64,000 bases of DNA, from assembly GCF_023897065.1 (NCBI RefSeq), contig NZ_JAMHIV010000028.1, forward strand, positions 62,001 to 126,000, read 5' to 3'. Origin of the DNA: Crossiella sp. SN42. GTDB lineage: Bacteria; Actinomycetota; Actinomycetes; Mycobacteriales; Pseudonocardiaceae. Below the pieces are notes generated by a model. That model searched no databases, was not told the origin of the DNA, and saw only the letters and a list, made by a program, of their open reading frames with translations. This document shows, piece after piece, positions 1 to 64,000 of this stretch (positions are counted from its first letter, which is position 1; each line of letters starts with the position of its first letter). The translations under genes and the position numbers were made by a program.

Positions 1-1
1 C

Positions 2-1495
2 GCGCGGGCCGGGGAGAGCGTGCTGTACCTGCTGCGGGTGCGCAGCTTCAGCCAGCTGCAACGCCTCGGCCTGGACTACTACGAGCGCGAGCTGGCCGGG
101 CGGATCATGACCAGGATGACCACCGACGTGGACGCGCTGTCCACGTTCCTGCAGACCGGGCTGGCCACCGCGGTGGTCAGCGTGCTGACCGTCGGCGGCA
201 TCACGGTGGCCCTGCTGCTCACCGACCTCGGGCTGGCCCTGGTCGCGCTGGCCGCGCTGCCCATCCTGCTGGTCGCCACGGTGGTCTTCCGCCGGTACTC
301 CTCGCAGGCCTACGCCGAGGCGCGGGAGCGGGTCTCGGTGGTCAACGCGGACCTGCAGGAGAACGTCTCCGGGCTGCGCGTGGCCCAGGCGTTCACCAGG
401 GAGGAGCACTCCGCGGCCGCCTTCGCCGAGCGCAGCGACGCCTACCGGCGGTCCCGGTTGCGGGCCCAGCGCTACATCGCCACCTACTTCCCGTTCGTCA
501 CCCTGCTCTCCGACCTGGCGCAGGCCGCGGTGCTCGGGGTCGGCGCGTACCGGGTGGCCACCGGCTCGCTGACCGCGGGTGTGCTGCTGGCGTTCCTGCT
601 GTACCTGGGCCTGTTCTTCGCGCCCATCCAGCAGCTGTCCGGGGTCTTCGACGGCTACCAGCAGGCCAAGGTCGGCCTGCACCGCATCGGCGACCTGCTG
701 CGCACCCCGACCTCGGTGCCCCCGGCGGGCCACCCGCGCGCGGTGCCCGAGCGGCTGCGCGGCGCGGTCGAGCTGCGCGGGGTCGGCTTCACCTACCCCG
801 GCACCGACCGCCCCGCGCTGACCGACATCTCGCTGACCGCCCGCCCTGGCGAGACCATCGCGCTGGTCGGCGCGACCGGCGCGGGCAAGTCCACGCTGGT
901 GAAGCTGCTGGCCCGGTTCTACGACGTCACCGAGGGCACGGTGCTGGTGGACGGGGTGGACATCCGCGCCTACCACCTGCCCGGCTACCGCGGCAGGCTC
1001 GGCGTGGTGCCGCAGGAACCGCACCTGTTCACCGGCGACGTGGCCAGCAACATCGGCTACGGCCGCCCGGGGGCCACCCCGGCCGAGGTGGAGGCCGCGG
1101 CCCGCTCGGTCGGCGCGCTGCCCATGATCGCCGGGCTGCGCGCGGGCTTCCGCCAGCCGGTCGGCGAACGCGGCCAGGGCCTGTCCGCGGGCCAGCGCCA
1201 GCTCATCGCGCTGGCCAGGGCCCGCCTGGTCGACCCGGACCTGCTGCTGCTGGACGAGGCCACCGCCGCGCTGGACCCGGCCACCGAGGCCGCCGTGCTC
1301 AGCGCCAGCGACCGGCTCACCGGCGAGCGCACCACCTTCGTGGTCGCACACCGCTTAGCCACCGCGGCCCGCGCGGACCGCATCGTGGTGCTGGCCAACG
1401 GCCGCATCGAGGAGGAGGGCACGCACGCCCAGCTGCTGGCCGTGAACGGCGCCTACGCCCGGCTCTGGCGCGCGGGCACCCTGGAAGCCGCCTGA
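2..1495 (+). CDS. ABC exporter, fused TMD-NBD half-transporter (5' end cut by window edge)
   Basis: The protein is the C-terminal part of an ATP-driven exporter of the MsbA/multidrug type. The reading frame is open through the window edge, so the true start lies upstream. The first ~235 residues seen are membrane helices and coupling loops. The nucleotide-binding domain follows, with Walker A GATGAGKST, signature LSAGQRQ, Walker B LLLLDEAT and an H-loop in AHRL, so it looks catalytically complete. Such half-transporters usually work as homodimers or with a neighbouring partner, which would lie outside the window. Substrate cannot be told. An in-frame TTA codon (1355-1357) sits in the H-loop region; TTA is rare in genomes of this composition. 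Confidence 0.93.
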   Translation, partial: ARAGESVLYLLRVRSFSQLQRLGLDYYERELAGRIMTRMTTDVDALSTFLQTGLATAVVSVLTVGGITVALLLTDLGLALVALAALPILLVATVVFRRYSSQAYAEARERVSVVNADLQENVSGLRVAQAFTREEHSAAAFAERSDAYRRSRLRAQRYIATYFPFVTLLSDLAQAAVLGVGAYRVATGSLTAGVLLAFLLYLGLFFAPIQQLSGVFDGYQQAKVGLHRIGDLLRTPTSVPPAGHPRAVPERLRGAVELRGVGFTYPGTDRPALTDISLTARPGETIALVGATGAGKSTLVKLLARFYDVTEGTVLVDGVDIRAYHLPGYRGRLGVVPQEPHLFTGDVASNIGYGRPGATPAEVEAAARSVGALPMIAGLRAGFRQPVGERGQGLSAGQRQLIALARARLVDPDLLLLDEATAALDPATEAAVLSASDRLTGERTTFVVAHRLATAARADRIVVLANGRIEEEGTHAQLLAVNGAYARLWRAGTLEAA

Positions 1496-1787
1496 GGGCT
1501 GGCCAATGTCACATCCAGAACTGCCGCCGGGTGATCTCGCCGGGAGTCCACGGCGGCCACGACCCGGTACGAGATCGGTCGGCCCGGCGGACCTTGGGTC
1601 GGGTTGCGGTGGGGGCGGGACCGTGTTTGAGCTGCGCTTGAGGTGCGGATTTGATACTAGACCGATCCAGTAAACGATTCTGTGACCTAGCCCTCCGCGC
1701 GCTGACCCCGCCCTGTACCACGGCGGCGCGCGGTAGGACTAGCCTGAAACAGAGTGTGTCTTACCCCGAGCAGATGGATCGAGGCGA

Positions 1788-4700
1788 GTGTCGGCCGTGT
1801 CCAGCAGCAGCCCTGCGTCACAGTTCGGCCCCAATGAGTGGCTAGTCGAGGAAATGTATGAGCAGTTCCTCGCTGATCCCACCTCAGTAGACCCGGCGTG
1901 GCACGACTTCTTCGCCGACTACAAGCCGACGCAGAAGTCCGCCGACATCGGCGAGACCGCGGCGCAGTCGGCCGCCGCCAGCACTGTGACCACAACCCAG
2001 GCAGCCCCGCCGAAGGCGCCTGACACCAACGGCCAGGCCCCGGCCGCCGCCCCCAAGGCGGCCGCCCCGGCCAAGCCCAAGCCGACCCCGTCGGCAGCAG
2101 CCGCGGCGACCCCGGTGAAGCAGCCCTCGGGTCCCGGCGAGCGCAAGCAGTTGCGCGGCGCGGCCGCGGCGATCGCGAAGAACATGGAGCAGTCGCTGAC
2201 CGTGCCGACCGCCACCTCGGTGCGCGCGGTCCCGGCCAAGCTGCTCGCGGACAACCGGATCGTGATCAACAACCACCTGAAGCGGACCAGGGGCGGGAAG
2301 GTCTCCTTCACCCACCTCATCGGCTACGCGATTGTCCGGGCGCTGGAGAGCTACCCGAACATGAACCGCTTCTTCGCCGAGACCGACGGCAAGCCGACCA
2401 TCGGCACCCCCGAGCACGTCAACCTCGGCCTGGCCATCGACCTGCCCGGCAAGGACGGCTCGCGCACCCTGGTGGTGGCCTCCATCAAGGGCTGCGAGTC
2501 GATGTCCTTCCTGCAGTTCTGGCAGGCCTACGAGGACCTGATCCGCAAGGCCCGCGGCGGCAAGCTGGGCAACGACGACTTCACCGGCACCACGATCTCG
2601 CTGACCAACCCCGGCACCATCGGCACCAACCACTCGGTGCCGAGGCTGACCGCGGGCCAGGGCGCGATCATCGGCGTCGGCGCGATGGAGTACCCGGCCG
2701 AGTTCCAGGGCGCCAGCGAGAAGGCCCTGATCAAGATGGGCATCAGCAAGATCATCACGCTGACGTCCACCTACGACCACCGGATCATCCAGGGCGCGGA
2801 GTCCGGCGAGTTCCTGCGCCGGATCCACCAGCTGCTGCTGGGCGAGGACGGCTTCTACGACAGCATCTTCGCCTCGCTGCGCATCCCCTACGAGCCGATC
2901 CGCTGGGTGGCCGACATCCCGGACGGCGCCGTGGACAAGACCGCTCGCGTGCTGGAGCTGATCGACGCCTTCCGCTCCCGCGGCCACCTGATGGCCGACA
3001 CCGACCCGCTGAACTACCGCCAGCGCCGCCACCCCGACCTGGACGTGCTCTCGCACGGCCTGACCCTGTGGGACCTGGACCGCGAGTTCGCGGTCGGCGG
3101 GTTCGCCGGGCGGGAGCGGATGAAGCTGCGTGACGTGCTCGGCGTGCTGCGCGACTCCTACTGCCGCACCGTGGGCATCGAGTACACCCACATCCTCGGC
3201 CCGGACGAGCGCAAGTGGCTGCAGGAGCGGATCGAGGTCCCGCACTCCAAGCCGGACCAGGCCGAGCAGATCTACATCCTGAGCAAGCTCAACGCGGCCG
3301 AGGCGTTCGAGACCTTCCTGCAGACCAAGTACGTCGGGCAGAAGCGGTTCTCGCTGGAGGGCGGCGAGACCGTCATCCCGCTGCTGGACGCGGTGCTGGA
3401 CAAGGCGGCCGAGTACAACCTCGACGAGGTCGTCATCGGCATGCCGCACCGTGGGCGGCTGAACGTGCTGGCCAACATCGTGGGCAAGCCGATCTCGCAG
3501 ATCTTCCGCGAGTTCGAGGGCAACCTCGACCCCGGCCAGGCGCACGGCTCCGGCGACGTGAAGTACCACCTCGGCGCCGAGGGCAAGTACTTCCGGATGT
3601 TCGGCGACGGCGAGGTCGCGGTCTCGCTGACCTGCAACCCGTCCCACCTGGAAGCGGTCGACCCGGTGCTGGAAGGCATCGTCCGGGCCAAGCAGGACAT
3701 CCTGGACAAGGGCGAGGGCGGCTTCACCGTCGTCCCGGTGCTGCTGCACGGCGACGCGGCCTTCGCCGGCCAGGGCGTGGTGGCCGAGACGCTGAACCTG
3801 GCGCTGCTGCGCGGTTACCGCACCGGCGGCACCGTGCACGTGGTGGTCAACAACCAGGTCGGCTTCACCACCGCCCCCGAGTACTCGCGCTCCAGCCAGT
3901 ACTGCACCGACGTGGCGAAGATGATCGAGGCGCCGGTCTTCCACGTCAACGGCGACGACCCCGAGGCCTGTGTCTGGGTGGCCAAGCTGGCCATGGAGTA
4001 CCGCCAGGCCTTCGGCAAGGACGTCGTGATCGACATGCTCTGCTACCGGCGCCGCGGTCACAACGAGGGCGACGACCCGTCGATGACCCAGCCGGCCATG
4101 TACGACCTGATCGACACCAAGCGCTCGGTCCGCAAGACCTACACCGAGGCGCTGATCGGCCGGGGCGACATCTCGGTCGAGGAGGCCGAGAGCGCGCTGA
4201 AGGACTTCGGCAGCCAGCTGGAGCACGTCTTCAACGAGGTCCGCGAGCTGGAGAAGCACCCGGCCGTGGTGAGCCCGTCGGTGGAGGCCGAGCAGGTCAT
4301 CCCGACCAAGCTCAAGACCGCGATCTCGCTGGAGACGCTGACCCACATCGCCGACGCGCACGTCAACCTGCCGGAGGGCTTCAGCCCGCACCCGAGGGTG
4401 AAGCCGGTGCTGGAGCGCAGGGCCAAGATGGCCCGCGAGGGCGGCATCGACTGGGCCTTCGCCGAGCTGCTGGCCTTCGGCTCGCTGGTGATGGAGAAGC
4501 GGCGGGTGCGCCTGGCCGGCCAGGACTCGCGGCGCGGCACCTTCGTGCAGCGGCACTCGGTGCTGATCGACCGCAAGACCGGCAAGGAGTACACCCCGCT
4601 GCAGAACCTGTCGGAGGACCAGGCCAAGTTCCTGGTCTACGACTCGGCGCTGTCGGAGTTCGCCGCGCTCGGCTTCGAGTACGGCTACTCGGTGGCCAAC

Positions 4701-5474
4701 CCCGAGGCGCTGGTGCTCTGGGAGGCGCAGTTCGGCGACTTCGTCAACGGCGCCCAGCCGATCATCGACGAGTTCATCTCCTCCGGTGAGGCCAAGTGGG
4801 GCCAGCGCTCCGACGTGGTGCTGCTGCTGCCGCACGGCCACGAGGGCCAGGGCCCGGACCACACCTCCGGCCGCATCGAGCGCTTCCTCCAGCTGTGCGC
4901 GGAGGGCTCGATGACGGTGGCGGTGCCGTCCACCCCGGCCAGCTACTTCCACCTGCTGCGCAGGCACGCGCTGGACGGGATCAACCGGCCGCTGGTGGTC
5001 TTCACCCCGAAGTCCATGCTCCGGATGAAGGCCGCGACCAGCCCGGTCGAGGACTTCACCGACAGCAAGTTCCACTCGGTGCTGGCCGACCCGGTGGTGG
5101 CCGACCCGAACAAGGTCGACCGCGTGCTGCTGTGCAGCGGCAAGATCAGCTACGAGCTCAACGCCGAGCGGCAGAAGCGCGGCGCGGACAACGTGGCGAT
5201 CGTGCGCATCGAGCAGCTCTACCCGGTGCCGCACAAGAAGCTGGGCCTGGTGCTGGACAAGTACCCCAACGCCAAGGACATCCGCTGGGTCCAGGAGGAG
5301 CCGGCGAACCAGGGCGCCTGGCCGTTCCTGGGCCTGTCCCTGCCGGAGCTGCTGCCCGAGCGCCTCACCGGGCTCAAGCGCGTCTCGCGGCGCGCGATGG
5401 CGGCCCCGTCCGCCGGGTCCGGCAAGGTGCACGACGTCGAGCAGGCGGCGCTGATCGCCAAGGCTTTCGACTGA
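1788..5474 (+). CDS. kgd: Multifunctional 2-oxoglutarate decarboxylase / dehydrogenase E1-E2 (KGD)
   Basis: This is the thiamine-diphosphate enzyme of the TCA cycle that decarboxylates 2-oxoglutarate, and in actinobacteria it also carries an E2-like succinyltransferase domain. In the 1,228 residues I see an N-terminal helix (NEWLVEEMY), an Ala/Pro linker to about residue 115, an acyltransferase-like domain to about 350 ([11 protein letters not shown]) and the E1 part with [13 protein letters not shown] and the cofactor region [10 protein letters not shown]. There is no lipoyl domain, as in M. tuberculosis Kgd, which it matches closely along its length. GTG at 1788 is chosen because the conserved N-terminus begins soon after; GTG at 1797 is an alternative. 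The 292 bases upstream hold its promoter region, but I could not fix a convincing -10/-35 pair. Confidence 0.97.
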
Positions 5475-5489
5475 TCGTTTGAGTTGTTC

Positions 5490-5528
5490 CCGAGCCGCCA
5501 GGTCCGTTTCCAGGGCCTGGCGGCTCGG
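5490..5528 (+). terminator. 13-bp hairpin between kgd and the DUF6104 gene
   Basis: CCGAGCCGCCAGG (5490-5502) pairs perfectly with 5516-5528 around a 13-nt loop. No clear U-tract follows. It could end kgd transcripts, or only lower read-through into the small gene starting 20 bases later. Confidence 0.6.
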
Positions 5529-5547
5529 CCATATCCCGGAGGAATCC

Positions 5548-5730
5548 GTGTATTTCACCGACCGCGGTATCGAGGAGCTGGAGCAGCGGCGCGGCGAGGA
5601 GGAGGTCACCCTGGCCTGGGTGGCCGACAAGCTGCGTGCCTTCGTCGACCTCAACCCGGACTTCGAGACCACCATCGAACGCCTGGCCACCTTCCTGGCC
5701 CGCGACGACGCCGACGATCTGGACGACTAA
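5548..5730 (+). CDS. DUF6104 family small protein
   Basis: The 60-residue acidic protein begins MYFTDRGIEELEQRRGEEE and continues with a helix-rich segment (VTLAWVADKLRAFVDLNP). It matches the actinobacterial DUF6104 family, whose members are about this size; the function is unknown. GTG at 5548 is picked because a strong ribosome site, GGAGGAA (5538-5544), lies just upstream and homologues begin MYFTDRG. It sits directly after kgd on the same strand, with a hairpin between them. Its stop overlaps the stop of the convergent WYL regulator by four bases. Confidence 0.85.
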   Translation: MYFTDRGIEELEQRRGEEEVTLAWVADKLRAFVDLNPDFETTIERLATFLARDDADDLDD

Positions 5731-6680
5731 CCCAGCCGGTCCCGCGCCGCGCGCAGCTCGGCCCTGACCTCCTCGTCCGCCTCGACGATCTCCAGGTCAG
5801 CGCCGATCGCGGCCAGGCCGAGCAGGTCGCGCACCACGTCCCGGGGCGTGTCCGCGCTGAGCCGGACCTCGCTGCCGCCCTCGGTCCCGGTCACCCTGGC
5901 GGGCAGCAGGTGCAGCGTCCTGGCCAGCACCTCGCGTGGCGGCGCGGCAATCCGGGCCAGGGCGTGGTGCCGGTACGGCGCGGTGGCCAGCACGCGGTCC
6001 AGGTAGGCGGCGGTGTCCGGCTCGGGCAGTTCGCGCGGGGTGAAGCGGCGGCCGGTGGGGCGGGGGTCGGTGATCCGGTCGATGCGGAAGGTGCGCCAGT
6101 CGGCGCGCTCGGCGTCGTGGGCCAGCAGGTACCAGAGCCGGTAGCCGGTGATCAGGCGGTGCGGCTCGACCCTGCGCTCCCCCGTCGATCCGTCCCGCCG
6201 CCGGTAGCCGAAGGTGATCAGCTCGCCGTCGCGCACGGCCGCGCCGAGCACGGCGAGCACCGAGGGGTCGACCTGGGCGCCGGTGACCGCGTGCACCGGA
6301 TCGGTGGCCTGGGCGACCGCGGCCACCCGGTGGCGCAGCCGGGAGGGCAGGATCTGGCTCAGCTTGGCCAGCGCGCGCACCGCGGTCTCGGCCACTCCGC
6401 TGATCCCGGTGCCCGCCGCGGTGAGCAGGCCGGTGGCCACCGCGACCGCCTCCTCCTCATCCAGCGCCAGCGGCGGCAGGTTGCGGCCGGAGACCAGCCG
6501 GTAGCCGCCCGCGGTGCCGGTGGTGGCCTGCACCGGGTAGCCCAGCTCGCGCAGCTTGTCCACATCGCGGCGCACGGTCCGGTCGGTGACCGCCAGCCGC
6601 TCGGCCAGCTCCGCGCCGGACCACTCCCGGCGGGCCTGCAACAGCGACAGCAACCGCATGACTCTGGCGAGCGGGCTCAT
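5727..6680 (-). CDS. YafY/WYL-domain transcriptional regulator
   Basis: The 317-residue regulator has an N-terminal winged helix-turn-helix (residues ~1-60, LSLLQARREWSGAELAERL). A WYL ligand-sensing domain starts around residue 130 and includes RLWYLLAHD, and a C-terminal WCX-like extension follows. Family members bind operators near their own gene. A perfect 17-bp palindrome lies 22 bp upstream in the 62-bp gap shared with the divergent FAD oxidoreductase, so it probably controls that gene and itself. A -10-like CAATCT ends 7 bases before the ATG. The inducer is unknown. Confidence 0.9.
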   Translation of the reverse strand: MSPLARVMRLLSLLQARREWSGAELAERLAVTDRTVRRDVDKLRELGYPVQATTGTAGGYRLVSGRNLPPLALDEEEAVAVATGLLTAAGTGISGVAETAVRALAKLSQILPSRLRHRVAAVAQATDPVHAVTGAQVDPSVLAVLGAAVRDGELITFGYRRRDGSTGERRVEPHRLITGYRLWYLLAHDAERADWRTFRIDRITDPRPTGRRFTPRELPEPDTAAYLDRVLATAPYRHHALARIAAPPREVLARTLHLLPARVTGTEGGSEVRLSADTPRDVVRDLLGLAAIGADLEIVEADEEVRAELRAARDRLG

Positions 6681-6702
6681 GCCGCCAAGATTGCCACGCT
6701 TG

Positions 6703-6719
6703 CGGACAGGACCTGTCCG
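6703..6719. promoter_or_regulatory. Perfect 17-bp palindrome, likely WYL-regulator operator
   Basis: CGGACAGGACCTGTCCG is an exact inverted repeat around a central A, placed in the divergent promoter region between the WYL regulator and the FAD oxidoreductase. It overlaps the expected -35 region of the rightward gene, a position suited to repression. Confidence 0.7.
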
Positions 6720-6729
6720 GAACGGCTCC

Positions 6730-6735
6730 TAACGT
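6730..6735 (+). promoter_or_regulatory. -10 element (TAACGT) of a leaderless transcript
   Basis: TAACGT ends 7 bases before the ATG at 6743, the spacing expected when transcription starts at the start codon. Confidence 0.55.
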
Positions 6736-6742
6736 GGGCCGC

Positions 6743-8020
6743 ATGTTGACCTTCGAGCCCAGTTCCGCCGACTACGACACCGAGCGCGCAGGCTTCCAGA
6801 CCCACTCCGACTACCGCCCGGCCCTGGTGGCCGGCGCGTCCTCCGCCGCTGACGTGCGGGCCGCGGTGGCGCTGGCCGCCGAGCGGGACCTGCCGGTGGC
6901 GGTGCAGTCCACCGGCCACGGCCTGCCGCCGACTGGCCGGCCGGGCGTGCTGATCACCACGCACCGGATGCGGGAGCTGACCGTGGACCCGGTCGCGCGC
7001 ACCGCGCGGGTGGGCGCGGGCGTGCGCTGGGCCGAGGTGCTGGCCGCCGCCGCCCCGCACGGGCTGATGCCGCTGCTGGGCAGCGCGCCGCACGTGGGCG
7101 TGATCGGCTACACCCTGGGCGGCGGGCTGAGCCTGTTCGGCCGTCCGTTCGGCTGGGCCGCCGACCGGGTGCGCTCGCTGGAGGTGGTCACCGCCGACGG
7201 CGCGTTGCAGGAGGTCGGGCCCGGTGCGGAGCTGTTCCAGGGCCTACTCGGCGGCGGCGCGACGCTGGGCGTGGTGACCGCGATGACCTTCGAGCTGGTC
7301 CCGCTGCCGGAGCTGTGGGCAGGCGGGCTGTTCTTCGACACCGGGCTGATCCCGGAGGCGCTGCGGCTGTGGACCGAGTGGACCGCGACCGTGCCGGACA
7401 CGCTGACCTCCTCGATCGCGGTGATCCCGTTCCCGGACGTCCCCGGCGTGCCCGAGCCGCTGCGCGGGCGGCGGGTGGCGCACCTGCGGATCACCCAGGC
7501 CGGACCGGCCGCCGACGACCTCGTCGCCCCGCTGCGCGCGCTCGGCCCGCTGCTGGACACCCTCGGCCCGCTCCCGCTGACCGAGGTCGGCTCGATCTAC
7601 CACGACCCGACCACCCCGGCCCCGTTCCGCTCCAGCAACCGGATGCTGCGCGCCGCGGACGCGCTGACCACCCGCCGCCTGCTCGCGCACACCCCGCCCG
7701 GCCCGCACATCGTGGAGCTGCGCCACCTCGGCGGCGCGCTGGCCACCCCGGCGGCCAACGCGGTGGGCGGCCGGGACGCGGCGTACCTGGCCACCATCAC
7801 CACGCTCGCCCCGGACGCGGACACGCCCGCCGCGCACGAGGCGCTGTTCGCCGGGCTGGCCCCGTGGACCAGCGGCGGGCGGTTCCGCAACTTCCTCACC
7901 GACCCGGCCGAGGCCCGGCACCCGCGCTGGGTGCACGAGCTGAAGGCGCGGCTGGACCCGGCAGGCCGGTTCGGCGTGCTACCGGAGGCTCAGAAGCCGA
8001 CCACGGCGTGCGGGGTGTAG
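6743..8020 (+). CDS. FAD-binding oxidoreductase, berberine-bridge-enzyme-like
   Basis: This is a 425-residue flavoprotein of the VAO/BBE fold. The FAD-binding half (residues ~30-200) includes VQSTGHGLP, where the His is the usual site of covalent FAD attachment, and GYTLGGGLSLFGRPFG. A substrate domain and a short BBE-like C-terminus (DPAGRFG) follow. Such enzymes oxidise alcohols, sugars or secondary metabolites; the substrate here is not evident. ATG at 6743 is preferred to GTG at 6734 because a -10 element ends 7 bases before it. Control is probably by the divergent WYL regulator. Its end overlaps the convergent aldo/keto reductase by 31 bases. Confidence 0.9.
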   Translation: MLTFEPSSADYDTERAGFQTHSDYRPALVAGASSAADVRAAVALAAERDLPVAVQSTGHGLPPTGRPGVLITTHRMRELTVDPVARTARVGAGVRWAEVLAAAAPHGLMPLLGSAPHVGVIGYTLGGGLSLFGRPFGWAADRVRSLEVVTADGALQEVGPGAELFQGLLGGGATLGVVTAMTFELVPLPELWAGGLFFDTGLIPEALRLWTEWTATVPDTLTSSIAVIPFPDVPGVPEPLRGRRVAHLRITQAGPAADDLVAPLRALGPLLDTLGPLPLTEVGSIYHDPTTPAPFRSSNRMLRAADALTTRRLLAHTPPGPHIVELRHLGGALATPAANAVGGRDAAYLATITTLAPDADTPAAHEALFAGLAPWTSGGRFRNFLTDPAEARHPRWVHELKARLDPAGRFGVLPEAQKPTTACGV

Positions 8021-8958
8021 GGCGCCTCCAGCCGGGCGACCTCCTCCGTGGAGAGCTCGAGGCCGACCGCGGCGACCGCGTCCTCCAGGTGGTGCGTCTT
8101 GGTGGCGCCGACGATGGGCGCGGTCACCGCCGGGTTGTGCAGCAGCCAGGCCAGTCCGACCTGTGCCCTGGGCACCCCGCGCTCGGCGGCCACCGCCGCC
8201 ACCGCGTCCACCACGATCCGGTCGCTGTCCTGGTAGAGCGTCTTGCCAAAATCGTCGGTCTCGGCGCGCGCGGTGGCCGCGTCCCAGTCGCGGGTGAGGC
8301 GGCCGCGGGCCAGCGGGCTCCACGGGATCACGCCGATGCCCTCCTCCGCGCACAGCGGCAGCATCTCCCGCTCCTCCTCGCGGTAGATCAGGTTGTAGTG
8401 GTTCTGCATGGAGACGAACCTGGTCCAGCCGTTGAGGTCGGCGGTGTAGAGCATCTTGGCGAACTGGTAGGCGTGCATGGATGAGGCGCCGAGGTAGCGC
8501 ACCTTCCCCGACTTGACCACGTCGTGCAGGGCTTCCAGGGTCTCCTCGATCGGGGTGTGCCGGTCGAACCGGTGGATCTGGTAGAGGTCGATGTAGTCGG
8601 TGCCGAGCCTGCGCAGGCTGTTGTCCACCTCGGCGAAGATCGCCTTGCGGGACAGGCCGCGCCGGTTCGGGCCCTCCCCCATCGGCAGGAAGACCTTGGT
8701 GGCCAGCACGATCTCGTCCCGGCGGGCGTACTCGCCGAGCAGCTTGCCGACGATCTCCTCGCTGGTGCCGTCGCTGTAGTAGTTGGCGGTGTCGAAGAAG
8801 TTGATGCCCAGCTCGACCGCGCGCTTGAGGAAGGGCCTGCTCTGCTCCTCGGTCAGCGACCACGGGTGCGGGCCGCGCTCCGGCACGCCGTAGCTCATGC
8901 AGCCCAGGCAGATCCGGGAGACGTCCAGTCCGGTGGCGCCCAGCTTCACATACTCCAT
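7990..8958 (-). CDS. Aldo/keto reductase
   Basis: This NAD(P)H-dependent carbonyl reductase of 322 residues begins MEYVKLGATGLDVSRICLG, typical of the YhdN/YajO-like AKR group. The catalytic tetrad is visible: Asp and Tyr in NFFDTANYYSDG, Lys in LATKVF and His in YQIHRFD. The cofactor region near the C-terminus (VGATKTHHLEDA) is also present. The start at 8958 is preferred to a GTG at 8985 because homologues begin there and a TAGGTT -10 element ends 7 bases upstream. The physiological substrate is unknown. It converges on the FAD oxidoreductase with overlapping 3' ends. Confidence 0.93.
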   Translation of the reverse strand: MEYVKLGATGLDVSRICLGCMSYGVPERGPHPWSLTEEQSRPFLKRAVELGINFFDTANYYSDGTSEEIVGKLLGEYARRDEIVLATKVFLPMGEGPNRRGLSRKAIFAEVDNSLRRLGTDYIDLYQIHRFDRHTPIEETLEALHDVVKSGKVRYLGASSMHAYQFAKMLYTADLNGWTRFVSMQNHYNLIYREEEREMLPLCAEEGIGVIPWSPLARGRLTRDWDAATARAETDDFGKTLYQDSDRIVVDAVAAVAAERGVPRAQVGLAWLLHNPAVTAPIVGATKTHHLEDAVAAVGLELSTEEVARLEAPYTPHAVVGF

Positions 8959-8965
8959 GCGGCCG

Positions 8966-8971
8966 AACCTA
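8966..8971 (-). promoter_or_regulatory. -10 element (TAGGTT) of a leaderless transcript
   Basis: Read on the minus strand, TAGGTT ends 7 bases before the ATG of the aldo/keto reductase, which also supports that start. Confidence 0.55.
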
Positions 8972-9027
8972 CGCCGTGCCGCCATTCACAGCAGCGCAAT
9001 TCCAGTGGCTGGGCCATCATCGACGGC

Positions 9028-9579
9028 ATGAGCGAGCCCGTGTCACCAGGACAGGTCATCGTGCTCACCGGACCGCCGGGGGCAGGCAAGAGCACGGTGT
9101 CGCGGTTGCTGGCCGATGAGCTGTCGCCCAGCGTGCACCTGCACACCGACGACTTCTACAAGTTCATCCGGCGCGGCGCGATCGCGCCGTACCTGCCGGA
9201 AGCGCAGCGGCAGAACGAGATCGTGATCGACGTGCTGGCCGGCGCGGCCTTCGGCTACGCCGTCGGCGGCTACGACGTGGTGGTCGACGGCGTGATCGGG
9301 CCGTGGTTCCTGGACGTCTTCCGCAAGGCAGGCGCCGGGTTCAAGACGCACTACGTGGTGCTGCGGCCGAACGAGGCGATCACCATCGGGCGCGCGGTGG
9401 ACCGGGGCCCGGAGGCGCTGACCGCGGTGGCCCCGATCCGGGAGCTGTACCGGCAGTTCAGCGAGCTGGGCGAGCTGGAACGGCACGTGATGGACTCCGG
9501 GCCGATGGACGCCGACGCCACCACCACCGCGGTGCTGGCCGGCATCGCCCGCGGCGCCTACCTGCTCGCCGGGGACTGA
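9028..9579 (+). CDS. P-loop small-molecule kinase-like ATPase
   Basis: The 183-residue protein has a P-loop (LTGPPGAGKSTVSRLLADEL, residues ~13-32), then HLHTDDFYKFIRRG and a second acidic strand VVVDGVIGPWF. This pattern fits the shikimate-kinase/zeta-toxin/chloramphenicol-phosphotransferase-like AAA_33 group, which phosphorylate small molecules or nucleotides. No antitoxin or resistance gene lies beside it, so I do not assign a substrate. The ATG at 9028 gives an N-terminus a dozen residues before the P-loop, as expected. A weak -10-like CATCAT lies 7 bases upstream. Confidence 0.82.
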   Translation: MSEPVSPGQVIVLTGPPGAGKSTVSRLLADELSPSVHLHTDDFYKFIRRGAIAPYLPEAQRQNEIVIDVLAGAAFGYAVGGYDVVVDGVIGPWFLDVFRKAGAGFKTHYVVLRPNEAITIGRAVDRGPEALTAVAPIRELYRQFSELGELERHVMDSGPMDADATTTAVLAGIARGAYLLAGD

Positions 9580-9633
9580 GCGCGGAGCGAAAATCCGCCG
9601 AAAGCGCGGTCCGGACCGCTCCGCCAGTCCGGA

Positions 9634-9639
9634 TACCGT
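9634..9639 (+). promoter_or_regulatory. -10 element (TACCGT) of a leaderless transcript
   Basis: TACCGT ends 7 bases before the GTG start of the response regulator. Confidence 0.5.
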
Positions 9640-9646
9640 CGGCGGG

Positions 9647-10315
9647 GTGCGACTGCTCATCGTGGAGGACGAGGCCGACCTGGCCAGCGCGCTGCGCACC
9701 GGGCTCAGCCACGCCGGGTACGCGGTGGACACCGCGGCCACCGGCGCGGAGGCGCTGACCAAGTTCGGCGTGCACGCCTACGACCTGGTGGTGCTGGACC
9801 TGAACCTGCCCGACGGCGACGGCCTCGGGCTGTGCCGCCGGATCCGCGCGGCCAGCGGGGTGCGCATCCTGATGCTCACCGCGCGGGCCAGCCTGGCCGA
9901 CCGGGTGCGCGGACTGGACCACGGCGCGGACGACTACCTGGTGAAACCGTTCGCGCTGGCCGAGCTGCTGGCCAGGATCAGGGCGCTGCTGCGGCGGGAC
10001 GGCGACTGCGGGGAGCCGGTGCTGCGCGCGGGCGGGCTGGAGCTGGACCCGGCCAGCGGCGAGGTGCGCCGGGACGGGGTGCCGATCTCGTTGACCCGCA
10101 AGGAGTTCGGCGTGCTGCGGTACCTGATGTCCAGGCCGGGCAAGCTGGTTCCGGCCGAGGAGCTGCTCGAACACGTGTGGGACGAGTTCGCCAACCCGTT
10201 CACCGAGACCGTGCGGGTCACGGTGGGCACGTTGCGGCGCAAGGTTTCCAGCGCCGAGGGCCGGGCGCCGATCGAGACCGTGATCGGCCGCGGATACCGG
10301 CTGGTGCAGCGGTGA
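9647..10315 (+). CDS. OmpR-family response regulator
   Basis: This is a 222-residue DNA-binding response regulator. The receiver domain (1-~115) shows the acidic pair in VEDEA, the phospho-acceptor Asp51 in VVLDLNLPDGDG, the switch residue in MLTAR and Lys in VKPF. A winged-helix output domain (~125-220) ends RKVSSAEGRAPIETVIGRGYRLV. Its stop overlaps the GTG start of the next gene (GTGA), so it is translated together with the sensor kinase. The stimulus is unknown; the small secreted protein downstream on the other strand could be a target, but nothing shows this. Confidence 0.95.
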   Translation: MRLLIVEDEADLASALRTGLSHAGYAVDTAATGAEALTKFGVHAYDLVVLDLNLPDGDGLGLCRRIRAASGVRILMLTARASLADRVRGLDHGADDYLVKPFALAELLARIRALLRRDGDCGEPVLRAGGLELDPASGEVRRDGVPISLTRKEFGVLRYLMSRPGKLVPAEELLEHVWDEFANPFTETVRVTVGTLRRKVSSAEGRAPIETVIGRGYRLVQR

Positions 10316-11508
10316 GCGCGCACCGCTGGATGACCACGATCCGGTTCCGGCTCACCGTGTCCTACTCGGCCTGGGTGTTCGTGCTGGGCGCGCTGGTGAT
10401 CACCGCGATCTACCTCGGCGTGCTGTACACGTTGGAGACGGCCGAGCCGTCCACGCAGAGCCCGCTGGTCAAGGTGCTCATCGGCCCGGACGGCGTGCGG
10501 TACTGGACGGCGGAGAAGCAGAACGCGCTCAAGGACTTCGAGCGCGACGTGCAGTACCAGGCGGTCACCTTGCTCGGCCGGTACTCCGCGCTCGCGCTCT
10601 CCGCGCTGTTCCTGCTCAGCCTGGCCATCGGCTGGTGGCAGGCCGGCCGCGCGCTGCGGCCGATCCGCCGGATCACCCAGCGCGCCAGGGAGATCAGCGC
10701 CACCGACCTGTCCCGCCGGATCGCCCTGGACGGCCCCTCCGACGAGCTGCGCGGCCTGGCCGACACCATCGACGACATGCTGGCCAGGCTGGACACCGCC
10801 TTCGCCGACCAGCGTCGCCTGCTCGGCGACGCCTCGCACGAGCTGCGCAACCCGCTGGCGATCATCCAGGCGAACGTGGACGCGGTGCTCACCCGCCCGG
10901 ACGCCACGGCGGCGGAACGGGAACAGGCGGGTGAGGTGGTGCGCCGCGCGGTGCTGCGGATGAGCGGCCTGGTCGAGGACCTGCTGGCCACCGGGCGCCG
11001 GGACGCCCCCGCCTTCGCCGAGACCGAGGCCGACCTGGGCGAGCTGGCCGAGGAGTCCGCCGCCGAACACGACCAGCTCGCCACCGAGGCCGGGATCACC
11101 CTCACCCGCCGGCTGGCCCCAGGCCTGCGGGTGACCGGCGACCGGGACGCGCTCAAACGCGCCACCGCCAACCTGTTGAGCAACGCGCTGCGCTTCGCCC
11201 CCGGGGGCAGCACGGTCGAGCTGGCCACCGGCCGCGGCGAGGGCTGGTGCTGGCTCGCCGTCCGCGACCAGGGCCCCGGCCTGGGTCCCGAGGCCCAGGC
11301 CAGGGTGTTCGACCGGTTCTGGCAGGCCGGGGAGCACGCCACGCACAACGGTCACAGCGGGCTGGGCCTGGCGATCGTGCGGCAGATCGTGGAGAGCCAC
11401 GACGGCCACGCCACCGTGCACAGCTCCCCCGGCCACGGCAGCACCTTCGTGCTGTGGCTACCGGATCTGGCGGCCCCGCACCGAGTTCCGGCGGCCAGCC
11501 AGGCCTGA
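10312..11508 (+). CDS. Sensor histidine kinase
   Basis: This 398-residue membrane kinase partners the preceding response regulator. Transmembrane helices lie at about residues 18-40 and 88-110, flanking a short extracytoplasmic loop of ~45 residues. A HAMP segment (~112-165) follows, then the dimerisation domain with phospho-accepting His176 in DASHELRNPL, and an ATPase domain with N-box NLLSNALRFAP and G-boxes DQGPGLG and GHSGLGLAI. The start is the GTG at 10312, which overlaps the regulator stop. The small sensor loop suggests sensing within or close to the membrane. Confidence 0.95.
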   Translation: MSAHRWMTTIRFRLTVSYSAWVFVLGALVITAIYLGVLYTLETAEPSTQSPLVKVLIGPDGVRYWTAEKQNALKDFERDVQYQAVTLLGRYSALALSALFLLSLAIGWWQAGRALRPIRRITQRAREISATDLSRRIALDGPSDELRGLADTIDDMLARLDTAFADQRRLLGDASHELRNPLAIIQANVDAVLTRPDATAAEREQAGEVVRRAVLRMSGLVEDLLATGRRDAPAFAETEADLGELAEESAAEHDQLATEAGITLTRRLAPGLRVTGDRDALKRATANLLSNALRFAPGGSTVELATGRGEGWCWLAVRDQGPGLGPEAQARVFDRFWQAGEHATHNGHSGLGLAIVRQIVESHDGHATVHSSPGHGSTFVLWLPDLAAPHRVPAASQA

Positions 11509-11528
11509 CCCCTGCCCGGCGCGGTGGC

Positions 11529-11843
11529 CTAGCGGCAGACGGCGCTGGTCCGCGCGGTGCCCACGAAGCTGGTCTCCGACCGCTTCTCCACCGTGACCAG
11601 GCCCTTCAGCTTCTTGCAGCTGGTCCCGGTCCGCTTCTCGTGCGCCGCGATCGCCTTGTCGATCCCGTCCTGCGCCAGCCGCACGGCCTTGTCCGCGGTC
11701 TCCGCCACGGCGATCCCGGCGAACTTGACCACACCCGGCTTGGCGGGCTTCGCGGCTTCGTCGGCCATGGCGACCGACGCGGTGCCCAGCGGCAGACCGA
11801 TGGCGAGCGCGCCGACCAGGAGCATGGACTTCAGCGACCTCAT
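11529..11843 (-). CDS. Small secreted protein of unknown function
   Basis: The 104-residue protein starts MRSLKSMLLVGALAIGLPLG and has a signal peptide ending near ASVAMADEA. The mature part of about 75 residues is Lys/Ala-rich with two cysteines (TSCKKLKG and SAVCR) that could form one disulfide. The ATG at 11843 has a good ribosome site (AGGAGA). I do not recognise a family. It converges on the two-component system and precedes the hut operon on the same strand with a ~96-base gap. Confidence 0.7.
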   Translation of the reverse strand: MRSLKSMLLVGALAIGLPLGTASVAMADEAAKPAKPGVVKFAGIAVAETADKAVRLAQDGIDKAIAAHEKRTGTSCKKLKGLVTVEKRSETSFVGTARTSAVCR

Positions 11844-11939
11844 GGAATCTCCTCGTGTTGGTGGATCGAACACGAGAAGTGAACCGAAACAGGGGGAAAA
11901 CCAACCGAAAGCGTTGATCGCTGTCCGGGCGGACCGGAA

Positions 11940-13097
11940 CTACCTGACCCGCAGTCCGCAGCGCCAGACCGAGTGGGTCAGCGGCACGCCCGGCCGGTAC
12001 GCCAGGTGGGTCACCGACGGGGCGTCCAGCACGTGCACGTCCGCGCGGGCCCCCGGCCGGAGCACGCCGACCGCGCCGTCGCCGCTGTCCCGGCCCAGTG
12101 CCCGCGCCCCGCCCCAGGTGGCCGCGCGGACCGCTTCCTCGACGGTGAGGCGCATCTGGAGGACCGCGGTGGCCACGCAGAAGGCCATGGACGAGGTGTA
12201 GCTGGAGCCGGGGTTGCAGTTGGAGGCCAGGGCGATGGTGGCGCCGGCGTCCAGGAGCTTGCGGGCTTCGGGCAGGGGCTGGCGGGTGGAGAGGTCGCAG
12301 GCGGGGAGCAGGGTGGCGACCGTGCTGGAGCTGGCCAGGGCGTCGATGTCGCTGGGGGTGAGGTGGGTGCAGTGGTCGACGCTGGCGGCGTTCAGCTCGA
12401 CCGCGAGGCGGACGCCGGGGCCGTAGCCGAGCTGGTTGCCGTGCACGCGCAGGCCGAGGCCCTTGGCGGCAGCGGCTTTGAGCACCGCGCGGGACTGGTC
12501 CTCGTCGAAGGCGCCGGTCTCGCAGAAGACGTCGGCCCAGCGCACGTGCGAGGCGACCGCGTCCAGCATCTCGCCGCAGACCAAGCGGAGGTAGTCGTCG
12601 GCGTCCCAGCCCGGCGGGACCAGGTGCGCGCCCAGGAAGGTGACCTCGTCGGCCAGTTGCCCCGCGATGCGGGCGGAGCGGAGCTCGTGTTCGGTGCTCA
12701 GGCCGTAGCCGGTCTTGGTTTCCAGGTAGGTGGTGCCCTGACTGGCGGCCTCGGCCAGGTGGCGGCTCAGGCCCTCGGCGAGCTGCTCGTCGGTGGCCTC
12801 GCGGGTGGCGTTGACGGTGACCGCGATGCCGCCGGCGGCATAGGGCTGGCCTGCCATCCTGGCGGTGAACTCGGCGGTGCGGTCGCCGGCGAAGAGCAGG
12901 TGGGTGTGGCTGTCCACCCAGCCGGGCAGGGCGGCGCGGCCTTCCACGTCGACCAGGTTGTCGGCGGCGGGGGCCGCATCGGCCGGGCCGGTCCAGACCA
13001 CGCGGTCGCCGTCGAGGACCAGGGCGGCGTTGGTCAGCTGGCCCAGCTCGGGGTCGTTGGTGGTCAGCTCACCGATGTTGGTGATCAGGACGGTCAT
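11940..13097 (-). CDS. hutI: Imidazolonepropionase
   Basis: This enzyme carries out the third step of histidine degradation, hydrolysing 4-imidazolone-5-propionate to N-formimino-L-glutamate. It is a cytosolic metal-dependent amidohydrolase of 385 residues. The metal-binding [10 protein letters not shown] motif, the segment [11 protein letters not shown] typical of HutI, and later [11 protein letters not shown] and DHCTHL are visible. The ATG at 13097 overlaps the hutF stop as ATGA, which fixes the start; a GTG lies two codons further upstream. It is last in the hut operon. Confidence 0.96.
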
Positions 13098-14404
13098 GCC
13101 CACACCTCGTTGATCGCCTTGGCCAGCAACGGTCCTGCCGCGCCGAGCCGGATGTGTTCGCCGCCGCGCACGATCAGCTCGCCGCCGCTGACCACACTGT
13201 CCACATCGGACGCGGTCGCGGCCAGCAGGACCTGGTCGGCGCGACAGCCCGCGGTGCGCACCGAGTCCAGGCGCAGCGCCACCAGGTCGGCCCGGTTGCC
13301 GGTGGCGATGACTCCCGCGTCGGTCCAGCCGAGCGCGCGATGACCGTCCACTGTGGACGCTTGAAGCAGCTCAGCGGGACTGAACCGGCCGCGCTGGCCG
13401 GTGCGCAGGCGTTCGTGGTGTTCCAGCGCCCTGGCTTCCAGGATCGGGTCGTTGACCGCGTGCTGGTCGCTGCCCAGGGAGATCGGGCTGCCCGCGTCAG
13501 CCAGCTCGCGGGCCGGGCCGATGCCGTCGGCCAGGTCGGCCTCGGTGGTCGGGCAGAAGCAGGAGCCGGTGCCGGTGCCGCCGAGCAGCGCGATGTCGCC
13601 GGCGGTCAGGTGGGTGGCGTGCACGGCAGTGGTGCGCGGAGACAACGCGCCCGCCTCGTGCAGCAGCTCAGCCGGGGTCCGGCCGTGCGCGGCCTGGCAG
13701 GCCTCGTTTTCCGCGGGCTGCTCGGACAGGTGCACGTGCAGTGGGCGGCCCTCGGCTCCACTGACCACGTCGGCCAGCTGGTCGCGGGGCACGGCGCGGA
13801 CCGAGTGGATGGCCGCACCGATGCGGGTGTTTGAGTCCTCGGGCATGGCCGCGACCCGGGCGGCCCAGGCCGCGGCGTCGCCGTCGCCGAAGCGGAGTTG
13901 TTCCGGGGCAAGGGGATCACCGAAGCCCGCGGACAGGTAGCAGGTGTCCAGCAGGGTGAGCCGGATGCCCGCCTCGGCGGCGGCCTGGCGCAGCGCCTCG
14001 CCCATCGCGTTGGGGTCGGCGTAGGGCTTGCCGCCGGGGGCGTGGTGCACGTAGTGGAACTCGCCGACCGCGGTCACCCCGGACAGCGCCATCTCCGCGT
14101 ACACCGCGCGGGCCAGCCGCAGGTAGTTCTCCGGGTTGAGCTTGGCGGCCAGCGCGTACATGCCTTCGCGCCAGGTCCAGAAGGTGCCGCCGTCGCCGTG
14201 CGTGCGGCCGCGCAGCGCCCGGTGGAAGGCGTGCGAGTGCGCGTTGGCGAACCCGGGCAGCACCACCCCGGGCAGCCGCCGCGCGCCGAGCGGAGGACTG
14301 TCCACTATGGACACACTGGTGATCACGCCGCGGTCCGTGCGGACCAGCACGCCGCCGGTCACCCCGCCGGGCAGCCAGGCCTGTTCGCACCAGTAGGTGC
14401 TCAT
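13094..14404 (-). CDS. hutF: Formimidoylglutamate deiminase
   Basis: HutF converts N-formimino-L-glutamate to N-formyl-L-glutamate and ammonia, the first half of the two-step (HutF/HutG) branch of histidine degradation. The 436-residue protein starts [10 protein letters not shown] and belongs to the amidohydrolase superfamily, with metal ligands in [14 protein letters not shown]. It also shows [20 protein letters not shown] and SLGSDQHAV. The start at 14404 overlaps the upstream stop as ATGA and its own stop overlaps hutI, so the operon is tightly coupled. With HutF present, the pathway needs a formylglutamate deformylase. Confidence 0.94.
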
Positions 14405-15603
14405 CGGGTCAGCTGCTCGACGACGTGGGCCAGCGCGGCCACCCCGGCCTCGCAGTCGGCCGGTTCGGCGTGCTCGGCGGGGGCGTGGCTGATGCCGGTG
14501 GGGTTGCGCACGAACAGCATCGCGGTGGGCACCTTGGCCGCCAGGATGCCTGCGTCGTGGCCCGCTCCGGTGGGCAGCGCGGGCACGCCGCCGAGCTGGG
14601 CGGCCAGCTGGTCCCGCAGTGCCGGGTCGAAGATCACCGTGTCGCCGTAGGACTCCTCGGTCACGGTGACCTGGCAGCCCTCGGACTCGGCCGCGTCCCT
14701 GGCCGCCGCGGTGATCTCGGCGACCACGTTGCGGGTCACCTCGTCGGTGGCCGCGCGCGCGTCCAGCCACACGTCCACCGCGGAGGCGATCACGTTGGTG
14801 CCACCGGGATTCGGGATGAGCTTGCCCACGGTGGCCCGCGCCCCGTCCACCGCGTTGGCCGCGGCCCTGGCCGCCAGCACCAGCTGGGCGGCCGGCAGCA
14901 TCGGGTCGGTGCGGTCGCCGATCAGGGTGGCCCCGGCGTGGTTGCCCTCGCCGGTGAAGCGGAACCGCCAGCGCCCGTGCGCCAGGATCGAGGAGGCCAC
15001 CCCGACCGGCGCGTCCACCTCGATCAGTCCCTTGCCCTGCTCCACGTGCAGTTCCACGAAGCAGCCGATCCGGGACAGCGCCTCGTCATCGGGCCCCAGC
15101 CGGGCCGGGTCCAGCCCGGCCGCGGCCACCGCCTCGGCCAGGGTCACCCCGTCCAGGTCGGTGAGCCGCCGCGCCGCGTCCGGGTCGATGGTGCCCGCCA
15201 TCAGCCTGGAACCCAGGCAGGGCACCCCGAACCGGCCGCCTTCCTCCTCGGCGAACACGGTCACCGCGAACGGCCGGTTCGGACGGAAACCCTTGGCCCG
15301 CAACACGTCCACCGCGGCCAGCGCGGAGACCACGCCGAGCGGGCCGTCGAAGGCGCCGCCGCCGGGCACCGAGTCGAGGTGGCTGCCGGTGATCACCGCG
15401 TCCTGGCCGGGCGCGCCCCACCAGGCCCAGAGGTTGCCGTTGCGGTCGGACTCCACCGCCAGCCCGCGCTTGAGCGCCTCGGCGGTGAACCACTCGCGCA
15501 GCTCCAGCTCGACCCGGTCGAACCCATGCCGGGAGTAGCCGCCGCGCTGGCGGTCGGCCCCGACGCCGGCGATCTCCGCCAGCAACCCCGTCGCAGTGCT
15601 CAT
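14401..15603 (-). CDS. M20-family amidohydrolase (allantoate amidohydrolase-like), hut operon member
   Basis: This is a 400-residue metallo-amidohydrolase of the allantoate amidohydrolase/N-carbamoyl-amino-acid hydrolase family. Metal-site motifs are present: [35 protein letters not shown] and a C-terminal GHDAG. There is no purine or hydantoin gene nearby. It lies between hutU and hutF with ATGA overlaps on both sides. I see no recognisable HutG in the operon, so I infer that it removes the formyl group from N-formylglutamate. The alternative is a scavenging carbamoylase role unrelated to histidine. Confidence 0.88.
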
Positions 15604-17273
15604 GCCTTCTTCGCTACCCCTTCCATGGGCACCCGCACACCGCGTTCCGCCGCAACCTCATCGGCCCGCGAGTAGCCCGCGTCGACGTGGCGGATGACGC
15701 CCATGCCGGGGTCGTTGGTGAGCACGCGTTCCAGCTTCTGCGCGGCCAGCGGGGTGCCGTCGGCCACGGTGACCTGACCGGCGTGGATGGAGCGGCCGAT
15801 GCCCACGCCGCCGCCGTGGTGGATGGACACCCAGGTGGCCCCGGAGGCGGTGTTGATCAGGGCGTTGAGCAGCGGCCAGTCCGCGATGGCGTCCGAGCCG
15901 TCGGCCATCGCCTCGGTCTCCCGGTACGGGGAGGCGACCGAGCCGCAGTCCAGGTGGTCGCGGCCGATCACGATCGGCGCGGAGAGCTCGCCGCTGGCCA
16001 CCATCTCGTTGAACTTCAGCCCGGCCAGGTGGCGTTCGCCGTAGCCGAGCCAGCAGATCCGGGCGGGCAGGCCCTGGAACTCGACCCGCTCCTGGGCCAT
16101 CGTGATCCACCGGTGCAGCGCCTTGTTCTCCGGGAACAGCTCCAGGATGGCGCGGTCGGTGGCCGCGATGTCCTTGGGGTCGCCGGAAAGCGCGGCCCAG
16201 CGGAACGGGCCCTTGCCCTCGCAGAACAGCGGCCGGATGTAGGCGGGCACGAAACCGGGGAAGTCGAAGGCCCGGTCGTAGCCGCCGAGCTTGGCCTCGC
16301 CGCGGATGGAGTTGCCGTAGTCGAAGACCTCGGCGCCCCGGTCCATGAAGCCGACCATGGCCTCCACCTGCTCGGCCATCGACTCCCGGGACCGGTCGGT
16401 GAACTCATCCGGCTTCTTGGCCGCGTAGTCGTGCCAGTCGGCCAGGTCCACGCCCTTGGGCAGGTAGGCCAGCGGGTCGTGCGCGGAGGTCTGGTCGGTG
16501 ACCACGTCGATGTCCACGCCCCGGCGCAGCAGCTCGGGGAAGACCTCGGCCGCGTTGCCGATCACCGCCACGGACAGCGGACGCCGCTCCCGCTTGGCCG
16601 CCAGGCAGCGCTCAACGGCGTCGTCCAGGTCCTCGGCGATCTCGTCCAGGTAGCGGGTCTCCAGGCGACGGCGGGCGCGGTCGGGGTCGACCTCCACGCA
16701 GAGCGCGACACCCTCGTTCATGGTGACCGCCAGCGGCTGCGCGCCGCCCATGCCGCCGAGTCCGCCGGTGAGGGTGAGCGTGCCGGCCAGGGTGCCGCCG
16801 AAGCGCTTGTTCGCCACCGCGGCGAAGGTCTCGTAGGTGCCCTGCAGGATGCCCTGGGTGCCGATGTAGATCCAGGAGCCCGCGGTCATCTGGCCGTACA
16901 TGGTGAGCCCGAGCTGCTCCAGCCGCCGGAACTCCGGCCAGCTGGCCCAGTCGCCGACCAGGTTGGAGTTGGCGATGAGCACCCGCGGCGCCCACTCGTG
17001 GGTGCGCATGACGCCCACCGGGCGGCCGGACTGCACCAGCAGCGTCTCGTCGGGGGCCAGGTTGGTCAGCTCGCGGGTGATCGCGTCGAAGCTGTTCCAG
17101 TCGCGGGCGGCCTTGCCGGTGCCGCCGTAGACGACCAGGTCGTCCGGGCGCTCGGCCACCTCGGGGTCGAGGTTGTTGTGGAACATGCGCAGCGCGGCCT
17201 CGGTGGACCAGTCACGCGCGGTCAGCTCGGTGCCGCGCGCGGCGCGCACCGGACGGGGGCCTGCGGTGGTCAC
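15600..17273 (-). CDS. hutU: Urocanate hydratase (urocanase)
   Basis: This is the second step of histidine degradation: urocanate plus water gives imidazolonepropionate, using tightly bound NAD+. The ~557-residue protein matches the family over its whole length, with [19 protein letters not shown] near the start, the glycine-rich [16 protein letters not shown] of the NAD site and [13 protein letters not shown] containing the conserved Cys region. I place the start at GTG 17273, one base after the hutH stop, because GGAGG lies 5 bases before it. An in-frame ATG at 17285 would give a start overlapping hutH. Confidence 0.96.
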
Positions 17274-17274
17274 T

Positions 17275-18822
17275 TCACCCTCCATGAGTCGTCGAGAGGA
17301 ATGGCTCGACCGCGGCGTGCAGCTCGCCGGAACGCACCACGCGTTCGGCGGCGGCGATCTCCGGGGCGAGGTGGCGGTCGGGGCCGGGGCCGGCGACGTG
17401 CTCGCGGAGCACGCGCAGCGCGGCGGCGGTGGCCGGGGCCGGGGCGAGCGGGGCGCGCAGTTCCAGCGCGCGGGCCGCGGTGAGCAGTTCGATGGCCAGC
17501 ACGGTGGTCAGGCCGTCCACCGACTTGCGCAGCTTGCGCGCGGCGGACCAGCCCATGGACACGTGGTCCTCCTGCATGGCCGAGCTGGGGATGGAGTCCA
17601 CCGAGGCCGGGTTGGCCAGCCGCTTCAGCTCGGAGACCAGTGCGGCCTGGGTGTACTGGGCGATCATGTGGCCGGAGTCCACGCCGGGGTCGTCGGCCAG
17701 GAACGGCGGCAGCCCGTGCGAGCGGGCCACGTCCAGCATCCGGTCGGTGCGCCGCTCGGCGATGCTGGCCACGTCCGCGATCGGGATGGCCAGGAAGTCC
17801 AGCGCGTAGGCCACCGGCGCGCCGTGGAAGTTGCCGTTGGACTCCACCCGGCCGTCGGCCAGCACCACCGGGTTGTCCACCGCGGCGGCCAGCTCCCGGT
17901 CGGCCACGGTCTCCACGTAGGCCAGGGTGTCCCTGGCCGCGCCGTGCACCTGCGGGGAGCAGCGCAGCGAGTAGGCGTCCTGCACCCTGGTGCAGTCCGG
18001 GCCGCGGTGGCTGGCCACGATCGGCGAACCGGCCAGCGCGGCGAACATCCGGGCCGCCGAACGGGCCTGGCCGGGGTGCGGGCGCAGCGCCTGGAGCTCG
18101 GGGGCGAACGGCCGGTCGGTGCCCAGCAGCGCCTCCACGCTCATCGCGGCGGTGACGTCGGCCAGGTCGAGCAGCCGGTGCAGGTCGGCGGCGGCCATCA
18201 CCAGCATGCCGAGCATGCCGTCGGTGCCGTTGATCAGCGCCAGGCCTTCCTTCTCGGCCAGCTTGACCGGCTCGATCCGGTGCTCGCGCATGGCCTCGGC
18301 GGCCGGTCGCAGCCGCCCGGACTCGTCCCTGACCTGGCCCTCGCCCATCAGCGCCAGGGCCACCGCGGACAGCGGGGCCAGGTCGCCGGAGCAGCCGAGC
18401 GAGCCGTACTCGTGCACCACCGGCACCAGCCCCGCGTTGAGCAGCGCGGCCATGGTCGCCGCGGTGCGCGGCCGGATGCCGGTGTGACCGCTGGTCAGCG
18501 TGCGCAGGCGGAGCAGCATCAGCGCGCGCACCACCTCGGCCTCCACCTCCGGTCCCGCGCCCGCGGCGTGCGAGCGGACCAGCGAGCGCTGCAGCTGGGC
18601 GCGTTTCTCCGGCGGGATGTGCCGGACGGCCAGCGCGCCGAAGCCGGTGGACACGCCGTAGGTGGGCGTGGTCGCCTCGGCGAGGGCCTCGATGTGCGCC
18701 CTGGTGGCCGCCATGGCCTCCTGGGCCTCCGCGGTGATCTCCACGGACGCGCCGCCGCGGGCCACCGCGACGACCTGCTCGCGGGAGAGCGGCTTCAAGC
18801 CGACGGGTACCGGTTGCTGCAT
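17275..18822 (-). CDS. hutH: Histidine ammonia-lyase
   Basis: HutH deaminates L-histidine to urocanate, the first step of the pathway. The 515-residue protein shows [14 protein letters not shown] near the N-terminus and the MIO-forming region [13 protein letters not shown]. The internal cofactor would arise from Cys144-Ser145-Gly146, rather than the Ala-Ser-Gly most often quoted. ATG at 18822 is the operon's first start codon. It is transcribed divergently from the IclR regulator across 87 bp holding a palindromic operator. Confidence 0.96.
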
Positions 18823-18877
18823 GTGCCCATCAGAACCTGTGACCGACTGGCACGGCTATCCCGGTTGGGGTGACACT

Positions 18878-18893
18878 GTCTGGGATCCCAGAC
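18878..18893. promoter_or_regulatory. 16-bp perfect palindrome, probable HutR (IclR) operator
   Basis: GTCTGGGATCCCAGAC lies between hutH and the IclR regulator. Its core TCTGGGATCCCAGA follows the outline TCTG-nn-AT-n-CCAGA that I recall for the corynebacterial IclR-type HutR regulator of histidine use. It probably controls both divergent units. Confidence 0.75.
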
Positions 18894-18909
18894 GTGTTGA
18901 GGAGCGGCC

Positions 18910-19686
18910 GTGGGCGCGAGCAGCGACATTCCCGCGCTGCGGCGGGGGCTGGCGGTCTTGCGGCTGCTGGCGAGCCGGGCCGGGCCGATCTCCGCCGCGG
19001 CCATCGCCCGCGAGCTGGAGCTGCCCCGCTCGACCACCTACCACCTGCTCACCGAGCTGGTCAGCGCCGGTTTTGTCACCCACCTCACCGAGGAGCGCCG
19101 CTACGGCCTCGGCGTGGCCACCTTCGAGCTCGGCTCGGCCTACCTGCGCCACGACCCCCTGGAACGCCTGGCCCGCCCGCTGCTGCGCCGCCTGGTCGAC
19201 CGGGTGGACACCACCGCGCACCTGGGCGTGCTGCACGGCGCGGAAGCCCTCTACCTGCTGAAAGAGCAGCCGCACCGGCCGCAGACCCTGGTCACCGACG
19301 TCGGTGTGCGGCTGCCCGCCCAGCTCACCGCCTCCGGCCGGGCCATCCTCGGCGGCCTGCCGCCCGCGCAGGTCAGGGCGCTGTTCCCGGCCGCGCGCGC
19401 GTTCGTCGACCGCACCGGCCGCGGCCCGCGCGACCTGCCCGCGCTGCGGCGGCTGCTCAGCGCGGAACGGCAGCGCGGCTGGGCGGTGGAGGACGGCCAC
19501 GTCACGCCCGGGTTCGCCTCGGTGGCGGTGCCGGTGTTCGACCACGGCGGCCGGCCGGTGGCGGCGATCAGCCTGACCATCCGGCATGAGTGCGAGCACG
19601 AGTGCGGCCAGGACTGGCCCGAGTTGGCGGCGGAAGCCGTGCAAAGCGCGGCCGGGCTGACCGCCAGGATCGGCGGCAGAGTCTGA
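18910..19686 (+). CDS. IclR-family transcriptional regulator, probable hut regulator
   Basis: The 258-residue protein has an N-terminal winged helix (~6-70, LAVLRLLASRAGPISAAAIA, then LPRSTTYHLLTEL) and the IclR effector domain (~80-255) with LPAQLTASGRAILGGLP and GFASVAVPVFDHGGRPVAAIS. Its start is GTG 18910, just after GGAG. It is divergent from hutH with one palindrome between them, so I infer that it senses histidine or urocanate and controls the hut operon, as HutR does in corynebacteria. The C-terminal ~25 residues beyond the domain (ECEHECGQDWPEL...) contain two Cys and two His; whether they bind a metal is open. Confidence 0.9.
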   Translation: MGASSDIPALRRGLAVLRLLASRAGPISAAAIARELELPRSTTYHLLTELVSAGFVTHLTEERRYGLGVATFELGSAYLRHDPLERLARPLLRRLVDRVDTTAHLGVLHGAEALYLLKEQPHRPQTLVTDVGVRLPAQLTASGRAILGGLPPAQVRALFPAARAFVDRTGRGPRDLPALRRLLSAERQRGWAVEDGHVTPGFASVAVPVFDHGGRPVAAISLTIRHECEHECGQDWPELAAEAVQSAAGLTARIGGRV

Positions 19687-19706
19687 TTGGCGCGCTCCGC
19701 GCGCGG

Positions 19707-19800
19707 GATTTTTCGCTCTTCAGTCGCCTCGTCGTGCACCCGCCGCACGCGAAGCAAGCTTCGGATGCGTCGGGCACACGACAAGGCGACGCGAAAAATC
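19707..19800. repeat. Large imperfect inverted repeat (94 bp) between convergent genes
   Basis: GATTTTTCGC (19707-19716) pairs perfectly with 19791-19800. GTCGCCTCGTCGTG (19723-19736) pairs 13/14 with 19777-19790. At the tip CGAAGC (19750-19755) pairs with GCTTCG (19758-19763). Together they form one long interrupted hairpin with AT-rich ends. It could be a bidirectional terminator for the convergent IclR and OpuC genes, or a MITE-like interspersed element. Confidence 0.7.
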
Positions 19801-19867
19801 AACCCCACCGCTGGTCAAGAGCCCGGCGTGTCGCTGGCGCGCCACGCCTCTCCCGCGAGCCGTCCGC

Positions 19868-20764
19868 TTACGAGCCCGCGTTCTGCTTCACGAAGTCCCA
19901 GGCCACGTCCTGCGGGTTCTCCTTGTCCACCTCGATCCGCTTGACCGCGGCGGCCAGCTTCTCGGTGGTGATCTTCTTGGAGATCTGGTTCAGGGCGAGC
20001 TTGGCGGCGTCCTTGAGCTTGCCGCTCTTGGCCAGCGGGATGACGTTCTGCGCCGGGTACATGTTCTTCGGGTCGGCCAGCTGCACGAAGTTGTTGGTGC
20101 TGATCGCCGAGGCCGTGGTGAACAGGTTGGCCACCTGGGCCGAGCCGCCCTTGATCGCGTCCAGGGTGACCGGGCCGCCCGCGTCGGTGGAGCGGATCTC
20201 CTTGAAGGTGCAGTTGTACAGCTGCTTGATCTTGGCTTCCCAGCGGGTCTTCCACTCGCCTGCCGCGGCCAGGGTCAGCTGCGGGCACTTCGGGCCCAGG
20301 TCGGCCATGGACTTCAGGTTGAACTGCTGGGACACCTGCTGGGTCACCACCAGCACGTCCTTGTCCTCACCCGGCGCGGGCTCCAGCACCTCGAGGTCCG
20401 GGCCGGTCTTCTGCTTGAGCGCGTTGTAGACGTCCTCGGACTTGGTCAGCGTGGTGGCCGGGTCCAGCGCCTGCAACAGGTTGCCGCTGTAGTCGGGCAC
20501 CAGGGTGAACGAGCCGTCCTTGAGGCCCTTGAGCACCACCTCGCGCGCCGACACCGGGCTGGCCACCTCGGACTTGACCCCCGCTTCGCGCAGCACGGTG
20601 GCGTAGATCTGGGCCAGCAGCTTGTTCTCCGGGAAGTCGACCGAGCCGATCTTGATCGTCCCGTCCGCGGCGGGCGCGTTGTCCTTGAGCGGGTCCGATG
20701 GCGCCCCGCAGGCGCTCACCGCGGCCAGGACCAGTACGGCCAGCGCCGCCAGGTTCCGCTTCAT
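19868..20764 (-). CDS. Osmoprotectant ABC transporter, substrate-binding lipoprotein (OpuBC/OpuCC/ProX-like)
   Basis: The 298-residue binding protein starts MKRNLAALAVLVLAAVSACG, with a lipobox ending at Cys, so it should be anchored outside the membrane. The mature part (IKIGSVDFPENKLLAQIYATVL, then PDYSGNLLQALDP) is characteristic of glycine betaine/choline/carnitine-binding OpuAC-domain proteins. Its ATG shares a base with the TAA stop of the upstream permease. It is last of four genes in the order ATPase, permease, permease, binding protein. Confidence 0.93.
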   Translation of the reverse strand: MKRNLAALAVLVLAAVSACGAPSDPLKDNAPAADGTIKIGSVDFPENKLLAQIYATVLREAGVKSEVASPVSAREVVLKGLKDGSFTLVPDYSGNLLQALDPATTLTKSEDVYNALKQKTGPDLEVLEPAPGEDKDVLVVTQQVSQQFNLKSMADLGPKCPQLTLAAAGEWKTRWEAKIKQLYNCTFKEIRSTDAGGPVTLDAIKGGSAQVANLFTTASAISTNNFVQLADPKNMYPAQNVIPLAKSGKLKDAAKLALNQISKKITTEKLAAAVKRIEVDKENPQDVAWDFVKQNAGS

Positions 20765-21543
20765 TACCTTGTCCCTCCAGCGACACCGGACTCCGCGGTC
20801 CGGGTCTCGATCTTGGCTGAGTTGTTGTCCCCGTTGGACTTCGCCCGGACCTTGGTCGCGCCGCGGGCGATCGCCGCCGCGCGCGCCGCCACCCGCAGGC
20901 CACGCGGCACCACGATCCGCTGGAGTCCTGCCAGCAGCAGGTCCAGCACCACCGCGAGCAGCGCCACCGCGAACGCGCCCGCCACCACCTTCGGGTAGTC
21001 GTAGATCCGCATGCCGTCCAGCAGCACCCGGCCCAGTCCCCCGAGTCCGACGTAGGCCGCGACCGCCGCGGTCGCCACCACCTGCAGCATCGCGTTGCGC
21101 AGGCCGCCCAGCAGCAGCGGCAGCGCGTTGGGCACCTCGACCTGCCACAGCCGCTGCCAGCCGGTCATGCCCATGCCGCGGGCGGCGTCGACCACCCCGG
21201 CGTCGGTGTCCTGCACGCCCGCGTAGGTGCCTGCCAGGATCGGCGGCACCGCGAGCACGATCAGCGCGATCAGGGTGGAGACCTGGGAGCCGCCGCCGAG
21301 CAGGAACAGGAAGGTCACCAGGCCCAGCGTGGGCAGCGCGCGCATCGCGTTGGAGGCGCCGACCAGCACCAGCCCGCCGCGCCCGGTGTGCCCGACGAAC
21401 AGGCCCAGCGGGATGCCGATGGCCGCGGCGCCGAACACCGCGATCAGCGTGTAGTAGAGGTGCTCGGCCAACCGGTTGGGCAGGCCGTCCGGCCCCTGCC
21501 AGTGCGCGGGGTCGGCCAGCCAGTCGATCAGCTGCTGAATCAC
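20764..21543 (-). CDS. Osmoprotectant ABC transporter permease 2
   Basis: This 259-residue inner-membrane permease of the BPD_transp_1 type has about five to six helices and the ATPase-contact (EAA) loop around VDAARGMGMTGWQRLWQVEVP. It pairs with the other permease to form the channel for betaine-like solutes. GTG at 21543 overlaps the upstream permease stop. A basic C-terminal tail of ~45 residues rich in Arg, Lys and Ala follows the last helix; its role is unknown. Confidence 0.92.
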   Translation of the reverse strand: MIQQLIDWLADPAHWQGPDGLPNRLAEHLYYTLIAVFGAAAIGIPLGLFVGHTGRGGLVLVGASNAMRALPTLGLVTFLFLLGGGSQVSTLIALIVLAVPPILAGTYAGVQDTDAGVVDAARGMGMTGWQRLWQVEVPNALPLLLGGLRNAMLQVVATAAVAAYVGLGGLGRVLLDGMRIYDYPKVVAGAFAVALLAVVLDLLLAGLQRIVVPRGLRVAARAAAIARGATKVRAKSNGDNNSAKIETRTAESGVAGGTR

Positions 21544-22211
21544 GCCGCGCCTCCGGTTCCGACCCTGGTCCACGGGGTGAGCACCTTGCGCAGCACCACC
21601 AGCGCCCCGTCCACCAGGGCCGCCAGCACCAGGGTGAGCACGATGCCGACGATGATCGGCGGGAAGTCCTGCACCCGGAACCCGTCGGTGAACAGCACGC
21701 CGAGCCCGCCGACGCCGATCAGCGCGCCCACGCTGACCAGGCTGATGTTGCTGACCGCGGCCACCCGCACGCCCGCGGTGAGCACCGGCACGGACAGCGG
21801 CAGGTCGACGGCGAAGAACCGGTGCACCGGCTTGAAGCCGATCGCGGTGGCCGCGGCGATCACGTGGTTGGGCAGCGAGTCCAGCGCGTCGATCACCGGT
21901 CGCACCAGCAGCGCGGTGGTGTAGACGGTCAGCGCCACCACCACGTTGACCGGGTCGGTGATCCGGGTGCCGAGCAGGCCGGGGATCACCACGAACAGCG
22001 CCAGTGACGGGACGGTGTAGACGATGTTGGCGGTGCCCAGGAACAGGGTGCGCAGGAACCGGGTGCGCTGGGCCAGCCAGCCGAGCGGGATGGCCAGCAG
22101 CAGGCCGATCAGCACCGGGACCAGGGAGAGCAGCACGTGCTCCAGCAGGCCGCTGAGCACCCCCTCCAGGTTCGCCCGGCTGCTGAGGTAGCGACTGAAG
22201 TCGTCCAACAC
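21540..22211 (-). CDS. Osmoprotectant ABC transporter permease 1
   Basis: The 223-residue membrane permease starts MLDDFSRYLSSRANLEG (GTG). Five to six hydrophobic helices and the EAA-type loop AIGFKPVHRFFAVDLPLSVP are visible. The order and lengths fit OpuBB/OpuCB. It overlaps permease 2 by four bases and follows the ATPase gene with a two-base gap, indicating one transcript. Confidence 0.92.
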   Translation of the reverse strand: MLDDFSRYLSSRANLEGVLSGLLEHVLLSLVPVLIGLLLAIPLGWLAQRTRFLRTLFLGTANIVYTVPSLALFVVIPGLLGTRITDPVNVVVALTVYTTALLVRPVIDALDSLPNHVIAAATAIGFKPVHRFFAVDLPLSVPVLTAGVRVAAVSNISLVSVGALIGVGGLGVLFTDGFRVQDFPPIIVGIVLTLVLAALVDGALVVLRKVLTPWTRVGTGGAA

Positions 22212-22213
22212 GC

Positions 22214-23308
22214 TCAGACCCTGCCCGTCTCCTGCTCACGGTGCCGCGCCAGCAGGTCGAGCACCTGCTGCGCGGTGACCACGCCGGAGTAGCCGCCCTG
22301 CTCGTCCACCACCACGCCGAGCCCGGCCGGCGAGGACAGCGCCGCGTCCAGCGCGCCGCGCAGCGCGGTGCCGCGCACGTGCAGCGAACCGCCCGGCACC
22401 AGCGAGGCCTCCGCGACCTGGCCGTCCGCGATGGACTCCGGCGGCAGCCAGCCGCGCGGCTGGTTCCGCTCGTCCAGCGCCAGCGTCCAGCCGGTGCCGG
22501 CCCGCCGCTGCGCGCCCACCTGCACGGTGGCCACCGAGCGCAGGTCCAGCTCGCCATCCTCCACAAAGGACAGTCCGCGGTAGCCGCGGTCCTTGCCCAC
22601 GAAGTTGGCCACGAAGTCGTTGGCGGGCCTGGTCAACAGCTCCGCCGGGGTGGCGTACTGGGCGAGCACGCCGCCCTGCCGGAACACCGCGATCTTCTCG
22701 CCGATCCGGACCGCCTCGTCGATGTCGTGGGTGACGAAGACGATGGTCTTGTCCAGCTCGGCCTGCAACCGCAGCAGCTCGTCCTGAAGTCCTTCGCGCA
22801 CAACCGGATCCACCGCGCTGAACGGCTCGTCCATGAGCAGCACCGGCGGGTCCGCGGCCAGCGCCCTGGCCACCCCGACCCGCTGCTGCTGCCCGCCGGA
22901 GAGCTGCGCGGGGTACCGCGAGCCCAGCGCCGAGGGCAGGCCGACGGTCTCCAGCAGCTCGGCCGCGCGGGCCCGCGCCTTGCGCCGGGTCCAGCCGGAG
23001 AGCAGCGGCACGGTGGCGATGTTGTCCAGCACGCTGCGGTGCGGGAACAGGCCCGCCTGCTGGATCACGTAGCCGATGCCGCGGCGCAGCAGCGCCGGGT
23101 CGGAGTCCCTGATGTCGTTTCCGTTGACCAGGATGGTGCCCGAGGTGGGTTCCACCATCCGGTTGACCATGCGGAGCGAGGTGGTCTTCCCGCAGCCGGA
23201 CGGCCCGACGAACACGGTGATCGTGCCCGCCTGCACGGAGAGGGTCAGCTCGTCGACGGCGACGGTGCCGTCATCGAAGCGTTTGGTCACGGCCTGGAAC
23301 TCGATCAC
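22214..23308 (-). CDS. Osmoprotectant ABC transporter ATPase with CBS domain (OpuBA/OpuCA-like)
   Basis: This 364-residue ATP-binding subunit energises the betaine/choline-type importer. Walker A (GPSGCGKTT), Q-loop, signature LSGGQQQR, Walker B VLLMDEPF and FVTHDIDEA are intact. After residue ~255 it carries a CBS-type region (RGALDAALSSPAGLGVVVDEQ), as in OpuCA proteins where such domains sense ionic strength. GTG 23308 is preferred to an upstream start because the conserved MIEFQAVTKRF begins here and a purine-rich AGGGGGG lies before it. It is divergent from the BpsA-like gene over 123 bp. Confidence 0.94.
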   Translation of the reverse strand: MIEFQAVTKRFDDGTVAVDELTLSVQAGTITVFVGPSGCGKTTSLRMVNRMVEPTSGTILVNGNDIRDSDPALLRRGIGYVIQQAGLFPHRSVLDNIATVPLLSGWTRRKARARAAELLETVGLPSALGSRYPAQLSGGQQQRVGVARALAADPPVLLMDEPFSAVDPVVREGLQDELLRLQAELDKTIVFVTHDIDEAVRIGEKIAVFRQGGVLAQYATPAELLTRPANDFVANFVGKDRGYRGLSFVEDGELDLRSVATVQVGAQRRAGTGWTLALDERNQPRGWLPPESIADGQVAEASLVPGGSLHVRGTALRGALDAALSSPAGLGVVVDEQGGYSGVVTAQQVLDLLARHREQETGRV

Positions 23309-23431
23309 GCGAGCCCCCCTAAGGTCGTGACGGCCACTGGCCGGCCGCCGCCTGAGCAATCGACCTTAGTCCGATGGACTGACAACGGCGAGGTCAACAC
23401 CCAGTGGCCAGCCCTTTACAGTAAACGTCTT

Positions 23432-24970
23432 GTGACCGTCGACGCGCCGCTGGACCAGCTCGCCGCCCACCTGTCCGCGGCCGGACCGGGCCGCCGCCGG
23501 CTACGCGGCGTGCTCGCCCTGCTGGCCGAGGGCTGGCAGCCGCTGGCCGAGTTGATCCGCAGGCCAGCCGCCCCGCGCCGCTCGGTGGAGGAGCTGTTGA
23601 CCCTGCTCGGCCCCGACCTGGAGAGCAACGGCGACCGGCACCGCATCCAGCCGGCCCGCGCGCAGGCCTACCGCACCGCCTTCGAACTGGCCGAACTGGC
23701 GGAACCGGCAGACCCGCTGGCCGATGCTGTGAGCCAGCACACAGGGCTGCTGCCCACCATCCGGTCCGACATCGCGGCCGGCCCGCCGCCGCTGCCCGCG
23801 CTGGACCACGTGCCCGCCACCCCGGAGTCGGTGCTGCGCCGCGCGCTGTGGCTGGCCCAGCGCTACGACCTGGCCGAGGCCCGGGTGCTGTGCCTGGGCG
23901 ACCACGACCTGACCTCACTGGCGCTGTGCGCGGTGCGCCCGGACCTCCAGGTGACCGTGGTGGACCTGGACGAGCGCCTGCTCGCGCACATCGACGGCCT
24001 GGCCCGCGCCCGCGGCCACCGGATCCACTGCCTGCACGCCGACCTGCGCTTCGGCTTCCCGCCGGCCGCCACTGGCTGGGCCGACCTGGTCTTCACCGAC
24101 CCGCCCTACACCCCGGAGGGCATCGGCCTGTTCGCCACCCGCGCGGTGGAGTCGCTGCGCGATCCGGCCACCGGGCGGATCCACATCGCCTACGGCTTCA
24201 GCGAGCGCAGCCCCGCGCTGGGCGCCAAGGTGCAGCAGGAGCTGCTGCGGCTGGGCCTGGTGTTCGAGGCGCTGCTGCCGGACTTCGACCGCTACCAGGG
24301 CGCCCAGGCGGTGGGCAGCGCGAGCTCGCTCTACGTCTGCCGCCCGACCGCCAAGGCCAAGAAGACCGTTGCCGGGACCGGCATCTACACCCACGGCCCG
24401 CAGTCCATCGAGTCCACCGGTGCGGGCCAGCTCGGCCCGGTGCGCGAGCTGGCGGCCAGGGACGGCCTGGAAGTCGTTGTCCGCCAACCGGGTTGGTCCG
24501 CCCCGGTGACCGCCCGCGGCGCGGTGGCCGTGGACGCCACCGCCGACCCCGGCCCGTGGGCGCTGCGGCACCTGCTGGCCATCTCCGCGGACCGGGTGCT
24601 GCTGCTGGTGGACAACAACCACCCGGACATCACCAGCGAACGCGGCCAGCGCGCCCTGGCGGATCTTGTTGCCAGCAAGTACAAACTGCGCTTCCTGCGC
24701 AGCACCCCCGGCCCCAAGTCCGCCGTGATCGTCGCCGACCGGATCACCGAAACCCCTGCCGCGCAACAGGTCCAGCGCGCCCTGCTGGACCGCGCGCACG
24801 GCAAGCCGGGCAACATCTGGCGGGAGGCGCTGACCAGGACCGGCCTGACCAAGAACGAGGCCCGCGCCCGGATCGCCGAGCTGACCCCCGGCCTGGACCT
24901 GGGCAACCGGCTGATCGACCTGCCCCGCCACCAGCTCGCCGAGCTGCTGGCCGCGGTCTCACATGCTTGA
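23432..24970 (+). CDS. Bis-aminopropyl spermidine synthase (BpsA)-like protein
   Basis: The 512-residue protein has an N-terminal winged-helix-like part (1-~90) and then a Rossmann core matching the branched-polyamine synthase BpsA: LCLGDHDLTSLAL, VTVVDLDERLLAHI and the active-site-like FTDPPYTPEGI. In archaea this fold adds two aminopropyl groups to spermidine N4 from decarboxylated S-adenosylmethionine. About 200 residues beyond the usual BpsA length follow, roughly from residue 315, with no motif I recognise. GTG 23432 is the only plausible start in the last ~50 bases. Activity is inferred; a methyltransferase role is possible. Confidence 0.82.
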   Translation: MTVDAPLDQLAAHLSAAGPGRRRLRGVLALLAEGWQPLAELIRRPAAPRRSVEELLTLLGPDLESNGDRHRIQPARAQAYRTAFELAELAEPADPLADAVSQHTGLLPTIRSDIAAGPPPLPALDHVPATPESVLRRALWLAQRYDLAEARVLCLGDHDLTSLALCAVRPDLQVTVVDLDERLLAHIDGLARARGHRIHCLHADLRFGFPPAATGWADLVFTDPPYTPEGIGLFATRAVESLRDPATGRIHIAYGFSERSPALGAKVQQELLRLGLVFEALLPDFDRYQGAQAVGSASSLYVCRPTAKAKKTVAGTGIYTHGPQSIESTGAGQLGPVRELAARDGLEVVVRQPGWSAPVTARGAVAVDATADPGPWALRHLLAISADRVLLLVDNNHPDITSERGQRALADLVASKYKLRFLRSTPGPKSAVIVADRITETPAAQQVQRALLDRAHGKPGNIWREALTRTGLTKNEARARIAELTPGLDLGNRLIDLPRHQLAELLAAVSHA

Positions 24971-27900
24971 GTCGGCCTTGGGCACGTGCAGCCTGCCCAG
25001 CGAGAGCACCGCGCGGAACTCCCTCGGCGGCACCGCCCTGGAGAACAGCCAGCCCTGGTAGGCGTCCACGCCGACGCCGCGCAGGATGTTGAACTGGGTC
25101 GCGGTCTCCACGCCCTCGGCCACGCAGCTGCGGCCCATCGCGCGCGCCATGTCCACCACCGCGCGGGCCACCGCGAAGTCCGAGGGGTCCTTGCCGACCC
25201 CGGAGACGAACCTGCGGTCCACCTTGATGATCTGCGCGGGCAGGTCCTTAAGCCGGGCCAGCGAGGAGTAGCCGGTGCCGAAGTCGTCCACCGCGAAGCG
25301 CACCCCGCGCTCGACCAGCTCGGCCATCACCGCGCGGGTCTTGGACGGCAGGTCCACCAGGCTGGTCTCCACCAGCTCCAGGATCACCCGGTCCCACTCG
25401 ATGCCGCTCTCCGCGACCGCGGTGGCCACGATGTCCACGAAGTCCTGGTCACCGGGCAGCAACCCGGCCAGGTTGACCGCGACGCCGGGCGCCTTGGCGC
25501 CGTTGGCCGAGGGCCAGTTCGCCGCCTCCTTCAGCGCCGCGCGCAGCACCCAGCGGTCCAGCTCGCGCAGCAGGTCGCCCTGTTCGGCCACCGGCAGGAA
25601 GACATCCGGCGCGAGCAGGCCCCGGTCCGGGTGCGGCCAGCGGACCAGCGCCTCGGCGGTGATCACCAGGCCGCTGGAGTCGACCACCGGCTGGAAGTGC
25701 AGGGCCAGGCCGTCGCGGGCCAGCGCGTCGCGCAGCTGGCCCTCCAGGTGCACCTGCCAGTCCGCGGAGGCCATCAGCGCGGCACTGGCCAGTGAGACCC
25801 GGCCCGCGCCGCGCCGCTTGGCCTCGAACATGGCCGCGTCGGCGAAGCGCAGCAGGTCATCGCCAGTGGCGCGGGAGCCGTTGGGCACCGCGGCGCCGAT
25901 CGAGGCGGAGATCCGGACCAGCTGGCCGTGCACCGGCACCACCGTGCGCAGCAGGCTGGAGACCTTGGTGGCCAGCGCGTCCACCCCGCCGACCTCGTCG
26001 ATGTTCTCGCAGATGATCACGTACTCGTCGCCGGAGAGCCTGGCCGCGGTGCAGCCCTTGGGCAGCCCGCCCTCCAGCCGCCTGGCCAGCACCACCAGCA
26101 GCTCGTCGCCCGCGTCGTGGCCGAGGGAGTCGTTGACCCGCTTGAAGTTGTCGATGTCGCAGAACAGCACCGCCACCCCGTGCGGGTGGTCGCCGTGCAG
26201 CAGCCCGGCCAGCAGCTCCTTGACCGCGGCCCGGTTCGGCAGGCCGGTCAGGTCGTCGTGGGTGGCCTGGTGCTTGAGCGCCTCGGCGGTGCGGCGGCGC
26301 TCGGTGATGTCCTGGAAGACCACCAGGGAGAACCGGCGGCCGTCGTCCTGCACGGACAGCGCCACGTGCAGCTCGCAGTAGACCGGCTCGTTGTCCGAGC
26401 GCAGCAGCACCCGCTGCGGGATCTTGAGGTTCTTCTGGTCCTCGGCGGCCATCATGGCGCCGATGGAGAGCTGGTCGGAGGGCTCGTCGGGGTGGGTGAG
26501 CTGCTCGGCGGTCATCCCGCGCAGCTGCTCGAGGTCGAAGCCGAGCAGCTCGCACAGCGCGTCGTTGGCGTCGACCAGCCGCTCGCTGTCGTCGAAGATG
26601 CCGATGCCCACCGGGGTGACCGAGACCAGGTCGGCGAAGCGCTGGCTGGAGCGCTGCATCCGGGTCTCCACCACCCGCTGCTCGGTGATGTCCTGCGCGG
26701 TGCCGACCATCACCGTGCCGCCGTCGGGCGCGGCCACCGCGGCGCCGTGGCAGCGGAACACCCGCACCGCGCCGTCGCCGCGGACCAGCCGGTGCTCGCA
26801 CTCCACCGGCTGCTCGTCGACGGCCAGCTGCTGCCACAGCTCGTCCACCCACTGCCGGTCCTCGGGGTGCACCAGGTTCAGGTAGTCCTGGTAGGTGGTG
26901 CGCTGGCCGGGCGGCATCCCGTAGAGCTCGAAGAGCATCTCCGACCAGGAGGTCTCGCCGGTGGCCGGGTACCACTCCCAGGTGCCCAGCCGGGACACCC
27001 GCTGCGCGTCGTCCAGCCTGCGCCGGTCGCGCAGCAGCTGGCGTTCCAGCGCGCGCTGCTCGGTCACGTTCTGCACGGTTGCCTGCAACCGGGCCACCTT
27101 ACGGTCCTCGCCGTGCTCGGCGCGCACCCGCAGCATGTAGACCTTGTCGCCCAGCTCGCCGCGGAACTCGGTCTCCGCGGTCTCGCCGTGCTCGGCCACC
27201 AGCAGCCGGTCCCGCAGCTCGGCCAGCGCCTTGAGGTCGCCGGGGTGCACACCGGAGAGGATGTCGTTGTCCGGCACCGAGCCGACCTCGTCGAAGAGCT
27301 CGATCAGCGCCTCGCTGCGGTAGATCGTGCCCGCGGCCACCTCGTAGGTCCAGCTGCCCATGCGCGCGATCCGCTGCGCCTCCAGCAGCCGCACCCGCTC
27401 CTTGGCCAGCTCGTTCTCCACCCGCCAGGCCTCGGTGATGTCCCGGATGTAGCCGGTGATGCGGACCAGCTCGCCGCGCGCGTCGCAGTGCGACTTGGCC
27501 TCGCCGCGGATGCGCCGGATCTCGCCGTCCGGGCGGATCACCCGGTACTCGATGTCGATGGCGTCGCCGGAGTTCTTGTGGTCGCTCCAGTACGCGGCGA
27601 CCAGGTCCCGGTCCTCGGGGTGGGCCACGTCCAGCACGGCCTGCGCGCCGGGGGTGACCTGGCCGGGGGTGAGGCCGAGGATGTCGTAGTGGTTGGCCGA
27701 CCAGACGGTCTCGCCGGTGGCCGGGTCGAACTCCCAGGAGGCGATGCCTGCGACCCGCTGCACGTCGTTGAGCCGCCGCTCCTCCTCGCGCAGCGCCTGC
27801 GCGGCGGTGGCCAGGTCGGAGATGTCGACCAGCAGCACGATCTGCCGGTTGCGGCCGGGCGCGGGCAGCCGGACCACCCGCACCGGCACCTCGCCGCCGT

Positions 27901-28189
27901 CGGGGCGGCACAGCCTGATGTCCGGGTCGGCGCCGATGAGCAGCGCGCCCAGCTCCTGGCCGACCAGCTCGTCCACGGTGGCCCCGGCCAGCTCGGCGGC
28001 GGCCTTGTTCACCCTGACCACGTAGGTGTTGGCGTCGCAGAGCAGCGCGGCGGCGTCCGGGAAAGCGATCTCCAGGGACTCCGCCGAGGTGGCGTCGGCC
28101 GCGCCGTTGTCCGGGCATGGCTGAGCAGAGCCCGCGGGTTCGAGCACGTGCGGCCCTCGCCCCGTCCGCTGGACCTGCTCGGTCACCAT
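24959..28189 (-). CDS. Multi-PAS GGDEF-EAL signalling protein
   Basis: This is a ~1,076-residue soluble cyclic-di-GMP protein with no obvious membrane segment. About five PAS/PAC repeats fill residues ~35-640, several with the WEF/WEW-type PAS_3 signature (GIASWEFDPATG, LGTWEWYPATG). A GGDEF domain (~650-810) whose active-site loop reads RLSGDEYVII follows, then an EAL domain (~820-1070) with EALVRW, LELVETSLVD, FAVDDFGTGYSSL and CVAEGVET. The EAL residues are intact, whereas the GGDEF loop is altered, so phosphodiesterase activity looks more secure than cyclase activity. Start ATG 28189 follows AAGGG; an in-frame GTG lies at 28237. Confidence 0.92.
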   Translation of the reverse strand: MVTEQVQRTGRGPHVLEPAGSAQPCPDNGAADATSAESLEIAFPDAAALLCDANTYVVRVNKAAAELAGATVDELVGQELGALLIGADPDIRLCRPDGGEVPVRVVRLPAPGRNRQIVLLVDISDLATAAQALREEERRLNDVQRVAGIASWEFDPATGETVWSANHYDILGLTPGQVTPGAQAVLDVAHPEDRDLVAAYWSDHKNSGDAIDIEYRVIRPDGEIRRIRGEAKSHCDARGELVRITGYIRDITEAWRVENELAKERVRLLEAQRIARMGSWTYEVAAGTIYRSEALIELFDEVGSVPDNDILSGVHPGDLKALAELRDRLLVAEHGETAETEFRGELGDKVYMLRVRAEHGEDRKVARLQATVQNVTEQRALERQLLRDRRRLDDAQRVSRLGTWEWYPATGETSWSEMLFELYGMPPGQRTTYQDYLNLVHPEDRQWVDELWQQLAVDEQPVECEHRLVRGDGAVRVFRCHGAAVAAPDGGTVMVGTAQDITEQRVVETRMQRSSQRFADLVSVTPVGIGIFDDSERLVDANDALCELLGFDLEQLRGMTAEQLTHPDEPSDQLSIGAMMAAEDQKNLKIPQRVLLRSDNEPVYCELHVALSVQDDGRRFSLVVFQDITERRRTAEALKHQATHDDLTGLPNRAAVKELLAGLLHGDHPHGVAVLFCDIDNFKRVNDSLGHDAGDELLVVLARRLEGGLPKGCTAARLSGDEYVIICENIDEVGGVDALATKVSSLLRTVVPVHGQLVRISASIGAAVPNGSRATGDDLLRFADAAMFEAKRRGAGRVSLASAALMASADWQVHLEGQLRDALARDGLALHFQPVVDSSGLVITAEALVRWPHPDRGLLAPDVFLPVAEQGDLLRELDRWVLRAALKEAANWPSANGAKAPGVAVNLAGLLPGDQDFVDIVATAVAESGIEWDRVILELVETSLVDLPSKTRAVMAELVERGVRFAVDDFGTGYSSLARLKDLPAQIIKVDRRFVSGVGKDPSDFAVARAVVDMARAMGRSCVAEGVETATQFNILRGVGVDAYQGWLFSRAVPPREFRAVLSLGRLHVPKADSSM

Positions 28190-28303
28190 GTCCGCCCTTC
28201 CGCATCGACCGCCGCGGCGCAGGGTGGCCCGGCCCACGGCTGTCTCAGCAGTGCACCCGAGTCGACGTGGTCACGCCAACCCCCACCCGGATGCCTACCT
28301 GAA

Positions 28304-28406
28304 CGAGTGAAGGTAGTAGGTGGGACCCGGTAGGCCCACCCCCCAGAGTTGGCAATTCAGTGGCAACTTGACCACTGCCCCAGCCTGGGAGAACCACCTT
28401 CACTCG
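28304..28406. repeat. 11-bp inverted repeat with 81-bp spacer, upstream of the GGDEF-EAL gene
   Basis: CGAGTGAAGGT (28304-28314) recurs as its exact reverse complement at 28396-28406 in the 281-bp gap between the malic enzyme stop and the GGDEF-EAL start. Two half-sites this far apart suggest binding sites for one regulator (looping or two independent sites) rather than a hairpin. I see no other conserved element in this gap. Confidence 0.4.
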
Positions 28407-28470
28407 GTCAGTGTTGGCGCTGAGTAGCCGGAACGCTCGGTAACCCGGTGAACCTTGTGCCCCGACCCTT

Positions 28471-29652
28471 TCAGGCTACCCCGTCCTTGCGGGCCGCCTC
28501 AGCCACCGCGGCGGCGACTTCGAGCGGAACTCGCGGGTCAAGGGCGCTGGGCACGATCGCGTCCACGGACAGGTCCTCGGCGGCGACCTGGAAGATGGCC
28601 TCGGCCGCGGCCAGCTTCATGTTCTCGGTGATCCGCCGGGCGCCGCAGTCCAGCGCGCCGCGGAACACGCCGGGGAAGGCGAGCACGTTGTTGATCTGGT
28701 TCGGGAAGTCGCTGCGGCCGGTGGCCACCACCGCGGCGTGCCGGGCGGCCAGCTCGGGGTGGATCTCCGGGTCCGGGTTGGACAGCGCGAAGACGATGGA
28801 GTCCGCGGCCATCAGCTGGATCTGCTCCAGCGCGACCTGGGCGGAGGACAGGCCGATGAAGACGTCCGCGCCCTTGAGCGCGTCCTCCAGCGAGCCGGTC
28901 AGCCCGCGCGGGTTGGTGATCCCGGCCAGCTCGGCCTTGACCGGGTTGAGGCCGTCGCGGCCCACGCTGATGATGCCGCGGGAGTCGAGCACCACCACGT
29001 CCTCGACCCCGGCGGCGCGCAGGATCTTCGCGCAGGCCACCCCGGCCGCGCCGGCGCCGGAGATGACCACCTTGAGCGGGGCCAGCTCGCGGTTGAGCGC
29101 CGCCGCGGCGCCGCGCAGCGCGGCCAGCACGATGATCGCGGTGCCGTGCTGGTCGTCGTGCATGACCGGGCAGTCCAGGGCCTCGATCAGCCGGGCCTCC
29201 AGCTCGAAGCAGCGCGGTGCGGCCACGTCCTCCAGGTTGACCGCGCCGAAGGACGGGCGCAGCCGGACCAGGGTCTCGACGATCTCGTCCACATCGGTGG
29301 TGTCCAGCACCAGCGGGATCGAGTCCAGCCCGCCGAAGGTCTTGAACAGCGCGGACTTGCCCTCCATCACCGGCAGCGAGGCGCGCGGGCCGATGTCGCC
29401 GAGGCCGAGCACCGCGGTGCCGTCGCTGACCACGGCCACCAGGCGGTGGGTCCAGGTGTAGCGGGCGGCGAGGCTCGGGTCGGCCGCGATGGCCTTGCTG
29501 ACCCTGGCCACCCCCGGCGTGTAGGCGATGGACAGCGCACGGGAGTCGGCGAGTGAGGCGGTCGGGGCGATCGCGAGCTTGCCGGCCTCGTGCGCGGCGA
29601 AGATCTCCTCATCGGTGAGCTGACCGGTGGCCTGGTCGTCCACGGTTGTCAC
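28471..29652 (-). CDS. Malic enzyme (oxaloacetate-decarboxylating malate dehydrogenase)
   Basis: The 393-residue short-form bacterial malic enzyme converts malate to pyruvate and CO2 with NAD(P)+. The catalytic Tyr lies in LSIAYTPGVARV, and Lys and metal ligands lie in LPVMEGKSALFKTFGG, then FGAVNLEDVAAPRCFELE and VMHDDQHGTAI. The dinucleotide-binding GAGAAGVACAKIL follows. NAD or NADP preference cannot be called safely. GTG 29652 has a strong ribosome site (AGGAGGGA) 6 bases upstream. It works at the pyruvate/TCA node; it is not linked in operon to kgd. Confidence 0.94.
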   Translation of the reverse strand: MTTVDDQATGQLTDEEIFAAHEAGKLAIAPTASLADSRALSIAYTPGVARVSKAIAADPSLAARYTWTHRLVAVVSDGTAVLGLGDIGPRASLPVMEGKSALFKTFGGLDSIPLVLDTTDVDEIVETLVRLRPSFGAVNLEDVAAPRCFELEARLIEALDCPVMHDDQHGTAIIVLAALRGAAAALNRELAPLKVVISGAGAAGVACAKILRAAGVEDVVVLDSRGIISVGRDGLNPVKAELAGITNPRGLTGSLEDALKGADVFIGLSSAQVALEQIQLMAADSIVFALSNPDPEIHPELAARHAAVVATGRSDFPNQINNVLAFPGVFRGALDCGARRITENMKLAAAEAIFQVAAEDLSVDAIVPSALDPRVPLEVAAAVAEAARKDGVA

Positions 29653-29973
29653 AGCGTCCCTCCTGGAGGGGGCGAGAGTTGTGGGCGTGCCCGAATGGGC
29701 ACGTGACGCGGCTCGCCTGGCGCTGTCGAGCCGTGGCGATTCGCGGGATCAACGGGTCGACCACTGGACTGCGGGGTGGAGTCCGGTGATCAACACACGC
29801 TGCGGTGCGGACAGTGTGGCACCACTGGCTGATCGTGTCTGCGGTGGGGATCACAGTGACCTTTTTCCTTCCGGTGCAGGTCAGGGCCTGTTTTACAAAA
29901 CGTCCGTCCGGCTTGTTGGCGGCAAAGACGGTCCTCCGCAGGTCGCGGGACTCAAGCCGTAGGCTCAAGCACC
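29653..29973. other. 321-bp divergent intergenic region
   Basis: There is no gene that I can support. It holds the ribosome site of the malic enzyme, a small hairpin CGTGCCC-gaat-GGGCACG (29686-29703), an AT-rich pseudo-palindrome GTTTTACAAAAC (29890-29901) that stands out in this GC-rich DNA and may be a regulator site, and the -10 element of the epimerase-like gene. Confidence 0.5.
29960..29965 (+). promoter_or_regulatory. -10 element (TAGGCT) of a leaderless transcript
   Basis: TAGGCT ends 8 bases before the ATG at 29974. Confidence 0.55.
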
Positions 29974-30588
29974 ATGCAGGTGCGGAAAACAACGATCCCC
30001 GACGCTTACGAATTCACTCCGAAAGTTTTTCCGGATGACCGCGGCCTTCTGGTAGTTCCCTTCCAGGCCGACCTGGTCGCCGAGACCGTGGGCTACCCGC
30101 TCCGCCTGGCGCAGTCCAACCACTCGGTGTCCCGCCGTGGCGTCATCCGGGGGGTGCACTTCGCCGACACCCCGCCGGGGCAGGCCAAGTACGTCTACTG
30201 CGCCAACGGCAGCCTGCTCGACGTCATCATCGACATACGGCTGGGCTCGCCGACCTTCGGCAAGTGGGAGGCGGTCCGCCTGGCCGCGGACTCCTACAAC
30301 GCGCTCTACATCTCCGAGGGCCTCGGCCACGCGTTCCTCGCCCTTGAGGACAACACGGTGATGAACTACCTGTGCTCCACCCCGTACACCCCCGCGCGCG
30401 AGCGCGCGATCAACCCGATGGACCCGGCGCTGGGCCTGCCCTGGGCGGAGCACCTGGACGGGGCCGAGCCGATCCTCTCGGTCAAGGACACCGACGCGCC
30501 CGGCCTGGCCGAGGCGGAGGCGGCAGGCCTGCTGCCGAAGTACCAGGCCTGCCTGGACCACTACGCCAGCCAGCGCGCCAACGCCTGA
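29974..30588 (+). CDS. dTDP-4-dehydrorhamnose 3,5-epimerase family protein
   Basis: This is a 204-residue cupin-fold protein of the RmlC family. RRGVIRGVHFADTPPGQAKYVYC contains the catalytic His, and the GHAFLALEDNTVMNYLC and INPMDP segments follow. RmlC enzymes epimerise dTDP-4-keto-6-deoxy sugars for rhamnose or antibiotic sugars. No other nucleotide-sugar gene lies nearby, so its pathway is elsewhere. The C-terminal ~25 residues (LPKYQACLDHY) are like those of 3-epimerases of secondary metabolism, so a 3-only epimerase (EvaD-like) is possible. Confidence 0.88.
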   Translation: MQVRKTTIPDAYEFTPKVFPDDRGLLVVPFQADLVAETVGYPLRLAQSNHSVSRRGVIRGVHFADTPPGQAKYVYCANGSLLDVIIDIRLGSPTFGKWEAVRLAADSYNALYISEGLGHAFLALEDNTVMNYLCSTPYTPARERAINPMDPALGLPWAEHLDGAEPILSVKDTDAPGLAEAEAAGLLPKYQACLDHYASQRANA

Positions 30589-30721
30589 GCACGTCCCTCC
30601 CCCTGATCCCCACCCGCCAGGTCGGCCAGCGCGGCCCCGGCCTGGCGGGCCACGTCAGCCCCGCTGACGCCCCGCCCGCGCCACCCCCAGCCCCGCCGCC
30701 GCGCCCGGCCCCGCTGCCCCG

Positions 30722-31036
30722 TCAGCCCTTCCGGCGCAGCCGCCCCGGCCGCGGCCACAGCCGCCACCGCACCACCCCGAGCACCTCAGCCGGCCCGAGC
30801 AGCGCCGAGTCCGTCGAGCCGAAGGTGTTGTCCCCCAGCACCCACCACCCGCCCTCGACCGCCCGCACCGCCCGCTTCACCGACAGCTGCCCCGGCCGCA
30901 CCGCCCAGCGCACCAGCACCACCTCGCCCGGCCGCGGCGCGGCGCCGAAGCGGCACAGCACGGTGTCGCCGTCGGCGAGCGCCGGAGCCATCGACGGCCC
31001 GCGCACCAGCAGCCTGCGCACCGGCAGAAGCCGCAT
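30722..31036 (-). CDS. sodX: Nickel superoxide dismutase maturation protease (S26 family)
   Basis: The 104-residue S26-family peptidase has the signal-peptidase Ser in RGPSMAPAL (Ser15) and the general-base Lys in LSVKRAV (Lys54), followed by WWVLGDN. It lacks a transmembrane anchor and is far shorter than LepB. It lies divergent from the nickel superoxide dismutase gene, the usual location of SodX, which removes the SodN propeptide so that His1 can bind nickel. ATG 31036 is chosen; a GTG five codons upstream is an alternative. Confidence 0.87.
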   Translation of the reverse strand: MRLLPVRRLLVRGPSMAPALADGDTVLCRFGAAPRPGEVVLVRWAVRPGQLSVKRAVRAVEGGWWVLGDNTFGSTDSALLGPAEVLGVVRWRLWPRPGRLRRKG

Positions 31037-31123
31037 GGTCACAACGATCACCTCCGCCTGCCGGTCCGGAGCGTCCGGAGTAGGGTCACCCGCGTCGGAG
31101 CATCCATTGTTCAGGAGGAAATG

Positions 31124-31537
31124 ATGCGACTGCTGTCGCGGATCCTCGCCCCGCGTCTGGAGGTCAGCGCGCACTGCGACCTCCCGTGCGGCGTGTACGA
31201 CCCAGCCCAGGCGCGGATCGAGGCCGAGTCGGTCAAGGCGATCCAGGAGAAGTTCCAGTCCAACGAGGACCCGGAGTTCCGCCAGCGCGCGATCGAGATC
31301 AAGGAACAGCGCTGCGAGCTCGTCAAGCACCACCTGTGGGTGCTGTGGACGGACTACTTCAAGCCACCGCACTTCGAGAAGTACCCGGAACTGCACGAAC
31401 TGTTCAACAAGGCCACCAAGGCCGCGGGCGCCGGCGGCGCCAAGGGGTCCACCGACCCGAAGACCGGAGCCGAGCTGCTCGACTACATCGAGCAGATCTC
31501 GACCATCTTCTGGGAGACCAAGAAGGCCGCTGCCTGA
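31124..31537 (+). CDS. sodN: Superoxide dismutase, nickel-dependent
   Basis: This cytosolic Ni-SOD disproportionates superoxide. A propeptide of 16 residues (MRLLSRILAPRLEVSA) precedes the mature N-terminus HCDLPCGVYDPAQARIEAES, the nickel hook using His1, Cys2 and Cys6. The rest is the four-helix body (KHHLWVLWTDYFKPPHFEKYPEL). Total length is 137 residues, and the mature ~121 is slightly longer than usual because of an Ala/Gly insert (TKAAGAGGAKGST). ATG 31124 is preferred to ATG 31121 because AGGAGG (31113-31118) is then 5 bases away. A TAGGGT -10 lies at 31081-31086. Confidence 0.96.
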   Translation: MRLLSRILAPRLEVSAHCDLPCGVYDPAQARIEAESVKAIQEKFQSNEDPEFRQRAIEIKEQRCELVKHHLWVLWTDYFKPPHFEKYPELHELFNKATKAAGAGGAKGSTDPKTGAELLDYIEQISTIFWETKKAAA

Positions 31538-31547
31538 TCCAGTGCTG

Positions 31548-31586
31548 ACAACGCCCCGGTCACCCGTTCGGTGACCGGGGCGTTGT
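31548..31586 (+). terminator. Intrinsic terminator after sodN
   Basis: A 17-bp perfect stem, ACAACGCCCCGGTCACC (31548-31564) with 31570-31586, closes a 5-base loop 10 bases after the sodN stop. It also faces the convergent small gene. Confidence 0.85.
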
Positions 31587-31591
31587 GCTGT

Positions 31592-31852
31592 TCAGGGGTG
31601 CTCGGCGGACTCGCTGTCGTCCTCCGGCCCCCGCTCGTCGAGGTGCAGCCTGAACAGGCGCGCGAGATTGGTCAGCTGGCTGACCAAGAGCAGTTCCTGA
31701 TGTTCGGTGAGCGTGACCAGGATCGGGTCCCGTACCCGGGTGCTCCGGCTGAGCTGGCGACGATTGATCTCGCGAGCCTTCTCCGCGATGTCATCCAGGC
31801 CCATGAGAATCGCGGCGACGACGTCGGTCGTGCCGTTGGCGCGCGTGCCCAC
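31592..31852 (-). CDS. Hypothetical protein downstream of XRE regulator
   Basis: The 86-residue protein starts MGTRANGTTDVVAAILMGLDD at a GTG with a strong ribosome site (GGAGGAGG). It is mostly helical and charged (DIAEKAREINRRQLSRSTRVRDP, then LTEHQELLLVSQLTNLARLFRLHLDE) and ends in an acidic tail. No family is recognised. It lies 87 bases downstream of the XRE regulator on the same strand and may be its cotranscribed partner, but coupling is not shown. Confidence 0.6.
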   Translation of the reverse strand: MGTRANGTTDVVAAILMGLDDIAEKAREINRRQLSRSTRVRDPILVTLTEHQELLLVSQLTNLARLFRLHLDERGPEDDSESAEHP

Positions 31853-31939
31853 GTGGTCCTCCTCCCCGGTAGTGGGCAGAAGGCTAAGGATGATCAAGGA
31901 CTGCCTGTTGTCACCATGACAAAGTCGCCCGATCGGGGG

Positions 31940-33130
31940 TCAGACCGACAGACCGGCCCGGTATGCCATCCCGCGGAGCTCCCGGCCTGCCGCGTTCCGC
32001 TTGGCCTTGGCGACCAACTCAGCCAGCAACGACCGCGTGAACGGATGCCGGTACACCCGGGCGGGAGAGATCAGCTCCGCGTTCCGGATGGCGACCACCG
32101 CGTCGTCGAGCCGCTTCGGCAGGCGGGCGAGCGCTCTGCCATAGTCCCGCCAGTAAGCCGCCTGCCTGGTCCGCGAGGGCAGCGTGGTGGGGTCGATCGC
32201 CTCCGCGATCCTGGCGGCCTCGGCGTGCTCTCCGGACTCCAGCGCGACCGCCATGCGCCACACCCCGACGTTGCCAGGGCCGAAGCCGAACCACAGCGCG
32301 TTGCCCTCACCGGTGCGCTCCGCGAGTTCCGCCGCGTGCGCCAGCGCGGCGGACCGTCCGGCCTGATCACCGGCGGCCGCTGAGACCAGGGAGCTGGTCA
32401 AGGACAACATGCCGGAGACCTGCGACTCGACCGAACCGGCCGTACCGACTTCCGGCGCCGACAGCACTCGCGCGGCCAGGTCGAAGGCGCCCGCGCCGAG
32501 CAGGCCGAACGCGGTCCCGAACGCGCTCAGCGCGAGCGAGAGCGGTTCGTCGAGCCGTTCCGCGGCCTGGCGCGCGAGGGTCGCGGCCTGCCAGCCGAGA
32601 TCGAGTGGAGCACCGATGTCCATCAGCCACGCCTGGGTTCCCTGGACGTGCAGCAGGGTGAGCAGACGCAGCAACCGGCCTTCGTCCCGGCCGGTGGCCA
32701 CCGTGGCGTGCAGATCCCGGATGAGGTCCGGAAGTACCTCGCCGACCCGGTCGTACCGGCAGTCCCGCTGAGCGGTCAGGACTTCGTCAACTCGCGCGGC
32801 GAGCTCCTCCGGCGAACACGTCGCGCCGCCAGGCTCGTGCACGTTCACCGCGAGCAGGGCCAGCCGCACCTCGCTGAGGAAACGATCCTCGGCGAGATCA
32901 CCGGCGGAATGGGCGACCGGGGCCAGGGTCAGGTCAGCCGGCGCGACCTCCAGCGCCTCGGCCAGCCGGACGATCAAGGAACGCCGGTCGAGGGCGCGCT
33001 CACCGCTCTCCAGCCGTGACAGGTGGGCAGCCGAGATACCCGCTCGGCCGGCGATCACCGCCAGGGTCTTCCCTCGGAGGTGCCGGATCTGCCGCAACCT
33101 GCGGCCGATTTCCGAGTGCTCAGCAGTCAC
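31940..33130 (-). CDS. XRE-family regulator with helical repeat C-terminus
   Basis: The 396-residue protein has an N-terminal Cro/CI helix-turn-helix (IGRRLRQIRHLRGKTLAVIA, then GISAAHLSRLESGERALDRRS, residues ~7-65). About 300 residues of helical, TPR-like repeats follow, the architecture of many actinobacterial regulators that sense peptides or metabolites. GTG 33130 is preferred because AGGTGG precedes it and the helix-turn-helix begins soon after. No target site is evident. Confidence 0.82.
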   Translation of the reverse strand: MTAEHSEIGRRLRQIRHLRGKTLAVIAGRAGISAAHLSRLESGERALDRRSLIVRLAEALEVAPADLTLAPVAHSAGDLAEDRFLSEVRLALLAVNVHEPGGATCSPEELAARVDEVLTAQRDCRYDRVGEVLPDLIRDLHATVATGRDEGRLLRLLTLLHVQGTQAWLMDIGAPLDLGWQAATLARQAAERLDEPLSLALSAFGTAFGLLGAGAFDLAARVLSAPEVGTAGSVESQVSGMLSLTSSLVSAAAGDQAGRSAALAHAAELAERTGEGNALWFGFGPGNVGVWRMAVALESGEHAEAARIAEAIDPTTLPSRTRQAAYWRDYGRALARLPKRLDDAVVAIRNAELISPARVYRHPFTRSLLAELVAKAKRNAAGRELRGMAYRAGLSV

Positions 33131-33303
33131 CGGGGCCACCTGACTCGCCTCTCGACGACGGGGACCTGTCCAGGTTAGCCGTGCTTCGGGCCGGTGACAC
33201 CTGCCGACGATGACGCCGGAATGCGCGTGCGACGGGCGGAGTTGATGCCGACGGCAGGAGAATCCACGATGGGACCAGCCCCGAGCAGAAGGCAGCGGCA
33301 CGC

Positions 33304-33900
33304 ATGACCCATGACGAGCACCGGGAACCCACCGTCTACCTGCTCCGGCACGGCGAGACCGAGTGGTCCCGCTCCGGTCAGCACACCGGCCGCACCGACA
33401 TCCCGCTCACCGAGGACGGCCGCGCCCAGGCCGAGGCGGCCGGCCGGACCCTGGCCGCCCTCGGCGTCAAGGGCCGGGTGCTGACCAGTCCGCGGGGTCG
33501 GGCCCGGGTGACCGCCGAGCTGGCCGGGCTGCGGGTGGACGAGGTCACCGAGGACCTGGGCGAGTGGGACTACGGCGACTACGAGGGCCGGAGCACCCCG
33601 CAGATCAGGGAGACCGTGCCGGGCTGGACGGTCTGGACCCACCCGGTGCCCGGCGGCGAGTCCGCCGAGCAGGTGGGCGCGCGGGCCGACCGGCTGCTGG
33701 AGCGGGTGCGCGAGCTGTTGCCGGAGACCGACGTGGTGCTGGTCGGGCACGGGCACTTCAGCCGGGTGCTGGTGGCCCGCTGGCTGGACCTGCCCGCCAC
33801 CGCGGGGGTCCGGTTCGGGTTGGGCACGGCGGGGATCGCTGTGCTGGGATTCGAGCGTGGTGTGCCGCAGCTCGTGCGGCTGAACCTGCCGACCACCTGA
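33304..33900 (+). CDS. Histidine phosphatase family protein
   Basis: The 198-residue enzyme of the phosphoglycerate mutase-like superfamily has its phospho-accepting His in YLLRHGETEWS and conserved Arg residues in TSPRGRARVTAEL. The acid/base region is GEWDYGDYEGRST, and the second His lies in VLVGHGHFSRVL. These residues suit a small-molecule acid phosphatase; substrate is unknown. ATG 33304. A GNAT gene follows 18 bases later and is probably cotranscribed. Confidence 0.9.
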   Translation: MTHDEHREPTVYLLRHGETEWSRSGQHTGRTDIPLTEDGRAQAEAAGRTLAALGVKGRVLTSPRGRARVTAELAGLRVDEVTEDLGEWDYGDYEGRSTPQIRETVPGWTVWTHPVPGGESAEQVGARADRLLERVRELLPETDVVLVGHGHFSRVLVARWLDLPATAGVRFGLGTAGIAVLGFERGVPQLVRLNLPTT

Positions 33901-33918
33901 GCGCTGGGGAGGAAATCC

Positions 33919-34404
33919 GTGACCGACGACCGCATTCGCCGGATCCGGCCGTCCGATGTGGACGCCGTCATCGGACTGATCGAGGGCCTGGCCGAGTACG
34001 AGCGCGCCCCGGAGTCCTGCACCATCACCGCCGAGCAGCTGCACACGGCGCTGTTCGGGGACAACCCCGCCCTGTTCGCGCACGTGGCCGAGGCCGACGG
34101 CGTGGTGGTCGGCTGCGCGCTGTGGTTCCTGAACTTCTCCACCTGGGAGGGCAGGCACGGCATCTACCTGGAGGACCTGTTCGTGCTGCCCGAGCACCGC
34201 GGCTCCGGCCTGGGCAAGGCGCTGCTGACCGAGCTGGCCAGGGAGTGCGTGCGGCGCGGGTACGGCCGGTTCGAGTGGTCCGTGCTGGACTGGAACACCC
34301 CGGCCATCGACTTCTACAAGTCCCTCGGCGCGGTGGCCATGGACGAGTGGACGGTCTACCGGCTGGACGGCGAAGCGCTGGCCGCGGCGGGCAAGCTCAC
34401 GTGA
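33919..34404 (+). CDS. GNAT-family N-acetyltransferase (diamine acetyltransferase-like)
   Basis: This 161-residue acetyl-CoA-dependent transferase shows the acetyl-CoA loop LPEHRGSGLGKALLTEL and the segments LWFLNFSTWEGRHGIYLEDLFV and WNTPAIDFYKSLGA. These are close to the spermidine/spermine or thialysine acetyltransferase group, so a polyamine or related amine is a plausible substrate, but I cannot prove it. GTG 33919 follows a clear GGGGAGGAA ribosome site. Its end overlaps the convergent DUF664 gene by eight bases. Confidence 0.9.
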   Translation: MTDDRIRRIRPSDVDAVIGLIEGLAEYERAPESCTITAEQLHTALFGDNPALFAHVAEADGVVVGCALWFLNFSTWEGRHGIYLEDLFVLPEHRGSGLGKALLTELARECVRRGYGRFEWSVLDWNTPAIDFYKSLGAVAMDEWTVYRLDGEALAAAGKLT

Positions 34405-34915
34405 TCAGCGGGTCCCCGGCGGCGGCGACCAGCTCGTAGGCGGTCGCCCCGTCCAGGGACTCGCGCAGCAGGTCGGCGTGACCGGCGTGCCGGGCGAACT
34501 CGGCGACCAGGTGGAACAGCACCCAGCGGGCGGTGCGGGTCTTGCCCTTGACCATCGGGTGGTTCAGCAGGTCCAGGTCCACCTCGCGGTCCAGGTCCAG
34601 CCCCGGCACCAGCGCCTCGGTGGCGGCGGCGACCTCGGCCAGCTCGGCCAGTGCCTGCGGCAGGGTCTCGCCGGGGTCCAACGCGTGGACTGGGCGGCTG
34701 TCGGCCGGGCGGCCCTGGAGCAGTTTGGTCCAGTTCCGCTCCACGCTGACCGCGTGCTTGACCAGCCCGGCCAGGGTCAGCTCGCTGGTCAGCGGGCGGC
34801 TGGCGGCGGTCTCCTCGCTCAGGTTGAGCACCGAGCGGCGCAGTGCGGCGCGTTGTTCGGCCAGGAAGGCCAGCAGCGCGTCCCGTTCGTCAGCGACCTC
34901 GCGAACCATTGCCAT
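34397..34915 (-). CDS. DinB/DUF664 family protein
   Basis: The 172-residue four-helix DinB-fold protein of the DUF664 type has metal-binding His candidates in LAGLVKHAVSVERNW and in VLFHLVAEFARHAGHADLLRE. Relatives include mycothiol- or bacillithiol-dependent S-transferases and many proteins of unknown role. Its start overlaps the upstream cyclodipeptide-synthase-like gene by 26 bases, so the two should be cotranscribed and translationally coupled. ATG 34915 is taken as start; a second ATG lies two codons in. Substrate is unknown. Confidence 0.85.
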   Translation of the reverse strand: MAMVREVADERDALLAFLAEQRAALRRSVLNLSEETAASRPLTSELTLAGLVKHAVSVERNWTKLLQGRPADSRPVHALDPGETLPQALAELAEVAAATEALVPGLDLDREVDLDLLNHPMVKGKTRTARWVLFHLVAEFARHAGHADLLRESLDGATAYELVAAAGDPLIT

Positions 34916-35603
34916 GGACGTGGATCCTGCCAGGGATCTCCGCCCGCCGGGCCGCGATGGTGCGCAGGGTCAGCGAGTCCTGGCCGGGGCGCGGGCACAG
35001 CTCGGGCGGGGCGGCGGCGAGCACCTCGGCCAGCTCCAGCGGCCGGGGCTGGCAGCGGGTGGACTCGGGCACGCCGAGGATGCCGGCGCCGTCGAGGGCC
35101 AGCGGCAGCTCGGCCAGCAGCGAGTGCGCCGCGACCTGCACCTGCCCGCGGGTGCACAGCGCGCCGGGCACCCGGTCGGCCAGCATGGTCGCGGTGGCCC
35201 GCAGGCAGGCCGCGCGGAACGCCGGGTTGCTCTCGTAGGTCTGCCTGACCTGCTCGAACAGCAGGCGGTAGCGGTAGCGGGCGGCCAGCTCGGTCCAGGG
35301 CACCACCAGCGAGCCGGGCAGCGCCAGCGCGGCCAGCGCGCGCCGGGCCCTGGTCTGCAGGCGCTTGCCCTCGCTGCGCGCCTTGTGCAGGGCGCGGTGG
35401 GTCTTGTAGCCGACCGCGCGGTAGGTGTGCACGGCAGGCAGGTCGACCACCACCACGTGCAGCGCGGTGAAGTTGGCGGCCGCCCAGCTCGCGTAGCCGA
35501 GCAGCTCCTCGTCGACCTGGTCGAAGGGGCCAAGGCCGAGCAGCGCGTGCGCGGCCCGGCCGACGGACGTGCGCGGTCGCGGGATCTGACCGGGTGGCGT
35601 CAC
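34890..35603 (-). CDS. Cyclodipeptide synthase homologue lacking canonical catalytic residues
   Basis: The 237-residue protein is the length of AlbC (239). It aligns with tRNA-dependent cyclodipeptide synthases: HALLGLGPF, YRAVGYKTHRALHKARSEGK, FRAACLRAT, LLAELPLALDG and GILGVPES. The basic helix thought to bind tRNA (KARSEGKRLQTRARRAL) is kept. By alignment to AlbC, catalytic Ser37 is Gly (codon GGC), Tyr178 is Ser, Tyr202 is Gln, and only Glu182 remains. It should not form cyclodipeptides by the known covalent mechanism. Start GTG 35603 has no clear ribosome site. No oxidase or P450 tailoring gene is nearby. Confidence 0.8.
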   Translation of the reverse strand: MTPPGQIPRPRTSVGRAAHALLGLGPFDQVDEELLGYASWAAANFTALHVVVVDLPAVHTYRAVGYKTHRALHKARSEGKRLQTRARRALAALALPGSLVVPWTELAARYRYRLLFEQVRQTYESNPAFRAACLRATATMLADRVPGALCTRGQVQVAAHSLLAELPLALDGAGILGVPESTRCQPRPLELAEVLAAAPPELCPRPGQDSLTLRTIAARRAEIPGRIHVHGNGSRGR

Positions 35604-35657
35604 GACATCGATTGGAGCACGACACGCGCGGGTGCTCCCAGTCCCTTCATTGAGTGA

Positions 35658-36581
35658 TCAACCCTTTGGCGCATCGGCGGTGTCCCGATCGGCCCAGTGC
35701 GCGCGCAGCGCGGCCACCGTCGCCGCGATCGCCGGCCGCCGGGTGGCCTGCTGCCGCCACACCGCGAACAGCCGCCTGGTCGGCGTCGGGACCAGCGGCC
35801 GGACCACCACGCCCTCGGGCACCGGCCCCCGTCCGAGCCGGGGCAGCAGGCACACGCCGAGCCCGCGCGCGGCCAGCGCCAGCTGCGACTGGTACTCGGT
35901 GACCTGGTGCGCGAGCACCGGTTCCACCCCGCCGCCGCGCAGGGTGCGGATCAGCCAGTCGTGGCAGATCGACCCCGGCGGCTGGCAGATCCAGCGCGCG
36001 CCGATGAGCTCCAGCGGGCTCAGCTCGGTCCGGGTGGCCAGCGGATGGTCCTGGTGCAGCAGCACGTCGGCCACGTCCACCCCGACGTCGGTGCGGGCCA
36101 GCCCCTCCGGCATGGCCAGCGGGGTGTTCTCCCAGTCGTGCACCACGGCCAGGTCCAGCTCGCCGCGGGCCACCAGGTCCACCGCCAGGTGCGGGTCCAG
36201 CTCGGTCAGCCGCACGTCCAGCTCCGGGTAAGCCCGCGCCAGCTCGGCCAGCGGGCCGGGCATCAGCCCGCGGACGGCGGTGGCGAAGGTGGCCACGCTG
36301 AGCCGCCCGATCGGCGTGCCGCGCTGCTCCTCCAGCCGCACCTCGGCCTGTTCGACCAGGGCCAGCACCTGCTTGGCGGTGCCTGCCAGGTCCTCGGCGG
36401 CGTCGGTGAGCGCGATGCCGCGGCCGCGGCGTTCCAGCAGCACGGTGCCGGTCTCGCGTTCCAGCTTGGCCAGCTGCTGGGACACCGCGGAGGGGGTGTA
36501 GCCGAGGGCGGCGGCGGCCGCGTTGACCGAGCCGTGCACCGCGACGGCGTGCAGGGCGCGGAGTCTGCCGAGATCGAGCAT
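35658..36581 (-). CDS. LysR-family transcriptional regulator
   Basis: The 307-residue regulator has a winged helix (~1-65, LRALHAVAVHGSVNAAAAAL, then TPSAVSQQLAKLE) and the LysR effector domain (~90-295). It is divergent from an EamA transporter across 72 bp and probably controls it. The -10 element TAGTAT ends 6 bases before its ATG, so its transcript is likely leaderless. The effector is unknown. Confidence 0.93.
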   Translation of the reverse strand: MLDLGRLRALHAVAVHGSVNAAAAALGYTPSAVSQQLAKLERETGTVLLERRGRGIALTDAAEDLAGTAKQVLALVEQAEVRLEEQRGTPIGRLSVATFATAVRGLMPGPLAELARAYPELDVRLTELDPHLAVDLVARGELDLAVVHDWENTPLAMPEGLARTDVGVDVADVLLHQDHPLATRTELSPLELIGARWICQPPGSICHDWLIRTLRGGGVEPVLAHQVTEYQSQLALAARGLGVCLLPRLGRGPVPEGVVVRPLVPTPTRRLFAVWRQQATRRPAIAATVAALRAHWADRDTADAPKG

Positions 36582-36587
36582 GAAGCA

Positions 36588-36593
36588 ATACTA
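36588..36593 (-). promoter_or_regulatory. -10 element (TAGTAT) of the LysR gene
   Basis: On the minus strand TAGTAT ends 6 bases before the ATG of the LysR regulator, in the region shared with the divergent transporter. Confidence 0.55.
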
Positions 36594-36653
36594 AACAGAT
36601 CCGCGTAGTGGATTTCGCTGGTGCTTAACTCTCAGCCGGGTGAGGCTGGTGCC

Positions 36654-37592
36654 GTGAAACCCGCGCACCTCGCCCTCGCCGTACTCGTCGCCCTGATCTG
36701 GGGCCTCAACTTCGTGGTCATCCAGATCGGCCTGGCCGAGGTACCCCCGTTCCTGTTCTCCGCCCTGCGCTTCGCCGCCGCGGCGCTGCCCGCGCTGTTC
36801 TTCGTCGGCTCGCCGCGGGTGGCCTGGCGCTGGGTGCTGCTGATGGGCCTGACCCTGGGCGTGGTCAAGTTCGGCCTGCTCTTCGGCGGCATGTACGCCG
36901 GTGCGCCTGCCGGGCTGTCCTCGCTGGTGCTGCAGAGCCAGGTGCTGTTCACCGTGCTGTTCGCCACCCTGCTGCTCAAGGAGCGGCCCACCCCGCTGCG
37001 GCTGGCCGGCACCGGGATCGCGCTGGCCGGCATGGTGCTGGTGGTCGTGGACTACGGCGCGGACAGCCCGGTGGGCGCGCTGCTCATGGTGGTGGGCGCG
37101 GCCGCGGTGTGGAGCCTGACCAACATCATCACCCGGTACGCCGCCCCGCCGGACATGCTGCGGTTCATGGTGTGGGTCAGCGCGGTGCCGATCCTGCCGC
37201 TGCTCGCCCTCTCCGCCGCCTTCGAAGGCGTGGACAGCGGGCTGAACGCGTTGGCGCACCTGGACTTCGCCGGCATCGGCGCGGTGCTCTACGTGGGCTG
37301 GGCGGCCACCCTGGCCGGATTCGGCATCTGGGGCTTCCTGCTGCGGGTCTACCCGGCCACCGCGGTGGCGCCGTTCTCCCTGCTGGTGCCGGTGTTCGGC
37401 ATGTCCTCGGCCGCGCTGCTGCTGGGCGAGGCGCTGACCCCGCTGCGGCTGGCCGCCGCCGCGCTGGTCATCCTCGGCGTGGCGCTGGCCTCCGGCGTGG
37501 TCAAGGCCGGGGCGCGGCGACCAGCGTCGCACCCCGGCCCAGCCCGGCTCAGCGCTTGCGATCCCGCCGATCCCGCGCTTGTTCCTCGGTGA
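36654..37592 (+). CDS. EamA/DMT-family transporter
   Basis: The 312-residue inner-membrane protein has about ten hydrophobic helices in two EamA repeats (first LVALIWGLNFVVIQIGLAEVPP, second around VGAAAVWSLTNIITRYA). Such proteins usually export amino acids or other metabolites. GTG 36654 is preferred to an ATG at 36621, since the first helix then starts near residue 5. It is divergent from the LysR gene. The hydrophilic C-terminal tail overlaps the convergent PRC-barrel gene by 44 bases. Confidence 0.9.
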   Translation: MKPAHLALAVLVALIWGLNFVVIQIGLAEVPPFLFSALRFAAAALPALFFVGSPRVAWRWVLLMGLTLGVVKFGLLFGGMYAGAPAGLSSLVLQSQVLFTVLFATLLLKERPTPLRLAGTGIALAGMVLVVVDYGADSPVGALLMVVGAAAVWSLTNIITRYAAPPDMLRFMVWVSAVPILPLLALSAAFEGVDSGLNALAHLDFAGIGAVLYVGWAATLAGFGIWGFLLRVYPATAVAPFSLLVPVFGMSSAALLLGEALTPLRLAAAALVILGVALASGVVKAGARRPASHPGPARLSACDPADPALVPR

Positions 37593-38355
37593 CCTCGATC
37601 TGCTCCTTGCGCACCTGGCCGGAGACGGTTTCCTCCTCGGTGACCGTCTCCTTGGCCAGCCGCACCCGCTCCACCGGCACCGCCTCGGTCCGCACCACCG
37701 GCCGCTCGGCGTGCAGCGTGACCTCGTGCTCGGCCTCGCTGATCTCCGCGCCGGACATGGCCTGGTCGCGGTTGGCCTCGGTGATCGGCTCCCGCTCGAT
37801 CCTGACCTCCTCGTGCCGCACCGGCACGGTGACCTGCTGCTCCTCGGTCACCACGTACTTGCGCAGCCGCACCCGGCCGGTCTCCGTGGTCTCCGCGCCG
37901 ACCTTGAGCCGCTCCTCGGAGCGGGTCATCGCGTCATCCCGCCCGTCCGCGGCATGCCGGTCGTGCGCCGTCCGGTCGTGCGCGGACGCGGGCGTCCGAG
38001 ACCGGCCGGCCTGGGTGTCCTGGCGCGGGCCGGGCACCGCCGGGTAGCGCATGCCGTAGTAGTCGTAGAGCTGCATCTCGTCCTCGCTGGACAACCGGCC
38101 CGCGGCGTCCATCCGGGGTGCGTCGCTGACCTGCTCCTTGGTCACCGCGACCCGCAGCGTGTCACCTTCCATGCTGGCCTGGTCGAGCGGAACGAAGCTC
38201 TCCTTCAGACCGAACAGGCCGGTGCGCACGGTCGCCCACGCAGGCCGCCCGGTGCCCTCCTCCAGGTAGACCTGGCCGACCTTGCCGATCTTGGCGCCGT
38301 TCCGGTCGCAGACCTCGTCGCCGAACAACTGCGGCACCATCTGCTCGCTGATCAT
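37549..38355 (-). CDS. PRC-barrel and DUF2382 (YsnF/AvaK) domain protein
   Basis: The 268-residue protein has a PRC-barrel domain (~5-90, DEVCDRNGAKIGKVGQVYLEE), a His/Asp/Arg-rich linker and a highly charged DUF2382 domain (~145-260) with repeated Glu/Val strands (RKYVVTEEQQVTVPVRHEEV). YsnF-like proteins are general-stress proteins of unclear mechanism. Start ATG 38355 follows GGGAGGA; an ATG at 38379 is an alternative. Confidence 0.88.
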   Translation of the reverse strand: MISEQMVPQLFGDEVCDRNGAKIGKVGQVYLEEGTGRPAWATVRTGLFGLKESFVPLDQASMEGDTLRVAVTKEQVSDAPRMDAAGRLSSEDEMQLYDYYGMRYPAVPGPRQDTQAGRSRTPASAHDRTAHDRHAADGRDDAMTRSEERLKVGAETTETGRVRLRKYVVTEEQQVTVPVRHEEVRIEREPITEANRDQAMSGAEISEAEHEVTLHAERPVVRTEAVPVERVRLAKETVTEEETVSGQVRKEQIEVTEEQARDRRDRKR

Positions 38356-38488
38356 CGCTTCCGTCCTCCCGATCTCCATTCGCGTCACGCTCGGACGGAG
38401 CACGAACTGCCCGCGAGGAACCTGGGCAACCGGGAAAACGGGGCAGACCACCGGGCCGGGTTACCGCAGGGGCACCCGGTCGAGGGAA

Positions 38489-38908
38489 CTAGGACTTCTG
38501 GTCAGCCGAGTCGTCGTAGGGGCCGATGCCGAGCACCCAGGCTCGCGCGTGCGTACTGAACAGCAGCACCAGCACGCTCACGCAGTAGATCGCGCCCAGC
38601 GAGCCGATCAGCCAGCGCCCGGACGGCCCGAGGGTGTACCAGGCCACGCCGAGCAGCAGCAGCTGCAGCACCACCGCCGGCGAGCGGGCCCAGCGCTTGC
38701 CGCGCAGCAGCCCGACCGCGGTGGCGATGACCGCGGCGGTCAGGATCGCGAAGTACCCGGCCTCACCGAAGACGTTGCCCGGTTTGGGCGCGCCGTTGAG
38801 CGCGCGGACCAGCAGGGCGACCACCAGGACCACACCCGCCAGGCCCTGCAACCCGACCAGCAGACCGGCGAGGCGCACCGCGCGCGGCGCACCCAGGGCT
38901 TGTGACAT
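38489..38908 (-). CDS. Four-helix integral membrane protein (Rv3217c-like)
   Basis: The 139-residue protein has four predicted transmembrane helices (about 12-36, 50-65, 78-92, 100-117) and a short acidic C-terminus (GIGPYDDSADQKS). It occupies the position of M. tuberculosis Rv3217c, next to the lipid kinase and whiB1. Function is unknown. The start is supported by a TAGCCT -10 element 6 bases upstream. Confidence 0.82.
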   Translation of the reverse strand: MSQALGAPRAVRLAGLLVGLQGLAGVVLVVALLVRALNGAPKPGNVFGEAGYFAILTAAVIATAVGLLRGKRWARSPAVVLQLLLLGVAWYTLGPSGRWLIGSLGAIYCVSVLVLLFSTHARAWVLGIGPYDDSADQKS

Positions 38909-38914
38909 GCAGAC

Positions 38915-38920
38915 AGGCTA
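38915..38920 (-). promoter_or_regulatory. -10 element (TAGCCT) of a leaderless transcript
   Basis: On the minus strand TAGCCT ends 6 bases before the ATG of the membrane protein. Confidence 0.5.
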
Positions 38921-39057
38921 GCTATCGCCCAGTCGGGGTGGTTCGGCAGCTCACGGACGTGACTTGCACCGCATCTTGGTGATCGTCCAGGCACAACGCC
39001 GCTGCTGGGCCACCACGATCGGGTCAGGGGCGGACGGCGGAGGGTCACGGGCTGTCA

Positions 39058-39063
39058 TACGCT
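39058..39063 (+). promoter_or_regulatory. -10 element (TACGCT) of a leaderless transcript
   Basis: TACGCT ends 6 bases before the GTG start of the lipid kinase. Confidence 0.5.
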
Positions 39064-39069
39064 TCGGGT

Positions 39070-39984
39070 GTGCGCGCACTCCTCGTGGTCAATCCCCAGG
39101 CCACCGCCACCACGGCGGCGGGGCGCGATGTCATCGCCCACGCGCTGGCCAGCGACGTCAAGCTCGACGTCGTGGAGACCAGCTACCGGGGGCACGCCGC
39201 GGACGCCGCGGCGCAGGCCGCGCACGACGGTTTTGACCTCGTGGTGGCACACGGCGGGGATGGCACGGTCAACGAGGTCGTGAACGGACTGCTCTCTGAC
39301 GGCGTCCGGGACGACGTGCCGATGCTGGGTGTGGTGCCGGGCGGATCCGCGAACGTCTTCGCGCGCGCCCTTGGCCTGCCGGTGGATCCGGTGGAGGCCA
39401 CGCACCGGCTGTTGCTGGCCATCGAGACCGGCGCCCGCCGCCGGGTCGGGCTGGGCAGGGCGGACGACCGGTGGTTCACCTTCAACGCCGGGATGGGCTG
39501 GGACGCCGACGTGGTGGCCGGCGTGGAACGGCACCGGGACAAGAAGGCGACCCCGCTGCTGTACGCGCGGATGGCCGCGACCAGCTACTTCAAGCTGGAC
39601 CACGGGCACCCGAAGCTCACCGTGCACCTGCCCGATGGTGAACCGGAGACCGGGCTGCACCTGGCCTTCGTGTCCAACACCGACCCGTGGACCTATCTCG
39701 GGGACAAGCCGTTGCGGATCAATCCCGGCTCTTCCTTCGAGGATGGACTGGGTGTGTTTGCTCTGCGTAGCGTCGGGGTACCCACCGTCGTGAAGCACGT
39801 CTGGCAGATCCTGCGTCCAGGGGGAAGTCCTCAGGGCGGGAATTTGTTGCGGCGGGACGACGTTGAGTGGATTAGAGTGACCTGCGCGGAACCGGTCCGG
39901 CTTCAGGTAGACGGTGATCTGCTGGGCGAGCGGACCGATGTGCGGTTCATGTCCGTGCCCGCAGCACTCAGCGTCGCGGTGTGA
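39070..39984 (+). CDS. Diacylglycerol kinase-family lipid kinase (Rv3218-like)
   Basis: The 304-residue kinase of the DgkB/LCB5/YegS type phosphorylates a lipid such as diacylglycerol or a sphingosine-like base at the membrane face. The nucleotide-binding VVAHGGDGTVNEVVNGLL and PGGSANVFARALGLP motifs are intact, and the second domain includes GMGWDADVVAGVE and DGLGVFALRS. It is the counterpart of M. tuberculosis Rv3218, upstream of whiB1. The GTG start has a -10 element 6 bases before it. Confidence 0.9.
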   Translation: MRALLVVNPQATATTAAGRDVIAHALASDVKLDVVETSYRGHAADAAAQAAHDGFDLVVAHGGDGTVNEVVNGLLSDGVRDDVPMLGVVPGGSANVFARALGLPVDPVEATHRLLLAIETGARRRVGLGRADDRWFTFNAGMGWDADVVAGVERHRDKKATPLLYARMAATSYFKLDHGHPKLTVHLPDGEPETGLHLAFVSNTDPWTYLGDKPLRINPGSSFEDGLGVFALRSVGVPTVVKHVWQILRPGGSPQGGNLLRRDDVEWIRVTCAEPVRLQVDGDLLGERTDVRFMSVPAALSVAV

Positions 39985-40130
39985 CCTCTGCGTGATCGGG
40001 TCGTCACCTGGGCGTGACCTCCGCTAGTCAGCGGAATGTCACCCCTTGAAACCGCCAATGGAGAGCGTGTCGATCTTTCGGGTGAGTTGCCTCACCGGAT
40101 TGGATCGGGCCTCTTGACATTGCCGTAGTT

Positions 40131-40146
40131 CGTGAAAGCATTCACA
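40131..40146. promoter_or_regulatory. CRP-like box upstream of whiB1
   Basis: CGTGA-aagcat-TCACA differs from the TGTGA-N6-TCACA consensus by one base. Its centre is about 56 bases upstream of the start point expected from the -10 at 40183. The whiB1 promoter of M. tuberculosis is likewise controlled by the CRP protein Rv3676 from an upstream site. Confidence 0.7.
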
Positions 40147-40182
40147 AGCACCCACAAACACCCCCGAACCGACTATCGGCAC

Positions 40183-40188
40183 TATTGT
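40183..40188 (+). promoter_or_regulatory. Putative -10 element (TATTGT) of whiB1
   Basis: TATTGT lies 25 bases before the whiB1 ATG, leaving room for a leader of about 18 bases with its ribosome site. No good -35 is visible, as expected for an activator-dependent promoter. Confidence 0.5.
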
Positions 40189-40213
40189 TGTGCCTAGCGA
40201 GGAGCAAGGAACC

Positions 40214-40468
40214 ATGGACTGGCGCCACCGCGCGACCTGCCGCGACGAGGACCCCGAGCTGTTCTTCCCCGTTGGGAACAGCGGTCCTGCGTTGCTCCAG
40301 ATCGCCGAGGCGAAGACCGTCTGCCGCCGGTGCCCCGTGATGTCTGACTGCCTGACCTGGGCACTTGAGTCTGGACAGGACGCGGGAGTCTGGGGCGGTA
40401 TGAGCGAGGACGAGCGTCGTGCGCTGAAGCGTCGCAACGCCCGCACCCGGGCCCGCACTGGAGCCTGA
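40214..40468 (+). CDS. whiB1: WhiB1-family iron-sulfur transcription factor
   Basis: The 84-residue protein is as long as M. tuberculosis WhiB1 and has the four cluster ligands at Cys9, Cys37, Cys40 and Cys46, then GVWGG (58-62) and a basic C-terminal tail for DNA binding (KRRNARTRART). WhiB1 binds region 4 of the primary sigma factor and its [4Fe-4S] cluster reacts with nitric oxide. ATG 40214 is chosen as it matches homologues and follows an AAGGA ribosome site. A CRP-like box lies upstream, and neighbours are the lipid kinase and pdtaS, as in mycobacteria. Confidence 0.95.
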   Translation: MDWRHRATCRDEDPELFFPVGNSGPALLQIAEAKTVCRRCPVMSDCLTWALESGQDAGVWGGMSEDERRALKRRNARTRARTGA

Positions 40469-40494
40469 GAGGGTCGCAACCTCCGAACGGCCGA

Positions 40495-40537
40495 CTGACC
40501 GGCACTCGCGCGAACGAGTGCCGGTCAGTTGCTTTTT
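40495..40537 (+). terminator. Intrinsic terminator after whiB1
   Basis: A 14-bp perfect stem, CTGACCGGCACTCG (40495-40508) with 40515-40528, is followed by TTGCTTTTT. Confidence 0.9.
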
Positions 40538-40609
40538 CTGCCTCTCCGGCGAAAACCCGGGTTCTGCCGGTCGCCAACCTGACTAGATAAATCGCCGAGT
40601 CCTAATGGG

Positions 40610-42112
40610 CTAACGGCGACGTTGCAGCGGAACCCGCAGTACCGCCTCGGTGCCCTTGGTCCCCTGGCGGCGGCGCAGGCTGAGCGATCCGCGCAGTTCG
40701 GACTCCACCAGCGTGCGCACGATCTGCAGGCCGAGCCGCTCGGTGCGCTCCAGCGAGAAGCCCTGCGGCAGGCCGCGGCCGTCGTCAGTGATCACCACGT
40801 CCAGCCACTTCGCCGAGCGTTCGGCGTGCACCACCACCTCGCCGCGCTGGCCGGGGGTGTAGGCGTGCTCGAAGGCGTTCTGCACCAGCTCGGTCAGCAC
40901 CATCACCAGCGGGGTGGCCAGTTCCGCCTGCACCACGCCGAACTTGCCCTCCCGGCGGACCACCACCCTGGTCTCCGCGGTGGCCACATCGCTCATCATC
41001 GGGATCACCTGGTCCACCACGTCGTCCAGGGACACCCGCTCGTCCACCGACATGGACAGCGTCTCGTGCACCAGCGCGATCGAGGTGACCCGGCGGACCG
41101 ACTCCTCCAGCACCTGCCGCGCCTCGGCGTTGCCGGTGCGCCGGGACTGCAACCGCAGCAGCGCGGCCACCGTCTGCAGGTTGTTCTTGACCCGGTGGTG
41201 GATCTCCCTGATCGTCGCGTCCTTGGACATCAGCGCCCGGTCCCGCCTGGTCACCTCGGTGACGTCGCGGACGAGCACCAGCGCGCCAGCCGCCTTGCCG
41301 CGCGGGCGCAGCGGCAGCGCGCGGAAGAGCACGGTCGCGCCGCGGGCCTCGGCCTCCACCCTGGTGCTGGGGTTGCCGTCCAGCGCGGTGCGCATCCGCT
41401 GGGCCACCTCGGTGGCGTCGAACGGGTCGGAGACCAGCGAGCGGGTCAGCGGCGCCAGCGCCACCCCGACCAGGTCGGCGGCGTGGCCCATCCGGTGGTA
41501 GGCCGAGAGCGCGTTCGGGCTGGCGAAGACCACCGTGCCGGCCGCGTCCAGCCTGATCAGGCCGTCGCCGACCCGGGGACTGGTGTGCGCGCCGGGCGAG
41601 GGCTCCGGCGCGGGGAAGGTGCCGTCGGCGATCATCTGGCACAGGTCGGCCGCGCTGCCCAGGTAGGCGATCTCCAGCGGGCTGGGCACCCTGGGCACGG
41701 CCAGGTTGATGTCCCGGCTGAGCACCGCGATGACCTTGCCCTCGTAGCGCACCGGGATGGTCTCCCGGCGCACCGGCACGCCCAGGTGCCAGCGCGGGTC
41801 CTCCTCCCGGCAGATCCGCTCCTCCACCACCGCCCTGCGCAGCTGCGGGTGGTCCGGCGCGGCGACCACGGTGCTGACCATGTCCTCCGGGTGCGCGGTG
41901 GGCGCGGTCTGCGGGCGGGCCTGGGCCACGCACAGGAACCGCGCCTCGGCGACCCCGCCCGCGGTGGCCGCCTCCAGCGGGACCCACATCAGGAAGTCGG
42001 CGAAGGACAGGTCGGACAGCAGCTGCCATTCCCCGACCACCAGCTGCAGGTGGTCGACGGCGACCCCCGGCAGGCGGGTGTGCTCGGCGAGCAGCTCACT
42101 CAGAGTGGACAC
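40610..42112 (-). CDS. pdtaS: PdtaS-type cytosolic sensor histidine kinase
   Basis: The 500-residue soluble kinase has an N-terminal GAF-like domain (~1-150), a PAS domain (~180-290), and a HisKA_2/HATPase module with the phospho-acceptor in IREIHHRVKNNLQTVAALLRLQSRR and the ATPase motifs ELVQNAFEHAY and DDGRGLP. It matches M. tuberculosis PdtaS (Rv3220c) in architecture and position beside whiB1. Its partner PdtaR, an RNA-binding antiterminator regulator, would be encoded elsewhere. GTG 42112 is the start; it is divergent from the bL37 gene. Confidence 0.94.
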   Translation of the reverse strand: MSTLSELLAEHTRLPGVAVDHLQLVVGEWQLLSDLSFADFLMWVPLEAATAGGVAEARFLCVAQARPQTAPTAHPEDMVSTVVAAPDHPQLRRAVVEERICREEDPRWHLGVPVRRETIPVRYEGKVIAVLSRDINLAVPRVPSPLEIAYLGSAADLCQMIADGTFPAPEPSPGAHTSPRVGDGLIRLDAAGTVVFASPNALSAYHRMGHAADLVGVALAPLTRSLVSDPFDATEVAQRMRTALDGNPSTRVEAEARGATVLFRALPLRPRGKAAGALVLVRDVTEVTRRDRALMSKDATIREIHHRVKNNLQTVAALLRLQSRRTGNAEARQVLEESVRRVTSIALVHETLSMSVDERVSLDDVVDQVIPMMSDVATAETRVVVRREGKFGVVQAELATPLVMVLTELVQNAFEHAYTPGQRGEVVVHAERSAKWLDVVITDDGRGLPQGFSLERTERLGLQIVRTLVESELRGSLSLRRRQGTKGTEAVLRVPLQRRR

Positions 42113-42209
42113 GGTGGTCCATCATCCCCGAGCATCCGGCCCACTGCCGTCAGCGGCTCCCGGTCGTGACAGACTGGGGGGAAGCAAGCCCAAGACTGAG
42201 GAGAACGCG

Positions 42210-42284
42210 ATGTCCAAGCGCGCCCGCAAGAAGCGCGACCGCAAGAAGCGCGGCGCCAACCACGGCAAGCGTCCCAACGCCTGA
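42210..42284 (+). CDS. 50S ribosomal protein bL37 (24 residues)
   Basis: The 24-residue, highly basic protein begins MSKRARKKRDRKKRGANHG and ends KRPNA. It closely resembles bL37 (MAKRGRKKRDRK... in mycobacteria), a small actinobacterial large-subunit protein seen in mycobacterial ribosome structures. A ribosome site (GAGGAGA) lies 4 bases before the ATG and a terminator lies just after the stop, so it is a monocistronic gene. Genes this short are easily missed. Confidence 0.88.
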   Translation: MSKRARKKRDRKKRGANHGKRPNA

Positions 42285-42299
42285 CCGTGCGGCAGAGCA

Positions 42300-42333
42300 A
42301 AGCCCCCGGGACCGCGAGGTCTACCGGGGGCTT
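42300..42333 (+). terminator. Terminator after the bL37 gene
   Basis: AAGCCCCCGG (42300-42309) pairs with CCGGGGGCTT (42324-42333) around an inner ACC/GGT pairing. It lies between bL37 and the convergent rsrA and could serve both. Confidence 0.8.
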
Positions 42334-42365
42334 CGTGCTTTGCGGGCGCAGTGTGCGCCGCGGGC

Positions 42366-42725
42366 TCAGTCGTCCTGCTTGACCGTCTCCGGCAGCTCGA
42401 TCCGCTCGGCGCGCAGCGAGACCTCCACAGTCTTGCCTTCGGGACCGCACTCCACGGTCACCTCGGCCTGCTCCAGCACGGTCCTGCGGATGGTGGCGCG
42501 CAGCCGCTGCTTGAGCGTGTCCGGGGCGGCCTCCCCGCCGCACTTGCGGGCCAGCAGGGCCTTGAGGTACTCGTCGATGCCGTACTGCTCCAGGCACGGG
42601 CTGCACTCGTTCAGGTGCTGGCGCAGCAGCTCCCGGCGGGACTTGTCGCATTCCTGGTCCAGGAACAGCCAGACCTCGGCGAGCACGTCCTTGCAGTGGG
42701 TCTCGTGGGGTTCGCCGCAACTCAT
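42366..42725 (-). CDS. rsrA: Zinc-binding anti-sigma factor RsrA/RshA
   Basis: The 119-residue redox-sensing anti-sigma factor of the ZAS family has ligands at Cys11, His37, Cys41 and Cys44 (HLNECSPC), the same positions as in Streptomyces RsrA. Reduced, Zn-bound RsrA holds SigR; a thiol-oxidation disulfide releases it. The ATG overlaps the sigR stop (ATGA), giving coupled translation. The C-terminus beyond residue ~75 is variable. Confidence 0.94.
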
Positions 42726-43351
42726 GACCCGGCCACCTCCTGGGCGGCCCGGCCGCGCAGGAAGCCGCGGTCCTTGGCCACGTCGGTGAGCGACTCCTTG
42801 AGCTGGCGGCGGCCGCGGTGCAGCCGGGACATCACGGTGCCGATGGGCGTGCCCATGATCTCGGCGATCTCCTTGTACGCGAACCCCTCGACGTCGGCGA
42901 GGTAGACCGCCATCCGGAAGTCCTCCGGCAGCTGCTGGAGGGCGTTCTTGACGTCGCTGTCCGGCAGCCGGTCCAGCGCCTCCACCTCGGCCGAGCGCAG
43001 ACCGGTGCTGCTGTGCCGCTCGGCCTGGGCGAGCTGCCAGTCGGCGATCTCGTCGGTCGGCGACTGCTGCGGCTGGCGCTGCTTGCGCCGGTAGCCGTTG
43101 ATGTAGGTGTTGGTCAGGATGCGGTACAGCCAGGCCTTGAGGTTGGTGCCCTCGGCGAAGGAGGAGAAGGCGGAGTACGCCTTCAGGAAGGTCTCCTGCA
43201 CGAGGTCCTCGGCGTCGGCCGGGTTGCGGGTCATCCGCAGCGCGGCCGCGTACAGCTGGTCGAGCAGCGGCATCGCGTCCCGCTCGAAGCGGGCGGCGCG
43301 GTCGTCCGCTGTCTCGTCCTCGGTTCTGGTCTCTGGTGCGGTGCCTGGCAC
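42722..43351 (-). CDS. sigR: RNA polymerase sigma factor SigR/SigH (thiol-oxidative stress)
   Basis: This is an ECF sigma factor of 209 residues from GTG 43351, which has a good ribosome site (AAGGGAG), and the length resembles M. tuberculosis SigH. Region 2 contains [18 protein letters not shown] and [21 protein letters not shown]; region 4 contains [29 protein letters not shown]. The frame stays open upstream. An ATG at 43507 would give a form 52 residues longer, similar to the unstable SigR' of Streptomyces coelicolor. It is controlled by RsrA and, by its promoter, by itself. Confidence 0.95.
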
Positions 43352-43528
43352 CTGGCTCCCTTCCCGCACGCCGGAGCGTGGGCTTGGGGTTGTGGTAACA
43401 ACCGCCGGCAGCTCCACCACGGGAAATGTCGGCGTCGGTGCTGAGGATACGCCGCGCAGCGCGCCTCGGCCGGGCCGCGCGGCGGCAGGGCGGAGCGGGC
43501 AGGTCATCTCGGTTCCCACGATCGGCAC

Positions 43529-43554
43529 AACGCGGCGGCGGCCGTGCGCATTCC
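43529..43554 (-). promoter_or_regulatory. SigR-type autoregulatory promoter
   Basis: On the minus strand GGAAT (43554-43550) and GTT (43531-43529) are separated by exactly 18 bases, the SigR/SigH consensus. Transcription would start near 43522, about 15 bases before the ATG of the longer SigR form. Confidence 0.8.
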
Positions 43555-43589
43555 GCGATATCCGGCGGCGTGCGCCACACATCGCGATC

Positions 43590-43595
43590 TAGGCT
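43590..43595 (+). promoter_or_regulatory. -10 element (TAGGCT) of a leaderless transcript
   Basis: TAGGCT ends 8 bases before the ATG at 43604 and supports that start. Confidence 0.55.
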
Positions 43596-43603
43596 CTCCG
43601 GTC

Positions 43604-44083
43604 ATGGCGGGACGAGGGACTCCGGCGACCGCGCTGCTGGCCAAGCAGCGGATCGCGCACACGCTGCACTCCTACGACCACGATCCGCGGCACGACTCCT
43701 ACGGCCTGGAGGCGGCCGAGGCGCTCGGGCTGGCGCCGGAGCGGGTGTTCAAGACGCTGGTCGCCGAGGTGGACGGGGCGCTGGCGGTGGGGGTGGTGCC
43801 GGTCACCGCGCAGCTGGACCTCAAGGCGCTGGCCGCGGCGCTGGGCGGCAAGAAGGCCAAGATGGCCGTGGTCGCCGACGCGGAGCGGGCCACCGGTTAT
43901 GTGGCGGGCGGGATCTCGCCGCTGGGGCAGAAGAAGCGGCTGCCGCTGGTGCTGGACGACTCGGCCAACGGCTTCGAGACGATCTTCTGCAGCGCCGGGC
44001 GGCGCGGGCTGGAAGTGGAGCTCTCCCCCGCCGACCTGGCCACCCTGACCAAGGCCGTGCTGGCCCCGATCGCGGCCGCCTGA
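43604..44083 (+). CDS. YbaK/EbsC-family aminoacyl-tRNA deacylase (Cys-tRNA(Pro) type)
   Basis: This 159-residue YbaK-fold protein probably removes Cys mischarged on tRNA-Pro. It has VFKTLVAEVDGALAVGVVP with the conserved Lys, GGKKAKMAVVADAERATGYVAGGISPLGQKKRLP, and the C-terminal FCSAGRRGLEVELSPADL. It is divergent from sigR and has its own leaderless promoter, giving start ATG 43604. PPK2 follows 36 bases later with a separate -10 element. Confidence 0.9.
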   Translation: MAGRGTPATALLAKQRIAHTLHSYDHDPRHDSYGLEAAEALGLAPERVFKTLVAEVDGALAVGVVPVTAQLDLKALAAALGGKKAKMAVVADAERATGYVAGGISPLGQKKRLPLVLDDSANGFETIFCSAGRRGLEVELSPADLATLTKAVLAPIAAA

Positions 44084-44107
44084 CCAGCGGGATCGGCGCG
44101 GGCTGGC

Positions 44108-44113
44108 TACGCT
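44108..44113 (+). promoter_or_regulatory. -10 element (TACGCT) of a leaderless transcript
   Basis: TACGCT ends 6 bases before the ATG of the polyphosphate kinase 2 gene. Confidence 0.5.
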
Positions 44114-44119
44114 GCGCGG

Positions 44120-44950
44120 ATGGCCAGGAAGTCGGTTCGGGACGTGCTGCGGCTGGACACGGTGGACCTCGCGGCGCTGGATCCCGCGGGCCGCCCGATC
44201 GGTCCGAAGAACAAGAAAGAGGCGGCCGAGGAGCTGGCCGACACCGGCGCGGAGCTGGCCGACCTGCAGGAGGCGCTCTACGCCGAGGACCAGCGCGCGG
44301 TGCTGCTGGTGTTGCAGGGCATGGACACCTCCGGCAAGGGCGGCACCATCCGGCACGTGGTCGGGCTGGTGAACCCGCAGGGCCTGCACATCGCCTCGTT
44401 CAAGAAGCCGACCCCGGCCGAGCGCAGGCACCACTTCCTGTGGCGGGTGCGCAAGCTGCTGCCGGAGCCGGGCCGGATCGGCGTGTTCGACCGCTCGCAC
44501 TACGAGGACGTGCTGGTGCCCAAGGTCGAGGGCCAGCTCAGCGCGGCCGGGGCGCGCACCCGCTACCGGGAGATCAACGACTTCGAGCGCGAGCTGGCCG
44601 AGTCGGGGGTGACCGTGCTGAAGTGCTTCCTGCACATCTCGCCGGATGTGCAGCGGGAACGGCTGCTGGCCAGGCTGGACGATCCGCGCAAGCACTGGAA
44701 GTACACCCCGGCCGACATCGACGGCCGGTCGAAGTGGTCCCGCTACCAGCAGGCCTACACCGCGGCGCTCAAGCACTGCTCGGCCACGCCCTGGTACGCG
44801 GTGCCCGCGGACCGGAAGTGGTACCGGAACTGGGCGGTGAGCCGCCTGCTGCTGGAGACCCTGCGAGAGCTGGACCCGAAGTTCCCGCCCCCCGCCTACG
44901 ACATCGAGGCGGAGAAGGCGCGCTTGCTCAACGCGGACCCACTGGCCTAG
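44120..44950 (+). CDS. Polyphosphate kinase 2 family protein
   Basis: The 276-residue PPK2-family kinase transfers phosphate between polyphosphate and nucleotides. Walker A is LQGMDTSGKGGTIRHV, Walker B is GVFDRSHYEDVLVPKV, and the lid region RLDDPRKHWKYTPADIDGRSKW is present. Single-domain PPK2s of this kind (class I or III) may phosphorylate ADP, GDP or AMP, and class cannot be called safely. M. tuberculosis has ppk2 (Rv3232c) in the same neighbourhood. It ends four bases into the stop of the convergent hydrolase. Confidence 0.93.
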   Translation: MARKSVRDVLRLDTVDLAALDPAGRPIGPKNKKEAAEELADTGAELADLQEALYAEDQRAVLLVLQGMDTSGKGGTIRHVVGLVNPQGLHIASFKKPTPAERRHHFLWRVRKLLPEPGRIGVFDRSHYEDVLVPKVEGQLSAAGARTRYREINDFERELAESGVTVLKCFLHISPDVQRERLLARLDDPRKHWKYTPADIDGRSKWSRYQQAYTAALKHCSATPWYAVPADRKWYRNWAVSRLLLETLRELDPKFPPPAYDIEAEKARLLNADPLA

Positions 44951-45558
44951 TCGAGCGGGCGCAGCACCCGGGGCAGCCAGTCGCCGACCGCGCGGTAGAC
45001 GCCCTCCACGTCGGCCTTGAGGTTGTGGTCCCCGGCCAGGACGACCAGCTCCCGGTGGTGGCCGGGTTCCGGCATGCCGAACGGGTCCTTCTCGCCCTGC
45101 ACGACCAGCGCGGGCACCTCCACCGCGGCCAGCTCCGGCATCCGGGACTTCTCCGGCTTGCCCGGCGGGTGCACCGGGAAGGCCAGGCACAGCACCGCCG
45201 CCGCCTGTCCCTGCGCCGCGGTCCGGCAGGCCACCCTGGCCCCGGAGGACCGGCCGCCGAAGACCATCGGCAGGCCGTCGCACCAGCTGGTGGCCAGTTC
45301 GGCGACCACGGCCAGCCAGGCCGCGTCCAGCTGCTTGGCCGGGGCGGGCGCGCGCCGCCCGGCCACCCGGTAGGGCTGTTCGACCAGCACCACGTGCACC
45401 CCGGCCGCGGTGGCGGCCCTGGTCGCGGCGACCAGGTCGGGCGCGTCGATGCCGCCGCCCGCGCCGTGCCCGAGCAGCAGCGCGGCCCGGCCCTCGGTGG
45501 CGCAGTGCAGCTCGGCCCTGGCCGGACCGTGTGGGGTGGCCAGCTCCATCCTGGTCAT
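44947..45558 (-). CDS. Alpha/beta-hydrolase family protein
   Basis: The 203-residue protein of the dienelactone-hydrolase/KANL3-Tex30 group has the oxyanion region LLLGHGAGGGID, the nucleophile elbow FGGRSSGARVACR (Ser in GGRSSG), and the Asp and His regions QGEKDPFGMP and AGDHNLKA. Substrate is unknown. Its ATG overlaps the stop of the HMCES/YedK gene (ATGA), so the two are cotranscribed. Confidence 0.88.
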   Translation of the reverse strand: MTRMELATPHGPARAELHCATEGRAALLLGHGAGGGIDAPDLVAATRAATAAGVHVVLVEQPYRVAGRRAPAPAKQLDAAWLAVVAELATSWCDGLPMVFGGRSSGARVACRTAAQGQAAAVLCLAFPVHPPGKPEKSRMPELAAVEVPALVVQGEKDPFGMPEPGHHRELVVLAGDHNLKADVEGVYRAVGDWLPRVLRPLD

Positions 45559-46370
45559 GGCAGCTCGAACAGGGCCTGGCCGTCGGCCTCGGCCTGCTTC
45601 TTCTTGGCCGGGGCCTTCCGCTTGGGCGCGGGGTCGAGCTGGACCGCGCCGGGCTCGACCCGGTCCATCAGCTCGGGGCTGTTGTTGCGGACGTTGTTGA
45701 CCGCGGTGGACACCGGCCGCAGCTCCAGCGCCTCGATCAGCTCCGGGCTGGGCGGGGCGAGCAGGTCGGCGACCTCGGTGCGGTCCGGGTCCAGCCAGTC
45801 CGCCCACTTCTCCGGCGGCAGCAGCAGCGGCATCCGGTGGTGGATCCCGGCCAGCGGCCCGAACGCGTCGGTGGTCAGCACCGCGCAGGTGACCAGCGGG
45901 GCCTCATCCGGCGCGCCAGGACGGCGCCAGGTGGCCCACAGCGCGGCCATGGCCAGGCTGGAGCCGTCCGGGTTGGTCACGTAGAAGGGCTGCTTGGTGC
46001 CGCCCTCCTGCTGCCACTCGTACCAGCCGTCCGCGGGCATCAGGCAGCGGTAGTGCTTGACCGAGGTCCGGTACGCGGGCTTCTCCGCCGCCGTCTCGGA
46101 CCTGGCGTTGATCATCTTCGCCGCGATGCCGGGATCCTTGGCCCACTTGGGCACCAGCCCCCAGCGCATCACCCGCAGGGTCCGCTCGGTGGTCTCCGGG
46201 TCGGGGTTGCCCTCGGCGTCCCTTGGGTGCCGCTGCACCACCGCGATCACCGGTTTGGTCGGCGCGACGTTGTAGTCAGGACCGCTGACCAGCCCACCGG
46301 TCGCGTCCACCGCGCCGAACTCCTCCACCAGCCGAGCCGGGTCCTTCACCGCCGAGTACCGCCCGCACAT
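45555..46370 (-). CDS. SRAP/HMCES-family abasic-site processing protein (YedK)
   Basis: The 271-residue protein binds abasic sites in single-stranded DNA through a covalent thiazolidine with its N-terminal Cys. Starting at ATG 46370 puts Cys at position 2 (MCGRYS). The other family motifs are present: NVAPT, MRWGLVPKWAKD, NARSETAAEKPAYR and IHHRMPLLLPP. It corresponds to M. tuberculosis Rv3226c, close to aroA. The first 95 bases overlap the upstream membrane-protein gene. The Lys/Ala-rich C-terminal tail is variable. Confidence 0.93.
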   Translation of the reverse strand: MCGRYSAVKDPARLVEEFGAVDATGGLVSGPDYNVAPTKPVIAVVQRHPRDAEGNPDPETTERTLRVMRWGLVPKWAKDPGIAAKMINARSETAAEKPAYRTSVKHYRCLMPADGWYEWQQEGGTKQPFYVTNPDGSSLAMAALWATWRRPGAPDEAPLVTCAVLTTDAFGPLAGIHHRMPLLLPPEKWADWLDPDRTEVADLLAPPSPELIEALELRPVSTAVNNVRNNSPELMDRVEPGAVQLDPAPKRKAPAKKKQAEADGQALFELP

Positions 46371-47442
46371 GGTGCACACGGTACGCCGCGGCCAGTGGCA
46401 GCACGATCACCGTCAGCACACCGAGGGCGAACCGGACCGGCTGGTCCAGCGGCAGCCAGGGCAGCGGCCGCACCGCTGCCGGCAGCTCGCTGTCCTGGAC
46501 CAGGCCGTGCGAGACGTGCTGTCCGGTGCCCCGGCCACGCTCGACCAGCTCGCCCCGGTGGCCGCTGAGCAGGACCACCCCGAGCGGGGCGGTGACCACG
46601 GCGCAGGCCACCAGCAGCCCGGCCAGCGCGCCGAGCACCCTGGCCCGCAGCAGCAGCACGCCCGCGGTGAGCAGGGCGAGACCGTTGAGCGCCGCGCACA
46701 CCAGCACGGCGCTGGTGAACGGCTCCAGGTGCGAGAAGCGCACGACGCCGGAGGAGGACCACAGCAGCGCGATGGTGCTGCCGCTGACCGGGGTCAGCGC
46801 GAGCACGAGCAGGGCGAGGGTGAACCCGGCAGGCGGCTCCTGGTCCGCCCGGCGCAGCCGCCACCCCGCCAGCAGCGGCAGGCCCAGCCCGGCCAGCAGC
46901 AGCACGCCGTGGCCGAGCACCGTGATCGCCGGATCCGGCACCACCTCGATCCACAGCCCGCCCGCGACCGGTCCGTAGCCCTGCTCGCCGGTGGCGGCCC
47001 AGCCGGCCAGGTAGGCCGCGTAACCGCAGGTCGGCGGGGCCAGCGCGCCTAGCACGCCCAGCGCTCGCGCTCCTGGCGGCAGTTCACGGGTGCGCAGCAC
47101 CATGGCCAGCACCAGGACCGCGAGCGCGGCCAACCCGAACAGGCCGATGTGGCCGGGCAGCAGGTACAGCGGCCCGGACAGTGGCTGCAGGGTCAGCGCC
47201 CGCGCGGCCAGCCGCCGTGCCTCGGCCGGATCGGCCGGTCCCTCCTCGGCGACGATGTCCGCCGGATCGCCGAGACGGTCCACCGCGGCCTGGGCCTCCG
47301 CCTCGGCGACGCTCCCGGCCATGGCCTGCCGGAGGTGTTCGGCCAGTTCGGCACGCAGTTCGGCCCGGCGCTGCCTGCTCAGGCCGCGCGCGGCCCGGTC
47401 GAAGCCGCGCAGCCAGGCGGTGGCCAGCGGGTGCGCGCTCAT
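46276..47442 (-). CDS. HAAS-domain membrane protein 1
   Basis: The 388-residue protein starts with a cytosolic HAAS/DUF1700-type helical domain (~1-60, RAELRAELAEHLRQAM, then VDRLGDPADIVAEE), followed by about eight to nine transmembrane helices. It is a paralogue of the next gene upstream and overlaps it as ATGA. HAAS domains are typically encoded beside PadR regulators, as here. The last 95 bases overlap yedK, and its Gly/Arg-rich tail (GSAGGGVRRGGRDRWAG) may not be functional. Confidence 0.8.
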   Translation of the reverse strand: MSAHPLATAWLRGFDRAARGLSRQRRAELRAELAEHLRQAMAGSVAEAEAQAAVDRLGDPADIVAEEGPADPAEARRLAARALTLQPLSGPLYLLPGHIGLFGLAALAVLVLAMVLRTRELPPGARALGVLGALAPPTCGYAAYLAGWAATGEQGYGPVAGGLWIEVVPDPAITVLGHGVLLLAGLGLPLLAGWRLRRADQEPPAGFTLALLVLALTPVSGSTIALLWSSSGVVRFSHLEPFTSAVLVCAALNGLALLTAGVLLLRARVLGALAGLLVACAVVTAPLGVVLLSGHRGELVERGRGTGQHVSHGLVQDSELPAAVRPLPWLPLDQPVRFALGVLTVIVLPLAAAYRVHHVRAVLGGEGPGSAGGGVRRGGRDRWAGQRS

Positions 47443-48572
47443 CGGCTGGCTCCCCGGGCTACGCGCCAGGCAGCCAGCAGTGGCAGGGCGACCACGAACA
47501 GCAGGCCCAGGCCGAGCCGGGTGCTCCGGTCCGCGGGCACCCAGGCCGGGCCGGGGGCGTGGGCGCCGGCCGGGACGGTCTGGGCCATGGCCTCGTCCAC
47601 CCGCGCTGAGATCGCCCGGCGTTCCTCGTAGCCCTCGGGCAGCGGATGCTGGGCGGCCACCCTGGTGATGCCGCCGACGCTGCTGGCGTGCTGGGCGAGC
47701 AGCACGACCCCGACCGGTGCGGTGACCACGGCCAGCGCGACCAGTGCCTTCGCGGCCACCGGCAGGCCGGTCCTGGTGACCAGCAGGATCCCGGCGGCCA
47801 GCAGCAGTGCGGCGGCGATCGCGGCCAGCACGGTCAGCGGGGCCGTCAGCAGCGTGCCGACCGAGGTGCCGAGGCGGGCGCCGGAGAGCAGCAGGGCGGT
47901 GGTCAGGCCGGCCGCCGGGGTGAGCAGCAGGGTGAACGCGCCGAGGGGCACCCGGGGGTCCGGGCGGCGCAGGCGGAGGCCGGCCAGCACCGGCAGGCCG
48001 AGGCCGAGCAGCAGCAGGGCGAGCTGGCCGAGCGCGGTCAGCCAGGGGTCGGTGTGCCAGAGCACGGACAGGGCCTTGCCGGGGCCGAGCGGGACCCAGG
48101 TACCGGGACCCTGGCCGACCTGGAAGACCTTGTCCAGGATGCCGCCGAGTCCGGCCAGGACCGGGGCGAGCGCGCCGAGTGCGCCCAGCGCGCGGGAGCC
48201 GGCGGGCGCGCCGGAGCGCAGCACCATGGTCAGCACCACGGCGCAGGCGAGGGCGATCACGGCCATGTTCGGCGGGCCAGGTGGCAGCGCGGGGGTCAGG
48301 TAGAGCAGGCCGGTCAGCGGCAACAGCAGCAGGCCGGTGGCGGCGCGGGCGCGGGCCGGGGACACCGGGGGCAGGCCCTCGGCGGCCACGATGTCGGCCG
48401 GGTCGCCCAGCCGCGCGAGCGCCTCCGCCACGTCCTCGCCCTCGGCGACAGCGGCGTCCAGGTGCTCAACCAATTCCTGGCGCAGCTCACCGCGACGGGG
48501 TTGCGGCAGGACGGCGGCGGCGCGGTCGAAGCGGGCCAGCCAGTCCTCGGCGATGTGCCCTACGGCGTTCAT
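47439..48572 (-). CDS. HAAS-domain membrane protein 2
   Basis: This 377-residue paralogue of the following gene has an N-terminal HAAS helical domain (RRGELRQELVEHLDAAVAEG, then LARLGDPADIVAAEG) followed by about nine hydrophobic helices. Its ATG overlaps the padR stop and its stop overlaps the next ATG, forming a three-gene unit padR-HAAS2-HAAS1. Function is unknown; such units often respond to envelope stress or compounds sensed by PadR. Confidence 0.82.
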   Translation of the reverse strand: MNAVGHIAEDWLARFDRAAAVLPQPRRGELRQELVEHLDAAVAEGEDVAEALARLGDPADIVAAEGLPPVSPARARAATGLLLLPLTGLLYLTPALPPGPPNMAVIALACAVVLTMVLRSGAPAGSRALGALGALAPVLAGLGGILDKVFQVGQGPGTWVPLGPGKALSVLWHTDPWLTALGQLALLLLGLGLPVLAGLRLRRPDPRVPLGAFTLLLTPAAGLTTALLLSGARLGTSVGTLLTAPLTVLAAIAAALLLAAGILLVTRTGLPVAAKALVALAVVTAPVGVVLLAQHASSVGGITRVAAQHPLPEGYEERRAISARVDEAMAQTVPAGAHAPGPAWVPADRSTRLGLGLLFVVALPLLAAWRVARGASR

Positions 48573-48907
48573 TCGTCTCCCTCGAGAACCTGGTCCACCG
48601 CGGCGCTGAAGCCGCGCCAGTGGCGGCGGAACCCCTCCAGTGCGGTCCGGCCCTGCTCGGTCAGCTCGTAGTAGCGACGCGGCGGGCCCTGGTCCGAGGG
48701 CTGCCAGCTGGTCTCCAGCAGCTCCTCCTTCCGCAGCCGGGACAGCAGCGGGTAGATCGTGCCCTCGGTGGTACCCAGGCCCTGCTTCGCGGCCAGCTCG
48801 CGGACCAGGTCGAAGCCGTAGCGCGGGCCCCTGGCCAGCAGGGCCAGCACACAGTGCTCGATCACGCCCCGGCGGAGCTGGGCGAGCAGCTGCGGATCTT
48901 GCCTCAT
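48569..48907 (-). CDS. PadR-family transcriptional regulator
   Basis: The 112-residue winged-helix regulator starts [20 protein letters not shown] and carries the PadR segments [37 protein letters not shown] and [14 protein letters not shown]. It is first in the HAAS unit. A perfect palindrome starts just 3 bases upstream of the ATG, so autorepression is likely. The ligand is unknown. Confidence 0.92.
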
Positions 48908-48909
48908 GA

Positions 48910-48927
48910 CCGCAAGGTACCTTGCGG
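48910..48927. promoter_or_regulatory. 18-bp perfect palindrome, likely PadR operator
   Basis: CCGCAAGGTACCTTGCGG lies immediately upstream of padR in the region shared with aroA. A second partial copy of the half-site (CGCAAGATA) follows at 48928-48936. Confidence 0.7.
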
Positions 48928-49001
48928 CGCAAGATAGTGGCAAAGCGGATCGGGTCGAGGCTGTTCAGAGCAGGTCCAGCGGTATGGGGGACGATGTGCG
49001 G

Positions 49002-50297
49002 GTGAACGCCACCGTCAGCACTCCGTGGTCCGCGCCGGTCGCCGAGGGGCCAGTGCGCGCGACCGTGCCGGTTCCCGGCTCGAAGTCGATCACCAACCGG
49101 GCGCTGGTGCTCGCCGCGCTCGCCGAGGACTCCTCGACCCTGCACGCGCCGTTGCGCAGCCGGGACACCCTGCTGATGGCCCAGGCCCTGCGCGCGCTGG
49201 GTGTCGGCGTGGCCGACAACCCGGCCGACGGCTCCTGGACGGTCACCCCCGCCCCGCCGGCCGGTCCGGCCGAGGTGGACTGCGGGCTGGCCGGCACGGT
49301 CATGCGCTTCCTGCCGCCGGTGGGCGTGCTGGCCGACGGCGAGATCCGCTTCGACGGCGACCCGCACGCCCGGCTGCGCCCGATGGGCACCGTGCTGGAC
49401 GCGCTGCGCGCGCTGGGCGCGGAGATCACCGGCGAGGCGCTGCCGTTCACCGTGCACGGCCAGGGCGGGCTGGGCGGCGGCGAGGTGACCATCGACGCCT
49501 CCGGCTCCTCCCAGTTCGTCTCCGGGCTGCTGCTGGCCGGCGCCCGCTACGACCGCGGCGTGATCGTCCGGCACCGGGGCAAGCCGGTGCCCTCGCTGCC
49601 GCACATCGAGATGACCGTGCGGATGCTGCGCGCCGCCGGGGTCATCGTGGACACCGCCGAGGCGGACACCTGGACCGTGCTGCCCGGCCCGGTCGCCGCG
49701 CGTGACCTGGTGATCGAGCCGGACCTGTCCAACGCCACCCCGTTCCTGGCCGCGGCCGCGGTCACCGGCGGCGAGGTCACCGTGCCGCACTGGCCAACCG
49801 AGACCACCCAGGCCGGGGACGGCATCCGCGAGCTGCTGGGCCGGATGGGCTGTCAGGTGGCGCTGACCGCCGACGGGCTGACCGTGCGCGGCCCGGACCG
49901 GCTCCAGGGCATCGACGCCGACCTGCGTGACGTCTCCGAGCTGACCCCGACCCTGGCCGCGCTGTGCGCGCTCGCCGAGGGCCCGTCCCAGCTGCGCGGG
50001 GTGGCGCACATCCGCGGCCACGAGACCGACCGGCTGGCCGCGCTGCGCGCCGAGCTCAGCGGCCTGGGCTGCGCGGTGGAGGAGACCGAGGACGGCCTGC
50101 GGATCAACCCCCGGCCACTGACCGGCGGGCCCTGGCAGGCCTACGCGGACCACCGGATGGCCACCGCGGGCGCGATCCTCGGGCTGGTGGTGCCGGGTGT
50201 GGTGGTCGACGACATCCTCAGCACCACCAAGACCATCCCGGACTTCCGGGGCATGTGGTCAGCCATGCTCGGCCAGCCGGTCGGGGTCGCCGGATGA
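49002..50297 (+). CDS. aroA: 3-phosphoshikimate 1-carboxyvinyltransferase (EPSP synthase)
   Basis: AroA joins PEP and shikimate 3-phosphate in the shikimate pathway. The 431-residue protein has the substrate motifs [48 protein letters not shown] and the C-terminal [15 protein letters not shown] and [14 protein letters not shown]. The [11 protein letters not shown] loop has Ala in the position often linked to glyphosate response; I make no resistance claim. Start GTG 49002 suits homologues; ATG 48984 and GTG 48996 are alternatives. rsgA follows after 13 bases, the order of M. tuberculosis Rv3227-Rv3228. Confidence 0.96.
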
Positions 50298-50310
50298 TCG
50301 GGGTGGCACG

Positions 50311-51327
50311 GTGAAGCAGGGCTGGCGCAACCTGGACGAGTCCGATGTGCGGGTGCGCCCCGGCAAGGGCACCCGGCCGCGCAGCAAGCAGCGGCCCAAG
50401 CACGCCGACGCCGAGCAGGCCATGGTGATCACCGTGGACCGCGGCCGGTGGACCTGCGCGGTCGACGGCGACCCCAGCCGCAAGGTGACCGCGATGCGCG
50501 CCCGCGAGCTGGGCCGCACGCCGATCGTGGTGGGCGACCGGGTGGACCTGGTCGGCGACACCTCCGGCCAGACCGACACGTTGGCCAGGATCGTCCGGGT
50601 GAGCGAGCGCAGCAGCGTGCTGCGCCGCACCGCCGACGACACCGACGACACCGAGCGGGTGGTGGTGGCCAACGCCAGCCAGCTGGTGATCGTGGTCGCG
50701 CTGGCCGACCCGCCGCCGCGCCCCGGCTTCATCGACCGCTGCCTGGTCGCGGCCTACGCGGGCAAGCTGGACCCGGTGCTGTGCCTGACCAAGGCCGACC
50801 TGGCCGGGGCGGAAGCCCTGCTCGCCGCCTACTCCGGGCTGGACCTGCGGGTGGTGGTCACCCGCTTCGACGAGGAGCCCGCCGAGCTGCGCGCGCTGCT
50901 GGCCGGACAGGTCTCCGCGCTGGTCGGCCACTCGGGCGTGGGCAAGTCCACCCTGGTCAACAAGCTGCTGCCGGGGGTGGACCGGGCCACCGGCGTGGTC
51001 AGCGGGGTCGGCAAGGGCAGGCACACCTCGACCTCCACGCTGGCCCTGCCACTGCCGCCGGAGGTGGGCGGCTGGGTGATCGACACCCCCGGCATCCGCT
51101 CCTTCGGCCTGGCCCACGTCAAGCCGGACGACCTGGTCAAGCACTTCGACGACCTGGCCGCGACGGCCGAGGAGTGCCCGGTCAACTGCGGCCACCTCGG
51201 CCCGCCCGCCGACCCGGACTGCGCGCTGGAGACCCTGCTCGCGCAGGGCGGGCCGACCGCGGACCGGATCGTCTCGCTGCGCAGGCTGCTGGTCTCCCGT
51301 GCGGGCAAGGACGAACTGGCCGACTGA
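50311..51327 (+). CDS. rsgA: Ribosome small-subunit-dependent GTPase RsgA
   Basis: RsgA is a circularly permuted GTPase that helps late 30S assembly. In 338 residues I see an OB-fold region (~35-110), then G4 (LTKADL) ahead of G1 (GHSGVGKSTLVNKL), G2 near GKGRHTST and G3 (DTPGIRSFGL). The C-terminal zinc site ECPVNCGHLGPPADPDC is intact. The permuted order is diagnostic. The N-terminus is basic, as in actinobacterial forms. GTG 50311 is 13 bases after aroA, indicating cotranscription. Confidence 0.95.
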   Translation: MKQGWRNLDESDVRVRPGKGTRPRSKQRPKHADAEQAMVITVDRGRWTCAVDGDPSRKVTAMRARELGRTPIVVGDRVDLVGDTSGQTDTLARIVRVSERSSVLRRTADDTDDTERVVVANASQLVIVVALADPPPRPGFIDRCLVAAYAGKLDPVLCLTKADLAGAEALLAAYSGLDLRVVVTRFDEEPAELRALLAGQVSALVGHSGVGKSTLVNKLLPGVDRATGVVSGVGKGRHTSTSTLALPLPPEVGGWVIDTPGIRSFGLAHVKPDDLVKHFDDLAATAEECPVNCGHLGPPADPDCALETLLAQGGPTADRIVSLRRLLVSRAGKDELAD

Positions 51328-51332
51328 CCCGA

Positions 51333-51368
51333 GCTAACCGACCGGCTAACGCGGCGGCTAGTTCGGCG
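51333..51368. repeat. Three tandem 12-bp units
   Basis: GCTAACCGACCG, GCTAACGCGGCG and GCTAGTTCGGCG follow each other directly after the rsgA stop. The match decays along the array. No function is evident. Confidence 0.4.
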
Positions 51369-51407
51369 ACAGCGAGGCGTCAGTGGGTTTCTTTAGGTTC
51401 TTCTCCA

Positions 51408-51545
51408 GGGGGGAACACCAGCAGGCTCGCCGGCCGCAACCGGCCGGCTGCTGGGGGGAGGGCAGCGGTACGGCGCCTGCGACGACCAGGGGGGACGTCG
51501 TGGCGTCGTACTGCGCGCCCGGCACATTCTTCTGGGGGGAACACC
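51408..51545 (+). repeat. Duplicated leader motif upstream of the first lipoprotein
   Basis: GGGGGGAACACC occurs at 51408-51419 and again at 51534-51545, where it provides the ribosome site of the lipoprotein gene. Both copies follow a pyrimidine-rich TTCTNC-like stretch. Between them lies a GC-rich hairpin (CCAGCAG at 51418-51424 with CTGCTGG near 51448-51454). The first copy may be the remains of a lost or relocated gene start. Confidence 0.5.
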
Positions 51546-51546
51546 G

Positions 51547-52326
51547 ATGCGTCCACTGCTGCTCGCCGTCGCGGGCGCACTTCTGCTGACCGGCTGCGCG
51601 AGCGCCCCGCCCGCGCCCGCCGGGCTGCCCAAGATCGGCAATGTCGCGGAGTTCGCGGCCAAGGTCAACGGCGCGATGCTGGCCAAGAAGACGGCGAGCC
51701 ACCACGGCGTGTTCATCGACCCGGACAGCGCCAAGTTCAGCGTGCGGGCCCAGGGCCGGCTCCGGCTGGCGCCCGGCGGGCAGGTGGACTCCTACCTCGC
51801 CGCCGAGGCGACCGCTTGGCCGTTCACCCTGGTCACGGTGCCGGAGGGCACGTTCGTCTGGTCCAAGGAGAGCGCCGAGGACAACCAGTCCCAGCCGTGG
51901 CTCCAGGCCCGCGGCGACGACGACCCCGAGCTGGCCTACACCGCTGAGCCGCTGAAGCACGGCATGTCCTGGCTGACCGAGCCGAGCAGGCAGCTCGGCC
52001 TGCTGGGCTCGGTCGGCAAGCTGGACAGCGCCGCTGACGACGAGCTGAACCGCAAGCCCACGGTCAAGTACACCTTCACCGTCGAGCTGCGCCGGGCCGC
52101 CGAGGCGACCACCGACCGGACCGCCAAGGCCCGGCTGACAGACCGGGTCGACAAGGGCTGGACCACCGCCAAGCACGAGGTCTGGCTGGACGCCGACCAC
52201 CTGCCGGTGCGCTGGTGGGTGCAGCAGACCCGCGAGGGCAGCACGCCGGCCACCACGGACATCCAGTACCAGGACTGGGGCAAGCCGGTGGAGATCACGG
52301 CCCCGCCCGCACACCAGATCCGCTGA
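51547..52326 (+). CDS. Lipoprotein, paralogue A of a tandem pair
   Basis: The 259-residue protein has a signal peptide and lipobox (LLLTGC, Cys at 17), so it should be lipid-anchored outside the cell. The mature part contains FAAKVNGAMLAKKTASHHG, a middle beta-rich region, and the C-terminal VWLDADHLPVRW and YQDWGKPVEITAPPAHQIR. The overall plan resembles actinobacterial LppX/LprG-type or sensor-like lipoproteins, but I cannot assign a family with confidence. The next gene is a clear paralogue. Confidence 0.82.
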   Translation: MRPLLLAVAGALLLTGCASAPPAPAGLPKIGNVAEFAAKVNGAMLAKKTASHHGVFIDPDSAKFSVRAQGRLRLAPGGQVDSYLAAEATAWPFTLVTVPEGTFVWSKESAEDNQSQPWLQARGDDDPELAYTAEPLKHGMSWLTEPSRQLGLLGSVGKLDSAADDELNRKPTVKYTFTVELRRAAEATTDRTAKARLTDRVDKGWTTAKHEVWLDADHLPVRWWVQQTREGSTPATTDIQYQDWGKPVEITAPPAHQIR

Positions 52327-52357
52327 CCCGGTCACAAAAACCACCGAAGGACACCCC

Positions 52358-53191
52358 ATGCGCACCACCCTGCTCGCGGCAGCCGCGAGCGCCCTCACCC
52401 TGACCACGCTGGCCGCCTGCTCCGGTGGCTCGCCCGCCGCCCAGTCCCCCGCGCCCACGTCGAGCTCGGCCCCGGCAGCGGCGACCAAGCTGGCCAGCCC
52501 GGCCGAGCTCGCCACCGCGGTCAACGCGGCCATGCTGGCGAAGAAGACGGTCCAGCTGAGCGCCGACGTCGTCGACTCGCGCAAGCCGGCGGAGTCGGTC
52601 AAGACGAAGAGCCAGCTCCGCTTCGAGGATGGCGGCCGGGTCTCCTCCGCGATGGTCGCGGAGCAGCCAGAGGGCGCCACCAGGACCGTGATGCTGCCCG
52701 CGGAGTCGTTCCTGAGCAGCCCCGACCAGGAGCAGGAGACCCCCGGCAAGCCGTGGCGGCGGTTCACCGTCGGCGGTGAGGACCTCACCTCGAAGCTGAT
52801 GACCTCGCTCATGAACCGCTACGTCGAGATGAGCGATCCGAGCCGGGGCATCGTGCACTTCGCCGCGGCCGGGCAGCTCGACTCCTCGGCCGCCGAGCCG
52901 GTGGACGGCGCGGCCGCCACCCGCTACACGATCACCGTCGACTACGCCAAGGCCGCCGCGGCGAGCACCGACAAGCTGGTCAAGACGAACCTGGAGTCCA
53001 AGGTCAAGCTCAACCGGAACGCGATGAAGCACGAGATCTGGCTGGACGCGAACAACCTGCCGCTGCGCTGGCGGGCCACCGAGACCGGCAAGGTCGAGTT
53101 CACCACCACCCTGGACGCCAAGTTCCAGGACTGGGGCAAGCCGGTGGAGATCGCCGCGCCCCCGGCCACCCAGGTCGGCGAGTCCAGCTGA
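52358..53191 (+). CDS. Lipoprotein, paralogue B of a tandem pair
   Basis: The 277-residue lipoprotein has lipobox LTTLAAC (Cys 21) and a Ser/Pro/Ala-rich linker of ~25 residues. A domain shared with the preceding gene follows: VNAAMLAKKTVQLSADVV, EIWLDANNLPLRW and FQDWGKPVEIAAPPATQ. Only 31 bases separate the two genes, so they are cotranscribed and probably arose by tandem duplication. The function is unknown; the fold suggests binding of a lipid or another surface ligand, which is inference only. Confidence 0.82.
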   Translation: MRTTLLAAAASALTLTTLAACSGGSPAAQSPAPTSSSAPAAATKLASPAELATAVNAAMLAKKTVQLSADVVDSRKPAESVKTKSQLRFEDGGRVSSAMVAEQPEGATRTVMLPAESFLSSPDQEQETPGKPWRRFTVGGEDLTSKLMTSLMNRYVEMSDPSRGIVHFAAAGQLDSSAAEPVDGAAATRYTITVDYAKAAAASTDKLVKTNLESKVKLNRNAMKHEIWLDANNLPLRWRATETGKVEFTTTLDAKFQDWGKPVEIAAPPATQVGESS

Positions 53192-53201
53192 GACAAGCGA
53201 A

Positions 53202-53234
53202 ACGGCCCGCCGCGACTCGATCGCGGCGGGCCGT
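53202..53234. terminator. Bidirectional terminator between lipoproteins and pruA
   Basis: A 14-bp perfect stem, ACGGCCCGCCGCGA (53202-53215) with 53221-53234, encloses a 5-base loop between two convergent genes. Confidence 0.85.
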
Positions 53235-53249
53235 TCGTCGTTGCGGGGC

Positions 53250-54878
<1,629 letters not shown>

Positions 54879-54996
54879 GGTGTGGCGCCTCCTTGCGCAG
54901 ACATGGGACGGGTCGGTACGGCCCATCCTTACATCCGTACCGGCAGGTAACCGCCCACCCCGGCGTGAGATTGAACGCCCGGTAGCCCGTTTGGAG

Positions 54997-55500
54997 TTAC
55001 ATCAGTTCCAGCAGAAAGGGCAGCTCCTGGGTGGCGTACCACTGGAGCTCGTGGTCCTCAGCCTCACCGAGCATGAACTCCGCGTCCGGATCGCCCATGT
55101 CGGCCGCGTCCACCACGCCCGAGGCGTCCCGGACCGCGTCCTCGGCGTCGGCCCCGTCCACGTGCACCGCGGCCACCGCCGACAGCGGCACCACGCCGGG
55201 CAGCTTCACCACCGCGTAGTCCAGGTCGGGCCGCAGCGTGACGCCCTCCACGTCGGCGGAGATCACCGCGCGGCGCAGCGGCGGCTTGTCCCCGTTCTCC
55301 AGCTCGGCGGCGAGCAGCCTGAGCGAGGCGCGCCCGGCCTCGGTCATCGCCGCGTACTCCAGCTCCTCGGTGTCGCCCGCCGCGTAGGACTCCCGCAGCA
55401 TCGGGGTGAGCGCGAAGGCCGTCTGGCCGATCGCGGAGATCTCGCCCTGCTCCACCAGCTTGCGCAACATCGGCACCGTCGCCGGGATGTAGACCCTCAT
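54997..55500 (-). CDS. DUF6912 family protein
   Basis: The 167-residue acidic protein starts MRVYIPATVPMLRKLVEQGEIS and has the segments ALTPMLRESYAAGDTEELEYAAM, ALRRAVISADVEG-like and WYATQELPFLLEL. It matches the actinobacterial DUF6912 group of unknown function. Its ATG overlaps the stop of the WS/DGAT gene upstream (ATGA), so the two are cotranscribed. There is no signal peptide or membrane helix, so it is probably cytosolic. Confidence 0.85.
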   Translation of the reverse strand: MRVYIPATVPMLRKLVEQGEISAIGQTAFALTPMLRESYAAGDTEELEYAAMTEAGRASLRLLAAELENGDKPPLRRAVISADVEGVTLRPDLDYAVVKLPGVVPLSAVAAVHVDGADAEDAVRDASGVVDAADMGDPDAEFMLGEAEDHELQWYATQELPFLLELM

Positions 55501-56894
55501 GCCGAGACCGCTCCCACCAGTTCCTCCAAGGACTCCTCGACCATGCTCGCGAGCACGTCCACATCCGACATGGCGTCCCGGTCGGCGTTGAGTCCGAAGT
55601 AGACACCGCCGTCGTAGGAGGTGACCCCGATGGACAGTGCCTGGTTCATCGCCAACGGGACGACCGGGAACATCTCCATCATCCTCGCTCCCGCGGCATA
55701 CAGCGGGACCTGCGGCCCCGGCACGTTGGTCACCACCAGGTTGAAGATCCGCCGGGAGAAGGAGCTGGCCGCGCGGGCGCCCAGCGCGTGCAGGGTGGGC
55801 GGGGCGAACCCGGACAGCCGGACCAGCGCGTCCGCGGCCACCGACTGGCCGGACTCCTGGTGCGCGCGCATGGCGTGGCTGACGTGGTGCAGCCGGACCA
55901 CCGCGTTCGGCTCGCCGACCGGCAGGTCCAGCAGGTAGGAGGAGACCTTGTTGCCCGCCCCGCTGTTGCCACCCTCGGTCTCGCGGATCGAGAGCGGCAC
56001 CATGGCGCGGATGGTGGTGGAGGAGGTGACCGCCTCACCCCTGGAGAGCAGCCAGGTGCGCAGCGCGCCGGTGAGCACGGTGAGGATCACGTCGTTGACC
56101 GTGCCGCCGTGGCGGCGGCGCACCGCGCGGTAGTCCTCCAGCCGGGTGCGGGCCACCGCGTACCGGCGCTGGGTGCCGATCCGGGCGTTCAGCGGGCTGC
56201 CGGGGGCGGGCCGGTAGGCGGTGCCCAGCGCGGAGGCCAGGCCACCGACCGCGTCGCCCACCTTGCGCACGGTGGCCGCGGCGTCCAGCGCGGCCGCCCG
56301 CATGTTCTCCACCAGCTCGCCCGGCCGCTGCACTATCTCGGCCATCGCGTCCAGCACCAGCTGCGCGGTGCTCGGCTCGGGCTGCGGCATCCACAGCTCC
56401 TCACCGCCTTTGCGGGGCGAGGGCGAGACGTCCAGGATCACCTGGGTCAGGTCGATCGCGCCCGCGCCGTCCACCATCGCCTGGTGCGTCTTGGTGATCA
56501 CCGCGGCCCGGTTCTTGGCCAGGCCCTCGACCAGGTAGGCCTCCCACAGCGGGCGGGTGTGGTCCAGCGGCCGGGACATCAGCCTGGCGACCAGCTCGTG
56601 CAGCTGGTGCTCGCTGCCCGGCTTGGGCAGGGCGGAGCGGCGCACGTGGTAGGTGATGTCGAAGTCGGGGTCGTCGGTCCACACCGGCCGGGCCAGCCTG
56701 CCCGGCACCTGGGTGACCCGCTGCCGGTAGCGCGGCACCAGGCCGAGCCGCTGCTCGATCAGGCCGACCAGCCGGTCGTAGTCGAAGCCCGAGCGCGGCC
56801 TGCGGAAGACGGCCACCCCGCCCACGTGCATGGGCGTGGTCGAGTCCTCCAGGTAGAGGAAGGACGCGTCCAGGGCAGACAACCGGTCGGGCAT
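55497..56894 (-). CDS. Wax ester synthase/diacylglycerol acyltransferase family protein
   Basis: The 465-residue WS/DGAT-family acyltransferase starts MPDRLSALDASFLYLEDSTTPMHVGG. The family makes triacylglycerol or wax esters from acyl-CoA. The HHxxxDG active-site motif reads HQAMVDG here, so the second His, catalytic in Acinetobacter AtfA, is Gln. The C-terminal NVPGP and GLNADRDAMSDVD segments are conserved. It sits where M. tuberculosis has Rv3233c/Rv3234c (tgs3). Activity is therefore uncertain. Confidence 0.92.
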   Translation of the reverse strand: MPDRLSALDASFLYLEDSTTPMHVGGVAVFRRPRSGFDYDRLVGLIEQRLGLVPRYRQRVTQVPGRLARPVWTDDPDFDITYHVRRSALPKPGSEHQLHELVARLMSRPLDHTRPLWEAYLVEGLAKNRAAVITKTHQAMVDGAGAIDLTQVILDVSPSPRKGGEELWMPQPEPSTAQLVLDAMAEIVQRPGELVENMRAAALDAAATVRKVGDAVGGLASALGTAYRPAPGSPLNARIGTQRRYAVARTRLEDYRAVRRRHGGTVNDVILTVLTGALRTWLLSRGEAVTSSTTIRAMVPLSIRETEGGNSGAGNKVSSYLLDLPVGEPNAVVRLHHVSHAMRAHQESGQSVAADALVRLSGFAPPTLHALGARAASSFSRRIFNLVVTNVPGPQVPLYAAGARMMEMFPVVPLAMNQALSIGVTSYDGGVYFGLNADRDAMSDVDVLASMVEESLEELVGAVSA

Positions 56895-56955
56895 GTCAGC
56901 GATCCTGGCACACCCGGGGGCGGGAGCGGACCGGTGATCACATCTGCTGAACGCG

Positions 56956-56961
56956 TAACCT
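56956..56961 (+). promoter_or_regulatory. -10 element (TAACCT) of a leaderless transcript
   Basis: TAACCT ends 8 bases before GTG 56970, the chosen start of the RNA methyltransferase. Confidence 0.5.
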
Positions 56962-56969
56962 GTGCCTTC

Positions 56970-57728
56970 GTGCAACCTGCTGTGTCCCCGAAAGATCGGT
57001 TCGTCACCGTCTACGGCCGCAAGCCCGTGCTGGAGGCGCTGGCCGACGACCGGCTCGAGGTCGACAAGGTCATGCTCGCCGACAACGCCCGCGGTCCGGC
57101 CGCCCAGGAGATCCTGGCCGCGGCCGCCCGGCGCGGGGTGCCGGTGCAGCGGGCCACCGCGCAGCGGGTGAAGGTGCTGGCGGGCAACGGCAAGCAGGAC
57201 CAGGGTGTGCTGGCCGACGTGGTCGCCACCCGGATGCGCCCGCTCAGCGCCGCGCTCTCGGCCGGCCGGTTGCCCGACTCGGTGCTGCTGCTGGACGGGG
57301 TCACCACTCCGGCCAACGTGGGCATGATCCTGCGCGCGGCCACCGCGGCCGGGATCGGCGGCATCGTGGTGCCGCGCCGGGGCGTGGCCAGCATCGACCC
57401 GCTGGTGGTCAAGGCATCGGCCGGGGTGGCCTTCCACGCGCCGATCCTCAAGACGGCCACCGCGGGCGAGGCGGCAGGCGAGCTGCGCGCGGCCGGGTAC
57501 CGGTTGTTCGGCATGGACGCCGGGGCCAAGGACACCCTGTTCACCGCGAACTTCCCGCGCCGGGTCGCCTTCGTCATGGGCGGGGAGACCGCTGGCCTGT
57601 CGCCGGAGGTCTCCCGGCAGGTGCACGGCTGGGTGTCGATCCCGATGGCCGGCGGGGTGGAGTCGCTGAACGTGGCCACCGCCGCGGCCGTGCTCTGCTT
57701 CGAGTTGGTCAGACGGGGATCTCACTGA
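56970..57728 (+). CDS. TrmH/SpoU-family RNA 2'-O-methyltransferase
   Basis: The 252-residue SPOUT methyltransferase modifies ribose 2'-OH in tRNA or rRNA using S-adenosylmethionine. The N-terminal substrate-binding domain (~8-75, VTVYGRKPVLEALADDRLEVDKV) is followed by the knotted domain with motif 1 LLDGVTTPANVGMILRAATAAG, motif 2 FVMGGETAGLSPEV and motif 3 IPMAGGVESLNVATAAAVL. Which nucleotide it modifies is not clear. The start is supported by a -10 element; a GTG four codons downstream is an alternative. Confidence 0.92.
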   Translation: MQPAVSPKDRFVTVYGRKPVLEALADDRLEVDKVMLADNARGPAAQEILAAAARRGVPVQRATAQRVKVLAGNGKQDQGVLADVVATRMRPLSAALSAGRLPDSVLLLDGVTTPANVGMILRAATAAGIGGIVVPRRGVASIDPLVVKASAGVAFHAPILKTATAGEAAGELRAAGYRLFGMDAGAKDTLFTANFPRRVAFVMGGETAGLSPEVSRQVHGWVSIPMAGGVESLNVATAAAVLCFELVRRGSH

Positions 57729-57736
57729 GCCTGGCC

Positions 57737-57742
57737 TACCGT
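57737..57742 (+). promoter_or_regulatory. -10 element (TACCGT) of a leaderless transcript
   Basis: TACCGT ends 7 bases before GTG 57750 and favours that start over GTG 57741. Confidence 0.5.
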
Positions 57743-57749
57743 GGGGCCC

Positions 57750-58379
57750 GTGCGTGCGAGCCGTGAACTGCTGACCGCCCTGGTCCCGCTGGCGGTGGCC
57801 GGTGCGGTGCTGGCGGGTTGCATGAACGTCATCCCCGGCACCGCGGAGCTGCCGGACAACATCGCGCTCTCCCCCACCAACCGCACCGGCACCCCCACCC
57901 AGCGGGCGCCCGCGGGTTCGGTGTCGCCGCAGACGCTGGCCTCGGTGCCGCTGGTGACCGGGGTGGTCGCGGACGAGTGCCTGCTCACCGCGGAAGAGTT
58001 CACCACCATGATCGACAAGCCGACCCGGACCGGCCGCAACGCCGTGGTCGAGCTGGAGGGCCAGGGCCCGGCGCGCAGCTGCTACTACGACGCCGCCGAC
58101 GGCGACCGGTACAGCGGCTGGATCAACATCTACGGCTCGGCCGGCCCCAGCACCCCCGACCTGATCAACCGGATCAACCAGAACGTGCTGATCAGCCGCA
58201 AGCTGGAGGGTGTCGGCCTGTCCGCGGTCTACCACCCGGCCGCGCAGATCCCCGACGGCGGCACGATCTACGTGGCCACCGAGAAGTACCTGGTGGAGAT
58301 CAGGCTGAAGACGGTCATCGCCGACGACCAGAAGCTCATCGACGCGGCCAGGGCCGCGCTCGTTCGCCTACCCGCCTAG
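57750..58379 (+). CDS. Lipoprotein, DUF3558-like
   Basis: The 209-residue secreted lipoprotein has a signal peptide with lipobox VLAGC (Cys ~23), then a Pro/Thr-rich linker. A globular domain with three Cys-containing segments follows (ADECLLTAEEFTTMI, ARSCYYDAADGD) and ends with a helix IDAARAALVRL. The layout resembles DUF3558-type lipoproteins common in Pseudonocardiales, but the match is by pattern only. Its 3' end overlaps the convergent HAD gene by 12 bases. Confidence 0.78.
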   Translation: MRASRELLTALVPLAVAGAVLAGCMNVIPGTAELPDNIALSPTNRTGTPTQRAPAGSVSPQTLASVPLVTGVVADECLLTAEEFTTMIDKPTRTGRNAVVELEGQGPARSCYYDAADGDRYSGWINIYGSAGPSTPDLINRINQNVLISRKLEGVGLSAVYHPAAQIPDGGTIYVATEKYLVEIRLKTVIADDQKLIDAARAALVRLPA

Positions 58380-58787
58380 CTTGCGCTCGAACAGGGTCTC
58401 CAGCTCCGCCACGGTGCCGGCCACGGTGGTGTGGTGCACGCCGACCATGCCGGTGGCCGCGGCCGCGCGCACGTTGACCCGCAGGTCGTCCACGAACACG
58501 CACTGACCGGGCGCGAGCCCCAGCCGGTCCGCGGTCAGCCGGTAGACCCGCTCGTCCGGTTTGGCGATGCCCACCTCGCCGGAGAGCACCATGGTGTCGA
58601 ACAGCGCGCCGAACGGGCTGTCCGGATCCGGTCCAGGCCCCTCGGCGTTGGACAGCAACGCGGTCCGCAGCCCGGCCGCCTTCGCTCTGCGCAGCACGCC
58701 GAAGAGCGGGGGTTCGGCGGCGGCGGGGTCGTCGCCCCAGTCGGTGAGCACGCCGCCGTAGTCGACGAGCAGTGCGACAAGGTCCAC
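58368..58787 (-). CDS. HAD-superfamily hydrolase
   Basis: The 139-residue single-domain HAD protein has motif I LLVDYGGVLTDW with the nucleophile Asp, motif II LLSNAEG, motif III Lys in GIAKPDERVYRL and motif IV VFVDDLRVNVRAA. The cap is very small, so it is likely a phosphatase for open or large substrates. GTG 58787 is preferred to GTG 58796 because the -10 element TAGGGT ends 7 bases before it. Confidence 0.85.
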   Translation of the reverse strand: MDLVALLVDYGGVLTDWGDDPAAAEPPLFGVLRRAKAAGLRTALLSNAEGPGPDPDSPFGALFDTMVLSGEVGIAKPDERVYRLTADRLGLAPGQCVFVDDLRVNVRAAAATGMVGVHHTTVAGTVAELETLFERKLGG

Positions 58788-58794
58788 GCCGGTC

Positions 58795-58800
58795 ACCCTA
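58795..58800 (-). promoter_or_regulatory. -10 element (TAGGGT) of a leaderless transcript
   Basis: On the minus strand TAGGGT ends 7 bases before the GTG start at 58787 of the HAD gene. Confidence 0.5.
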
Positions 58801-58856
58801 AATCACCTTGCCGGGTGCTCCCGGTATCCCCGGCCGCCCGGTCCGCTCTGTTCGGC

Positions 58857-59279
58857 ATGCGATGCGAGCAACTGCCGCGGCCCCGGCTGCACCGGCTGGA
58901 CCGGGTGATCCCGGCGCCCCGCTTCCACGACGCGAGCCAGCTGGCCCTGGACCTGTGGCGGCCCGCGCCACCGCCACCGGATCCCCGGCGGGAGATGGTG
59001 TGGCGGTTGTTCGTGGTGGCGCTGGAGGTGCTGGGCGGGCACCGGCCGCTGTGGCAGCTGCGGCCGATGGTGAGCAGGCGGGTGTTCGAGGCGTTCCTGG
59101 CCCGGCCGCACCGGGGCCCGGTGAGCTACCGGCTGCGGACGGTGCACGTGAGCTCGCCGGTGTGGCAGGTGATCGAGGCCAACGGGACGGCGGCCGGTGG
59201 CGGGCGGGTGCGGGCGATCGCGGGGCGGCTGGAGCGGCGCGGGGAGGAGTGGCTGGCCACCGCGCTGGCGCTGCTGTGA
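58857..59279 (+). CDS. Rv3235-family protein
   Basis: The 140-residue protein has a basic, Pro-rich N-terminus (MRCEQLPRPRLHRLDRVIPAP) and a helical/beta C-terminal domain (MVWRLFVVALEVLGGHRPLWQLRPMVS, then VHVSSPVWQVIEANGTA). It resembles M. tuberculosis Rv3235 and shares its location upstream of secA. Function is unknown, although some relatives lie near secretion genes. The start is uncertain; GTG 58815 would add 14 residues. Confidence 0.78.
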   Translation: MRCEQLPRPRLHRLDRVIPAPRFHDASQLALDLWRPAPPPPDPRREMVWRLFVVALEVLGGHRPLWQLRPMVSRRVFEAFLARPHRGPVSYRLRTVHVSSPVWQVIEANGTAAGGGRVRAIAGRLERRGEEWLATALALL

Positions 59280-59289
59280 GAAAGACGAA

Positions 59290-59325
59290 CGCGGCACCCG
59301 GTCCTGGTGGGGACCGGGTGCCGCG
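59290..59325. terminator. Bidirectional terminator between the Rv3235-like gene and secA
   Basis: A 15-bp perfect stem, CGCGGCACCCGGTCC (59290-59304) with 59311-59325, encloses a 6-base loop. Confidence 0.85.
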
Positions 59326-59392
59326 TGCGGGTTACGTCAGCGCCTGCCGGGCCGGTCGGCCGCGGTCGCGGCCTGCCGGCGTCGGCTGGGCG

Positions 59393-62203
<2,811 letters not shown>

Positions 62204-62380
62204 CCGAGGTCGACCTCACTAGCTGATCGGATGCGCCCCTGGACAGGACGCCTTGATGTCATCGTAGGCAACCAGCCAACACCGGCTGCCATGAACTCCA
62301 GAAAACCAGAAACCCGGCAGCCTGCCCAGAGTGCGGCAATACGGTGTTCGACGACCTCCGCCCGTCGGTAGACAACGGAC

Positions 62381-62413
62381 GGCCCCCGTGCGGCGTTCAG
62401 CCGAACGGGGGCC
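62381..62413 (-). terminator. Terminator after hpf
   Basis: GGCCCCCGT (62381-62389) pairs with 62405-62413 and an inner CGGC/GCCG stem sits at the tip. It lies ~30 bases past the hpf stop, so secA needs its own promoter in the 180 bases that follow on the minus strand. Confidence 0.8.
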
Positions 62414-62444
62414 ATCGGATGGCTGGCGGAGTTGGGGAGGGAGG

Positions 62445-63128
62445 TCAGGCGAGGCGGATGACGCCGTAGTCGAAGCCGCGACGGCGGTAGACGACGCTCG
62501 GTCGTCCACTGTCGGCGCAGGCGAACAGGTAGAAGTCGTGTCCGACCAGTTCCATCTCGTAGAGGGCCTGGTCGACGGTCATGGGCTTGGCCGGGTGCTC
62601 CTTTTCCCTGACCACGCGTCCTGGCAGGTACTCCTCGTACTGGTCGCTGTCCCAGCGCTGCTCAGGCACCTCGGCGTCGCCGGAGGGGAGGTCGGTGGCC
62701 TCCAGCAGCGCGGTCCTGGACCGCTGCGCCTGGCCGTTTCCGGCGAAATGGTCGATCTCGTGCACGAGGGTGGCGGCGGTGGCCGCGGTCGCCTCGGCCA
62801 CGGACACTGGGGCGTGCCTGCCGTGGTGCACACGGCGGCGGTCGTGGGCTTTGCGGAGCCTGCCTTCCAGCTTGCTCACGGCGGCGTCGAGGGCGGCGTA
62901 GAAGTCGCCCGCGCATGCTTCGGCCCGGATGACAGGGCCTCGACCCTTACCGGTAATCTCTACCCGCTGACAGTTCTTCATCTGCCTGCGGTTGGGCTCG
63001 TGGAAGAGCTCGACGTCGAAGCTGATAACTTTCCTGTCGTAACGTCCGAGCCGGGAGAGCTTGTCGGCCACGTGCTCCCGGTAGTGATCAGGCACCTCGA
63101 CGTTACGGCCCTTGACGACGATGTCCAT
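62445..63128 (-). CDS. hpf: Ribosome hibernation-promoting factor, long form
   Basis: This 227-residue long-form HPF binds the decoding region of idle 30S subunits and, through its C-terminal domain, supports 70S inactivation or dimerisation. The N-terminal S30AE domain (~1-105) starts MDIVVKGRNVEVPDHYREHV. A linker follows, then the C-terminal domain (~165-227) with KPMTVDQALYEMELVGHDFYLFACAD and VYRRRGFDYGVIRL. ATG 63128 has a GGGAGG ribosome site. The 298 bases upstream hold its promoter, which I could not pin down. Confidence 0.95.
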   Translation of the reverse strand: MDIVVKGRNVEVPDHYREHVADKLSRLGRYDRKVISFDVELFHEPNRRQMKNCQRVEITGKGRGPVIRAEACAGDFYAALDAAVSKLEGRLRKAHDRRRVHHGRHAPVSVAEATAATAATLVHEIDHFAGNGQAQRSRTALLEATDLPSGDAEVPEQRWDSDQYEEYLPGRVVREKEHPAKPMTVDQALYEMELVGHDFYLFACADSGRPSVVYRRRGFDYGVIRLA

Positions 63129-63426
63129 ACACGACCTCCCTTGCGTCGCGCGGTGTTGCCAGAAAAGCGGTCATTGCGGCGCCGATAACTGACGGAGGTT
63201 GTCAGCTCCCTGCCGGCGCCAGGTCCATGGGCTGTTCGCCTCCTCCCCAAGCCCGGAGTCGCTGATAGCGGAGCACGTTAGCCCTGGTTCCCCGAAGGCA
63301 ACAGCCCCCTGTACGGAGGACGTCAATCCCCCGCACGCCGTGACTGTGCGCGACCAAACAGGGGCCAGAGCTGGCCAGCGGTGGTGCTCGAAGATCACCC
63401 AGGTGATCGCCAAACCCTCCTCACCA

Positions 63427-64000
63427 TCACTCGATCGGGGGATGGGATTGCAGACCGTTGTCTGAAGTCCCAGTGCTCCGAACGGGGGGTTCCTCGGGCT
63501 CATACTCCGCAAACGGCTCACCCCGTCCAGAGGTTCCGCGACCCGCCGACCTGCTGTTTTTTCTCAGTGTTTTCTTGGGATCCAGCTCTGGTTCAAGGCG
63601 ACCGGGCGGTCCGGTCAGGGCGAGCAGCCCGGTCACCCGCAACCCCGCGGCGCGCAGCACCGCGGTGCAGACGGCCGCCGTCGCGCCGGTGGTGACAACG
63701 TCGTCAACGAGCAGCACCGGCGTGCCTGGCGGTGGGGACCATCGCCCGCTCAGGTGTACCCGGTTCCGCAGGTTGGCCAACCGCTCATCTGGCCTGAGCC
63801 CAACAGAGTCTGTTGCCGTTCTGTCGAGTCCCAGGATGGGGAGTGCGCTCGCTCGTTCGAGGTGTGTCGCGATGCTCGCGGTGAGCCTGAGCATGTGCGA
63901 GCCACCCCTTGCCCTGGCCGCGGCACTCCGGGAGGGTGCGGGCACCAGCCACCAGTGGCCGCCGGAATCCGGGCTGCCGCGGGGCAGCCGGGGTATCGCG
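63427..64000 (-). CDS. ComF family phosphoribosyltransferase-like protein (5' end beyond window)
   Basis: This is the C-terminal ~190 residues of a ComF/GntX-type protein; the frame is open to the window edge. The PRPP-loop motif VLLVDDVVTTGATAA and the segments LVPAPSRSAAARARGGSHMLRL and TDSVGLRPDERLANLRNRV identify the family, linked to DNA uptake or nucleotide metabolism. The fold should end near LLALTGPPG, yet the frame continues ~57 residues with a Lys/Arg/Glu-rich tail that includes an A-rich stretch and an in-phase A-AAA-AAC heptamer at 63556-63562. It precedes hpf, as Rv3242c precedes Rv3241c in M. tuberculosis. Confidence 0.9.
   Translation of the reverse strand, partial: AIPRLPRGSPDSGGHWWLVPAPSRSAAARARGGSHMLRLTASIATHLERASALPILGLDRTATDSVGLRPDERLANLRNRVHLSGRWSPPPGTPVLLVDDVVTTGATAAVCTAVLRAAGLRVTGLLALTGPPGRLEPELDPKKTLRKNSRSAGRGTSGRGEPFAEYEPEEPPVRSTGTSDNGLQSHPPIE

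Follow-up and report, generated by a model that had tools for sequence, protein, structure and literature searches.

What becomes of a cyclodipeptide synthase (CDPS) that has lost the serine which accepts the aminoacyl group? CDPSs join two amino acids taken from tRNAs, diverting aminoacyl-tRNA from translation, and a gene of Crossiella sp. SN42 raises this question, since its product resembles these enzymes along its length and has a glycine where the serine is expected. The gene, called here CDPSx, lies in a stretch of 64,000 nucleotides that was analysed as a whole (the window), and its features and those of its neighbours are collected in Table 1. A preliminary description of this DNA had recognized a CDPS homologue, and the profile search it called for agreed: CDPSx matches PF16715 (Pfam CDPS) with 126.7 bits (E 1.4e-36, cut-off 27) and TIGR04539 (NCBIfam) with 138.3 bits against a cut-off of 45. 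Searched with phmmer against solved structures, it retrieved the CDPSs Rv2275 (2x9q, E 7.2e-13), YvmC (3oqh, E 7.9e-13), BtCDPS (6ztu, E 2.2e-10) and AlbC (3oqv, E 2e-8). Judged by these matches, CDPSx belongs by homology to the CDPS family, far beyond chance. The intact reading frame is by itself weak evidence for a working gene, because the DNA is GC-rich and long antisense ORFs are seen in the window; protein-level constraint was therefore tested separately.

Table 1. Features of the CDPSx locus, in window coordinates
Feature	Position	Strand	Remarks
CDPSx, serine-less CDPS homologue, 237 aa	34890..35603	-	GTG start at 35603; stop ends at 34890
Gly25 codon (GGC), AlbC Ser37 position	35529..35531	-	Gly in 5/5 Crossiella copies
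Ser161 codon, AlbC Tyr178 position	35121..35123	-	Ser in 4/5 Crossiella copies, Gly in G186
Glu165 codon, AlbC Glu182 position	35109..35111	-	Glu retained in 5/5 Crossiella copies
Gln185 codon (CAG), AlbC Tyr202 position	35049..35051	-	Gln in 5/5 Crossiella copies
Residues 59-79, 21-residue run invariant in five Crossiella copies	35367..35429	-	equalled in 66/100000 permutations
Residues 66-91, counterpart of AlbC basic helix alpha4	35331..35408	-	net charge +8 in five copies
MST/DinB-type gene (Pfam mycothiol-S-transferase)	34397..34915	-	downstream, overlaps CDPSx by 26 nt
LysR-type regulator	35658..36581	-	directly upstream of CDPSx, same strand
EamA-family transporter	36621..37592	+	divergent from LysR gene
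GNAT acetyltransferase	33919..34404	+	convergent with MST; synteny anchor
Histidine phosphatase	33304..33900	+	synteny anchor, also at the intact g22 CDPS locus
Small ORF without Pfam match over cut-off	38489..38908	-	synteny anchor, other side

The catalytic positions of CDPSx were assigned from five pairwise alignments and several multiple alignments. Glu182 of AlbC is retained, and Ser37, Tyr178 and Tyr202 are all replaced; the preliminary description had read these replacements correctly, including the GGC codon at the serine position and the exchange of the two tyrosines for Ser and Gln. Asp28 stands in place of Asn40 and Pro186 (Ile in G186), directly after Gln185, in place of His203, and two residues just past the old Ser loop are missing in the multiple alignment. 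At the positions of the NYH (Asn40-His203) and XYP (X40-Pro203) types the copies therefore read Asp-Pro in four cases and Asp-Ile in one, and their neighbour in the tree is an NYH-type group. The option of shifting the alignment so that a serine falls at position 37 was considered and rejected, since Ser, Thr and Cys are all absent from the former Ser loop in each of the five Crossiella copies. The P1 positions are partly retained (Leu21; Trp103, which is common to CDPSx and the CDPSs of genus g22 described below), and a new residue, Arg183, has become fixed at a P1 position in the CDPSx clade; together with His160, Cys184 and Gln185 it forms a set of new invariant polar residues at or beside positions of the old site. 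CDPSx thus shares with AlbC/Snou-CDPS, Rv2275 and YvmC the family by sequence, the Glu182 and the basic alpha4 region, and differs from AlbC at Ser37, Asn40, Tyr178, Tyr202 and His203.

The residues of CDPSx make it unlikely that the protein works as a cyclodipeptide synthase: with Gly at position 37 and both tyrosines gone, it should form no acyl-enzyme and no cyclodipeptide. That it still makes cyclodipeptides through another nucleophile of its own, for instance Cys184, seems extremely improbable. All members of the clade have this cysteine, which sits next to the Tyr202 position, and a BtCDPS variant in which Cys replaces the serine itself (S33C) was active with a small-molecule substrate (PMC8084100). 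However, three of the four catalytic residues were lost together, position 161 is not conserved (Gly in G186), the loop offers no substitute for the serine, and the same paper describes BtCDPS S33A as inactive (PMC8084100).

The loss runs through all the Crossiella genomes searched. A search of 390 genomes of the family found CDPSx orthologues in all five Crossiella genomes (G000, which includes the window, and G185 to G188, comprising two close pairs and thus about three lineages), the next best matches in the family dropping to 38% identity, and all five copies show the catalytic pattern Gly-Asp-Ser/Gly-Glu-Gln. The preliminary description had asked whether a clade shares Gly, Ser and Gln at the three positions; it does, with Gly for Ser in G186. 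For comparison, CDPSs were surveyed in these 390 genomes and in 394 genomes drawn from the class, giving 154 CDPS ORFs, or 141 after merging identical domains; outside the 141 are two pieces in G048, pieces in G370, G091:C16, G002 and G782:261652, the intact copy of G188, the CDPSs of G1037 and G986 and that of a viral contig. Position 37 is Ser in 133 of the 141, Gly in five (all from Crossiella), Ala in two and Arg in one, and no sequences but the Crossiella five are missing as many as three catalytic residues out of four; the Arg-bearing one is missing two. A scan of public genome contigs, with search patterns that reach close relatives only, brought up one relative, in Crossiella sp. S99.2, and the viral contigs searched contained no CDPSx relative and one ordinary CDPS. 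Recent decay or an assembly error was ruled out as the source of the pattern by the agreement of five assemblies and by the constraint on the protein described next.

To quantify this constraint, the observed substitutions were dealt out randomly in 2000 neutral draws per pair of copies, for five of the ten possible pairs. The observed CDPSx identity exceeded every one of the 2000 draws in three diverged pairs (observed/mean 0.613/0.447, 0.626/0.472 and 0.791/0.697) and was reached in 14/2000 and 226/2000 draws in the two closest pairs; in the two pairs involving G186, 1803/2000 and 1806/2000 draws gained an in-frame stop. Across the five copies, 125 of 239 aligned columns are invariant, including the 21-residue run of Table 1, and at 54 positions the five share a residue that none of the ten intact copies compared (seven from g22, three from Crossiella) has; 49 of these positions are ungapped in the compared copies, and five, the start residue among them, are partly gapped. 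The claim that this is not an ordinary decayed gene is thus upheld by the identity above the neutral null and by the invariant run. As judged from sequence comparison, Crossiella as a genus (5/5 genomes) carries a serine-less and constrained CDPS clade. In residues 58-82 (35358-35432) silent changes also look scarce, with 2 among 24 unchanged residues between G000 and G186, and there may be a constraint on the DNA or RNA too.

The strength of the selection is another matter. Values of dN/dS, with dS obtained by a simple method that is biased at the GC3 of 0.91-0.96 found here, were 0.22-0.63 for CDPSx (ten pairs) against 0.10-0.30 for the intact Crossiella paralogue (three pairs), and for G000-G186 and G000-G187 those of CDPSx were above seven of eight neighbours, the MST gene being looser still. 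Judged by these ratios, selection on CDPSx is purifying, and since they lie above those of the paralogue and of most neighbours, it may be partly relaxed, chiefly on the G186 branch. One could go further and see in CDPSx a gene under relaxed selection that is on its way out after the loss of activity, a reading to which the raised dN/dS, the long stem branch of the clade (1.71 changes per site) and the C-terminal tail, which varies among the copies, all lend something. Against it, the gene is full length and in place in 5/5 genomes at identities down to 61%, its diverged pairs stand above a neutral null in which most G186 draws gain a stop, and it has kept an invariant block and fixed derived residues, so that we consider this course distinctly unlikely.

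Where the clade came from was approached by trees and by synteny. Rows shorter than 200 aa were left out of the trees, two of which were also built without 12 long-branch rows, and for the maximum-likelihood tree the other CDPSs were thinned at 60% identity, to 48 rows. In this 48-row tree the five Crossiella copies join at 100/100 at the end of their long stem, and seven CDPSs of genus g22 are their sister with a support of 96/82. A larger quick tree first placed the clade beside two very long-branch rows; after removal of the 12 long rows it gave the g22 placement with an SH-aLRT of 86, flagged as a spot where long branches come together. The chromosomal context is concordant with this placement: in four g22 stretches of 18-20 kb, the CDPS gene occupies the same interval in the same orientation, flanked by five to eight window genes in the same order, the phosphatase being inverted in one stretch (L217) and a GNAT match being found in none of the four. 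At the short g22 loci the ORF at 38489 lies beside the CDPS in 7/7 and the phosphatase in 6/7. In 20 of 26 phosphatase loci outside Crossiella, viewed over about 1.5 kb on each side, the GNAT gene was found; 10 had the ORF at 38489, and a single one, from g22, had a CDPS.

The g22 proteins (L042 and L044-L049) are 33-35% identical to the window protein and have a recognisably similar helix block, but, unlike CDPSx, they possess all four catalytic residues as well as Asn40 and His203 (S-N-Y-E-Y-H). Their loci also differ from the window in that matches to the MST, LysR and EamA genes were not found in the four 18-20 kb stretches, and at L042 a DUF4259 gene adjoins the CDPS. Because of the tree placement, the shared synteny and the intact g22 residues, CDPSx and an intact CDPS are most likely orthologues, although there is some chance that the picture is an effect of long branches or of two separate insertions at the site. 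As sister to an intact and syntenic CDPS, CDPSx would probably derive from an active enzyme that lost its chemistry, and the two together offer a before/after pair for a CDPS scaffold without its chemistry.

What has been kept is the region that faces the tRNA in related enzymes. The preliminary description had stated that Glu182 and a basic helix are conserved, and both are there: Glu165 aligns with the former, and the counterpart of alpha4 contains nine Lys/Arg and one Glu in 26 residues in 5/5 copies. The same segment in 136 other CDPSs has a mean net charge of 5.08 (sd 1.67), and 5 of them attain 8 or more. The longest invariant run (59-79) overlaps this helix counterpart (66-91). According to PMC4159871, a positively charged alpha4 patch binds aminoacyl-tRNA in AlbC-type CDPSs. 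The XYP enzyme Nbra-CDPS behaves differently (PMC13062777): it holds the tRNA stem through strands beta2 and beta7, not through alpha4, so that the helix argument for CDPSx rests on AlbC-type enzymes. The paper also has Tyr172 and Tyr194 of Nbra-CDPS, the equivalents of Tyr178 and Tyr202, touching the 3' adenosine of the tRNA; CDPSx is without both, and its binding of the 3' end could therefore be weakened. A structural model did not help to decide: AlphaFold2, from an alignment of the window protein and L003 only, gave a mean pLDDT of 45.7 and a pTM of 0.35, with a helix predicted at 69-92 in this low-confidence model, and although the top 46 Foldseek rows were all CDPSs, their TM of about 0.2-0.3 (rmsd above 12 A) is too low for any geometric conclusion to be drawn from the model.

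With an intact tRNA-facing helix, the simplest reading is that of a protein that binds the acceptor arm of tRNA. On balance we favour, with some reserve, a CDPSx that is a repurposed pseudoenzyme: it would bind the (aminoacyl-)tRNA acceptor arm, make no cyclodipeptide and act in a sensing, sequestering or delivery role. In this scenario, an active CDPS of NYH type was inherited vertically at this chromosomal site, and the serine that accepts the aminoacyl group would have disappeared from it, along with two catalytic tyrosines, in the Crossiella ancestor. The protein would then have been kept since its basic helix still binds the acceptor arm; it would hold the end of the tRNA so that the aminoacyl group lies inside or close to the former P1 pocket, could form neither acyl-enzyme nor cyclodipeptide, and might serve as a tRNA sensor, a sequestering protein or a delivery protein together with its LysR and MST neighbours. 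We infer tRNA binding from the retained helix and from the Ser-to-Ala variant of Nbra-CDPS (S34A), which still binds an alanyl-microhelix and tRNA (PMC13062777). The suggestion of the preliminary description, a pseudoenzyme that still binds aminoacyl-tRNA, is the best reading, with its binding half a deduction from the helix and this mutant.

CDPSx resembles the Nbra-CDPS S34A and BtCDPS S33A mutants in being a CDPS without the serine (PMC13062777 and PMC8084100); they are man-made single changes, whereas CDPSx is natural, occurs in 5/5 Crossiella genomes and has also lost both tyrosines. The Ser-to-Ala mutant with which tRNA complexes were captured has in CDPSx a natural counterpart. A published survey of the CDPS family removed serine-less sequences. 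Our literature search, from which subscription papers and preprints fell outside, returned no paper joining cyclodipeptide synthases with Crossiella or with a pseudoenzyme, and PMC9415966 gave no match for CDPS terms.

It could instead be some other ligand, such as a protein partner, a nucleotide or another RNA, and not tRNA, for which the Rossmann-like fold has been retained. The Ser loop and the positions of both catalytic tyrosines have been remodelled, and the many derived fixed residues suggest a new surface; but the longest block without variation coincides in part with the counterpart of the tRNA helix, whose charge few other family members reach, and we hold this reading to be unlikely.

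The neighbourhood gives some indications about function. The order LysR - CDPSx - MST - GNAT - histidine phosphatase is the same in 5/5 Crossiella genomes, and further flanking genes presumably encode a kinase, a sigma factor, a malic enzyme and a sugar epimerase. The EamA gene finds its best NCBIfam match in an O-acetylserine/cysteine exporter, with 198.9 bits where the cut-off is 472. Together, the MST and EamA neighbours give a hint, a weak one, of thiol or amino-acid physiology. It is weak because the spacing between CDPSx and MST varies, from an overlap in the window and in G188 to 48 nt in G186, 91 nt in G187 and 326 nt in G185, and because the MST protein of G186 (L067:8571-9089) reads LVKR in place of the LVKH of the other four, an Arg thus replacing the first His of the motif, which we take to be a metal ligand. 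As a gene linked to CDPSs elsewhere, MST was tried and rejected: around its closest relatives outside Crossiella (26 loci, viewed over about 1.5 kb on each side) there was no CDPSx match, nor any match to the other window genes searched for. MST also had no match among solved structures.

The preliminary description had also thought of a different acceptor, such as a partner protein or a small thiol, and these neighbours bear on such a possibility, in which CDPSx would still be an enzyme and an external thiol or amine (e.g., mycothiol, by way of MST/DinB) would take the aminoacyl group from aminoacyl-tRNA, the nucleophile entering the space left by Gly in place of Ser37 and Glu165 holding the alpha-amine. 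The retention of Glu182 in 5/5 copies beside the invariant His160, Arg183, Cys184 and Gln185 would suit such a mechanism, as would an MST gene downstream in 5/5 genomes, overlapping CDPSx in the window, and a divergent EamA gene most like a cysteine/O-acetylserine exporter. The variable CDPSx-MST spacing, the Arg at the first putative ligand His in G186 and the lack of CDPSx near the 26 MST relatives outside Crossiella speak against it, as does the disappearance of Tyr178 and Tyr202, which make 3'-end contacts in Nbra-CDPS according to PMC13062777; an open literature search, moreover, found no paper joining a mycothiol S-transferase with aminoacyl-tRNA. We judge this mechanism quite unlikely. 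Its bolder version would have CDPSx as the founder of a new tRNA-dependent activity that hands the aminoacyl group straight to a soluble thiol or amine of which MST/DinB would be the supplier or the user, skipping the acyl-enzyme and originating in the loss of the serine from a syntenic, once active cyclodipeptide synthase; this we would call a long shot, no better placed than the gradual loss of the gene discussed above.

Within the spacer between LysR and CDPSx (35604-35657), a 17-nt string, CCCGCGCGTGTCGTGCT, is identical in the five Crossiella genomes while the length of the spacer varies; from its conservation it is perhaps a site for the regulator. A structured RNA leader between the two genes gave no signal (z 0.84 to 1.55, four of the five leaders folded).

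The genome of the window also encodes a second, intact CDPS of NYH type (L068:9103-9864, G000 contig C9), with thioredoxin, M1 peptidase and cytosine/purine permease genes on its flank by Pfam. A second CDPS match is present in 4/5 Crossiella genomes and absent from G186. A role of CDPSx as subunit partner of this paralogue was considered and is unlikely to be essential, G186 (98% complete, one contig) having CDPSx only.

Other CDPSs have lost the serine as well. Two sequences of genus g35, L166 (G350) and L082/L181 (G364), carry Ala at the Ser37 position and are the sole CDPS match in their genomes. They resemble CDPSx in this natural loss and differ from it in that Asn40, Tyr178, Glu182, Tyr202 and His203 are intact and L082 lies elsewhere in the tree; the four ORFs flanking the L181 CDPS had no Pfam match at E 1e-5. 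A CDPS-like protein of G795 (L138, 1348-2367) has Arg at Ser37 and Phe at Tyr202 and is possibly a third natural loss of the serine. The Ala and Arg cases suggest that non-catalytic CDPSs may recur. Finally, a CDPS with a canonical Ser loop is found on a 55-kb contig classed as viral (L183, IMGVR_UViG_3300049926_000093).
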